Origin: a virus
Direction: 5' to 3' (one strand)
Length of the DNA: 33,139 nucleotides
Virus record (IMG/VR): IMGVR_UViG_3300032117_000098
Span: 1-33,139 of that record
Shown: piece by piece, positions 1 through 33,139 of the stretch
How positions within the stretch are numbered: position 1 is the first letter of the stretch
Layout: each line of letters starts with the position of its first letter
Position numbers and translations under genes: made by a program
The notes under the pieces: model-generated
The model's database searches: none
The model's input: only the letters and a program-made list of their open reading frames with translations
Told to the model about the DNA's origin: nothing

Positions 1-140
1 GTTTAGGTATTGGACCCAATGATGTTATTGTCAATACACCTGAGAATATTACTAAAACAGCTAATGCTATTACACAGTTCGAATCTGGTCACTATAAACC
101 TGGTCCAACAGGACCTGTAATGACCATTGGTTCCACTGTT
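1..140. repeat. Left copy of terminal redundancy (closes the circle)
   Basis: Bases 1-140 match 33000-33139 at every position except one: T at 127 against C at 33126. The reading frame of the large virion-protein gene continues exactly across the join, so this is the overlap of a circular or circularly permuted genome of about 32,999 bp. A P22-like terminase and portal fit headful packaging of permuted DNA. The mismatch changes Ile to Thr and may be a population variant or an assembly error. Confidence 0.93.
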
Positions 141-971
141 TCTGGTCCTAATACTCAAGAACCTATTGTTAAGGATGCTGAATTCTTTAAAAATCCCGAT
201 AATTGGGATCAATGGCGTCCAAAGGGTATTAAAGGCGTTCCTGCTGATACAGATAAGACTTATGCTGAACGTCAGAAGTTATTGGCACAATTACCAACCT
301 TGCAATCAAGTGCTGAAAAAATTGCTCGTTATGAAGAACCGGCACCAAGTATGGGACGTGGTAATCCAGCCAATGCTGCTATGATGGAAATGGTTCACAA
401 GATCAATCCAGACTTTAATGCAACTAACTATGAAATTGCTAAACGCACACGCCTAAGTTTTGCTACAGGTAAGGATGCTGATAAATTAGATTCGCATATG
501 ACAGTTATCAAACACGAAGATACATTGTTGAATTTGATTGATAATTTGAATAACACTCAGAGTCCACTGTTTAACAAATATGCTAATGAATGGAGTTATC
601 AAACTGGTAAAGCACCACCAGTGACATTTGATGCTGCTAAACAATTAGTTGGTGATGAAATTGCTAAGGCTGCTACTGGCGGCCGCAGTGCATTAGGTGA
701 TCGTGAAGAAATTAAAGCAGTATTAAATCGTGCTAATACTCCCGACCAGTTAAAGAGCGTAGTAGAAGCCTTACAAGAATTGCAAGGTGGACAATTAACT
801 ACATTACGAGATCGTTGGACTCGTGCAGGATTACCGGCAGATCAATTTAATGATTTCCTTGATGAACCTACCCGAGCAGCATTAGAACGTGCCGATCGAA
901 CAGCTAAACAAAACTTTCAACGACGCGGTCAAAAAACACAACAACATACGGAGAGTAACTGGAATGAGTAA
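1..971 (+). CDS. Large internal virion (ejection-type) protein, 3' part
   Basis: This is the C-terminal third of a gene that begins at 31154; read across the circular junction the whole protein is 938 residues. The frame here starts at base 3 (bases 1-2 finish a codon begun at the other end) and stops with TAA at 969-971. The segment has no signal peptide or membrane segment and is hydrophilic, with many helical stretches. Just before it, at the right end of the window, comes a stretch typical of large phage virion proteins (NNPGAIFGADG, then RFATPEEGRRAL) that resembles domains of virion-associated lysozyme-like proteins. The stop overlaps the next ATG (964) by 8 bases. Its position between an S74-tailed protein and a second ejection-like protein suggests a particle component delivered with the DNA. 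No catalytic motif can be confirmed. Confidence 0.75.
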   Translation, partial: LGIGPNDVIVNTPENITKTANAITQFESGHYKPGPTGPVMTIGSTVSGPNTQEPIVKDAEFFKNPDNWDQWRPKGIKGVPADTDKTYAERQKLLAQLPTLQSSAEKIARYEEPAPSMGRGNPANAAMMEMVHKINPDFNATNYEIAKRTRLSFATGKDADKLDSHMTVIKHEDTLLNLIDNLNNTQSPLFNKYANEWSYQTGKAPPVTFDAAKQLVGDEIAKAATGGRSALGDREEIKAVLNRANTPDQLKSVVEALQELQGGQLTTLRDRWTRAGLPADQFNDFLDEPTRAALERADRTAKQNFQRRGQKTQQHTESNWNE

Positions 972-2106
972 AAGTATAACAGTTGAATTTGCCGATGGCA
1001 CCAGCCATACTTATAATAACGTTCCTGATTCTGTGACACAGGAACAGGCTGAAGCAAAGGCTGCAAAACAATATAATAAAACTGTAGCAACACCTGCTGG
1101 TTTTACACAACGATCCAAAGAAATTGCAGGCACAGCAGCAACTAATGTTGGTGCTGGTGCTGCAATGTTAGGTCACGAAGTAGCAAATCATCCTGTTATA
1201 GCATCTGGTTTAGGTTATGGTGCATATAAACTGGCACAAAGAATTCCTGGTATTGGTCCTGCAGTTGGCAATTTAGGTGAAAAGGCTCTACAGACTTTTG
1301 TTCCAAAATATGATTTAGCTAAGAATTTAATGGGCAAGGCCGAAACTTGGGCACAAGGACAACAGGCCAATGCCGAAGCAACTACCAAAGCTGCAGAATT
1401 ACGTAATTTAGAATCCGAAAGATTACACGATCGAGAAATGGTTCGTCGCGGAGTTATGACTCCAGAAGAAATGCAACAGAGAGAAATTGGTAGAACTCGA
1501 ACTACTACAGCAGTAGAAACTGTGCCAAAGGCACCAGTGCCAAATTATTCTATTCAACAACCTGCTGCTACATATAACGTTCCTACTTCAACTATAACAG
1601 AAACAGCACCAGTTGAAGCAGCATCAGTTCAACCTGCAATGCCTGCAGAACCAGCACCAGTTCAACCTGCAATGCCTGCAGAACCAGCACTTAATTATGG
1701 ACAATTAGCACAACGTTATGGCCAACAATTTTTGCGTGCCTTACCAGCTTTAACAGCTGGATATGAAGGTGCGTTAGGCGTAAACCAAGCTGCACAAGGT
1801 AATATGGCCGGTGCTGCTGAACACGGTGTTAATGCAGCATTAGCAGCCGGAACATACTTGCCAGGTATGGCAGGAACTGCGGCCGGTGGATTAGGATTAG
1901 CTACATATGCTCCTACACTTAATACCGGCGAACAACAACAATTGAATCAAATGTATCCTGAACAAGCACAACAGGCTCGAATCAATCAACAGGCTATACA
2001 AGCTGCCGGTCGTCAACCAACTTCCGCTGCGGATTTAGATCAAATGATTCGTGCTGCTGCTGCAAGACAAGCATTGGTAAGTCCTGTCCTACAAGGTAAT
2101 CAATAA
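964..2106 (+). CDS. Putative internal virion/ejection protein, 380 aa
   Basis: The ATG at 964 is chosen because it sits in the usual overlap with the preceding stop; an upstream extension would only run back over the previous gene. Residues 1-40 (MSKSITVEFADGTSHTYNNV start) resemble the short beta-rich N-terminal motif seen on many phage ejection and internal virion proteins. Residues about 45-115 are rich in Ala and Gly with weakly hydrophobic helices, followed by a charged helical stretch. A Pro/Ala-rich linker then carries a near-perfect 11-residue duplication (PVQPAMPAEPA type), and a second Ala/Gly-rich amphipathic region lies near residues 255-330. Such membrane-active Ala/Gly segments fit a protein that crosses the cell envelope during DNA entry. 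The gene is coupled by TAATG to the Dps-like gene. The function is inferred from composition and position. Confidence 0.6.
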   Translation: MSKSITVEFADGTSHTYNNVPDSVTQEQAEAKAAKQYNKTVATPAGFTQRSKEIAGTAATNVGAGAAMLGHEVANHPVIASGLGYGAYKLAQRIPGIGPAVGNLGEKALQTFVPKYDLAKNLMGKAETWAQGQQANAEATTKAAELRNLESERLHDREMVRRGVMTPEEMQQREIGRTRTTTAVETVPKAPVPNYSIQQPAATYNVPTSTITETAPVEAASVQPAMPAEPAPVQPAMPAEPALNYGQLAQRYGQQFLRALPALTAGYEGALGVNQAAQGNMAGAAEHGVNAALAAGTYLPGMAGTAAGGLGLATYAPTLNTGEQQQLNQMYPEQAQQARINQQAIQAAGRQPTSAADLDQMIRAAAARQALVSPVLQGNQ

Positions 2107-2537
2107 TGGAAACTGAATTAAAATTAGTAGAAGTATTCTCTGACAACTTTGTCAATTACTATCGAGCACATTCTATACACTTTAATATTACCGGCGAAAA
2201 CTTTGCAGCCAATCATCGCTTATTGCAGAAAATCTATGAAGATGCACAACAGGCCATTGATGATTTAGGTGAATTGATTCGTGCCTTAGGTGCTTATGCT
2301 CCTGACAGCATACAGACCATTTTATCTCGTGCTGATCTATCTGATATGTCTGTAACCAGTGATTGGCGTGATCTTATACAGTTAGTTTTAGAAGGTCAAG
2401 ATCATATGATCAGAACCTATAGAGAATTAGATCACATATCCACACAAGAAGGTGAATCTGACATTGCTAACTATGCACAAGATCGCATACGTCAACACAA
2501 AAAGTTTGCTTGGCAATTAAGCAGCATATTAGAATGA
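2106..2537 (+). CDS. dps: Dps-like ferritin (DNA-protecting iron-storage protein)
   Basis: At 143 residues it is close to the usual Dps size. The ferroxidase signature is clear: H25 in AHSIHFNITG, H37 in AANHRLL, then D52 and E56 in AIDDLGELIRALG, aligning with the intersubunit iron ligands H31, H43, D58 and E62 of Listeria Dps. The acidic residue one helix turn after the second His (E47 in Listeria, D67 in E. coli) is Gln41 here, so iron affinity may be altered. Family knowledge: Dps forms hollow dodecamers that oxidise Fe(II) with peroxide, store iron and often bind DNA. The N-terminal tail is very short and has few Lys or Arg, so the DNA-binding tail of E. coli Dps is missing. Its start overlaps the stop of an ejection-like protein (TAATG) and its stop overlaps the next start (ATGA). 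It acts either in the infected cell or in the virion; the sequence does not say which. Confidence 0.88.
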   Translation: METELKLVEVFSDNFVNYYRAHSIHFNITGENFAANHRLLQKIYEDAQQAIDDLGELIRALGAYAPDSIQTILSRADLSDMSVTSDWRDLIQLVLEGQDHMIRTYRELDHISTQEGESDIANYAQDRIRQHKKFAWQLSSILE

Positions 2538-2809
2538 ACAGCGATATAATTGAACCTATCGTAGATGAAGAAAAGAATTTGGATCTGCACGTAAAATTAT
2601 GTGCAGCCAGATATCAACAGATCTGCAGTAAGTTTGATCGACTGGATGTTAGATTGGAAAAAATTGACTATAACTTAAAAGAAATATCTAAGTTAGTGGC
2701 CGATAACAAAAACAACTTAGAAACAAGATTCTTGGGTTGGGCTGTTAGTGTTATCGGTATATTAAGTGGTGTATTAGGTTATCTTATAACACATTACGTA
2801 TTACGATGA
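2534..2809 (+). CDS. Small coiled-coil protein with C-terminal membrane helix (holin-like)
   Basis: The start at 2534 forms an ATGA overlap with the Dps stop. The 91 residues fall into an acidic N-terminus, a heptad-like charged region at about 25-65 (RLDVRLEKIDYNLKEISKLV) and one hydrophobic helix at about 67-88 (WAVSVIGILSGVLGYLITHYV), ending in a single Arg. This layout of coiled coil then one C-terminal membrane span recalls XhlA-type and other small phage lysis or membrane proteins. No endolysin is recognisable nearby, so a holin role is only a guess; it could also be a structural membrane anchor. Confidence 0.65.
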   Translation: MNSDIIEPIVDEEKNLDLHVKLCAARYQQICSKFDRLDVRLEKIDYNLKEISKLVADNKNNLETRFLGWAVSVIGILSGVLGYLITHYVLR

Positions 2810-3012
2810 AGATACAGGTCAGAAATTACCGATTAATAACCACCGGCAATAAAAAATATCTTAAACGCGAATGGCATCAGACAACTTCGTCTTCGTATGC
2901 TCTGGATCCAGAGGCTCTGCAGTTTCTGGAGTTTTGGCACGCTCAATCTGCCAAGCATCGGCAATTATCTGATCAGCTGACTGCCAATCAAGATGTTGAT
3001 AAAGACGGCTAA
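2806..3012 (+). CDS. Small basic protein of unknown function, 68 aa
   Basis: The ATG at 2806 overlaps the preceding TGA (ATGA), the coupling used throughout this genome, which supports a real gene. I do not recognise the protein. It starts basic (MKIQVRNYRLITTGNKKYLKREW) and continues as a helical, Gln/His-rich stretch, with no cysteines and no membrane segment. It is the last gene before the non-coding interval, so it may complete the lysis or virion operon. A lysis accessory role would be conjecture. Confidence 0.5.
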   Translation: MKIQVRNYRLITTGNKKYLKREWHQTTSSSYALDPEALQFLEFWHAQSAKHRQLSDQLTANQDVDKDG

Positions 3013-3111
3013 AAGCAGCTTGTAATCGAATACGTTCAAATAGACAGTTCAAGTTATTACTCCAAAAAATACATTATACAGGTAAAATAACACCAGGTCA
3101 ATGCCATCTGG

Positions 3112-3119
3112 AATAAATA
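3112..3119 (+). promoter_or_regulatory. T4-late-like promoter motif AATAAATA
   Basis: AATAAATA matches the NATAAATA form of T4/cyanophage late promoters and lies in a gene-free stretch just before a series of hairpins. No -35 element is visible. A transcript from here would include the structured region that ends at the terminator at 3291-3323. Confidence 0.4.
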
Positions 3120-3120
3120 T

Positions 3121-3323
3121 CTGTGTGCAGGGATTGGGGCTACTGCCCAACGGTAGCTTTGAACCCCCCAAGGGTTCGACACTTTTAGATTGGTTAGTCA
3201 TAAGTGTTTTCCGTCAATTGATAAGTATGCCATTTATCTTTGTTATCCTATACCAATCCCGGCACAACTTCTGATAGTGCCGGTAGTCCCGAACCCCCAA
3301 TTCGTCCCTGGGGGTTCTTTTTT
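3121..3323 (+). ncRNA. Candidate structured non-coding RNA or regulatory leader
   Basis: Between a promoter-like motif (3112) and an intrinsic terminator lie several stems: GCTAC/GTAGC at 3139-3143 and 3153-3157, competing with TTGGG/CCCAA at 3134-3138 and 3146-3150; GAACCC/GGGTTC at 3161-3166 and 3172-3177; and CCGGCAC/GTGCCGG at 3259-3265 and 3277-3283. GGGTTCG at 3172-3178 is also complementary to CGAACCC at 3290-3296, the 5' arm of the terminator, so an antiterminator pairing is possible. No credible ORF fills the region. It matches no RNA family I recognise. It could be a stand-alone small RNA or an attenuator for the operon starting at 3392. Confidence 0.5.
3291..3323 (+). terminator. 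Strong rho-independent terminator
   Basis: A perfect 9-bp stem GAACCCCCA (3291-3299) / TGGGGGTTC (3309-3317) with a 9-nt loop is followed by six T residues (3318-3323). It separates the virion-gene transcript from the module starting at 3392. Its 5' arm can pair alternatively with 3172-3178. Confidence 0.9.
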
Positions 3324-3363
3324 GGCTAAAAAACCTGTATTTTCGACAATATACTTGTGCTAC

Positions 3364-3371
3364 AATAAATA
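3364..3371 (+). promoter_or_regulatory. T4-late-like promoter motif AATAAATA
   Basis: The motif lies 20 bp before the ATG at 3392 and directly after the terminator, where a promoter for the 3392-6361 module is expected. An AAGGA ribosome-binding sequence follows at 3381-3385. Confidence 0.5.
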
Positions 3372-3391
3372 CTATACAACAAGGAACTAAT

Positions 3392-3559
3392 ATGAATATC
3401 AAACTGTCACTGTTCAATCGACATCAACAACATCCTGTCGCTGTGGTTATCCGAACTCGAGGTCCACACTACGCACACCTTAAATGTAGTAAATGCAATA
3501 CGTGGCTCAAGTGGTTATCTCGCACTGAAGCTGAACAGATACGTGAGATGACCCAATGA
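3392..3559 (+). CDS. Mini-protein with CxxC motif, 55 aa
   Basis: The ATG at 3392 follows an AAGGA sequence, and the TGA at 3557-3559 overlaps the next ATG (3556). The protein has a CxxC pair (C32-S-K-C35) within HYAHLKCSKCNTWLKWL. This resembles a short phage and cyanobacterial motif in which His, CxxC and a WLKWL-type tail probably form a half zinc ribbon. With only one CxxC it may bind zinc as a dimer or together with His26/His29. It is translationally coupled to the polymerase-like gene, so a DNA-binding accessory role is plausible but unproven. Confidence 0.65.
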   Translation: MNIKLSLFNRHQQHPVAVVIRTRGPHYAHLKCSKCNTWLKWLSRTEAEQIREMTQ

Positions 3560-4707
3560 CTTATCAACCCAACTTAAATGATCCACGAATACTCACACGC
3601 ATTCAGCGAGCACTGGGGTTTACTATAGGTGTTGTGTCAGAGACACGACCACATCAATGGAGCACGAGATATATCGATCGCCACTTCGGAAGTTCATCAC
3701 GTGACTTATCCCGGTGGTTGCGTAATATCTTATTGATTAATACTAATCGTCACTGGAATCGAGAAGCAGGTATTTGCAAGGAATATGTGAGAAATCCACA
3801 GGGTGTTGATTACTTGCGTGCTGTATTGAAAAATCACTACAGAGAATCATATGAAAAATATCAAGAGGAAATGAAACGGAGTGAGAGTGAACCAAAAGAC
3901 AACTACTCTACTATCTTACCCTATTGTAACGGTTCTCCTGTCAATCAACAGTGGGATTACCAATGTGTTAAAAAATGGGTGCTGCGTGAATATGATTCTG
4001 AGTTTGAATCTGGGTTCAACTATGAAGATAAAAGCAATCGACTATGGCATCCAATACAGAACATATCAAATCAATATCGACAGCAGATTATGAGTGAGCA
4101 GGGCTACCGACACAACTATGACATTGCCGCAGCAGCACCTACACTGATATTACGCGAAGCACAACGAATCAATGCTTATGGTGACTTAGACCTATGGCAG
4201 TGGGCAATCCAGGACTTGTTGGCCAATCGAGACTACCAACGCTACAGACTATCGCTATTAGCTGAATGTGATGTTAGAAAGATAAAAGTAATGATCAATG
4301 CACTATTCTGTGGTGCACGTTTAGGCTGTAATCCACAGTATGCGTTGAGTCAGCTGTTCAATAATGATCGGATTCGAATCAATCGACTGCGTAATGATTC
4401 CTGGCTCGGGCAGTTGATCAGTGAGATTAAAACATGTTGGCGTTCAATTGAAGTCACTATGGAACGACGTGAACATGCCGAAACTGGACGTAAATTACCA
4501 CTGTCAAGTCGTCAGAAGTGGGCCAGATATTTTGAATTAGAAAGACGTGTTCAAAACTCAATATGTCGGTATCTGGAAGAGAATAATAATGCTTACTTCT
4601 TAGAGCATGATGGATTCTGTTCGCGAGATCCAGTGAACTTGACGGAGTTAGATGACTACATTTATCAAGATACTGGCTATTGGATACATGTGGAATCGAA
4701 AAGATAA
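3556..4707 (+). CDS. Candidate palm-domain polymerase (superfamily A / TV-Pol-like), 383 aa
   Basis: Three spaced motifs look like a single-subunit polymerase palm. Motif A is NYDIAAAAPTLIL with D189. Motif B is the helix RKIKVMINALFCGARLG (K242/K244, N248, G253). Motif C is FLEHDGFCS with H351-D352. The HD in motif C is typical of superfamily A DNA polymerases and T7-type RNA polymerases, and the size and order fit the small TV-Pol family described in phages and mobile elements. Residues about 1-130 form an N-terminal region with a Trp/Arg/Asn-rich stretch. It could act in replication, priming or transcription, and it is the only replication-type gene I can find. The region is compositionally distinct: all four CATG sites of the window (near 4433, 4473, 4606 and 4687) are here, and a 26-bp direct repeat flanks 3938-4716. 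The family assignment rests on motifs read by eye. Confidence 0.55.
   Translation: MTYQPNLNDPRILTRIQRALGFTIGVVSETRPHQWSTRYIDRHFGSSSRDLSRWLRNILLINTNRHWNREAGICKEYVRNPQGVDYLRAVLKNHYRESYEKYQEEMKRSESEPKDNYSTILPYCNGSPVNQQWDYQCVKKWVLREYDSEFESGFNYEDKSNRLWHPIQNISNQYRQQIMSEQGYRHNYDIAAAAPTLILREAQRINAYGDLDLWQWAIQDLLANRDYQRYRLSLLAECDVRKIKVMINALFCGARLGCNPQYALSQLFNNDRIRINRLRNDSWLGQLISEIKTCWRSIEVTMERREHAETGRKLPLSSRQKWARYFELERRVQNSICRYLEENNNAYFLEHDGFCSRDPVNLTELDDYIYQDTGYWIHVESKR
3912..3937 (+). repeat. 26-bp direct repeat, copy 1 (inside polymerase-like gene)
   Basis: These 26 bases, encoding part of TILPYCNGS, are identical to 4717-4742. The copies are 805 bp apart and bracket the catalytic part of the polymerase-like gene. 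Joining copy 1 to the sequence after copy 2 keeps an open frame that ends at a TAG near 4770. Confidence 0.9.
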
Positions 4708-4716
4708 CTACTATCT

Positions 4717-4742
4717 TATCTTACCCTATTGTAACGGTTCTC
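4717..4742 (+). repeat. 26-bp direct repeat, copy 2 (just after polymerase-like gene)
   Basis: This identical copy of 3912-3937 starts 9 bases after the polymerase stop codon. It may be a target-site-like duplication, the remnant of a displaced gene end, or a recombination junction. Confidence 0.9.
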
Positions 4743-4791
4743 TGTCGATAGGTAAAAAAACCACCTTAAATTAGCCAATTCATCTGACTGT

Positions 4792-4799
4792 GGTAAATA
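4792..4799 (+). promoter_or_regulatory. Possible promoter motif GGTAAATA
   Basis: A weak member of the NNTAAATA set lies 18 bp before the ATG at 4818, in the 110-bp gap between the polymerase-like gene and the next gene. A TAGGAG ribosome-binding site (4805-4810) follows. Confidence 0.3.
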
Positions 4800-4817
4800 T
4801 ACTGTAGGAGATGGACG

Positions 4818-5210
4818 ATGGATTATATCTTAGTAGAACGTGAATCAGCTGACAGTCGAGTAAATCCCGGTGTTGGCTTTTGGCGTCTAACATTTTATTC
4901 AATCGATGATGGAACATTTTGGGAAATGACCATAGATCCCACATATAGAAATTATCGTCGTGCAGGTTGGAATCACGTGGTTCAAGACCCCAGTCCCTGG
5001 GCAGTATATCAAGATCTCCGGAGAACTCCGCGTCAGAGTCGAACAGGATTTCCCATAGTATCAGCAGATAGTCCTGCCCGTGTGGTCTATCGCTGTAGAG
5101 ATCGTGATCAAGCACTTGAATTAATGGCTGAAGATTATGGCCAACGCCATCCCGAACCGAAGACTAAATTCCAGGAGTTATTTCACAATGAGCACGAGAG
5201 GACCGGGTAA
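4818..5210 (+). CDS. Conserved-looking phage protein of unknown function, 130 aa
   Basis: The ATG at 4818 is chosen over the out-of-frame ATG at 4811 because AGGAG at 4806-4810 gives a 7-base spacing to it. The N-terminal half alternates hydrophobic and polar residues (RLTFYSIDDGTFWEMTIDPTYRNYRRAGW), suggesting a small beta-sheet domain with a conserved-looking DPT-R-N-W core. The second half has a basic patch (LRRTPRQSRTG) followed by ADSPARVVYRCRDRDQALE. It reminds me of small orphan proteins of T4-like cyanophages, but I cannot name the family. The 3' end overlaps the next gene by 23 bases. It belongs to the terminator-bounded module with the polymerase-like gene. Confidence 0.55.
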   Translation: MDYILVERESADSRVNPGVGFWRLTFYSIDDGTFWEMTIDPTYRNYRRAGWNHVVQDPSPWAVYQDLRRTPRQSRTGFPIVSADSPARVVYRCRDRDQALELMAEDYGQRHPEPKTKFQELFHNEHERTG

Positions 5211-5556
5211 AGCAGGAAAAGAATATCCACATCTGTGGGTTTCAGGACCAGATCCTGAACAGCATCGCCAGTATTTGATCTGGCTACAACAGCGTAATCA
5301 AGCACAGTTTAGAGGAGAACCGTGGCAGTTGCCCTTTGAACTATGGCAGGAGCTTTGGCGTGATCGCTGGGCTGAACGTGGACGCCGCAGAGATCAATAC
5401 TGTATGAGTCGTCGCAATTGGCTTGAGGGTTGGACACCAGATAATATACAGATCATAACACGTGCCGAACACAGCCAACTACAGACATTAGCACGTAATC
5501 AAGGACATCGTAGTCCTGCACAACAACTACGCAGACAGCGTTTGGGATTGAAATGA
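5188..5556 (+). CDS. Degenerate HNH-like phage protein, 122 aa
   Basis: The start at 5188 has a CAGGAG site at 5172-5177; an earlier in-frame start would lie deep in the preceding gene. The N-terminal YPHLWVSGPDPEQHRQYLIW segment leads into a Trp-rich helical part (WQLPFELWQELWRDRW, residues 46-61). Then comes the core RGRRRDQYCMSRRNW with GWTPDNIQIITRAEH (residues 64-95). That order of basic loop, CMSR, W-x-x-x-N-I-x-I and final His resembles HNH-like proteins that are frequent in T4-like and other marine phages. The canonical HNH catalytic His pair is not evident, so nuclease activity is doubtful. The stop overlaps the next ATG (5553). It could bind DNA or be a decayed homing-type nuclease. 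Confidence 0.55.
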   Translation: MSTRGPGKAGKEYPHLWVSGPDPEQHRQYLIWLQQRNQAQFRGEPWQLPFELWQELWRDRWAERGRRRDQYCMSRRNWLEGWTPDNIQIITRAEHSQLQTLARNQGHRSPAQQLRRQRLGLK

Positions 5557-6161
5557 AAACATTAGAAGGCACAAGAACCATTATTGATCTGGAACGCTAT
5601 GCACATACTGCTGGGGATTCCTGGCGTTGGCGTGCAGCTCAAGGCCCCGATGTTGAAGAAATAGTGGATCTGGCCACTGTGCATTTTAGAACAGAAACCG
5701 AAGGTATATTTGATAACAATCCTGTTGAATACAGTCGTAATGTGACCTTGGCTATTGTAACACAGTTCTTTAATCCCAAAATGGAATTGTTCAGTGTGGC
5801 AAGAGAACAGGCGACCAATAGATTGTTGGCCTATACCTGGGCACGACGTGGCGAACACGTGCCTTGGAGCACAGAAGAAGTTGTGGCTGTGCGTATGGCA
5901 CACATAGATCACGCGATCTCAGCAAGATCACGTGTGTTCTTAGCAGCACAGATGATTAGACTATGGGAAGTCTGGGCTCGTGCCTGTGATGTTGCCATAA
6001 TCTCCAGCTCTACTATTAGATCAGATCAAACTGCATTTTTAGATCTACATCGTGCAGCAGGTTATTCAGTGCGTGGCAGCGTAGCATATAAACGCTTAGG
6101 CACACTACGCTTTGCAGTTGATGAACCGGCCGCGTCAGCGGTTTTTATGAAAACCCCCTAA
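5553..6161 (+). CDS. GNAT-like N-acetyltransferase, 202 aa
   Basis: Residues about 25-165 follow the GNAT plan. First comes RAAQGPDVEEIVDLATVHF, the usual beta1-alpha1 entry. A strand with LFSVAREQATNRLLAYTWARRGE follows. The region around VAVRMAHIDHAISARSRVFLAAQMIRLW resembles the acetyl-CoA binding turn and helix, though the classical Q/R-x-x-G-x-G/A is not intact. Then come AIISSSTIRSDQTAFLDLHRAAGYSVRGSVAYKRL, the late strands with the GY motif that ends most GNAT domains. Proteins of this shape are common orphans in cyanophages; their substrate is unknown. The gene is coupled by ATGA to the preceding HNH-like gene. The weak CoA loop lowers confidence in activity. Confidence 0.65.
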   Translation: MKTLEGTRTIIDLERYAHTAGDSWRWRAAQGPDVEEIVDLATVHFRTETEGIFDNNPVEYSRNVTLAIVTQFFNPKMELFSVAREQATNRLLAYTWARRGEHVPWSTEEVVAVRMAHIDHAISARSRVFLAAQMIRLWEVWARACDVAIISSSTIRSDQTAFLDLHRAAGYSVRGSVAYKRLGTLRFAVDEPAASAVFMKTP

Positions 6162-6172
6162 AGGACAGACCC

Positions 6173-6361
6173 GTGACATACCCATTTGAAGCAGACACAG
6201 ACATTGAAGTAGGATCTATACGCATTGAAATCGAACAGGATAATCAAGAATCAGTTTGGATTTGGATAATAAATAGTTCTGGAGAGGCCCAAGAAGGTGG
6301 TGCTTTTCCTTACAGTGAATTCGAACAATTAGTGCGTGAATATTACGAACGACGAGTTTGA
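6173..6361 (+). CDS. Small acidic protein, 62 aa, GTG start
   Basis: It begins with GTG at 6173, preceded by AAGGACA. The protein is acidic and Trp/Ile-rich (IRIEIEQDNQESVWIWIINSSG), probably one small beta-sheet, ending in a helix with RRV. I recognise no family. It is the last gene of the polymerase-containing module and is followed 35 bases later by a terminator. Confidence 0.5.
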   Translation: MTYPFEADTDIEVGSIRIEIEQDNQESVWIWIINSSGEAQEGGAFPYSEFEQLVREYYERRV

Positions 6362-6396
6362 ATAACTATAATAATAAAAACAATTGTCTTATCCTT

Positions 6397-6425
6397 AACC
6401 CACTCCAAAAAGGTGGGTTTTTTTT
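6397..6425 (+). terminator. Rho-independent terminator
   Basis: The stem AACCCAC (6397-6403) / GTGGGTT (6413-6419) leads into an eight-T run (6418-6425). It closes the 3392-6361 module immediately before a new promoter-like motif and the packaging genes. Confidence 0.88.
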
Positions 6426-6431
6426 CTCGAT

Positions 6432-6439
6432 ACTAAATA
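6432..6439 (+). promoter_or_regulatory. T4/cyanophage-late-like promoter ACTAAATA
   Basis: The motif lies 5 bp before the ATG at 6445 and only 6 bp after a terminator, a clear transcription-unit boundary. The 8-mer CTAAATAA recurs at 6791, 12324 and 17463, each time just before a gene. If transcription started a few bases downstream the mRNA would have almost no leader. Confidence 0.5.
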
Positions 6440-6444
6440 AGTAT

Positions 6445-6798
6445 ATGAAAGATTCAGAAAAAATTCCAGCACAAAAAGGACCAGGCCGTGGTGGTGCAAG
6501 ACCCGGAGCCGGCAGACCCAAAGGCACAGTGGATCGTGTGACCATAGAAGGACTGTTACAAGCAGTTCAAACACGTGCCAATGGCAGACCTTATGTAGAA
6601 TTGTTGGCCGAAGACTTTATTGAAGCACGTAACACGGATCGACAATTAGCTGCCAAGTATCACAATCTCATATTAAACAAAGTGGCAGCAACATTGAATC
6701 AAGTTGAAGTAAAAGATTCTGCTGACACAGTAGAAGCTAAACAACAGGCCTTTATAGAAGCAGTGGCCAGATTGACTGGTGATAGTTCGACTAAATAA
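6445..6798 (+). CDS. Probable terminase small subunit or DNA-binding protein, 117 aa
   Basis: The start at 6445 lies after the terminator, so a longer N-terminus reading through the terminator is rejected. The N-terminus carries an AT-hook-like basic Gly/Arg stretch (GPGRGGARPGAGRPKG), a signature seen on many small terminases and other phage DNA-binding proteins. It is followed by predicted helices (RVTIEGLLQAVQ, VELLAEDFIEARN, LILNKVAATLNQ) suited to a helix-turn-helix and oligomerisation core. Being first in the packaging operon, several kilobases before the large terminase, it is the best small-terminase candidate. It could instead be a transcription factor. Confidence 0.55.
   Translation: MKDSEKIPAQKGPGRGGARPGAGRPKGTVDRVTIEGLLQAVQTRANGRPYVELLAEDFIEARNTDRQLAAKYHNLILNKVAATLNQVEVKDSADTVEAKQQAFIEAVARLTGDSSTK
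6790..6797 (+). promoter_or_regulatory. T4/cyanophage-late-like promoter ACTAAATA
   Basis: The motif overlaps the stop codon of the preceding gene (ACT AAA TAA) and lies 21 bp before the ATG at 6819. AAGGAC at 6808-6813 is the ribosome-binding sequence. Confidence 0.4.
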
Positions 6799-6818
6799 AC
6801 AACAACAAGGACAACGAG

Positions 6819-7088
6819 ATGCCTCTAATTAAATCTACCAGCCCTAAAGCCTTTGGTGAAAATGTTCGGACCGAAATGGCAGCTGGACGACCACAAAAAC
6901 AAGCAGTGGCCATTGCCTATAGCGAACGACACACAGCTGAGGCTAAAAAATCTGTTCCACATCACAGCAGTCACATTGAAGAACTTGGCAGTGCCTATGA
7001 ACAATCAGTTAGTTCAGGTCAGAAGCCGGACTTTCATCCCGCTGTTCGTATGAGTCGTATGAGTAAGGAAAGTTACAACGATGAGTAA
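6819..7088 (+). CDS. Small conserved phage protein (MPLIKS...AVAIAYS type), 89 aa
   Basis: The N-terminal 40 residues (MPLIKSTSPKAFGENVRTEM, then AAGRPQKQAVAIAYSERH) match a very widespread short phage protein pattern of basic N-terminus, Lys/Gln helix and AIAYS. It is often found among virion genes and has no assigned function. A His/Ser-rich second half contains SVPHHSSHIEELGSAYEQ. It overlaps the next gene by 8 bases and is part of a run of six small genes before the packaging motor. A small capsid-associated or assembly role is inferred from context only. Confidence 0.65.
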   Translation: MPLIKSTSPKAFGENVRTEMAAGRPQKQAVAIAYSERHTAEAKKSVPHHSSHIEELGSAYEQSVSSGQKPDFHPAVRMSRMSKESYNDE

Positions 7089-7338
7089 AATGAAAGAAAC
7101 CCGTCAGAGTCGTGCAGGTGAATCTGAAGAAAGACCCGACCTGCGTGACACTCAAAAACAACGTGATCGCGAAGTTGCAGAACTACGTGAACCTCGTGAA
7201 GTAGCAGCAAAAGAACGTGAAGTTCATCCTGGCTTCTATCGTGGACCAGAGAATCAAACATTACGTGCCGGACACGGAGAACGTAAGACACACGAAGATC
7301 ATCATCCTGCTGTAAAAATGTGCAAAGGAAAATACTAA
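7081..7338 (+). CDS. Highly charged small protein, 85 aa
   Basis: The ATG at 7081 overlaps the end of the previous gene. The protein is almost entirely hydrophilic, with many Arg, Glu, Lys and His (SRAGESEERPDLRDTQKQRD, REPREVAAKEREVHPGFYRG), and is probably helical or disordered. I do not recognise it. The stop is one base before the next ATG. It may be a minor virion or scaffolding helper; nothing in the sequence proves this. Confidence 0.5.
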   Translation: MSKMKETRQSRAGESEERPDLRDTQKQRDREVAELREPREVAAKEREVHPGFYRGPENQTLRAGHGERKTHEDHHPAVKMCKGKY

Positions 7339-7339
7339 A

Positions 7340-7747
7340 ATGGCTCTGAGACCAGAAAATGAAAAGGCCCTATCTGGCCTTGCCGCAAAACCCAATCAAC
7401 GTGATCGTAATGATTACTTTGATGGTATCGATGGATCCAGTATCTCGAGAAAACACGCAGACTATGAAAATCAATTCTTAAAAGCGTCCGGTGTAAAGAA
7501 TCCTGCTGCAGAAGACCGTGCCAACTATGGATCTGGTGGTCGCGTGGGTAATCAAGCTGCACCGGCAATGACTTTCCGGGGTCAGGGTAATCCTACTGCA
7601 GAACGAACAAAACAACCACCTGCAACTGCAAAAGATTCCAAAAATAACACTACCTTAGGTGGTGCCCAGCGTGAATATCCTGCTGATCCAGATCGTATTA
7701 ATGCAGGCAACACAGGTGGCCGTAAAACAAGGACCTTTCTAAAATGA
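7340..7747 (+). CDS. Hydrophilic orphan protein, 135 aa
   Basis: The gene starts one base after the preceding stop and ends with TGA inside the next ATGA. It is rich in Asn, Gly, Arg and Lys with little hydrophobic core (for example SSISRKHADYENQFLKASGV and NYGSGGRVGNQAAPAMTFRG), so it is probably extended or disordered. No domain is recognised. Tight coupling on both sides argues that it is translated. Confidence 0.5.
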   Translation: MALRPENEKALSGLAAKPNQRDRNDYFDGIDGSSISRKHADYENQFLKASGVKNPAAEDRANYGSGGRVGNQAAPAMTFRGQGNPTAERTKQPPATAKDSKNNTTLGGAQREYPADPDRINAGNTGGRKTRTFLK

Positions 7748-8091
7748 GCATCAGTTTCCAAGTAAATGGACGCACTGTTTTAGTAGCAGCCAATACTGCG
7801 AGCCAACAGGCCAACGTGTCAATTCGGAATGGCCAGATCGGTGATTTTATGGTTGATAATACCGGTCCTAATGTGGCTATTTTAAACTTTGGTTATGCTA
7901 ACACTACTGCTGCTACAATTGCTACCACAGGAACACCTGGTAATGGTTGGGTAGTGCCAGTAGGCGAAACAAAATATATCAGCTTAAATCAAGGCCACGT
8001 ATATAATCCTGCCAACACAGTTTATGTGGCTGGCATCACATCAGCAGGCACTGCTAATGTCTATATCACTCCAGTAGTGATCCAGCCTTAA
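7744..8091 (+). CDS. Small beta-rich virion-type protein, 115 aa
   Basis: The 115 residues are almost all beta-strand-like: MSISFQVNGRTVLVAANT, then QIGDFMVDNTGPNVAILNFGY, a TWVVPVG-like stretch (GNGWVVPVGETKYISLNQ) and a terminal TANVYITPVVIQP. Short phage proteins of this shape, with fluctuating T/A/N-rich strands and a final YITP, are common near head genes and are usually thought to be surface or decoration proteins. No cysteines or membrane segments are present. It is coupled by ATGA to the preceding gene and followed 10 bases later by the next. A capsid decoration role is inference. Confidence 0.55.
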   Translation: MSISFQVNGRTVLVAANTASQQANVSIRNGQIGDFMVDNTGPNVAILNFGYANTTAATIATTGTPGNGWVVPVGETKYISLNQGHVYNPANTVYVAGITSAGTANVYITPVVIQP

Positions 8092-8101
8092 AGGAAATAA
8101 A

Positions 8102-8368
8102 ATGGCAACTAAAAAACACAGTCATCACGCAGCAATGAAGAAAGCAGCTCGGCATCACGAACAAGCAGCAATGCATCACGAAGAAGCACACAAGTGGATT
8201 CAAGAAGCTATTAAGTATCCTGGTGCATTACACGAAGAATTACACGTTAAAAAAGGTGAAAAGATTCCTGCTAAGAAATTGACAGCAGCAGCTAAGAAAC
8301 CTGGTGTAGAAGGTCGTCGTGCTCGTTTAGCTGAAACACTACGTGGATTACACAAAGGTAAAAAATAA
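8102..8368 (+). CDS. His-rich basic phage protein (PGALHEEL...IPAKKL family), 88 aa
   Basis: The N-terminus is strikingly His-rich (HSHHAAMKKAARHHEQAA, then MHHEEAHKW), which could bind divalent metal. The second half, YPGALHEELHVKKGEKIPAKKL followed by an Arg/Lys-rich tail and LRGLHKGKK, matches a short motif widespread in tailed phages (GALHxxLGVPxGxKIPxKKL then LAxTLxxL). Its function is unknown, but it is usually linked to virion genes. AAGGAA precedes the ATG. Codon choice is telling: in each His-His-Glu the second His is CAC, which avoids creating CATG. Confidence 0.7.
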   Translation: MATKKHSHHAAMKKAARHHEQAAMHHEEAHKWIQEAIKYPGALHEELHVKKGEKIPAKKLTAAAKKPGVEGRRARLAETLRGLHKGKK

Positions 8369-8369
8369 T

Positions 8370-8672
8370 ATGGCACGCAATCCAGAAAGTTATAATCCAG
8401 AAGATTCAGGTCGTCATAATGTCGATCAAGGTCCTCGTATGGGTAATACTGGCAATGCAGAAAAACGTCGTCGATTTGTAGAATCAAAGACCGATGGTGA
8501 AAAGCAAGCATTGGCAGATGAAGTGATACGTGCATTGCAGGCTCGTAATCCAGGTGATTATGTAGATCCACGTGTAGAACCATTGGATGCCAATCGTGGT
8601 CCTAAGCGTAATCCTACAGCGGATGGATCAAGACTAAGCGGTAAGTATCGCAGACCTATTACACGCGGATAA
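8370..8672 (+). CDS. Small hydrophilic orphan, 100 aa
   Basis: The ATG at 8370 begins one base after the preceding TAA. The protein is polar, with Arg, Asn and Asp throughout, one helix (EKQALADEVIRALQARNPGD) and a basic C-terminus (GSRLSGKYRRPITRG). No family is recognised. It closes the cluster of small genes before a 70-bp gap with a hairpin. Confidence 0.5.
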   Translation: MARNPESYNPEDSGRHNVDQGPRMGNTGNAEKRRRFVESKTDGEKQALADEVIRALQARNPGDYVDPRVEPLDANRGPKRNPTADGSRLSGKYRRPITRG

Positions 8673-8687
8673 GGGTATCTGCGGTAA

Positions 8688-8720
8688 TGCAGGGGCAGTC
8701 AGTCAGTCCTGTCCCCTGCA
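8688..8720 (+). other. Intergenic hairpin with GTCA tandem in loop
   Basis: An 8-bp stem TGCAGGGG (8688-8695) / CCCCTGCA (8713-8720) encloses a 17-nt loop containing GTCAGTCAGTC. There is no T tract, so it is not a standard terminator. It lies 22 bp before the ATG at 8743 and could act as an mRNA processing, stability or translational element. Confidence 0.6.
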
Positions 8721-8742
8721 GTAGTATAGAAAAGGAATAGAA

Positions 8743-9525
8743 ATGAAAAAAGAAACAACATCAAACAATCCCTGGACAGAAGATGTCTCTGCAGTCGAAC
8801 CAGACTCTGTTACAGTGGCAAAAAAATCTGTAGCGAAACTTCAACCTCACGTGGAAACAGTTCAATTTGACATTGAAGGTCTGATGACAGACTTTCCCAC
8901 TGCCAAAGAATTAGAACGTTTTGTCTATGATGAAACAGGTATAGTATTGAATCTAAAAGGTCGTGCTAATCGTTTGAAATATCAAGTGGCTATGGATGTG
9001 TTAAATGGTCTGGATATAGATCCCAAGTTCTTAGGTTCAGAAAACCCTTATGTAGATCGCACAGAAATGATTCCACAAGAGGATCTTAAACCTGTGCCTG
9101 CAAGAGATCCTGGATTGCCCAGTATGGATCAATTACAGAACTCATTCTACAGTCCTTTTATTCCGCATCCCAATGATGACTTCCGTGCTCAAGATAAAAA
9201 AGTTGGCTGTATCTTCCGCAAGTATAAGAATGGTATGGTCAGTTATGAAGTGATAGGACCCCTGGACACTGTGCCTGTAGGTGAAAAGATCGACAAGTAT
9301 GGTAGAACACGTCCTGAATATATCAAGTGGATAGATCCACGCACAGGCGAACAGATAATGGTTCGACGTGATGGCACACTGACTCCAATGGGTCGTAATC
9401 TGCGTGGCATAATGCAGAAGTTTCGTGTGAATAACAGTTCAGCTTGGGAAGTTTGGATTGATCGTGAATTCGCAGAAATTGAAGGCGGCAGCTTAAAGAA
9501 TCCTTGGGATGTAGATCCAGAATGA
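8743..9525 (+). CDS. Unknown protein upstream of the packaging genes, 260 aa
   Basis: The start at 8743 follows AAAGGAA. The N-terminal 40 residues are polar. A compact helical segment (FPTAKELERFVYDETGIVLN, then KGRANRLKYQVAMDVLNG) spans about residues 51-90. After it comes a Pro-rich linker (MIPQEDLKPVPARDPGLPSM). The C-terminal half alternates strands and turns around GRTRPEYIKWIDPRTGEQ and MVRRDGTLTPMGRNLRG. I have seen this pattern in uncultured aquatic phages but know no function. It is coupled by ATGA to the superoxide dismutase gene, and its place before the terminase suggests a packaging or head role. Confidence 0.55.
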   Translation: MKKETTSNNPWTEDVSAVEPDSVTVAKKSVAKLQPHVETVQFDIEGLMTDFPTAKELERFVYDETGIVLNLKGRANRLKYQVAMDVLNGLDIDPKFLGSENPYVDRTEMIPQEDLKPVPARDPGLPSMDQLQNSFYSPFIPHPNDDFRAQDKKVGCIFRKYKNGMVSYEVIGPLDTVPVGEKIDKYGRTRPEYIKWIDPRTGEQIMVRRDGTLTPMGRNLRGIMQKFRVNNSSAWEVWIDREFAEIEGGSLKNPWDVDPE

Positions 9526-10055
9526 AGTTTCCCAAATCAACCAATCGAAAATTAGAACAGATTCGTTTACCATATGCATTAGATGCTTTAGAACCTGTGT
9601 TAAGCAAAGAAAATATGATCTATCATTTCCAACACTTGTATGGTGGTTATGTAGATCGTTTTAATAAAAATGAAGGCGATCGTAGCTTCAATGAAGCAGG
9701 TGCTTTCCTACACGCTATCTATTACAGTCAATTTACACCGCCTGCCGCTAATACTACACAGCCCGGACCGGTGTTTAAGGCCTTAATAGAACCTTATCGT
9801 CGATTATCTGTGTTAAAAGAAGAAATGTTAGAAGAAGCTATAAAGATAGAAGGATCAGGTTGGATTTATCTGAGTCGAACAGGTCAAATCAAAACTATAC
9901 ATAATCACGAGATTCGCGATGACATAGTGCTTTTAATTGACTGGTGGGAACACGCTTGGAATCCAGATTATCAATGGCGTAAAAAAGAATATTTTGATCG
10001 CATTTGGTCACTAATGGATTGGGATCATATTGATGCTCGATTGGCTACTTTATGA
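9522..10055 (+). CDS. Fe/Mn-type superoxide dismutase homologue, 177 aa
   Basis: The start at 9522 overlaps the preceding stop (ATGA). The chain follows the FeSOD/MnSOD fold order: LPYALDALEPVLSKENMIYH (residues 16-35), FNEAGAFLHAIYYSQFTPP, EGSGWIYLSRTG, then LLIDWWEHAW and YFDRIWSLMDWDHI. All four metal ligands are present: H35, H64, D140 and H144, equivalent to H26, H73, D156 and H160 of E. coli FeSOD. Tyr43 (Y34) and Trp114 (W122) are also kept. FeSOD His30 is Leu39, and the FeSOD Gln69 position is Gly60, as in Mn enzymes. At 177 residues it is a little shorter than the usual 190-210. The reaction would be dismutation of superoxide to oxygen and peroxide, in the cytoplasm since no signal peptide is seen. 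Altered outer-sphere residues leave activity and metal preference uncertain. Confidence 0.87.
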   Translation: MKFPKSTNRKLEQIRLPYALDALEPVLSKENMIYHFQHLYGGYVDRFNKNEGDRSFNEAGAFLHAIYYSQFTPPAANTTQPGPVFKALIEPYRRLSVLKEEMLEEAIKIEGSGWIYLSRTGQIKTIHNHEIRDDIVLLIDWWEHAWNPDYQWRKKEYFDRIWSLMDWDHIDARLATL

Positions 10056-10360
10056 TAGACCTGGACAGAGAAAATCCGCGTGATCAAATGATTGATACGG
10101 CACGTCAACATCGTGAACTTCAACGTGCCGAAGAAACACGCATAATGCAAAAGGTCAATGCTGCTCACCGTGTTGCTTTTAAACAAAAGTTTCCAGGTCA
10201 AATAGAACATATATTAAGACTAATTGCTGAACGCTTGCAACAGGGCCTACGCAAGGATCAACCAGATCCAATTACAGATGAATCAGTAGATCATCTTAGT
10301 CGGGCTTTATATAACCTATATCAAATACACAATGACCTATCAGATACTACAGGGCAATAA
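10052..10360 (+). CDS. Helical orphan, 102 aa
   Basis: The ATGA overlap with the superoxide dismutase stop supports the start. The whole chain looks alpha-helical and highly charged (RQHRELQRAEETRIMQKVNA, then GQIEHILRLIAERLQQGLRK), and no conserved domain is recognised. It overlaps the following methyltransferase remnant by 29 bases. It lies between the superoxide dismutase and the large terminase; a packaging accessory role is only positional inference. Confidence 0.5.
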   Translation: MIDLDRENPRDQMIDTARQHRELQRAEETRIMQKVNAAHRVAFKQKFPGQIEHILRLIAERLQQGLRKDQPDPITDESVDHLSRALYNLYQIHNDLSDTTGQ

Positions 10361-10586
10361 TATTGATGTGCTCAAAACATTTCCCGATAATCACTTTGAT
10401 TCAATAGTTACAGATCCATTTAATGGTTCTGGATCAACTGGTTGTGCAGCAATAGAATTGGATTATGATTATATAGGCATTGAATTAGATCCTGTCTATG
10501 TAAAAATATCTAATCAAAGAATAGCAGCGTGGTATGAACATACACACACTACTACCTTTAGTCGATTATTTGAATCTGTTGTATAG
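10332..10586 (+). CDS. DNA methyltransferase remnant with internal deletion, 84 aa
   Basis: Residues 1-28 (MTYQILQGNNIDVLKTFPDN, then HFDSIVTD) are the standard start of a beta-class N6-adenine/N4-cytosine methyltransferase leading to the catalytic TDPPY motif. Residues 28-60 (DPFNGSGSTGCAAIELDYDY, then IGIELDPVY) are the SAM-binding DPFxGSGxT motif and following strand, normally 100-200 residues later. The two are fused at a shared Asp-Pro, so the catalytic PPY and the whole target-recognition region are gone. Normal homologues are roughly 220-300 residues. The frame is intact with start and stop, so the product may persist as a SAM-binding stub, or the gene may be decaying. It overlaps the previous gene by 29 bases. 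Assembly collapse at the shared motif is an alternative. Confidence 0.75.
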   Translation: MTYQILQGNNIDVLKTFPDNHFDSIVTDPFNGSGSTGCAAIELDYDYIGIELDPVYVKISNQRIAAWYEHTHTTTFSRLFESVV

Positions 10587-10596
10587 GATATGATCA

Positions 10597-12204
10597 ATGA
10601 TAGATCCTAATGTTCTTATGCGTCGTGCTGTTACTTGGGTATGTGATCAACACGATCTTAAACCTGAAAGTCTTGCTATGTTAGATCACGAAACACAGGA
10701 TCGTTTCAGAGAATTAGCCATTGCTGTATCTGAGGATATGGTCTATAATCAATTACGCTATTTCAGACCATTTGAACATCAACGACAATTTTTCGATACC
10801 AAAAACAGTATGCGACGAGGTATTCTTGCTGCTAACCGAATTGGTAAAACAGTTTCTACCTGTTATGAAACTGCTATGCATTTAACAGGTCTGTATCCAG
10901 ACTGGTGGACTGGACACAAATTCAATCATCCTATTACAGCAATGGTAGCTGGCGAAGGCTGGAGCCAGGTAGCAATGGTTTTACAAAATGAATTGTTAGG
11001 CACACAGGATGTCAAGATAACAGAACAATTAGGCACAGGTGCTATTCCTAAGTCGGCTATCATAACTGAAACTATGCGTAATGATGGTGCCAACTGTATG
11101 GGTGTAGAAATACGTCACACATCGGGTCAGAAAAGTTATCTGCTGTTTGCCAACTATACACAAGAAGTTCGACAGATGCAGGGTTTTAAATTAAACTTGG
11201 CTGTGTTTGATGAACAACCACCAGATGATTTCTTTAGTGAAATAGTAACACGAACTGCAACTACACAAGGTATTGTTATGTGTAGTTTTACACCGCTTAA
11301 AGGCCTCAATGGCTTGGTCAGTAAGTTTTGGAATCGAGAATCCGGATATGACTTTATACGTGTGGCCTGGTCCGATGTGCCAGAATATGATCCCTGGGGC
11401 GAACCTTTCCTATTGATGGAAACACGCAGACAATTAGAACGTGACTACTTGCCACACGAACGTGAAGCACGTATTGCAGGTAAGCCTGTAATGGGTAAAG
11501 GTGCTGTATTCCAATTGGCTGAATGGCCTTTATATCGCACAGCAGATTATAACTTTAAAGAAATGCCTAACATACAGCGTGTTATTGCATTAGACTTGGG
11601 TTTAGTAAATGATAGAACTGTGATCACATTAATGTATTGGGATCCTTATGAAAGCCGAGCTTATCTACATCGCCAGATCTGTGTGCAGGGCATTGAAGAA
11701 GCTGTGCCTACACAGTATATCAACCATTTATTAAGACCCGAAGTATTTGGCACACCTATAGTATTACCATCAGATGCTTCTACACCGGGTCGTTATACAA
11801 TGAGTTCAACCAGCATAAGAGAACTGTTTGAAAACTATGAACTTAATGTATATGAAAAGGCCATAATGAATCCTCCCGACAGTCAAGGTCGTGTGACCAA
11901 TCATAAAAGTTATGGCATAAACCAAATGCGTCAGATGTTGGAATTTTCTACTTTAATGGTCAATGAAAACTGTGTGGATTTTCTACGTGAAGCACAGAAC
12001 TATTATGTAGATGAACAGGGTCGTTTTAGTGATCCTGATGACTGTATAGATTCTGCACGTTATGCCCTATTGGCCTGTTTACAGGGCATAGCAGAACCTT
12101 GGGACAACCGCACACGCAGACAGCGTATGTTGGCACAGCGTGATCGTTATGTAGCACCTCGTCAACCACATTCCGAGTGGAAGAAAACATTTAATCCAGG
12201 ATAA
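10597..12204 (+). CDS. terL: Terminase large subunit (ATPase-nuclease packaging motor)
   Basis: At 535 residues it is a typical size. The N-terminal ATPase has the Walker A motif GILAANRIGKT (residues 75-85) and Walker B with catalytic Glu at LAVFDEQ (201-207). A following SFTPLKG segment resembles the coupling motif. The nuclease domain begins with ALDLGLVNDRT (D333), the first metal-binding Asp of the RNase H fold, and DDCIDSARYAL near the C-terminus supplies a late acidic residue. It binds the portal, cuts concatemers and pumps DNA into the prohead. The P22-like portal that follows fits headful packaging. A start at 10597 is consistent with the position after the methyltransferase remnant. 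Confidence 0.92.
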   Translation: MIDPNVLMRRAVTWVCDQHDLKPESLAMLDHETQDRFRELAIAVSEDMVYNQLRYFRPFEHQRQFFDTKNSMRRGILAANRIGKTVSTCYETAMHLTGLYPDWWTGHKFNHPITAMVAGEGWSQVAMVLQNELLGTQDVKITEQLGTGAIPKSAIITETMRNDGANCMGVEIRHTSGQKSYLLFANYTQEVRQMQGFKLNLAVFDEQPPDDFFSEIVTRTATTQGIVMCSFTPLKGLNGLVSKFWNRESGYDFIRVAWSDVPEYDPWGEPFLLMETRRQLERDYLPHEREARIAGKPVMGKGAVFQLAEWPLYRTADYNFKEMPNIQRVIALDLGLVNDRTVITLMYWDPYESRAYLHRQICVQGIEEAVPTQYINHLLRPEVFGTPIVLPSDASTPGRYTMSSTSIRELFENYELNVYEKAIMNPPDSQGRVTNHKSYGINQMRQMLEFSTLMVNENCVDFLREAQNYYVDEQGRFSDPDDCIDSARYALLACLQGIAEPWDNRTRRQRMLAQRDRYVAPRQPHSEWKKTFNPG

Positions 12205-12208
12205 AACA

Positions 12209-12331
12209 ATGAGCAAAGGCAGCACAAGAAGACCACAACAGATACCCGCTAAACAATATGATGAAGCTTGGGATAGGATATTCAAACCTAAAAAGCCAAC
12301 TGAACCTATACCTGCACCTAAGACTAAATAA
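12209..12331 (+). CDS. Small conserved phage protein between terminase and portal, 40 aa
   Basis: An ATG at 12209, 4 bases after the terminase stop, opens a 40-residue frame ending in TAA at 12331. The sequence (MSKGSTRRPQQIPAKQYDEA, then WDRIFKPKK) matches a short pattern seen in many tailed phages next to packaging genes: a Ser/Lys/Arg start, then Tyr/Phe-x-x-x-W-D-x-I-F. The function is unknown. Its stop lies inside the promoter-like motif for the portal operon. Confidence 0.6.
   Translation: MSKGSTRRPQQIPAKQYDEAWDRIFKPKKPTEPIPAPKTK
12323..12330 (+). promoter_or_regulatory. T4/cyanophage-late-like promoter ACTAAATA
   Basis: The motif is within a short palindrome GACTAAATAAGTC, 22 bp before the portal ATG at 12353, with ATAAGGAC as the ribosome-binding region. 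Confidence 0.5.
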
Positions 12332-12352
12332 GTCTATAAGGACAAGCCTCGA

Positions 12353-14623
12353 ATGCTAAACATTAAAAACTCCGTTTTGATGCAACTGAATACCAACAAT
12401 CCACAGTTGGCACGTTTCGTCAAACTAAAAGGCCAATTGGATACTAAGTGTGCCAGCTACCTACGCTACCTGGGCACTAAAAACGCAGTAAATCGTGCCA
12501 GCGATTATCATTATCTATGTTTGGCAGTAACAGATTCTACCGCACCTGTAAATGGCATTGACTATATTCATCCTGTGGTTAAACCCAGTGTAGATTATGT
12601 CACTGCGGTTATTGCTAAAGGCCTTGCTCCAGACGGTGAAATCAATTTTGAATTTGTAGCCGACACTGATGATGATTCTGTAGCAGCACATCAAGCTACC
12701 AATATGGTCAGCCGTGTTTTAAATGAGGAAAATGATCCACATTTTATATTACAACGTTGGATTATGGATGCTGTGCTGCACAAGAATGGTATGCTAATGG
12801 TTTTACCACAGCGTGATACTATTGTGCGTTATGTAGAAACACAAGGCACCTTAGATCAATTACGTGCATTTGAACAACAGGCAGAAGAATCAGGTTTAAC
12901 TTATCTACGTCAAAATCGTCGTAAAAAATCAGTTGATATGGAACAGGTTCTTAAAGAAACACAACAATTTATGCAGAATCTACCTGAACAACAGAGATCT
13001 GCAGAATTACAAAGTCGCATTGATGCATTAGATGCAGGCCAACATCCAGATCAGTCAGAAACTCCCAACATTGAATTAGAATCGGGCGAGGATATGCTAC
13101 GTGATGCTATCAATCGCAATACCATTTACACAGCCCGATATAAACTAACTGGCTACAGTTTGAATATCAAGTTCCGCAATATTGCACAACATTACTGGAT
13201 CTGTGATCCTACTGTTCAACAAATGAAGGATCAGGCATTCTGTGGTTTCTATGACCCAATGTCCATACAGGAAGCTGTGCAAATGTATCCACAATTGCAA
13301 GACCATATGGAGGAATTCCGGGAACACGCAGAGTATAATCAAAATGGTGCGTATCAAGCCGGCTCGGTCTTAAACAATTTGGCTATCCACGCTCGTGATA
13401 GTGTGCCAGTAATGGGCATACCAGTAGAATCCGGAGTTGGTGCGGACCCAGACAGTCGTCAGATCACAATCTTAACAGTATGGGATCGTTATGATATAGA
13501 CGGCGATGGTGAATTAGAATTAGTAGAAATTGTTTTCTCTGGTCAATACATTATTTCAGCTAAGGAAGTAGAATTTATTCCTGTGGCCAATATGTGTCCT
13601 AAACCATTGCCTGGCAACTTCTTTGGTATGAGCATTGCAGAATCTGTTGTGCCTATGCAGGAATATGCCACAGCAGGACACCGTGCAGAAATACAGTTAG
13701 GACTACTGACAGCTACTCCACGTTTAGGTGTTAAACCTGACAAAGTAGATTTTGAAATGCTACAAGATGGCGAAGCTGCTATTTTTATCTTAGATGAAAA
13801 GTTTGATCCACAGACAGACGTTTATCCAGTGCCACCTCCAGCAGGTAATTTAGGTTTTATGGACTTGGCTATGAATCGTATTCAACAGGATACAATGGCC
13901 ATTATTGGTATGACACAACCACAGGATGTATTCAATCCTGAAGTTATGGCAGCAGGTAATTCCGGTGAAAAATTAGCAATGGCTTTAGGTCCTAATCAGA
14001 TCATACAAGACAATGCTGTTCGTAATGCAGCCGATGGATTAAAAGAAGCCATTTGGTTAGTCTGGAGAACTTTGATTCAATACGGTGATGACTATGGTGT
14101 TAAAAAATTGGCCAGTATGTTCCATCCAGATCGCAAACCTGTGTTCTTAGACTATCAAGCCTGGGATGATATGAATTTCTGTGAACGTAAACTAATGCAC
14201 ATTGACTTGGCTTTAGGAATGATGTCGGAAGAAAATCGTATTCAAAGACAACGCATAATTACACAATGCCAAACACAGCTTTATCAAACAGTAGAAGCTA
14301 TGGTTGTAGCAGGAACTTTAACTCCAGAAATGTATCGTAAAATTAAAAAGCCTTATGCAGATACATTATATGTGTTAGGTGTAAAAGATTCCAATACTTA
14401 TTTGCCCACCGATGATGAAGTTGTAAAAATGATTCAACAGGGACAGGCAGCAGCAAAGAATAAACAGCCTACTCCACAAGAGCAAAGTCAAATTGCCAAG
14501 GCTCGATTGGATAGTGCCCGAGCAGAAGAAATCACTGCCTCAATGACAGGTCAAACTGCACAGAGTCAGTTAGAGTATATGAATGTAGCTGCCGGACATA
14601 GTGCAGCAGGAATAGCCAAGTAA
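12353..14623 (+). CDS. Portal protein (P22-like)
   Basis: The 756-residue protein follows the large terminase, as portals do, and its length suits the P22-type portal family. The middle carries features of these portals: a strand pattern WDRYDIDGDGELELVEIVF, then FIPVANMCPKPLPGNFFGMS, the loop IAESVVPMQEY and a long helix region with MNRIQQDTMAIIGMTQPQDV. The C-terminal 100 residues are Gln- and Ala-rich and probably coil as the barrel seen in P22. Twelve copies would form the packaging and ejection channel at one vertex. It ends in a TAATG junction with the next gene. Assignment is by motif pattern, size and synteny. Confidence 0.88.
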   Translation: MLNIKNSVLMQLNTNNPQLARFVKLKGQLDTKCASYLRYLGTKNAVNRASDYHYLCLAVTDSTAPVNGIDYIHPVVKPSVDYVTAVIAKGLAPDGEINFEFVADTDDDSVAAHQATNMVSRVLNEENDPHFILQRWIMDAVLHKNGMLMVLPQRDTIVRYVETQGTLDQLRAFEQQAEESGLTYLRQNRRKKSVDMEQVLKETQQFMQNLPEQQRSAELQSRIDALDAGQHPDQSETPNIELESGEDMLRDAINRNTIYTARYKLTGYSLNIKFRNIAQHYWICDPTVQQMKDQAFCGFYDPMSIQEAVQMYPQLQDHMEEFREHAEYNQNGAYQAGSVLNNLAIHARDSVPVMGIPVESGVGADPDSRQITILTVWDRYDIDGDGELELVEIVFSGQYIISAKEVEFIPVANMCPKPLPGNFFGMSIAESVVPMQEYATAGHRAEIQLGLLTATPRLGVKPDKVDFEMLQDGEAAIFILDEKFDPQTDVYPVPPPAGNLGFMDLAMNRIQQDTMAIIGMTQPQDVFNPEVMAAGNSGEKLAMALGPNQIIQDNAVRNAADGLKEAIWLVWRTLIQYGDDYGVKKLASMFHPDRKPVFLDYQAWDDMNFCERKLMHIDLALGMMSEENRIQRQRIITQCQTQLYQTVEAMVVAGTLTPEMYRKIKKPYADTLYVLGVKDSNTYLPTDDEVVKMIQQGQAAAKNKQPTPQEQSQIAKARLDSARAEEITASMTGQTAQSQLEYMNVAAGHSAAGIAK

Positions 14624-14982
14624 TGATCAGTCGTGAAGCCATAGATGCGTTTAATAACAGGATTACTCTTAATCCTAACAGTATAAAAGATTTAACTGTA
14701 GCACAGCAGGACCAGGTTAAGACCCAGGGTAGCCAAGCTGAAGCACTGTTAAAGAATCGCGATTTGGCCTATTACATACACGCAGTTAAGTTTGATATAT
14801 TAGATCAGTTGAGTGGTATTCAGGGACACTCAAGTGACGACAATAGCCGCAGGATTGCCTTAAGCAATCAATTGACCGGCATTGACCAGTTTGTAGCCGC
14901 ATTGCAACGTGCAGTGTATTACAAAAACCGTGTGGTAAAGTTGCAGACAACTCCCATACCTAACCCAGAGGAAGTCTTATGA
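14623..14982 (+). CDS. Unknown protein between portal and scaffold, 119 aa
   Basis: The start overlaps the portal stop (TAATG) and the end overlaps the scaffold start (ATGA), a tight coupling typical of head-assembly genes. The chain looks mostly helical and polar, with AIDAFNNRITLNPNSIKDL, a Gln-rich helix and a C-terminal FVAALQRAVYYKNRVVKLQT segment. No conserved domain is recognised. A role in procapsid assembly is positional inference. Confidence 0.5.
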   Translation: MISREAIDAFNNRITLNPNSIKDLTVAQQDQVKTQGSQAEALLKNRDLAYYIHAVKFDILDQLSGIQGHSSDDNSRRIALSNQLTGIDQFVAALQRAVYYKNRVVKLQTTPIPNPEEVL

Positions 14983-16169
14983 CAGAAACAATCACGCCTA
15001 ACAGCACACCAGCTGCGGCCACTGATCAAGCAGCGGTTCCCAGTTTGGAATCAATTGCACAGAAAATGACCGCTATGCGTGAACACACGCAGCGTAATCA
15101 ATTACGTGCAACCGAACCAGCCGCAACAGGTCCAGATACTGAGGCAAGTGAAGTATCCAGCCCTGTGGCACCAGAAGGCATACCAGCCGAGCCAGAAGTT
15201 GCTGAAACCAGCGATACAGATATACCAGACAGCACTGAAGAAATACCAGCCCTGGACGCAGCCAACACTGAACCAGTAAGCGAAGATGATGGATCAGACA
15301 CACAAGCTGAAGAACTAATCGACTTTATCGATTTTGCAGAAACAAACCCTAACGCTAAGTTTAAGTTTGTTCGCAATGGTAAAGAAGTAGTTATTGATGC
15401 TAAAAAAGCTGCTGCTATATTAGGTCAAGGTGGAGCAATACACGAAGAAGCCAGACAATTAAAGATCGAAAAGGCCGAGTTTGACGAATTCCAAAAATCA
15501 CAAAGGGAACGTCAAGAAGGTTTAACGCTGGCAATGGAATTTACAGTGCAGCCGCAGTTACAAAAAGCCTATGATGAAATTATCCGGGTTCAAGGTTATC
15601 AAACTGCTTTTCAGCAGCAATTGGCACAGACCCAAGATCCTGCAGCCCGTGCAAGAATACAGGCTAATATGCAGCAAAATGAAAGATATTTGCAGCAACA
15701 GGGACAATTGGTCAATCAATTGAAACCAGCTTTGGATACTTTTTATGACATTCGTAGACAACAAGTAACTGAAACATTAGAACGCCAACGTAAAAGTTTT
15801 ACAGATAAAGAGTTGAAAAACGAATACATCTATAATGAATTACGTGACAAATTATCTAAGACTTGGGCAGGCAGTGCAAATGAAATATTGCCAGGGATCA
15901 AAAACATTGATTTATTATCCAGTGATGAAACCCTATTGGGTCTATTACGGGATGGATTAAAGTTTCGCGATCGTCCTAAACAACAGTCCGCAGGTGCCAG
16001 CATTGCTGCATTAAGTGGGCGTCGTCAGGGATCTGTTCCTAACACTCGTGGACCAGAAGATCAGATTTCTAAGCTTCGTGAAGCAGCCAAGGGCGGCGAT
16101 AAAAAAGCCGCAGACAACCTTTTAGTGGCACAGCTTTCTCGTTTGAGAGCAGCCCGAAACGGTCGTTAA
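14979..16169 (+). CDS. Capsid scaffolding protein
   Basis: The gene sits immediately before the major capsid gene and encodes 396 residues with scaffold-type composition. A long acidic Pro/Glu/Thr/Ser disordered region (residues 1-110) is followed by a charged segment (FVRNGKEVVIDAKKAAAILG) and a Gln/Glu-rich coiled coil at about 170-275 (KAYDEIIRVQGYQTAFQQQL and beyond). The C-terminus is basic (AKGGDKKAADNLLVAQLSRL, then RAARNGR), which commonly contacts the capsid protein. It should direct prohead assembly and then leave. No protease motif is seen. Confidence 0.78.
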   Translation: MTETITPNSTPAAATDQAAVPSLESIAQKMTAMREHTQRNQLRATEPAATGPDTEASEVSSPVAPEGIPAEPEVAETSDTDIPDSTEEIPALDAANTEPVSEDDGSDTQAEELIDFIDFAETNPNAKFKFVRNGKEVVIDAKKAAAILGQGGAIHEEARQLKIEKAEFDEFQKSQRERQEGLTLAMEFTVQPQLQKAYDEIIRVQGYQTAFQQQLAQTQDPAARARIQANMQQNERYLQQQGQLVNQLKPALDTFYDIRRQQVTETLERQRKSFTDKELKNEYIYNELRDKLSKTWAGSANEILPGIKNIDLLSSDETLLGLLRDGLKFRDRPKQQSAGASIAALSGRRQGSVPNTRGPEDQISKLREAAKGGDKKAADNLLVAQLSRLRAARNGR

Positions 16170-16172
16170 GTT

Positions 16173-16180
16173 TATAAATA
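16173..16180 (+). promoter_or_regulatory. Canonical T4-late promoter sequence TATAAATA
   Basis: An exact match to the T4 late consensus lies just after the scaffold stop and 36 bp before the major capsid ATG, consistent with a separate strong transcript for the most abundant protein. Confidence 0.55.
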
Positions 16181-16216
16181 TAAACTACAGCCTACATAAT
16201 ATTCAAGGAGAATAAA

Positions 16217-17380
16217 ATGGCAGAAATCACAACAAGTTCGATTGGTAACGGAACAACAGCATACGGTGCTGACATCGTTGTCAAAGACTTAGACTTAGAT
16301 GTATCTAACCGTGTTAAAGACGATACCCCAGTTCTTAATATGGCTATGACTAAAAAGCGTAAAGTTAATTCAACTTTACCATTGTGGACAGACGATATCT
16401 ATCGCTTGCCTGCAGTTCAAGCACAAGTTGAAGGTGCTACTGTTTCTACTGCTCAAGCAGAAAACAACCAGCGTTACAACTTGGGTAACTATACCCAGAT
16501 TTTCAGCACAGTAGTTGCTGCTTCTGGAACAGCCCGTGCAGTTATGCAGTCGGGTGGTGATCCACAGGCTTACCAAGAAGTCAAGCAGTTGATCGAATTG
16601 ATGTTCGACGTTGAACAACAATTGGTTCGTAATGATCAAATCGGAACAAAATACGGTGGTCAAAACGGTTCAGCTTCGGGCCTACCATCAGGACAAACTG
16701 GTCGTCGTATGGGTTCGTTAGCAGCTTTTGCCGGCACACAATCATTTAACAGTGCATCAGGTAATATCTCTAACGTAACAACTTGGACTAACAACGAAAC
16801 AACTGACAGTGCTTCAAGCAATGTTGGTAATTTGGTTATCGGTGCAAACGGTTCAAACTTCTATACAATTAGCGATGCAGCTAACCAGGCATTCAGCCCA
16901 ATCACTTACAAACAGTTAGTGACTGTAGCTGAACAGCGTTATAACGCTAAAATCCGCACTATGGTTGCTCCAACTTCACTACGCACCAGCATCAGTGATT
17001 TGATTGGCACAAGTAACACTTCGATCAACCGTCGTAACGTTGAACGTGGTGATACAATCCAGACTTATGAAGGCGACTTCAACTATACATACGAAATCTT
17101 TGATTCGTGGATTATGGATCAGTCTGGTATGAGCAACAGCATTTACTTCCTGAACGAAGAAGTGCTACAATGGGGTGCCTTGCGTGATCTTGGTCCAAAC
17201 AACGAAGTGTTCTCGAACGCTGACGCAAGTTTAGATCAGTTCATTATGGAAGGAACCTTGATCGTTCGTAACCCAGCTGGTGTTGGTGTTCTAAACCAGA
17301 TCGCTGTGGCCAACGGCAGCAACACACCTACAACTGCACGTCCAAGTGCATTTGTTCAACGTGCTGCGAATACCTACTAA
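16217..17380 (+). CDS. Major capsid protein (SU10-type, DUF5309-like)
   Basis: The gene has the best ribosome-binding site in the window (AAGGAG at 16205-16210, spacing 6) and codon use that looks more even than its neighbours, both expected for the most abundant virion protein. The 387 residues start with an N-terminal arm (VVKDLDLDVSNRVKDDTPVL), continue with PLWTDDIYRLPAVQAQVEGA and a SGTARAVMQSG stretch, and show the EQQLVRNDQ helix of the SU10 major-head-protein family (HK97 fold). An insertion rich in Ser, Thr, Asn and Gly near residues 140-230 may be the surface domain. It is followed by a terminator. Confidence 0.85.
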   Translation: MAEITTSSIGNGTTAYGADIVVKDLDLDVSNRVKDDTPVLNMAMTKKRKVNSTLPLWTDDIYRLPAVQAQVEGATVSTAQAENNQRYNLGNYTQIFSTVVAASGTARAVMQSGGDPQAYQEVKQLIELMFDVEQQLVRNDQIGTKYGGQNGSASGLPSGQTGRRMGSLAAFAGTQSFNSASGNISNVTTWTNNETTDSASSNVGNLVIGANGSNFYTISDAANQAFSPITYKQLVTVAEQRYNAKIRTMVAPTSLRTSISDLIGTSNTSINRRNVERGDTIQTYEGDFNYTYEIFDSWIMDQSGMSNSIYFLNEEVLQWGALRDLGPNNEVFSNADASLDQFIMEGTLIVRNPAGVGVLNQIAVANGSNTPTTARPSAFVQRAANTY

Positions 17381-17408
17381 TTGTAAAAATATTAGTGTTG
17401 TTCAATAC

Positions 17409-17429
17409 AAAAGCCCCGTCGGGGCTTTT
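17409..17429 (+). terminator. Intrinsic terminator after the capsid gene
   Basis: The 9-bp stem AAAAGCCCC / GGGGCTTTT with loop GTC lies 28 bp after the capsid stop. The T run is short but the stem itself ends in TTTT. It separates capsid from tail-connector transcription. Confidence 0.85.
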
Positions 17430-17461
17430 GTTATTTGTAAAACCCTTTAATGCTTGCCCCG

Positions 17462-17469
17462 GCTAAATA
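17462..17469 (+). promoter_or_regulatory. T4/cyanophage-late-like promoter GCTAAATA
   Basis: The motif follows the capsid terminator and precedes the ATG at 17475 by 5 bp. It belongs to the CTAAATAA set. Confidence 0.45.
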
Positions 17470-17474
17470 AACTT

Positions 17475-18056
17475 ATGAGCGATAATAACAAACCCGAACA
17501 CCTGGATGGTGATCTCAATATAGATTACAATTTCCTGCGACAAGATGCAGGTGGTATGGTCACTAACCATAATGGTGTAGCAGATCGACTACTAAAAAAT
17601 GATCGTCTATATAAAGAAATGAAAGGCGATTGGCAACGTGCAGGTTGGAATGGTAATAAAAACATTCTTACTACAACAGGACGCGAAGATGGTAAGTTTT
17701 ATATTCGTCGCGAACAAATGAACACCGATTATATTGCACAAAAATGTGCAGAATATCGCCGATTAGCCGAAGCTGGTGTTCCTGATCCTCTTGCACCACT
17801 TATGCCTGATGGTAAGTTAGGATACAAATGGATGGACTTGCCAGATGTGGTTGCTATTCGTATCAGTGATCAATATTTTGGTGGTATGCCTTGGCAGGTT
17901 ATCAAACACGATCGCACATTAAAAGCACAATTTTATCGTGTAGTGCAACAAGAGTATCCTCAGTATGTTTGTTACCCAGGCGGACGGTTGCCTATACCAA
18001 TCGATGTTCCTTATCCACGTAAAGTAGGCGAACAGAGATTCTTTAAAGGAATTTAA
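17475..18056 (+). CDS. Unknown head-tail region protein, 193 aa
   Basis: The ATG at 17475 is preferred over an upstream TTG because the promoter-like motif lies between them. The protein is polar with many Asp, Asn, Arg and Tyr. Segments include LNIDYNFLRQDAGGMVTNHN, a basic stretch AGWNGNKNILTTTGRE, a helix DYIAQKCAEYRRLAEAGVPD and a C-terminal part with Cys, Pro and Arg (YPQYVCYPGGRLPIP). No conserved domain is recognised. Its place directly after the capsid and before the connector suggests a head-completion or virion role. Confidence 0.5.
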   Translation: MSDNNKPEHLDGDLNIDYNFLRQDAGGMVTNHNGVADRLLKNDRLYKEMKGDWQRAGWNGNKNILTTTGREDGKFYIRREQMNTDYIAQKCAEYRRLAEAGVPDPLAPLMPDGKLGYKWMDLPDVVAIRISDQYFGGMPWQVIKHDRTLKAQFYRVVQQEYPQYVCYPGGRLPIPIDVPYPRKVGEQRFFKGI

Positions 18057-18060
18057 TTAA

Positions 18061-18810
18061 ATGTCATTCCAAATCCCAGACGCAGATACATTAGTAAGTT
18101 ATTTGTTAGATTGGACAGGATCCACTAACACAAGCGAAATTCAACAGTGTATTTTCCAAGCTGAATTGGCTATGCGTAATATTGAATTACCGGCCAACAG
18201 AACCGATCCTTATAATACATTTGGTGTAGTAGGTGCCAATCAATTGATGCCTATTCCAGCCGATATGAATAAACCTATCTTGTTTTTCCAACAGGGTTCA
18301 AGTGGTAATTCCGGTCAAGAAAGCACATATGGACCTTGGATTGTGTTTGACCGTGTAGGTGATCGTGATATCATTGCCGACGGTTTGGTAGCACAACTAT
18401 ATCTTAGTCCTGTTAACGTGCCGGCTGTTATACGTGGCAAATTCAGTGAAGTAGGTAGCAACTATCAATTCTTGCCATATGTGGCTGAAGGAACTGTGAT
18501 CAATCTCTACTACTATCGTGCTTGGAATTTGCTATTCACTCCAATCTATGATGATACAAATACACAAGTTGGCATAGTAGAAACCAATCCAGTTTTACAG
18601 ACTTGGCCTGAAGGTTATGTCTATGGAACACTACACGAATACTATTTGAAACGCCACAGCAGTGATGATGCTGCTATCTATAAAGCCAAATTCGATGAAG
18701 CTTGGAGAACAGTCAATAACCAAAACAACTTAGGTAAATGGTCAGGTGGCAGCACAAGATTAACCAGCATATTCCAGCCGCGTCGTGATCGCACTTATGC
18801 TGTAAAATAA
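18061..18810 (+). CDS. Head-tail connector/adaptor protein, 249 aa
   Basis: The N-terminus (FQIPDADTLVSYLLDWTGST, then EIQQCIFQAELAMRNIELPA) has the helical pattern with ELAM-R of phage gp4/gp10-type head-tail adaptor proteins that sit under the portal. A beta-rich central part (LMPIPADMNKPILFFQQ, then FLPYVAEGTVINLYYYRAW) and a terminal helix (YKAKFDEAWRTVNNQN) follow, again as in this family. It is 4 bases after the previous gene and followed by the first fibre. It should bridge portal and tail nozzle; the family identity is moderately sure. Confidence 0.65.
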   Translation: MSFQIPDADTLVSYLLDWTGSTNTSEIQQCIFQAELAMRNIELPANRTDPYNTFGVVGANQLMPIPADMNKPILFFQQGSSGNSGQESTYGPWIVFDRVGDRDIIADGLVAQLYLSPVNVPAVIRGKFSEVGSNYQFLPYVAEGTVINLYYYRAWNLLFTPIYDDTNTQVGIVETNPVLQTWPEGYVYGTLHEYYLKRHSSDDAAIYKAKFDEAWRTVNNQNNLGKWSGGSTRLTSIFQPRRDRTYAVK

Positions 18811-18823
18811 TTAGGAAAACTTT

Positions 18824-21800
18824 ATGACCGATTCAATATTACCAAACAATAACATTGGCCTATACGGAAGTTCAGGTAATGTTATTATACCAGTCCAACA
18901 ACCATATGGTAATGCCAACGTAGCGGCATTCCTTCCCACTTACACTGGAAACATTGGTAATGTCGGCAACGGACTGAGTGGTATCTTTACTAACAATTAC
19001 TTTTACGCCAACGGTGCTCCTTTTATTGGAGGTTCCAGTTCTACCTATGGCAATGCCAACGTAGCCGCTTATTTGCCTACATATACAGGTAATTTAAATC
19101 CCAATATAGTCAGTGCAACAGGTAATGTCACTGCACAGAATTTATTTGCACCAGGCGGCTTAGTTTCCGCATCCACTGTCAGTGCCTATAGGGTCCAGGT
19201 CTCAGAAGTATACAGTTCTGATGCTGTCAGTGCCACAGGTAATGTCACTGGTGCTTATATCTTAGGTAATGGTGTTTTCTTAACAGGTGTTGCCTCAAGC
19301 TATGGCAATGCCAACGTAGCTGCTTATTTGCCTACATATACAGGTAATTTATCGGGTGGTAATTTATCTGTCACTGGCAATATACGTGGTGGTAATTTAG
19401 TTGATACAGGATCTATCAGTGCAGCAGGCAACATTACTGGTGCTTATATTTTAGGTAATGGTAGCCAATTGACTGGCATTACAACAAGTTATGGCAATGC
19501 CAACGTAGCTGCTTACTTGCCAACTTATACAGGTAATTTAAATCCCAATACCATTAGTGCCAGCGGAAACATTACTGGTGCTTATATTTTAGGTAATGGT
19601 GCTTTCTTAACAGGTGTTGCCTCAAGTTATGGCAATGCCAACGTAGCTGCTTACTTGCCAACTTATACAGGTAATATTCAAGCAGGTAATATCAATACTT
19701 TATCCAACCTTAATGTAGGTTATGCATTTACTGTATCATTGGGCGGATATATCAGTCTTGCTGGTAATATCACAGGTGGTAATTTAGAAATTACATCTAA
19801 CATACGTGCAGAACGTGATATCTATGCAGGTGGCAATCTGACAGGAAATAATTTAACTGTCAATGGATTTGAATCGATTACAGGTAATTTAAATACCAAT
19901 AGCAATATAAACGGCAATGGTAATATCATCACCACACAAAACCTTATTGCCAACAATACTGCATTAAACGAACAGGTCACTGTTAATGCAGCCGGTATCA
20001 CTGTTTACAGTATCAACAATGTCAATTCTGGATATATTAGTGCAACAGGTAATATCACAGGTGCTAATCTCACAGGTAATTCTGCTACATTAAACTATAT
20101 CAATTCTAACATTTTAACAGTTACAGCAGGTAATGCCGGATCCGGTTATATCAGTGTAACAGGTAATGTTATTGCAGGTAATGTTCAATCGTCGGGTTAT
20201 GTCAATGCAATAGGTAATATCTCTGCTGGTGGTAACATAACAGGTGCATATATTTCCGGTAATGGTAGCCAACTAACTGGAATGTATGGCAATGCCAACG
20301 TGGTTACACTATTGGCCAGCTTTGATGGTAATCCTATATCTACTACCGGCACTGTGTCAGGTGGTAATATCAGTGCCACGGGTAATGTCACAGGCGGTAA
20401 TGTCCTAACAGGTGGTTATGTCACTGCTGTAGGTAATATTAACAGCAGCAAAAATATCAGTGCCGCAGGCAACATTGCTGCTGCTGGCAATATCACAGGT
20501 GGCAATTTAACTGTTTCTGGCAACGTATATGCACCAGAAATTGTCAGTTCAACTGTGACTGTCTATGGTGATCAGGTCATCACAGGCAACCTTACTGTCA
20601 ATGGCACAACAACTACAATTAACTCTAACGTAATAGTGACCAATGATAAAACTATCTTAGTTGCTAACAACGTATCAACTGGAACAGCATTACAAAATGC
20701 TGGTATTGCAGCAGGTAATGTATCAGGTGTGCCGATTGCCACTTGGTATTATGATAATCAAACAGTTTCTTGGCAGAGCAATATTGCTGTTACACCCTCT
20801 GCCAATGCTGTATATAATTTAGGTGGTGCAACCAATTATTGGGCTACTGCTTATGCAACCAACGCCAGTGTCACTGGGACTGTTACAACAGGTAATGTCG
20901 CTGCCTCAGGAACAATCAGTGGGACTGGCACCATAACAGGTGGTAATTTAGCCAGTGGCGGAACTATCTCTGCTATTGGCAATATCTCTACCAATGGTAA
21001 TATAAACCTTAATAACAACGGTAATATCAGCGGTGCCAATAATATCAACGGTAGTAATGTATCTGCCACTTATCAAGTTTATGCAAGTAATAGCATAACT
21101 ACTCCTGGCACTGTGCAGGGTCTATTGTTAAGTTCAACTGGCAATATAACAGCAGCAGGCAACATCTCTGGCAATTATTATATTGGTAATGGATCATTGC
21201 TAACTGGCATTGTATCAAGTTATGGCAACAGCAACGTAGCTGCGTATTTGCCAACTTATGCAGGTGCCTTAACTGCTTCTTCTATTAGTGCTACTGGCAC
21301 AGTGACAGGTGGCAACTTGGCCACAGGCGGCACAGTAAGCGGCACAGGAACTATCACAGGTGGCAACTTGGCCACAGGCGGAACTGTCAGTGCAGGCGGT
21401 AATATCACAGGTGCTAACCTATTAACTGGTGGATTAATTTCGGCCACAGGTAATATCACCAGTGCAGGCAATATCTCTGGTGGTAATTTAATCACAACAG
21501 TAGCAGTTTTAGCAGGTGCAGGTATCAAAGCCGGAACTATTGTTAGTGCAGGTGGTAATATCACAGGTGGTAATATTGCCACTGGTGGAACAGTCAGTGC
21601 CACAGGTAATATCACCAGTGCAGGCAATATCTCAGGTGGCAACATATTAGGTATTGGTAGCAATTTAACAGGTATTAATGCATTTGGTAATGTAGCAGTA
21701 TCTGGACAGACCACAGTGGCCTCTGGAAATACTTCCGGAACTTTAACCTTGGTAGCAGGAACTAACATAACTATTACCACAGACGCACCAAACAACCGAG

Positions 21801-21865
21801 TGACAATTACCTCAACTGCTTCGGCAGATGCAACATTTAATCCTTTCTTATTAGCAGGAATGTAA
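18824..21865 (+). CDS. Long repeat-built tail fibre protein, 1013 aa
   Basis: The chain is nearly all Gly, Asn, Thr, Ala and Ser with beta-strand-like short repeats. The unit YGNANVAAYLPTYTGN recurs about seven times with variation, alternating with ISATGNITGAYILGNG-type and GNITGGNL-type units. A central domain (VITGNLTVNGTTTTINSNVI, then VTNDKTILVANN) matches the conserved module found in tail fibres of T4-like cyanophages and related phages. The last 60 residues (GTLTLVAGTNITITTDAPNN, then RVTITST) form a globular end. It presumably trimerises and contacts the host. Repeat recombination probably changes its length. No S74-type chaperone end is seen here. Confidence 0.82.
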   Translation: MTDSILPNNNIGLYGSSGNVIIPVQQPYGNANVAAFLPTYTGNIGNVGNGLSGIFTNNYFYANGAPFIGGSSSTYGNANVAAYLPTYTGNLNPNIVSATGNVTAQNLFAPGGLVSASTVSAYRVQVSEVYSSDAVSATGNVTGAYILGNGVFLTGVASSYGNANVAAYLPTYTGNLSGGNLSVTGNIRGGNLVDTGSISAAGNITGAYILGNGSQLTGITTSYGNANVAAYLPTYTGNLNPNTISASGNITGAYILGNGAFLTGVASSYGNANVAAYLPTYTGNIQAGNINTLSNLNVGYAFTVSLGGYISLAGNITGGNLEITSNIRAERDIYAGGNLTGNNLTVNGFESITGNLNTNSNINGNGNIITTQNLIANNTALNEQVTVNAAGITVYSINNVNSGYISATGNITGANLTGNSATLNYINSNILTVTAGNAGSGYISVTGNVIAGNVQSSGYVNAIGNISAGGNITGAYISGNGSQLTGMYGNANVVTLLASFDGNPISTTGTVSGGNISATGNVTGGNVLTGGYVTAVGNINSSKNISAAGNIAAAGNITGGNLTVSGNVYAPEIVSSTVTVYGDQVITGNLTVNGTTTTINSNVIVTNDKTILVANNVSTGTALQNAGIAAGNVSGVPIATWYYDNQTVSWQSNIAVTPSANAVYNLGGATNYWATAYATNASVTGTVTTGNVAASGTISGTGTITGGNLASGGTISAIGNISTNGNINLNNNGNISGANNINGSNVSATYQVYASNSITTPGTVQGLLLSSTGNITAAGNISGNYYIGNGSLLTGIVSSYGNSNVAAYLPTYAGALTASSISATGTVTGGNLATGGTVSGTGTITGGNLATGGTVSAGGNITGANLLTGGLISATGNITSAGNISGGNLITTVAVLAGAGIKAGTIVSAGGNITGGNIATGGTVSATGNITSAGNISGGNILGIGSNLTGINAFGNVAVSGQTTVASGNTSGTLTLVAGTNITITTDAPNNRVTITSTASADATFNPFLLAGM
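18905..21268 (+). repeat. About 48-bp interspersed repeats in the fibre gene
   Basis: Near-identical DNA copies encoding YGNANVAAYLPTYTGN start at 18905, 19046, 19301, 19490 and 19628, with partial or diverged copies at 20285 and 21221. The nucleotide identity between the inner copies is high enough for homologous recombination. Confidence 0.88.
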
Positions 21866-21868
21866 ATT

Positions 21869-22201
21869 ATGACAACAACAACATACAAAGTATTAGGTCA
21901 AAGTAATCCCACAGCCAATACTGCAACAACTTTATATACTGTGCCCAGTGCTACATCAGCAGTGGCCAGCACATTGTCTATCTGCAATACAGGAGCAGCC
22001 AATGCCACTGTTAGCGTAGCAGTAGTGCCCGGAGGTGGATCAGTGACTACACAAAATTATGTAGTAAATGGAACCAATTTGGTAGGCAACGATACAATAT
22101 TCCTAACAGTAGGTTTTGCCTTGGCTACAACTGATATAGTTTCTGTTACTGCTAACACAGGCAACGTAAGTTTTAGTTTATTTGGAAGTCAAATAGTATG
22201 A
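21869..22201 (+). CDS. Small beta-rich tail-associated protein, 110 aa
   Basis: This is an all-beta small protein whose pattern is familiar from T4-like cyanophages and other marine phages: YKVLGQSNPTANTATTLYTV, then STLSICNTGAANATVSVAVV, DTIFLTVGFALATTDIVSV and finally NVSFSLFGSQI. Such proteins sit among tail-fibre genes and are probably fibre or baseplate accessories with an immunoglobulin-like or jelly-roll fold. It is coupled by ATGA (22198) to the glycine-rich adhesin. Confidence 0.62.
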   Translation: MTTTTYKVLGQSNPTANTATTLYTVPSATSAVASTLSICNTGAANATVSVAVVPGGGSVTTQNYVVNGTNLVGNDTIFLTVGFALATTDIVSVTANTGNVSFSLFGSQIV

Positions 22202-23151
22202 CCATAGATTATGCCAGTGCCAGTGATTTGACCAATGGATTCAAACGCTTAAGCCAACTGCAATCATATAATCCTCTGCCACATACTGGTTTAACTGCCA
22301 CAGGTGGAACTATAACCTATTCTGGTAGCAATACTGTTCATACCTTTACCACAGCAGGCACTTTTACTGTTACAGCAGGTTCCGGAAATATCAGTATATT
22401 AGTTGTTGCCGCTGGCGGCGGTGGAGGAACACGCGGCGGTGGTGGCGGCGGTGCAGGTGGACTGCTTTATTATAATGCCAACGTGGCTGTTAGTCCTAAT
22501 TCATATACAGTGACTATTGGTGCAGGTGGTGCAGGTGGTGCAGCAGTCTTGGGCGGATATTCTGCATATGGCGGAACAGCAGGCAATGACAGTAGTTTTA
22601 TAGGTGGTGGCGTTAGTATAACTGCCAGCGGTGGCGGCGGTGGTGGTGCTACCGGTTCAAATGGTGTCACTGCACCTACATCAGGTGGATCCGGTGGCGG
22701 CGGTCAAAGTAATGGCACTGGCACCGCAGAACCCGGAGGAACTGCTACATCAGGACAAGGTAATGCAGGCGGTGCAGGTCCAACCGGTAATTCAGGAGAG
22801 GGATTTGGTTATGCTGGTGCAGGTGGTGGTGGTGCAGGTGCAGCAGGTTCTCCTGTCTCTATATCAGGTGGAACAGCAAACCCAGGTAATGGCGGCATAG
22901 GACTTCAATTATCTATCAATGGAACTGCTAACTACTATGCAGGCGGTGGAGCAGGTGCAGCAGGTGCCAGTCAAACAGCAGCCACAGGCGGATCAGGTGG
23001 TGGTGGTAATGCTTATACCATTAATACACCAGGAGATAATGGCGGAATCAATACTGGCGGTGGCGGTGGTGGTGGCGGATTTTATAATGATCAAAATGCA
23101 GCTGGTGGTAATGGCGGATCCGGTATTGTTATTATCAGCTACCCAACATAG
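22198..23151 (+). CDS. Glycine-rich adhesin, 317 aa
   Basis: After a short polar N-terminus, residues 35-75 contain GTITYSGSNTVHTFTTAGTF and the strand NISILVVAAGGGGGTRGGGG. This is the entry of the glycine-rich domain seen in many phage and bacterial surface proteins, where poly-glycine runs pack as polyglycine-II helices or tip loops. Poly-Gly motifs separated by Ala, Asn and Thr continue to the final GGSGIVIISYPT, a common ending of these domains. It is likely a receptor-binding tail-tip protein. Its GGN/GGT codon runs are a slippage-prone tract. Confidence 0.75.
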   Translation: MTIDYASASDLTNGFKRLSQLQSYNPLPHTGLTATGGTITYSGSNTVHTFTTAGTFTVTAGSGNISILVVAAGGGGGTRGGGGGGAGGLLYYNANVAVSPNSYTVTIGAGGAGGAAVLGGYSAYGGTAGNDSSFIGGGVSITASGGGGGGATGSNGVTAPTSGGSGGGGQSNGTGTAEPGGTATSGQGNAGGAGPTGNSGEGFGYAGAGGGGAGAAGSPVSISGGTANPGNGGIGLQLSINGTANYYAGGGAGAAGASQTAATGGSGGGGNAYTINTPGDNGGINTGGGGGGGGFYNDQNAAGGNGGSGIVIISYPT

Positions 23152-23160
23152 GAATAGACA

Positions 23161-23511
23161 ATGACACATTTTGCATATGTAAAAGATAATCGAGTAGAAA
23201 AAGTTATACCAGCAGAACAAGAACATATTGATAGTCTGCCACCTGGTCCTGGTCGTTGGATTCAGACCAGTTATAACACTCGTGGTGGTGTTCATCTATT
23301 GGGAGGAACTCCCTTGCGTAAAAACTTTGCTGGCATAGGTTTTAGTTATGATCCAGATTTAGACGCTTTTATTCCACCACGTCAGCACAGCAGTTGGCAA
23401 TTAAACACAGACACAGGGCTATGGGAAGCTCCAGTTCCATATCCAACAGATGGACAGATCTATGTCTGGAGCGATACAGAAAACAATTGGGTAATAGGAA
23501 TTCGAGGATAA
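23161..23511 (+). CDS. Conserved T4-cyanophage-type protein, 116 aa
   Basis: The sequence (MTHFAYVKDNRVEKVIPAEQ, then RWIQTSYNTRGGVH, TPLRKNFAGIGFSYDPDLDA and FIPPRQHSSWQLN) closely follows a small protein found in many T4-like cyanophages and related marine phages. In them the pattern is AEQ-F-I, TSYNT-G-H, PLRKNYAGIG and FIPP-P-SW. Its molecular function is unknown; it usually lies near tail-fibre genes or host-interaction genes. Its presence links this podovirus to the gene pool of T4-like aquatic phages. Confidence 0.78.
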   Translation: MTHFAYVKDNRVEKVIPAEQEHIDSLPPGPGRWIQTSYNTRGGVHLLGGTPLRKNFAGIGFSYDPDLDAFIPPRQHSSWQLNTDTGLWEAPVPYPTDGQIYVWSDTENNWVIGIRG

Positions 23512-23515
23512 TAAC

Positions 23516-25183
23516 GTGGCAACATTTACAGAAGTAAAAACACCTTTTACCAAAATGTCATTTACTCCTGATGTGCCCAGTAGTGCATTAGGACCCAATG
23601 AATACAATGCTGGATATAATGTAGAAACAGATATTCGCGGTATCAGATCGGTATTAGGTGACCAATACATCTTGGGCAACATACCTGGCACAGTGGTCTA
23701 TCTCACAGCAGGATATCGCGACAATGGTGTATATTGGTTTATAGCTGCTAACAGTCAAGGACAATGGTTTGGAATTGATGCAGTAGGTGTTGCTACTAAT
23801 CTTACTCCGGGTTATGATCCTGTATCTAATCCCAATGCAAGTTTAGGATCATATGTGGCTGGAACTAAAATTACAGATTCTTGGAATGGAACTGTGTTGT
23901 TTATAAACGACAGCTTAAATCCTCCTATGTATCTTACAGCCACTGGAACACAGTTTATTCAATATAGTAATAATCCAACTCCTCCTGATCCCAACACTTA
24001 TGTTTGGAATTATAATCCTGCTTGGTCCAGTTTAACAGCAGGTTTTGTAAGATTATGGGCAACACCCAATGTGGGATCAATTTTAATAGCCGGTAATTTA
24101 ACAGCAGTTCAAGCTGCGTCTGGTATCATTGAAACACATCCTACCACTGTGCAATGGAGTCAGGCCTTTGGTCTTAATTCTGGACCTACCACCTGGGCAC
24201 CTACTATTACTAACATTGCTAACCAATTAGAAATTCCTGTTCGTGGTCCTGTAGTAGATGGATTTCCCTGCGGCAATAACTTTTTCCTTTGCAGCTATTG
24301 GGACACAGTAATTTTTAGTCCTATCAATTATCAATCTACATCTGCTCCGGTTATTGGTGTTAGCCTATTCAACGTAGGACGTGGACTATTAAACAACAAC
24401 TGCTGGGCCAATGCAGACAATACAGTATATGGTTTAGATGCCAGAGATATCTGGTCATTTGATGGTAGTAATTTTAAAAGTTTAGGCAATCAACGTGTAA
24501 AGAATTACTTTTATGAAAACTTAAATCCTGCTTATACCAATCGTGTATTTGTAATTAACAATACCAGTAAAAATCAATTTGAAATCTATTATCCTGATTT
24601 AAATTCCACAGGATATTGTAATCAGATGTTGGCCTATCGTTATGATTTGGATGCATTTAATCCTCCTCGACAGGTCACTACTGCATCAATGGCAGTAGAA
24701 AGTCCTATCTTTAGCTTTGTAGGTAATACTTGGACACACAATGACGCTTCAAGAACTGTGGTCTATAGCAGTGCAACTGGGACAGTGCCTTTGGTGCAAA
24801 AAGATAAAGGCACAACCTTTATAGGTAATCAACCTATATCAACACAGTTCCGCAGAGATAATCTACATCTATTGCCTAACTATAGCCAACAGCTATTGGT
24901 TCATCGTATCTTACCTGAAGTCAATAATTTGGATTCAGCTGGTGTTCCCACTACATCAGTTGGTAATATAACCATAACCATAGGTGGTGCGGATAGTGTT
25001 GGTGCTGCTGCCACATTCTTGCCTGCTGTGACCATACCAATCAATACTGTGAATCCCTGGACTCAGATCAATCAAAACGTCTATCGAGTAAATAGTATTG
25101 AGATATCTAATACCAGTTCGACCGACACTTGGATGGTCAATAGTATTAGTTGGCAATACACAGCTACGCAGGACAGCAGATAA
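23516..25183 (+). CDS. Tail nozzle / beta-propeller-like tail protein, 555 aa
   Basis: It starts at a GTG (23516), 4 bases after the preceding stop. The chain is a long series of strand-turn units with segments seen in podovirus tail nozzle proteins (P22 gp10/T7 gp12-like): FVRLWATPNVGSILIAGNLT, TTVQWSQAFGLNSGPTTWAP, FLCSYWDTVIFSP, FNVGRGLLNNNCW and DIWSFDGSNFKSLGNQRV. These correspond to the repeats with W-S-N, P-x-x-W, G-L-x-x-x-x-C and D-I-W-x-x-D-G that define this family. It forms the hexameric tube closing the portal channel. Its presence is the best evidence for a podovirus tail. Confidence 0.82.
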   Translation: MATFTEVKTPFTKMSFTPDVPSSALGPNEYNAGYNVETDIRGIRSVLGDQYILGNIPGTVVYLTAGYRDNGVYWFIAANSQGQWFGIDAVGVATNLTPGYDPVSNPNASLGSYVAGTKITDSWNGTVLFINDSLNPPMYLTATGTQFIQYSNNPTPPDPNTYVWNYNPAWSSLTAGFVRLWATPNVGSILIAGNLTAVQAASGIIETHPTTVQWSQAFGLNSGPTTWAPTITNIANQLEIPVRGPVVDGFPCGNNFFLCSYWDTVIFSPINYQSTSAPVIGVSLFNVGRGLLNNNCWANADNTVYGLDARDIWSFDGSNFKSLGNQRVKNYFYENLNPAYTNRVFVINNTSKNQFEIYYPDLNSTGYCNQMLAYRYDLDAFNPPRQVTTASMAVESPIFSFVGNTWTHNDASRTVVYSSATGTVPLVQKDKGTTFIGNQPISTQFRRDNLHLLPNYSQQLLVHRILPEVNNLDSAGVPTTSVGNITITIGGADSVGAAATFLPAVTIPINTVNPWTQINQNVYRVNSIEISNTSSTDTWMVNSISWQYTATQDSR

Positions 25184-25184
25184 T

Positions 25185-27464
25185 ATGGCAACATTTGCAG
25201 TAACTAACAGTAATGATATAATCGGTGCATTGAACTATGCCTTAAGCAATTTAGGACAGGGCAATGTATCTGGTAATATCACTATTCCTGGCAACGTGTT
25301 AGTGGCCAATACTTCTACAGGTGTGGTCACTCAAGCAGGCAACTCCAGTAATCCCTATAGTTATCTTTATGAATTTGTCAACATTCGTTATGCTAATGCA
25401 GCAGATGGATCCAGTGGTTTTAGTGTAAATCCAGGTAATGCCAATTACTTTGGTGTGTATAACAGCACCAGTTCAACTCCCAGCAGTAATCCCAGCGATT
25501 ATCAATGGTTTGGTGTATCTGGTGGATTTGGCACTGCCAATCATTTGTATTATCAAACCAATGGCGGACGACAGATCACATTTCAAGTGGCCAATTCAAG
25601 TCCCAGTCCATTGTATGCAGAATCTACTGCCAATGTGGCCATTGATTTAAACATAGTCAGCAGTGCCAATGGTGCTCCAGGTCCGCGTGGTCCTTTGGCT
25701 ATGGCCTATATTGTCACACCCAGTGATCCTAATTTAGCTACCAGTGCTACTTTAACACTATGGTTCCAAAGTCCAAGAAATAGTCCTACTGCACCTATAG
25801 GAACAGGACTATATCCTGTTACAGGCGACACTGCCAACTTTATCTATGCAGCAGGTGCTACGCAACCTTCGGCTACTTATACCTATAATGGATCTACTTG
25901 GGTAGCTGTTATTGGACAGGTCATTGCTGGTAATCTTTTAGTCAATGGCACAATATCAGGTAATGCCATAGCTGCCAATACTATTGCAGCTTATAACATC
26001 TTGTCCGGCACATTGACTACCAATCTTTTCACTGCCAATACCATCAGTGGGAATATTATCAGCAGCAACAGTATCACTGCTGATAAACTGGTAGCCAATG
26101 GCATTGTGGCCAATACAGTGGTATCTACAGGTGCTGTGTTAGATGATTTTAACAGTGCAGGTTTTTGGTTAGATGGCACAACAGGCAATGCTCGTTTTGG
26201 TAATGCAGTATCAATTGGTAATAGTTTAACCATTGGTTCGGGATCCAACATAGGCAGCAGTGCTGCAATTGGAACAAACTTAACAGTAGGCAGTAATGCC
26301 ACAATAGGTGGTAATCTTGTGGTTGGCAACAATGCCACAATAGGTGCCAATGCCACCATAGGAACTAATCTTACAGTAGGTAATTTAATAACCTTAGGAA
26401 CATTAAATTCTAACACAGTTAATACAACACAAATTGTTCCCGGATCTATAACAACAGATAAGTTTGTGGCTAACACTATTAATGGTAATATTATTTTAGG
26501 TAATAGTATCACTGCAGACAAGTTAGTGGCCAATGGTATTGTGGCCAACACAGTAGTATCTACAGGTGCTGTATTAGGCAATTTATCAAGTCCAGGTTTT
26601 TGGTTAGATGGAACATCCGGTGTTGCCAGATTTGGTAATATTGTCAGCATTGGCAACAATTTATCTGTAGGTAATAATGTCACTATAGGCAATAATGTTA
26701 AAATAGGCAATACAGTTACAGTTGGAGACACTGTTACTATAGGTAATAATACACATATCGGTAATAGTCTTACCATAGGTAATAATGCTTCAATAGCCAA
26801 TTCACTTAACATAGGAAGTTTTGCCACCATTGGCGGTAATCTTACAGTAGGTAGCTATGCCAATATCGGTAGCAATCTTGCAGTAGGCAATAATGCCACC
26901 ATTGGCGGTAATCTTACAGTATCAGGATTAGTCACAGCAGGTAATTTATTAGCCAACACAGTTTTTACTTCTACTATGGCCTATAATAGTGTTAGTCAAG
27001 CACAAGGTGCTACTAACACTGGTGCAACATTTACCAATGTGAATCCTTATTTTTATTATACATTGGTAAATGGTGTTGTTATTCCTTTTAGTGATCCTAA
27101 CGAAATTGTCTATTTGAATGGAACTATCTATAGTGGAAGTCTTGTGCCTGTGCAAGCAGGTAGTGGATATAGTCCTCCTACTTCGATTACAGTTCGTGTC
27201 AGAGCAGTGGATCAAACTACAGGTGGAAATACTATTATTCAAACACAAACTACATCGGTCAATCCTTATACTACCAGTTGGAATCCTGGACAGTTTAACT
27301 TGACCATAGCAGGATTAAATTATGGATCTCCTGTTTTAACTACTGGACATATCTATCAGTGGTATGTGGAAATTGGAGTATTTCCAACAACTAATCCACC
27401 AACCAGTTTGTTTAATTCTTTGACTTGTAATTATTATTTTGTTTTTCAAACACTTAAACGATGA
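25185..27464 (+). CDS. Tail spike/fibre with left-handed beta-helix-like hexapeptide repeats, 759 aa
   Basis: The start at 25185 is one base after the tail nozzle stop. An N-terminal adaptor region (ATFAVTNSNDIIGALNYALS) of about 180 residues includes a GPRGP motif. The middle then has two copies of SITADKLVANGIVANTVVST followed by FWLDGT-G-ARFG, each leading into hexapeptide repeats of the form [IV]-G-N-N-x-x (SIGNNL SVGNNV TIGNNV KIGNTV). About 25 such hexads in total, mainly at residues 340-400 and 480-585, predict a left-handed beta-helix, probably trimeric. The last 160 residues are a separate mixed domain ending in YYFVFQTLKR, a candidate receptor-binding tip. It overlaps the next gene by ATGA. 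The duplicated DNA suggests growth by recombination. Confidence 0.75.
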   Translation: MATFAVTNSNDIIGALNYALSNLGQGNVSGNITIPGNVLVANTSTGVVTQAGNSSNPYSYLYEFVNIRYANAADGSSGFSVNPGNANYFGVYNSTSSTPSSNPSDYQWFGVSGGFGTANHLYYQTNGGRQITFQVANSSPSPLYAESTANVAIDLNIVSSANGAPGPRGPLAMAYIVTPSDPNLATSATLTLWFQSPRNSPTAPIGTGLYPVTGDTANFIYAAGATQPSATYTYNGSTWVAVIGQVIAGNLLVNGTISGNAIAANTIAAYNILSGTLTTNLFTANTISGNIISSNSITADKLVANGIVANTVVSTGAVLDDFNSAGFWLDGTTGNARFGNAVSIGNSLTIGSGSNIGSSAAIGTNLTVGSNATIGGNLVVGNNATIGANATIGTNLTVGNLITLGTLNSNTVNTTQIVPGSITTDKFVANTINGNIILGNSITADKLVANGIVANTVVSTGAVLGNLSSPGFWLDGTSGVARFGNIVSIGNNLSVGNNVTIGNNVKIGNTVTVGDTVTIGNNTHIGNSLTIGNNASIANSLNIGSFATIGGNLTVGSYANIGSNLAVGNNATIGGNLTVSGLVTAGNLLANTVFTSTMAYNSVSQAQGATNTGATFTNVNPYFYYTLVNGVVIPFSDPNEIVYLNGTIYSGSLVPVQAGSGYSPPTSITVRVRAVDQTTGGNTIIQTQTTSVNPYTTSWNPGQFNLTIAGLNYGSPVLTTGHIYQWYVEIGVFPTTNPPTSLFNSLTCNYYFVFQTLKR
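26071..26657 (+). repeat. Tandem-like duplication inside the spike gene (435-bp period)
   Basis: The segment beginning GTATCACTGC at 26071 recurs from 26506 with few changes over about 150 bp, encoding SITADKLVANGIVANTVVST and the following FWLDGT-G-ARFG. The offset is 435 bp (145 codons), in frame. Confidence 0.85.
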
Positions 27465-27898
27465 AATATACTGTATATAATCCTTCTACTGGCCAGATTG
27501 AATCTATATTAAACTTCAGTGATGATTATATCGCTGAACTAAACCTACGAAATAAATCATATATCGAAGGCGAATATCTATCAGATCGATATTACATAGA
27601 AGCTGGTCAAGCAATAGCCAAAGAAGATAATCCCAGCAACGAAAACAAACTTTATAATTTTGATTATTCTACTAAGACCTGGTTATTGGTAGCAGATTTT
27701 ACAGAATCCACAGCGAGAAATACAAGAAATCAATTGTTGCAACAGACTATAGATCGTGTTAATCCTGTATGGTATGCCAGTTTAAATCAACAACAACAAA
27801 CGGAATTGGCCGCATATAGACAAGCTCTTTTAGATGTGCCACAACAGAATGGATTTCCTTCTGAAATTCAATGGCCAAATTGTCCCAATTGGCTATAG
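27461..27898 (+). CDS. Phage tail assembly chaperone-like protein, 145 aa
   Basis: The ATGA overlap with the spike gene indicates coupled translation. The C-terminal part (NPVWYASLNQQQQTELAAYR, then QALLDVPQQNGFPSEIQWPN and CPNWL) matches the signature of tail-fibre assembly chaperones: W-x-x-L-x-x-x-Q-x-x-x-x-x-x-Y-R-x-x-L-x-D-V-P-x-Q and I-x-W-P. The N-terminal 75 residues (YNPSTGQIESILNF) resemble a small beta domain common in these proteins. It presumably assists folding or attachment of the preceding spike, as in phage pairs of fibre and chaperone. Confidence 0.72.
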   Translation: MKYTVYNPSTGQIESILNFSDDYIAELNLRNKSYIEGEYLSDRYYIEAGQAIAKEDNPSNENKLYNFDYSTKTWLLVADFTESTARNTRNQLLQQTIDRVNPVWYASLNQQQQTELAAYRQALLDVPQQNGFPSEIQWPNCPNWL

Positions 27899-27928
27899 AC
27901 GATAAGTAAAACATTAAAGAAGAAAGAA

Positions 27929-29134
27929 ATGCGATATAAACATATTGAATCTATGCTACCCTTAAAGGCCTTTATAGGTCGTCCAGGTCTTCCTCTTAAA
28001 GTTTGGGGAGATGGTGGTGATGGCGGTGATGGTGATGGTGGTGATGGTGATGGTGGTGGTGGTGGAGTTACCACTCCTATAGCAGCTACAGATACCGCTG
28101 CACCTGGTCCTGTAGCTCCATCTGGTCCTTTATTTGCACCTGTGCCTGCTGTTTATATTCCTGGTATCAATCCCGGTTTTATTGCACCAGGTGCAGCATT
28201 TGCCACAACAGGTCCAGGTCAAAATTATTATGCCTGGGGTATGCAGGGATCCGGCCAACAATATGGTCCTACAAATCCAGTAGGCACAGTAAACGGAACT
28301 GGTTTAATAACTCCATCACAATTAAATACCCCTTATCAATTTGAACAATATGCTCAAGGACACATTCCTATTACTACCGGTCCCGTTGTTCCGGTTCCAG
28401 GATATGATGTTTATACTAATAATGTGCCATTACTACCGGCAGCACCAGCCATTCCTGGAAATCCTGGTGTATTTGCCCCTGGTGGTGCAGCCCAACAATT
28501 TGGTGCAACATTAAATGAAGTTGCAAAACCACCTGTTGTAACTCCGGGAGCGGCATTATCAGTCCCTGGATATACTACCTATACATCTGCCGCTGCTGCT
28601 GCTGCAGCCGCTGCTGCCGCTGCAGGTAAAAGCCCTGCACAACAAGCTGCCGCTGCTGCCGCTGCTGCTCATCAAGCAGCTATTGCTTATCAAGCAGGTG
28701 CAGGTGGTGGCGATGGTGGTGGTGCAGCAGATAGTCCTGGACCTGGAAGTGATGGTCCAAGTTCTGGTCCTGGTGGTAGTTCAGGAACAGCAGAAGGCAC
28801 TACAGCTTCTTCCGAAGCTACAGGACCATCCGATACAACCAGTGATACATCCGATACAACCAGTGCTACATCTGATACAACCAGTGCTACATCTGATACA
28901 ACCAGTGCTACATCTGATACAACCAGTGATACTGGAACAGCAGCTGACAGTCCTGGTCCTTCTGATACAGCATCAAGTGATACTGGAACAGCAGCTGATA
29001 GTGCTGCTGCTGCTGATAGTGCTGCTGCTGCTGATAGTGCTGCTGCTGCTGATAGTGCTGCTGCTGATGGCGGTGGTGGTGATGGTGATGGCGGTGGTGG
29101 TGATGGCGGTGGTGGTGGTGGTGATGGCGGTTAA
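27929..29134 (+). CDS. Low-complexity Gly/Ala/Ser-Asp-Thr-rich protein, 401 aa
   Basis: After a short N-terminus (MRYKHIESMLPLKAFIGRPG) the chain contains a Gly/Asp run, a Pro/Gly/Val-rich central part (PGPVAPSGPLFAPVPAVYIP), poly-Ala segments, then Ser/Asp/Thr repeats (SDTTSAT) and AAAADS repeats, ending in Gly/Asp. Such compositions suggest a disordered or elastic virion protein or a surface fibre. The ML-P-KAF start resembles those of small structural proteins in aquatic phages. The ribosome-binding sequence is AGAAAGAA. Slippage-prone DNA repeats make the length uncertain between relatives, and the short-read assembly may be unreliable here. Confidence 0.6.
   Translation: MRYKHIESMLPLKAFIGRPGLPLKVWGDGGDGGDGDGGDGDGGGGGVTTPIAATDTAAPGPVAPSGPLFAPVPAVYIPGINPGFIAPGAAFATTGPGQNYYAWGMQGSGQQYGPTNPVGTVNGTGLITPSQLNTPYQFEQYAQGHIPITTGPVVPVPGYDVYTNNVPLLPAAPAIPGNPGVFAPGGAAQQFGATLNEVAKPPVVTPGAALSVPGYTTYTSAAAAAAAAAAAAGKSPAQQAAAAAAAAHQAAIAYQAGAGGGDGGGAADSPGPGSDGPSSGPGGSSGTAEGTTASSEATGPSDTTSDTSDTTSATSDTTSATSDTTSATSDTTSDTGTAADSPGPSDTASSDTGTAADSAAAADSAAAADSAAAADSAAADGGGGDGDGGGGDGGGGGGDGG
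28829..28930 (+). repeat. 21-bp tandem repeat, about 5 units (SDTTSAT)
   Basis: Five in-frame units of the form TCYGATACAACCAGTGMTACA are head to tail (28829, 28850, 28871, 28892, 28913). The last is truncated to 18 bases. Confidence 0.92.
29000..29065 (+). repeat. 18-bp tandem repeat, 3.5 units (SAAAAD)
   Basis: Three full units AGTGCTGCTGCTGCTGAT start at 29000, 29018 and 29036, followed by a partial copy at 29054. It is in frame within the low-complexity gene. Confidence 0.9.
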
Positions 29135-29155
29135 ATTATAGAAAAAGGAATAGAA

Positions 29156-30160
29156 ATGAATAGAGTGCATCAGATTAAGCAATGTTTTCCATTGGAATTA
29201 GCAAATAGAATACATAAATTGCTTAAAGACACAGAATGGAAATATGGATGGCGTAGTAATCCCAGTATGGGTTATGGTCATTGGAATAAAGATTTTGGAC
29301 GAGGTGGGCCCGAAAATGGTATTGATATTACAGGCAATTTGCCGTTGATATTAAAAGAGGCCTGGGATTATTTAGAAACAGTTTATGTTCCAAATTCCAT
29401 TTTAACAAGATGTTATACCAATGCTCATACGTTTGGTATCGAAGGATATCCGCACGTGGATTCAGAAAGAAATCAAGATAGAACTATTGTAATTTATATG
29501 AATCAAGATTGGCGACGTGAATGGGGAGGAGAGACAATTGTATATGAAGGCAATGAAATTCACTATGCAGAATTGCCCAAGTTTAACAAAGGTCTTATAT
29601 TTTATGGTAATCAATTTCACTGTGCTAAAAGTGTCAGTAGGATTTGTCCAGATTTACGTATGACATTAATGTTTAAGTTTGCTCCAATAAATTCAGATCC
29701 ACAAAGAGATCAATTACAGAGATTCTTAACTAAAGTTGGTGCAAATAAGATTCCGCACAGTGGAAGACAGTTAATGGGTCATTTGTTAAACACATATGAC
29801 ATATTAAAAACTAAAGGCTGTTCGGATGCAGTTTGTCGAGCAGGTGCAATGCATAGTATTTTTGGAACTAATATATTCAAAACTAAAACTTTAGATATTG
29901 ACAGCAATAAAATTACTATTGAAAATCTTGTAGGCATTGAAGCAGCAGAATTAGTAGAATTATTTGCACGTATTAATAGACCTTATACATTAGAAAAAAT
30001 GAAAACAACATTGGATCTAACAACGGGAGGAACTGTGGAAGTCAGTCAAAAGATATTGGAACAGTTATGTCAGATAGAAGCTGCTAATCTAAGAGATCAA
30101 GCAGCTTTGGCACAATGGCCAGAATTGTCTGCATATTGGAACAAATTAAAATTAGATTAA
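29156..30160 (+). CDS. 2OG-Fe(II) oxygenase fused to an HD-like (DUF6817-type) domain, 334 aa
   Basis: Residues about 1-178 are a 2-oxoglutarate/Fe(II) dioxygenase domain: the iron triad is H100-x-D102 (YPHVDSERNQDRT) and H155 (FYGNQFHCAKSVSR), with R161 or R168 as the 2OG-binding Arg. GWGGET-like REWGGETIVYEG completes the fold. Residues about 195-280 form a second domain with HSGRQLMGHLLNTYDIL, AVCRAGAMHSIFGT and a helix with AELVELFARINR. This is the pattern of DUF6817, an HD-hydrolase-like family with several His (H201, H209, H233). Phage 2OG oxygenases hydroxylate proteins or nucleotides; the target here is unknown. An AAAAAGGA site precedes the ATG. A two-domain fusion of this kind also occurs separately in cyanophages. 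Confidence 0.82.
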   Translation: MNRVHQIKQCFPLELANRIHKLLKDTEWKYGWRSNPSMGYGHWNKDFGRGGPENGIDITGNLPLILKEAWDYLETVYVPNSILTRCYTNAHTFGIEGYPHVDSERNQDRTIVIYMNQDWRREWGGETIVYEGNEIHYAELPKFNKGLIFYGNQFHCAKSVSRICPDLRMTLMFKFAPINSDPQRDQLQRFLTKVGANKIPHSGRQLMGHLLNTYDILKTKGCSDAVCRAGAMHSIFGTNIFKTKTLDIDSNKITIENLVGIEAAELVELFARINRPYTLEKMKTTLDLTTGGTVEVSQKILEQLCQIEAANLRDQAALAQWPELSAYWNKLKLD

Positions 30161-30163
30161 ATA
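30156..30163 (+). promoter_or_regulatory. Weak promoter-like motif ATTAAATA
   Basis: A weak member of the NNTAAATA set overlaps the stop codon of the oxygenase gene and lies 27 bp before the ATG at 30191. It could be fortuitous. Confidence 0.25.
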
Positions 30164-30190
30164 CAAGATGACATTAATTGGAGAAAGAAA

Positions 30191-31150
30191 ATGAGTTTAG
30201 GAAAATCGAGCGGAACGAGCACAACGATCCCTACCTTGTCACCAGAACAAAACGCACAAATTGCGGCACAGACAGCATTATTTACTGGCACGGTAGCTCC
30301 GAACTTCCAAGCTGCAACACAAGGTGCTACAAACTTATACAATGCGGCAGCACCTGGTGTGACCAATGCAGCACAGAATTTAGCAGGCACAGCTAATCAA
30401 GCTCAAACTGTTCTCGGTTCTACAGGTCAAAGTGCATTAGATACAGGTGTCAATGCATTACAAAACTTAGATAGTCCTGCTTATCAACAGGCCGAATTAA
30501 ATGCAGCATTACAGCCTGGTGAAGCACAATATGCACAGAACATTGCTAATCAAACAGCACAGTTTGGTGGTGCAGGTGAATTAGGCAGTGAGCGTAGTGC
30601 TATTGCACAGGCTCAAACAGCAGGTTCAACACAGGCAGCACAACAACAGGCTGCGGCCACTGTGTTGAATAACATTGCACAACAACAACAGGCAGCAGGA
30701 ACTAATCTTGCACAAATAGGTCAAACAGGTTTAGCCGGAGCACAAACTTCTGCACAAAATCAGATTTCTGCTGCAATGGCACCACAGGCCTTGTATAATC
30801 AATATGCCAGTGTGTTGTTTGGAACACCCAGTGCCAGTTATAATCCTAATTTTTCTGGAACACAATCTACTACAACCAATACCAGTGGTTCTAATGCTGG
30901 ATTTGCTTTACCAACTATTAATATATCGGATTGTCGTGCTAAAGAAAATATACGCTATGTTGGTAAAGAAAACGGACATAAAATCTATCATTTTAATTAT
31001 CTTGGTGATCGACGTCGTTATTCCGGTGTTATGGCACAAGAAGTTCAACAATATTGTCCAGAAGCTATACATATTACTCCAGATGGTTATCTATCTGTCG
31101 ATTATGATATGCTTGGTATCAGTATGAAAGAAGTGGAAACTAAGGAATAA
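30191..31150 (+). CDS. Ala/Gln-rich internal virion protein with S74-like C-terminus, 319 aa
   Basis: Residues 1-220 are rich in Ala, Gln, Asn and Gly with long predicted helices (NAAQNLAGTANQAQTVLG, QQAAATVLNNIAQQQQAAG), typical of DNA-ejection or needle proteins. The C-terminal 75 residues hold a chaperone-type S74-like module: SDCRAKENIRYVGKENGHKI, YHFNYLGDRRRYSGVMAQEV, then GYLSVDYDML. In tail spikes this domain drives trimer folding and is then cleaved before a conserved Ser; here the start SD-x-R-x-K-E-N-I is kept, with Ser at the junction. Its context before the 938-residue virion protein suggests an ejection complex. A ribosome-binding GGAGAAAG precedes the ATG. Confidence 0.7.
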   Translation: MSLGKSSGTSTTIPTLSPEQNAQIAAQTALFTGTVAPNFQAATQGATNLYNAAAPGVTNAAQNLAGTANQAQTVLGSTGQSALDTGVNALQNLDSPAYQQAELNAALQPGEAQYAQNIANQTAQFGGAGELGSERSAIAQAQTAGSTQAAQQQAAATVLNNIAQQQQAAGTNLAQIGQTGLAGAQTSAQNQISAAMAPQALYNQYASVLFGTPSASYNPNFSGTQSTTTNTSGSNAGFALPTINISDCRAKENIRYVGKENGHKIYHFNYLGDRRRYSGVMAQEVQQYCPEAIHITPDGYLSVDYDMLGISMKEVETKE

Positions 31151-31153
31151 CCA

Positions 31154-33139
31154 ATGGCTGATGAATTAGATTTTATGCCTGGATCAAGCGAATATCAGGT
31201 GCCCACTCCGGATTTTAGTCAAATATTATCCAGTGCTCAAAGTTATTTGGCTAATAATTTTAGTTTAGGTAATCGTGCAAGTTCTGCTACACAACCAATT
31301 AGTATTCCTGCTGCTACGCAAAATGCCTATCAATATCAACCAGAAACTGCTGCTCCTATCAATTTAGCCAATAGCACACAGTTGATGAATCAACAGCCTA
31401 ATCCTGCTGTTTATACAGCACCTCCGGTCAATTATGCACCTGTAAATCAACCATTTGGTCCAACTACCAGTAATGTGGTAAATCCACAGGCCTTAACTCC
31501 AGCTTGGACCAATCCTGTGAATCCATTTGGTCCAACTACCAGTAATGTGGTAAATCCTGCTGCGGTGAATCCTGCTGCGGTGAATCCTGCTGCGGTGAAT
31601 CCTGCTGCGGTGAATCCTACTCAGGTAGGAACCGCTGCACCTGTTCCTGTTCCTGCTGCACCTGCTGCGATTCCTCCAGCTGTGCCAATAACGCCTACTG
31701 CTACAATTCCTACTGTTACAGCATTTACACCTCCAACAGTAAATCAACCAATTGCTGCAACACCTTTACCGACTAATGTTACTACAACACCAGATGGAAC
31801 ACCATTAAACGCTCCAGTAAATGTTAATAGTCCATCTGCACAACAGCAAAGATTGATAGAAGCCAGTAATGAACGTGATGCCAATCGTCGTCACGAATTG
31901 ATGACTAAAATTATTTCAGATCCTAATACTTCGAAAGAAAATAAAGATTTGGCTATGAAGTTGGCAGCCGAAGCTAATGAACGTGATTTGCAAGCACAGA
32001 AAGCCAGTCAAGAATTAAAAAAGGCTACACCTAATGATTTAGTTCGTGCAATGAGATCTAATTCCGATGAAGGTAGCTATATTAAATTGGCCTTATTCCA
32101 CGCATTGGGATGGAATCAATTGGCACAACAGGAACAGATCAAATTAGGACATAATCTTGTTCGCCAAGGTGCAGAAGATCGTCAAGGAAACGGCTATACA
32201 GTAGAACGTAATCCAGTTACAGGTGATATTTCTCGTGTTTGGGATCAAAAGGGTGTAGAACAAGGACCAGATAAAATTGCTGAACTTATGGCCACTGGTA
32301 TGAAACCTGGAACAAAAACTACCAGTCAAGAAGGCACTATTCTTACATCACCTTCAACCGGTCGTCAATTCATTCTACAAAGATCTAATGTTCCTAACGA
32401 ACCACCTAAGTTCGTTCCAGTTGGTGGTGGTGCTCCTATCTCTGCTGCCGAACAAGCTGAACTTGGTAAGTTAGGTGCTATGCAAGAACAGGAAAAACGT
32501 AATCAAGCTCTTGCTGATACAACATTCAAACAAGAATATGAAAGATTGTCACAACAAAATCAAAAAGACAGTCAAATTCCTGGCAAACCTTTAATGAGCA
32601 CGGCTGAAATGATTCAACGTGCAGAACAGGCCAGACAGGCTATTCTAAATCTGCATCCTGTTAGTCACGCTGCTGGTGTTGCAGAAAGTCGTGCCAATCC
32701 TAATGAAGTATTGGCAGCAAGACAAGCTGGTCAAAGTTTAACTGAATATTATAACAATCCAGGTGCTATTTTTGGTGCAGATGGTCGAATTCGTAGATTT
32801 GCTACTCCTGAAGAAGGACGTCGTGCATTGGAAAATGATCTGTCATTAAAAATAGGTGGTCAAAGTGCTGCATTTGCTAACAAATGGGGATCAGGAACTC
32901 CAGTGACTCCTTATCGTTTAGCAGAAACTTGGGCTCCTGCAAATGCAGTTGGTAATACTCCAGAAGGCACTAAAAATTATGGAGAATTTATTGCTAAAAG
33001 TTTAGGTATTGGACCCAATGATGTTATTGTCAATACACCTGAGAATATTACTAAAACAGCTAATGCTATTACACAGTTCGAATCTGGTCACTATAAACCT
33101 GGTCCAACAGGACCTGTAATGACCACTGGTTCCACTGTT
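31154..33139 (+). CDS. Large internal virion (ejection-type) protein, 5' part
   Basis: The ATG at 31154 lies 3 bases after the S74-type gene and opens a frame with no stop to the window end, continuing at base 1-971 across the circular junction (938 residues in all). Domain order: a short N-terminus; a Pro/Ala/Asn/Thr-rich linker at about 60-220 with (VNPAA)4 and a VNPFGPTTSNVVNP duplication; charged helices (NERDANRRHELMTKIISDPN); and a region with NNPGAIFGADGRIRRFATPE and WAPANAVGNTPEGTKNYGEF. The last resembles a module common in phage virion-associated lysozyme-like and internal proteins. The remaining helical part is in the left end of the window. It may form the inner core or transit the envelope. 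Enzymatic activity is not proven. Confidence 0.75.
   Translation, partial: MADELDFMPGSSEYQVPTPDFSQILSSAQSYLANNFSLGNRASSATQPISIPAATQNAYQYQPETAAPINLANSTQLMNQQPNPAVYTAPPVNYAPVNQPFGPTTSNVVNPQALTPAWTNPVNPFGPTTSNVVNPAAVNPAAVNPAAVNPAAVNPTQVGTAAPVPVPAAPAAIPPAVPITPTATIPTVTAFTPPTVNQPIAATPLPTNVTTTPDGTPLNAPVNVNSPSAQQQRLIEASNERDANRRHELMTKIISDPNTSKENKDLAMKLAAEANERDLQAQKASQELKKATPNDLVRAMRSNSDEGSYIKLALFHALGWNQLAQQEQIKLGHNLVRQGAEDRQGNGYTVERNPVTGDISRVWDQKGVEQGPDKIAELMATGMKPGTKTTSQEGTILTSPSTGRQFILQRSNVPNEPPKFVPVGGGAPISAAEQAELGKLGAMQEQEKRNQALADTTFKQEYERLSQQNQKDSQIPGKPLMSTAEMIQRAEQARQAILNLHPVSHAAGVAESRANPNEVLAARQAGQSLTEYYNNPGAIFGADGRIRRFATPEEGRRALENDLSLKIGGQSAAFANKWGSGTPVTPYRLAETWAPANAVGNTPEGTKNYGEFIAKSLGIGPNDVIVNTPENITKTANAITQFESGHYKPGPTGPVMTTGSTV
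31553..31612 (+). repeat. 15-bp tandem repeat, 4 units (VNPAA)
   Basis: Four perfect units AATCCTGCTGCGGTG occur in frame in the linker of the large virion protein. Confidence 0.93.
33000..33139. repeat. Right copy of terminal redundancy
   Basis: This is identical to bases 1-140 except C at 33126 in place of T at 127. The first 126 bases of the overlap are perfect and 13 more match after the mismatch. Confidence 0.93.

Follow-up and report, generated by a model that had tools for sequence, protein, structure and literature searches.

Gene order at the dps locus

The 33,139-nucleotide stretch of DNA analysed here (the window) is the whole of IMG/VR virus record IMGVR_UViG_3300032117_000098, and its phage nature is attested by an SU10-type portal, a major capsid protein and a terminase large subunit (TerL) encoded in the same record. 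The record ends (1-140 and 33000-33139) repeat each other over 140 bp with 99.3% identity (one mismatch), so the record probably represents a complete genome of about 33 kb, either circular or circularly permuted, even if IMG/VR may class it as linear. On its plus strand lies a cassette of genes that begins with a DNA-ejection/S74-like protein (30191..31150), whose counterpart in the related locus L012 matches phrog_4287 (DNA ejection protein) and Peptidase_S74; the L003 protein gave no family match in Pfam or PHROG. The second gene, up2, encodes a large internal virion-type protein and is split over the record ends because the record is circularly permuted: the N-terminal part is encoded at 31154..33139, in a frame that is open to the record end and yields the same peptide as the record start, and the C-terminal part at 3..971. 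Relatives of up2 match SLT transglycosylase or internal virion protein, with an SLT domain found in two of the four counterparts tested (L005 and L096) and the L012 protein matching profiles described as 'released from the phage upon host infection' and transglycosylase; the L010 copy had no match in the same profile searches.

The third gene, up1 (964..2106, plus strand; ATG at 964, alternative GTG at 889), encodes an Ala/Pro-rich protein. Family searches returned no match for it, nor for nearly all of the 71 up1 proteins scanned, and we therefore call it ejection-type by its position and by the N-terminal modules it shares with its relatives. The up1 proteins are highly variable (mean column identity 8%), complete ORFs mostly measuring approximately 200-920 aa. 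The up1 of L096 (4006-6600, 864 aa) bears an AAA/clamp-loader-like ATPase domain after an ejection-type N-terminus, which suggests that up1 can carry variable C-terminal domains.

The TAA of up1 shares one base (position 2106) with the ATG of the gene at the centre of this study, dps (2106..2537, plus strand), which encodes a mini-ferritin of 143 aa; the overlap with an ejection-type gene had been pointed out in the initial annotation. The dps stop codon in turn overlaps (ATGA) the start of a gene for a small coiled-coil protein that has a single hydrophobic segment in its C-terminal part (2534..2809, plus strand), for which Pfam and PHROG gave no confident match and whose homologue in L012 is located elsewhere.

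Two further genes were noticed in the neighbourhood. The 383-aa protein encoded at 3556-4707, related to that at 8702-9949 on the minus strand of L012, belongs to a type of 383-415 aa with the conserved stretches YDIxAAxPTLI, KV..L..GA and HDG, which we take to be reminiscent of the A, B and C motifs found in family-A-like polymerases; the window copy has no confident Pfam or PHROG match, its structure model reached a pLDDT of 46.8, and a scan for further relatives found none. The other is a conserved gene, presumably acetyltransferase-like, found at 5553-6161 of the window and on the minus strand of L003 (6495-7022), L009 (4390-4878) and L010 (5086-5607). Its usual place is after dps and in the opposite orientation; in the window it shares the strand of dps and is found 3 kb downstream of it. 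Pfam and PHROG gave no match for the L009 copy.

Identity and conservation of the Dps protein

The protein encoded at 2106-2537 matches the Pfam family Ferritin (PF00210; E 5.4e-16, 59.2 bits against a cut-off of 24.5) and phrog_3636 (E 1.1e-23), and its top match among PDB sequences is Pseudomonas aeruginosa Dps (PA0962; 8ff9_A, E 7e-17). There are 37 distinct PDB sequence matches at E <=0.01, five of which are synthetic coiled coils that match the last helix only, the remainder being Dps or ferritin-like proteins. AlphaFold2, run on a 12-row alignment (A2), gave five monomer models with mean pLDDT from 53.3 to 91.6, only the best of them being confident. In this monomer model, helices at residues 2-27, 33-60, 69-75, 87-114 and 118-142 make up a ferritin-like four-helix bundle with a short BC-loop helix. 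Comparison with VIA-align gave Z 22.8 and rmsd 1.3 over 143 residues for MrgA, and the P. aeruginosa protein (PDB 8ff9) is nearly as close (Z 22.0, rmsd 1.4 over 143 residues). The 50 structure matches listed (Z 20.8-22.8) belong to the ferritin superfamily, mostly as Dps, Dpr, Dlp or NAP, and among them is the Dps of A. tumefaciens, by its title of a type in which DNA is protected though not bound. A chance ORF and a wrong family assignment are ruled out by these Pfam, PHROG, PDB sequence and structure matches. The initial annotation would have given way to the lack of a four-helix bundle or to a better match with another family; the predicted fold and its matches are those of Dps.

The alignment of the window protein with P. 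aeruginosa Dps is free of gaps from residue 9 to 142 and pairs H25, H37, D52 and E56 with H37, H49, D64 and E68, i.e. with the two His, one Asp and one Glu that constitute the inter-subunit ferroxidase ligands, at the spacing typical of Dps. In iron-soaked crystals of P. aeruginosa Dps these four residues are the protein ligands of iron, and the residue matching Gln41 of the window protein is not among them, as far as the available part of that report goes (PMC10002758). The two proteins also have in common the absence of a long basic tail, but they differ in overall sequence (26% identity), in the Trp beside the first ligand and the Glu at the Gln41 site of the P. aeruginosa protein, and in the location of its gene on a host chromosome.

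Relatives were gathered by IMG/VR scans, which provided 11 close loci with 54-62% identity. Wider sets came from a terminase search, of whose 334 hits the best 80 were used, and from two divergent Dps alignments, each likewise represented by its best 80 hits (of 194 and 130, respectively). We kept 134 distinct Dps proteins from uncultured phages, leaving out exact duplicates, minus-strand hits and the loci L013-L017, L107 and L135-L144 (named phages, MW202484 and plasmids). Their length is constant (143-145 aa), and H25, H37, D52 and E56 are invariant in all 134. Only 17 of the 143 columns are invariant, and the chance that four given columns would all be among them is 1.4e-4. Position 41 is variable (Q 82, G 30, E 16, K 4, N 1, A 1), and the P. 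aeruginosa ligand set together with this variation rules out Gln41 as a crippling change. The initial annotation was thus correct in recognizing that the phage encodes a Dps whose ferroxidase signature is intact, in the positions of the four ligands and in placing Gln41 where an acidic partner was expected, but its worry about the latter residue proved unfounded.

The dN/dS ratio has a median of 0.091 and a maximum of 0.187 across 133 close pairs, which overlap and are not independent. Since the exact ligand set is kept in sequences whose identity to the window Dps goes down to about 36-44%, its strict conservation argues for a working, if putative, ferroxidase centre. The same observation weighs against the idea that a catalytically dead Dps fold has been reused as a structural part of the virion; although the position among virion-type genes and the loss of the conserved Trp (position 26 is V in 93 relatives, A in 19, F in eight, L in seven and I in seven, and Trp in 0 of 134) would fit such a role, we regard it as very improbable. 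Given the lost Trp, radical trapping may differ from that in P. aeruginosa Dps. We conclude that 2106-2537 encodes an authentic Dps-type mini-ferritin, with iron-oxidising activity predicted from its sequence.

The window Dps is acidic (computed pI 4.84, net charge -10.9 at pH 7), and inspection of its sequence revealed no basic N- or C-terminal tail, in agreement with the initial annotation. The same applies to the relatives: pI ranges from 4.08 to 4.92 (median 4.43; 4.84-5.71 in nine plasmid Dps), the first 12 residues contain zero to two K/R in 134/134 proteins, and the basic tails that mark the DNA-binding subset of Dps are absent from all of them. It seems improbable, then, that this Dps binds or cleaves DNA, compacting that of the phage or cutting that of the host, even though the closest solved relative, P. 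aeruginosa Dps, likewise on the acidic side in its fold class, cleaves DNA in vitro according to the available part of its description (PMC10002758).

Position of dps across the phage group

We applied a permissive rule to the upstream ORF (at least 60 aa, with an ATG or open at the locus end, and ending within 150 nt). An ORF of this kind ends no more than 150 nt from the dps ATG in 126 of the 134 loci, at -4 to +10 nt in 121 of them and at 18-50 nt in the other five (the 50-nt gap being that of L077). Among the remaining eight, dps lies within 190 nt of the locus start in five, and one or two small basic ORFs separate up1 from dps in L222, L262 and L171. On inspection, the upstream ORF is mostly one modular ejection-type gene; in L191 it is an HNH endonuclease. 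The inspected neighbourhoods show a recurrent order of DNA-ejection/S74-like protein, large internal protein, up1 and Dps, i.e. dps is encoded in the ejection-protein cassette, with up1 assigned by position.

Among the terminase-selected loci (best 80 of 334, TerL identity 76-100%), dps was present in 22 of 80, most of the others being short; it was found in 20/24 of those with at least 5 kb upstream of TerL and in 17/17 of those with at least 8 kb. Whole records gave a similar picture, with dps in 26 of the 28 searched, six of which had been picked for having Dps, and in 20 of the 22 derived from the terminase search. The two records lacking dps (G006 and G016) are fragments in which 4.3 and 7.5 kb precede TerL and, as the Dps-TerL distance ranges from 3.0 to 8.4 kb, the dps site may simply be missing from them. 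In the outgroup phage MW202484 (TerL 50% identical), the only Dps-like protein has 118 aa and is encoded far from the virion genes.

No relative emerged when bacterial genome contigs were scanned with the close alignment A1, and the plasmid Dps found are 24-32% identical to the window Dps. The phylogeny against bacterial Dps that the initial annotation had called for separates nine bacterial and four named-phage rows from the relatives by a long branch (1.58, support 90/98), in a tree where long branches meet, the relatives' clade is itself not starred and phage S-EIVl falls on the clade's side with weak support. A stray host gene is thus disfavoured, and the fixed position and the 17/17 presence indicate, at the level of sequence, that in a large group of uncultured phages dps belongs to the core genes, presumably as a late one.

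The same position raises the question of whether Dps is packaged together with the ejection proteins, as the initial annotation had also considered. A short-tailed phage clade might build a working mini-ferritin into the virion beside these proteins, for genome protection outside the cell, handling of Fe(II)/H2O2 at entry, or both. Dps that stays in the head would keep iron off the packaged DNA, and Dps delivered to the cell would blunt Fe(II)/H2O2 at entry; the 9-nm Dps shell is too wide for the tail channel, and delivery would therefore have to proceed as subunits. The fixed place behind ejection-type genes while up1 is otherwise exchangeable favours such cargo; the free exchange of up1 may also be held against it. 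In phage SU10 a similar late block encodes gp20-24, which the available text of PMC9509320 describes as virion proteins that are ejected. Conversely, the available text of PMC4281155 presents SU10 gp67, which is a Dps, as a middle gene product detected by mass spectrometry only in a PEG preparation, possibly along with non-virion proteins. Dps-like domains occur inside proteins of 290-763 aa in eight of the 18 significant BFVD matches, three of them labelled prohead protease, which speaks for a virion link; a fusion of Dps with up1 or prohead protease was sought in the related loci examined and none was found, which speaks against it. The eight long BFVD proteins, with labels as in BFVD, are possible Dps-capsid protein fusions in other uncultured phages.

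The neighbouring internal proteins carry a recurrent motif, GP[VI][AVS]P, that could be a docking or processing site. It is present in 59/123 up1 and 30/106 up2 proteins, and its absence from all 133 Dps proteins compared is a further point against packaging. Hits number 71 in the 123 up1 (shuffled mean 0.76), 40 in the 106 up2 (1.02) and six in 498 downstream proteins (0.92); in the window, the motif occurs in the protein encoded at 27929-29134, and the window's own up1 and up2 are without it. Our literature searches found no virion proteomics for this phage group. On balance, we consider a virion-borne Dps a tentative and rather unlikely reading.

Putative role and significance

Our preferred reading, to which we assign a probability of roughly 60%, is an iron-oxidising, H2O2-preferring dodecamer that stores iron late in infection and protects without coating DNA, with the cytosol of the infected cell slightly favoured over the virion as its place of action. 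It builds on the fold of the monomer model, the ligand invariance, the purifying selection, the acidity and the operon position, and from these we infer the dodecamer, its activity, timing and location. The Dps subunits would assemble into a dodecamer in which, at each dimer interface, two irons would be bound by H25 and H37 from one subunit together with D52 and E56 from the other. Fe(II) would be oxidised there, preferably with H2O2, and ferric iron would be stored in the cavity. Phage DNA and particle assembly would be protected from Fenton chemistry by the removal of Fe(II) and peroxide, the DNA itself remaining uncoated because the protein is acidic and has no basic tails. The suggestion of the initial annotation that Dps shields DNA from Fenton chemistry accordingly loses its DNA-binding variant and stays plausible as removal of Fe(II)/H2O2. 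Judging from the position and the gene overlap, dps would be a late-expressed, translationally coupled cistron that closes the ejection-protein operon; a search for a promoter-like site on the plus strand between 1500 and 3040 found none, which lends weak support to the late timing.

Dps proteins are already known from phages. SU10 gp67 and the Dps of the C3 podophages 7-11, GAP52 and A24 come, as here, from phages with an SU10-type capsid and have the Dps fold, but they form a separate long-branched group in the tree with weak similarity to the window Dps, and their genes are middle genes surrounded by nucleotide-metabolism genes. The Synechococcus phages S-EIVl and S-SRM01 encode stand-alone Dps like that of the window (matches with more than 80% coverage), but with 23-28% identity and in a different setting, with sulfate adenylyltransferase adjacent or a porin gene nearby. 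In all named phages inspected, dps stands beside nucleotide-metabolism or other non-virion genes. The Dps of Lactobacillus phages and of Gratiaviridae gut phages have been proposed to help against oxidative stress; in the available parts of these sources they differ in being accessory genes, with no ejection operon reported there (PMC6669764, PMC8008677). The literature searches made revealed no Dps fixed as a core gene at the end of an ejection-type cassette, nor any report that places the protein in virions or its gene in an ejection operon.

Phage Dps is usually read as an optional stress gene, and in this large uncultured group it looks like core equipment. If the protein is packaged, phage particles would be tied to iron chemistry, and the group would allow a concrete test of the way in which virions carry iron or deal with it. 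If it acts in the cytosol, control of iron late in infection would be important enough for the gene to be retained throughout the phage group.

Follow-up and report, generated by a model that had tools for sequence, protein, structure and literature searches.

A compact TV-Pol-like polymerase with a predicted family A fold in small tailed phages

The TV-Pol family comprises polymerases of transposons and viruses, the replication proteins of Sputnik-type virophages included (Iyer, Abhiman and Aravind 2008, PMC2579912). The part of that description drawn on here lists a palm of the RRM type in which two metal-binding aspartates are conserved. A thumb made of two antiparallel helices precedes this palm, as does a beta-hairpin whose Arg is absolutely conserved, and the fingers carry an RxxxK motif together with a conserved Asp. 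The same part places these proteins fused or adjacent to a D5-like helicase or in a resolvase/integrase/transposase neighbourhood, mentions that stand-alone TV-Pols exist too, and reports a TV-Pol element in Microcystis phage Ma-LMM01 (PMC2579912). Family A catalytic cores are also found in the CCPol-MP proteins, the PolA-SSB primases of SCCmec elements, in which CCPol primes only with an ssDNA-binding partner (PMC7581432, PMC10061031). Pol I excludes ribonucleotides by means of E710 and F762, and CCPol retains both residues and prefers dNTPs (PMC7581432).

We analysed the DNA of an aquatic phage, 33,139 nucleotides long (IMG/VR record IMGVR_UViG_3300032117_000098, hereafter the window). A 140-nt direct repeat at its ends, and a gene that spans the junction of these ends, suggest that it is an entire genome, about 33.0 kb in size. 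Between its tail-region and packaging genes lies an ORF that the original prediction had taken for a palm-type polymerase. This 383-aa ORF is real, and the three strings quoted for it, NYDIAAAAPTL (D189), RKIKVMINALFCGARLG (K244 and G253) and EHDG (350-353), are present as claimed. The features discussed below are as follows.

1..140 and 33000-33139, no strand: direct terminal repeat, 140 nt with one mismatch, from comparison of the window ends
3392..3559, plus strand: 55-aa CxxC zinc-ribbon-like ORF, a candidate partner; 4-nt overlap with the polymerase start, relatives at polymerase loci
3556..4707, plus strand: TV-Pol-like polymerase, 383 aa; 52-member alignment, AlphaFold2 (AF2) model, fold matches and TV-Pol-type profile match
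3556..3831, plus strand: predicted winged-helix-like N-terminal domain, residues 1-92; AF2 pLDDT 93.4, weak winged-helix matches (Z up to 4.5)
4039..4059, plus strand: hairpin Arg R162 to Q168, a PolA-like 'R..(P)LQN' element; both residues 52/52
4120..4122, plus strand: D189, predicted catalytic Asp of motif A; 52/52
4285..4314, plus strand: motif B, fingers helix, K244 to G253; both residues 52/52, aligned with motif B of T7 DNA polymerase
4603..4614, plus strand: motif C, E350-H351-D352-G353; 52/52, predicted strand-turn-strand at 347-356

Single-sequence searches with the 383-aa protein found no relative in Pfam, phages, plasmids, viral contigs or genome contigs, and its matches in PHROGs and PDB sequences were at chance level. 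The Pfam DNA_pol_A model (PF00476) did not match the protein and did match control genomes. The first three homologs came from whole-record searches restricted to records with a shared terminase; a profile built from them retrieved 64 viral loci, and a larger profile retrieved 96, of which 80 were kept. The family was found on at least 80 environmental phage contigs, mainly from tailed phages of 20-40 kb, and on four bacterial contigs (a Legionella MAG, Caballeronia udeis, Janthinobacterium and a bacterial MAG). The Pfam and PHROGs families listed for its members include no polymerase family, and no single one is common to more than five members; by these profile searches, neither database gives the family a polymerase annotation. 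A DNA pattern search with motif A matched six contigs, none of which has a relative, and matches to Melibiase, hexosaminidase and tail-chaperonin were rejected as weak and scattered.

In an alignment of 52 relatives, which are 27-46% identical to the window protein, 17 positions are invariant, including R162, Q168, Y188, D189, R229, K244 and G253, and further W295, Y325, E329, F348 and E350-G353. Judged from this alignment, the conservation of the polymerase motifs exceeds chance, and motifs A, B and C had been correctly assigned. The invariant R162 and Q168, which the original prediction had not listed, precede motif A and are placed like an element of Pol I, which reads 'RLSS..PNLQN' in that enzyme. 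By eye, motif B resembles that of protein-primed polymerases of family B; an assignment to family A is preferred on account of the fold matches, the HDG motif and the R..Q ahead of motif A.

The AF2 model of the protein (mean pLDDT 91.4, pTM 0.86) had T7 DNA polymerase as its top Foldseek match in the PDB (E 2.2e-4), with Pol I also among the best. VIA-align superposed model residues 147-383 on residues 413-704 of T7 DNA polymerase (Z 12.5, 219 residues, rmsd 3.9), and about the same region on the polymerase domains of Pol theta, T7, Taq and Klenow with Z up to 12.6, indicating that the predicted fold matches family A palms. Ahead of the palm, the model contains helices at 95-109 and 128-152, joined by a loop of low confidence, and short strands around R162. 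The N-terminal domain is modelled as winged-helix-like and the remainder as palm and fingers with a putative thumb, which agrees with the claimed lack of an exonuclease domain; the weak structural matches leave it tentative that the N-terminal domain occupies the exonuclease position. Two virophage proteins are among the matches in the viral models of BFVD, the helicase/primase/polymerase of Qinghai Lake virophage (E 8.9e-6) and the replication protein of Zamilon (E 5.1e-5). The window protein thus resembles T7 DNA polymerase and bacterial Pol I in the predicted fold of about residues 147-383, and its motif B Lys aligns with that of T7 DNA polymerase. In contrast to these enzymes, it has no exonuclease and no match to PF00476, and its motif C contains HDG instead of HDE.

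The winged-helix-like N-terminus could alternatively be a promoter-binding domain, in which case the protein would be a small single-subunit RNA polymerase for phage genes, similar to T7 RNA polymerase. The VIA-align matches to mitochondrial RNA polymerase (Z about 11) and the replacement of the ribose-gate residues (see below) are consistent with this. However, the fold matches rank DNA polymerases slightly higher, the T7 RNA polymerase profile shows no sequence-profile relationship to the family (hhalign probability 0.1), and by sequence its relatives are proteins of the TV-Pol type from replicating elements, all of which make such a role improbable.

These TV-Pol-type proteins were represented by a reference set composed of the transposase-adjoining Ma-LMM01 protein, MAP_030, and its plasmid and genome relatives. 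MAP_030 adjoins two transposase genes and was the best of 58 large Ma-LMM01 ORFs against the family profile, with a weak match when compared alone (P 0.0013); it is presumably the TV-Pol member that the passage on this phage in PMC2579912 refers to. Two of its plasmid relatives have resolvase-type recombinase genes nearby and one adjoins RepA. Comparison of the family profile with the plasmid/phage TV-Pol-type profile gave a probability of 99.6% (E 8.7e-24) and a score of 175; 40 column-shuffled controls scored no higher than 23.4, and the reversed profile scored 16.3. Furthermore, a TV-Pol-type protein of a Polaromonas plasmid, used as a plain query against 398 genomes, retrieved the Caballeronia family member (E 2.3e-8), and in Desulfovibrio phage 7757 the family profile found a protein of 767 aa (E 3.6e-13 within that record; 97%, E 2.8e-11 by hhalign). 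TV-Pol, proposed originally as the closest known idea, is therefore upheld by the HMM-HMM comparison, and the assignment to palm-type polymerases of the family A/TV-Pol group was reached independently by sequence profiles and structure prediction.

Nine residues, R162, Q168, D189, K244, G253, E329, H351, D352 and G353, are invariant across both groups. R162 aligns with the invariant Arg of GR(L/V)Y in the TV-Pol-type proteins and corresponds to the hairpin Arg, and D189 and D352 (both 52/52) supply the two aspartates of a palm whose predicted fold is that of family A. The RxxxK motif of the fingers is absent at its literal spacing: K244 is present in 52/52, but position 240 is E, P, V, T or other residues, and the invariant R229 lies 15 residues upstream of K244. 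The five TV-Pol-type references used also lack an Arg at this spacing, and the literal motif thus does not separate them from the family. Because the spacing differs, we call the protein TV-Pol-like rather than a strict TV-Pol member. Like TV-Pols, it has a palm with two Asp, an upstream hairpin Arg, a fingers Lys and no exonuclease, and virophage replication proteins are among its top viral fold matches. Unlike them, it is short and stand-alone with its own N-terminal domain, and its family has no D5 helicase, fused or elsewhere, in the genomes searched. By alignment and model, the 383-aa protein is a stand-alone TV-Pol-like variant whose fold is itself already known, and it is probably an active, compact polymerase of a TV-Pol-like branch within the family A (Pol I/T7) superfamily. 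The divPolA2 of barbaviruses and other phages (PMC11348598) is likewise a divergent PolA that lacks an exonuclease, has an N-terminal domain of its own, lies in variable phage neighbourhoods and shows the R..QN..D pattern; it differs in that its profile match to the window family is not significant (P 0.065) and that it occurs in larger phages, of which barbaviruses have a regular PolB as well.

The polymerase had also been called the only replication gene. By the tests run, this holds for the window, which has no DNA_pol_A, DnaB_C or D5_N match and whose sole convincing Walker A is in the terminase. With the window included, DNA_pol_A was found in none of 31 records (control genomes matched), DnaB_C in none of 26, and D5_N, representing the D5-helicase neighbourhood, in none of 26; some of the records searched are fragments, in which absence carries less weight. 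Searches for tRNAs and Rfam families gave no match, and a search upstream of the polymerase gene for iterons or a clear origin gave only weak repeats. As no second polymerase was found in this genome and DNA polymerases are the best PDB matches, the protein might itself replicate the phage DNA, as a polymerase that extends primers until the genome is copied in full. We regard this as distinctly unlikely, since neither an exonuclease nor a helicase accompanies it, the equivalents of E710 and F762 are lost, and the gene is absent from most terminase relatives.

Indeed, a family-profile search detected the polymerase gene in only 3 of 22 terminase relatives, and ten records of 27.9-36.9 kb have neither this gene nor DNA_pol_A. 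A check for replacement genes in relatives lacking the polymerase turned up GNAT-like and HNH-like genes and no recognisable polymerase; one such relative (L015) has both the GNAT-like and the HNH-like neighbour in the absence of the polymerase. Because most terminase relatives, several of them 33-37 kb, lack the gene, the polymerase is an accessory or swappable module that is not essential to the lineage. The gene therefore does not represent the replication strategy of the whole phage lineage, and, on the choice between replication and transcription raised originally, the altered ribose-gate residues would allow an RNA-making enzyme. The patchy distribution and the variable neighbours would also fit a polymerase that travels as cargo and serves as an accessory in repair, in end filling or for a mobile element. 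Integrase linkage points in the same direction, with tyrosine recombinase genes near two bacterial copies, in Caballeronia (L163 9977-11092) and Janthinobacterium (L164 9941-11332), around which no phage structural genes were seen. Against a cargo role, the catalytic set is invariant over very divergent phages and several phages keep the gene at a similar location in the interval between tail-region and packaging genes, and we give it little credence. Tail-fibre-like genes lie upstream of the polymerase in many relatives.

Placed by spacing (D+5 and motif B K+4), A194 (49/52) and N248 (42/52) stand at the equivalents of Pol I E710 and F762. With both ribose-excluding residues of Pol I replaced, use of NTPs is probably possible, and the protein may be an RNA-making enzyme. 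We lean towards a TV-Pol-like polymerase that primes strands for the host replisome and is probably able to take NTPs, a proposal built for priming and NTP use on these two alignment columns and the analogy with CCPol. The N-terminal domain and the zinc-ribbon-like partner would keep the template DNA in position close to an origin or to an exposed stretch of single strand; in the palm, D189 and D352 would act with two metals and K244 and R229 would contact the nucleotide. The palm would then begin a strand without a primer, probably being able to take NTPs, and the host replisome would elongate it. Such extension would account for a phage without its own helicase or replicative polymerase. Set beside the window family by description, CCPol-MP shares a family A catalytic core next to a small protein. 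It differs in that its partner has an OB fold instead of a zinc-ribbon-like candidate, and in that CCPol keeps both ribose-discriminating residues, neither of which is kept in the window family.

The need of CCPol for an ssDNA-binding partner is paralleled by the ribbon ORF next to the polymerase, whose 55-aa product may bind ssDNA. Relatives of this ORF occur at 34 of 90 polymerase loci, always on the polymerase strand and immediately ahead or slightly downstream of the polymerase, and one of them gave a match to the GRF-like zinc ribbon of Pfam (E 4.6e-4) that falls short of the curated cut-off. In two terminase relatives lacking the polymerase, a ribbon-related segment opens a 184-residue frame (5782-6333 in L007), showing that the ribbon also occurs outside polymerase loci. 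This sub-cut-off match and the adjacency of the ribbon ORF at just 27 of 76 loci with both flanks present speak against the priming model, as does the lack of a phage helicase that would open the template. A more specific form, in which the family A palm and the separate zinc ribbon make up a split, NTP-using RNA primase of small tailed phages unrelated to DnaG/AEP primases, is conceivable but doubtful; if true, a phage of 33 kb with no helicase of its own could begin replication on the host replisome. The unannotated TV-Pol-like branch recurs in aquatic tailed phages, some without another recognised replication gene, and makes testable how replication starts in such phages and whether a family A palm has become a primase that makes RNA. 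At 3290-3325, upstream of the 55-aa ORF, a GC-rich inverted repeat precedes a T-run and looks terminator-like by eye, with a loop exceeding the length allowed by the scan.

Elsewhere in the window, this small phage genome encodes a Dps/ferritin-like protein (2106-2537) and an iron/manganese superoxide dismutase-like protein (9504-10055) with matches to both Pfam domains. An 84-aa DNA methylase piece (10332-10586) matches the N6_N4_Mtase model at its C-terminal end alone and looks truncated, and one protein (29156-30160) combines 2OG-Fe(II) oxygenase and DUF6817 matches.
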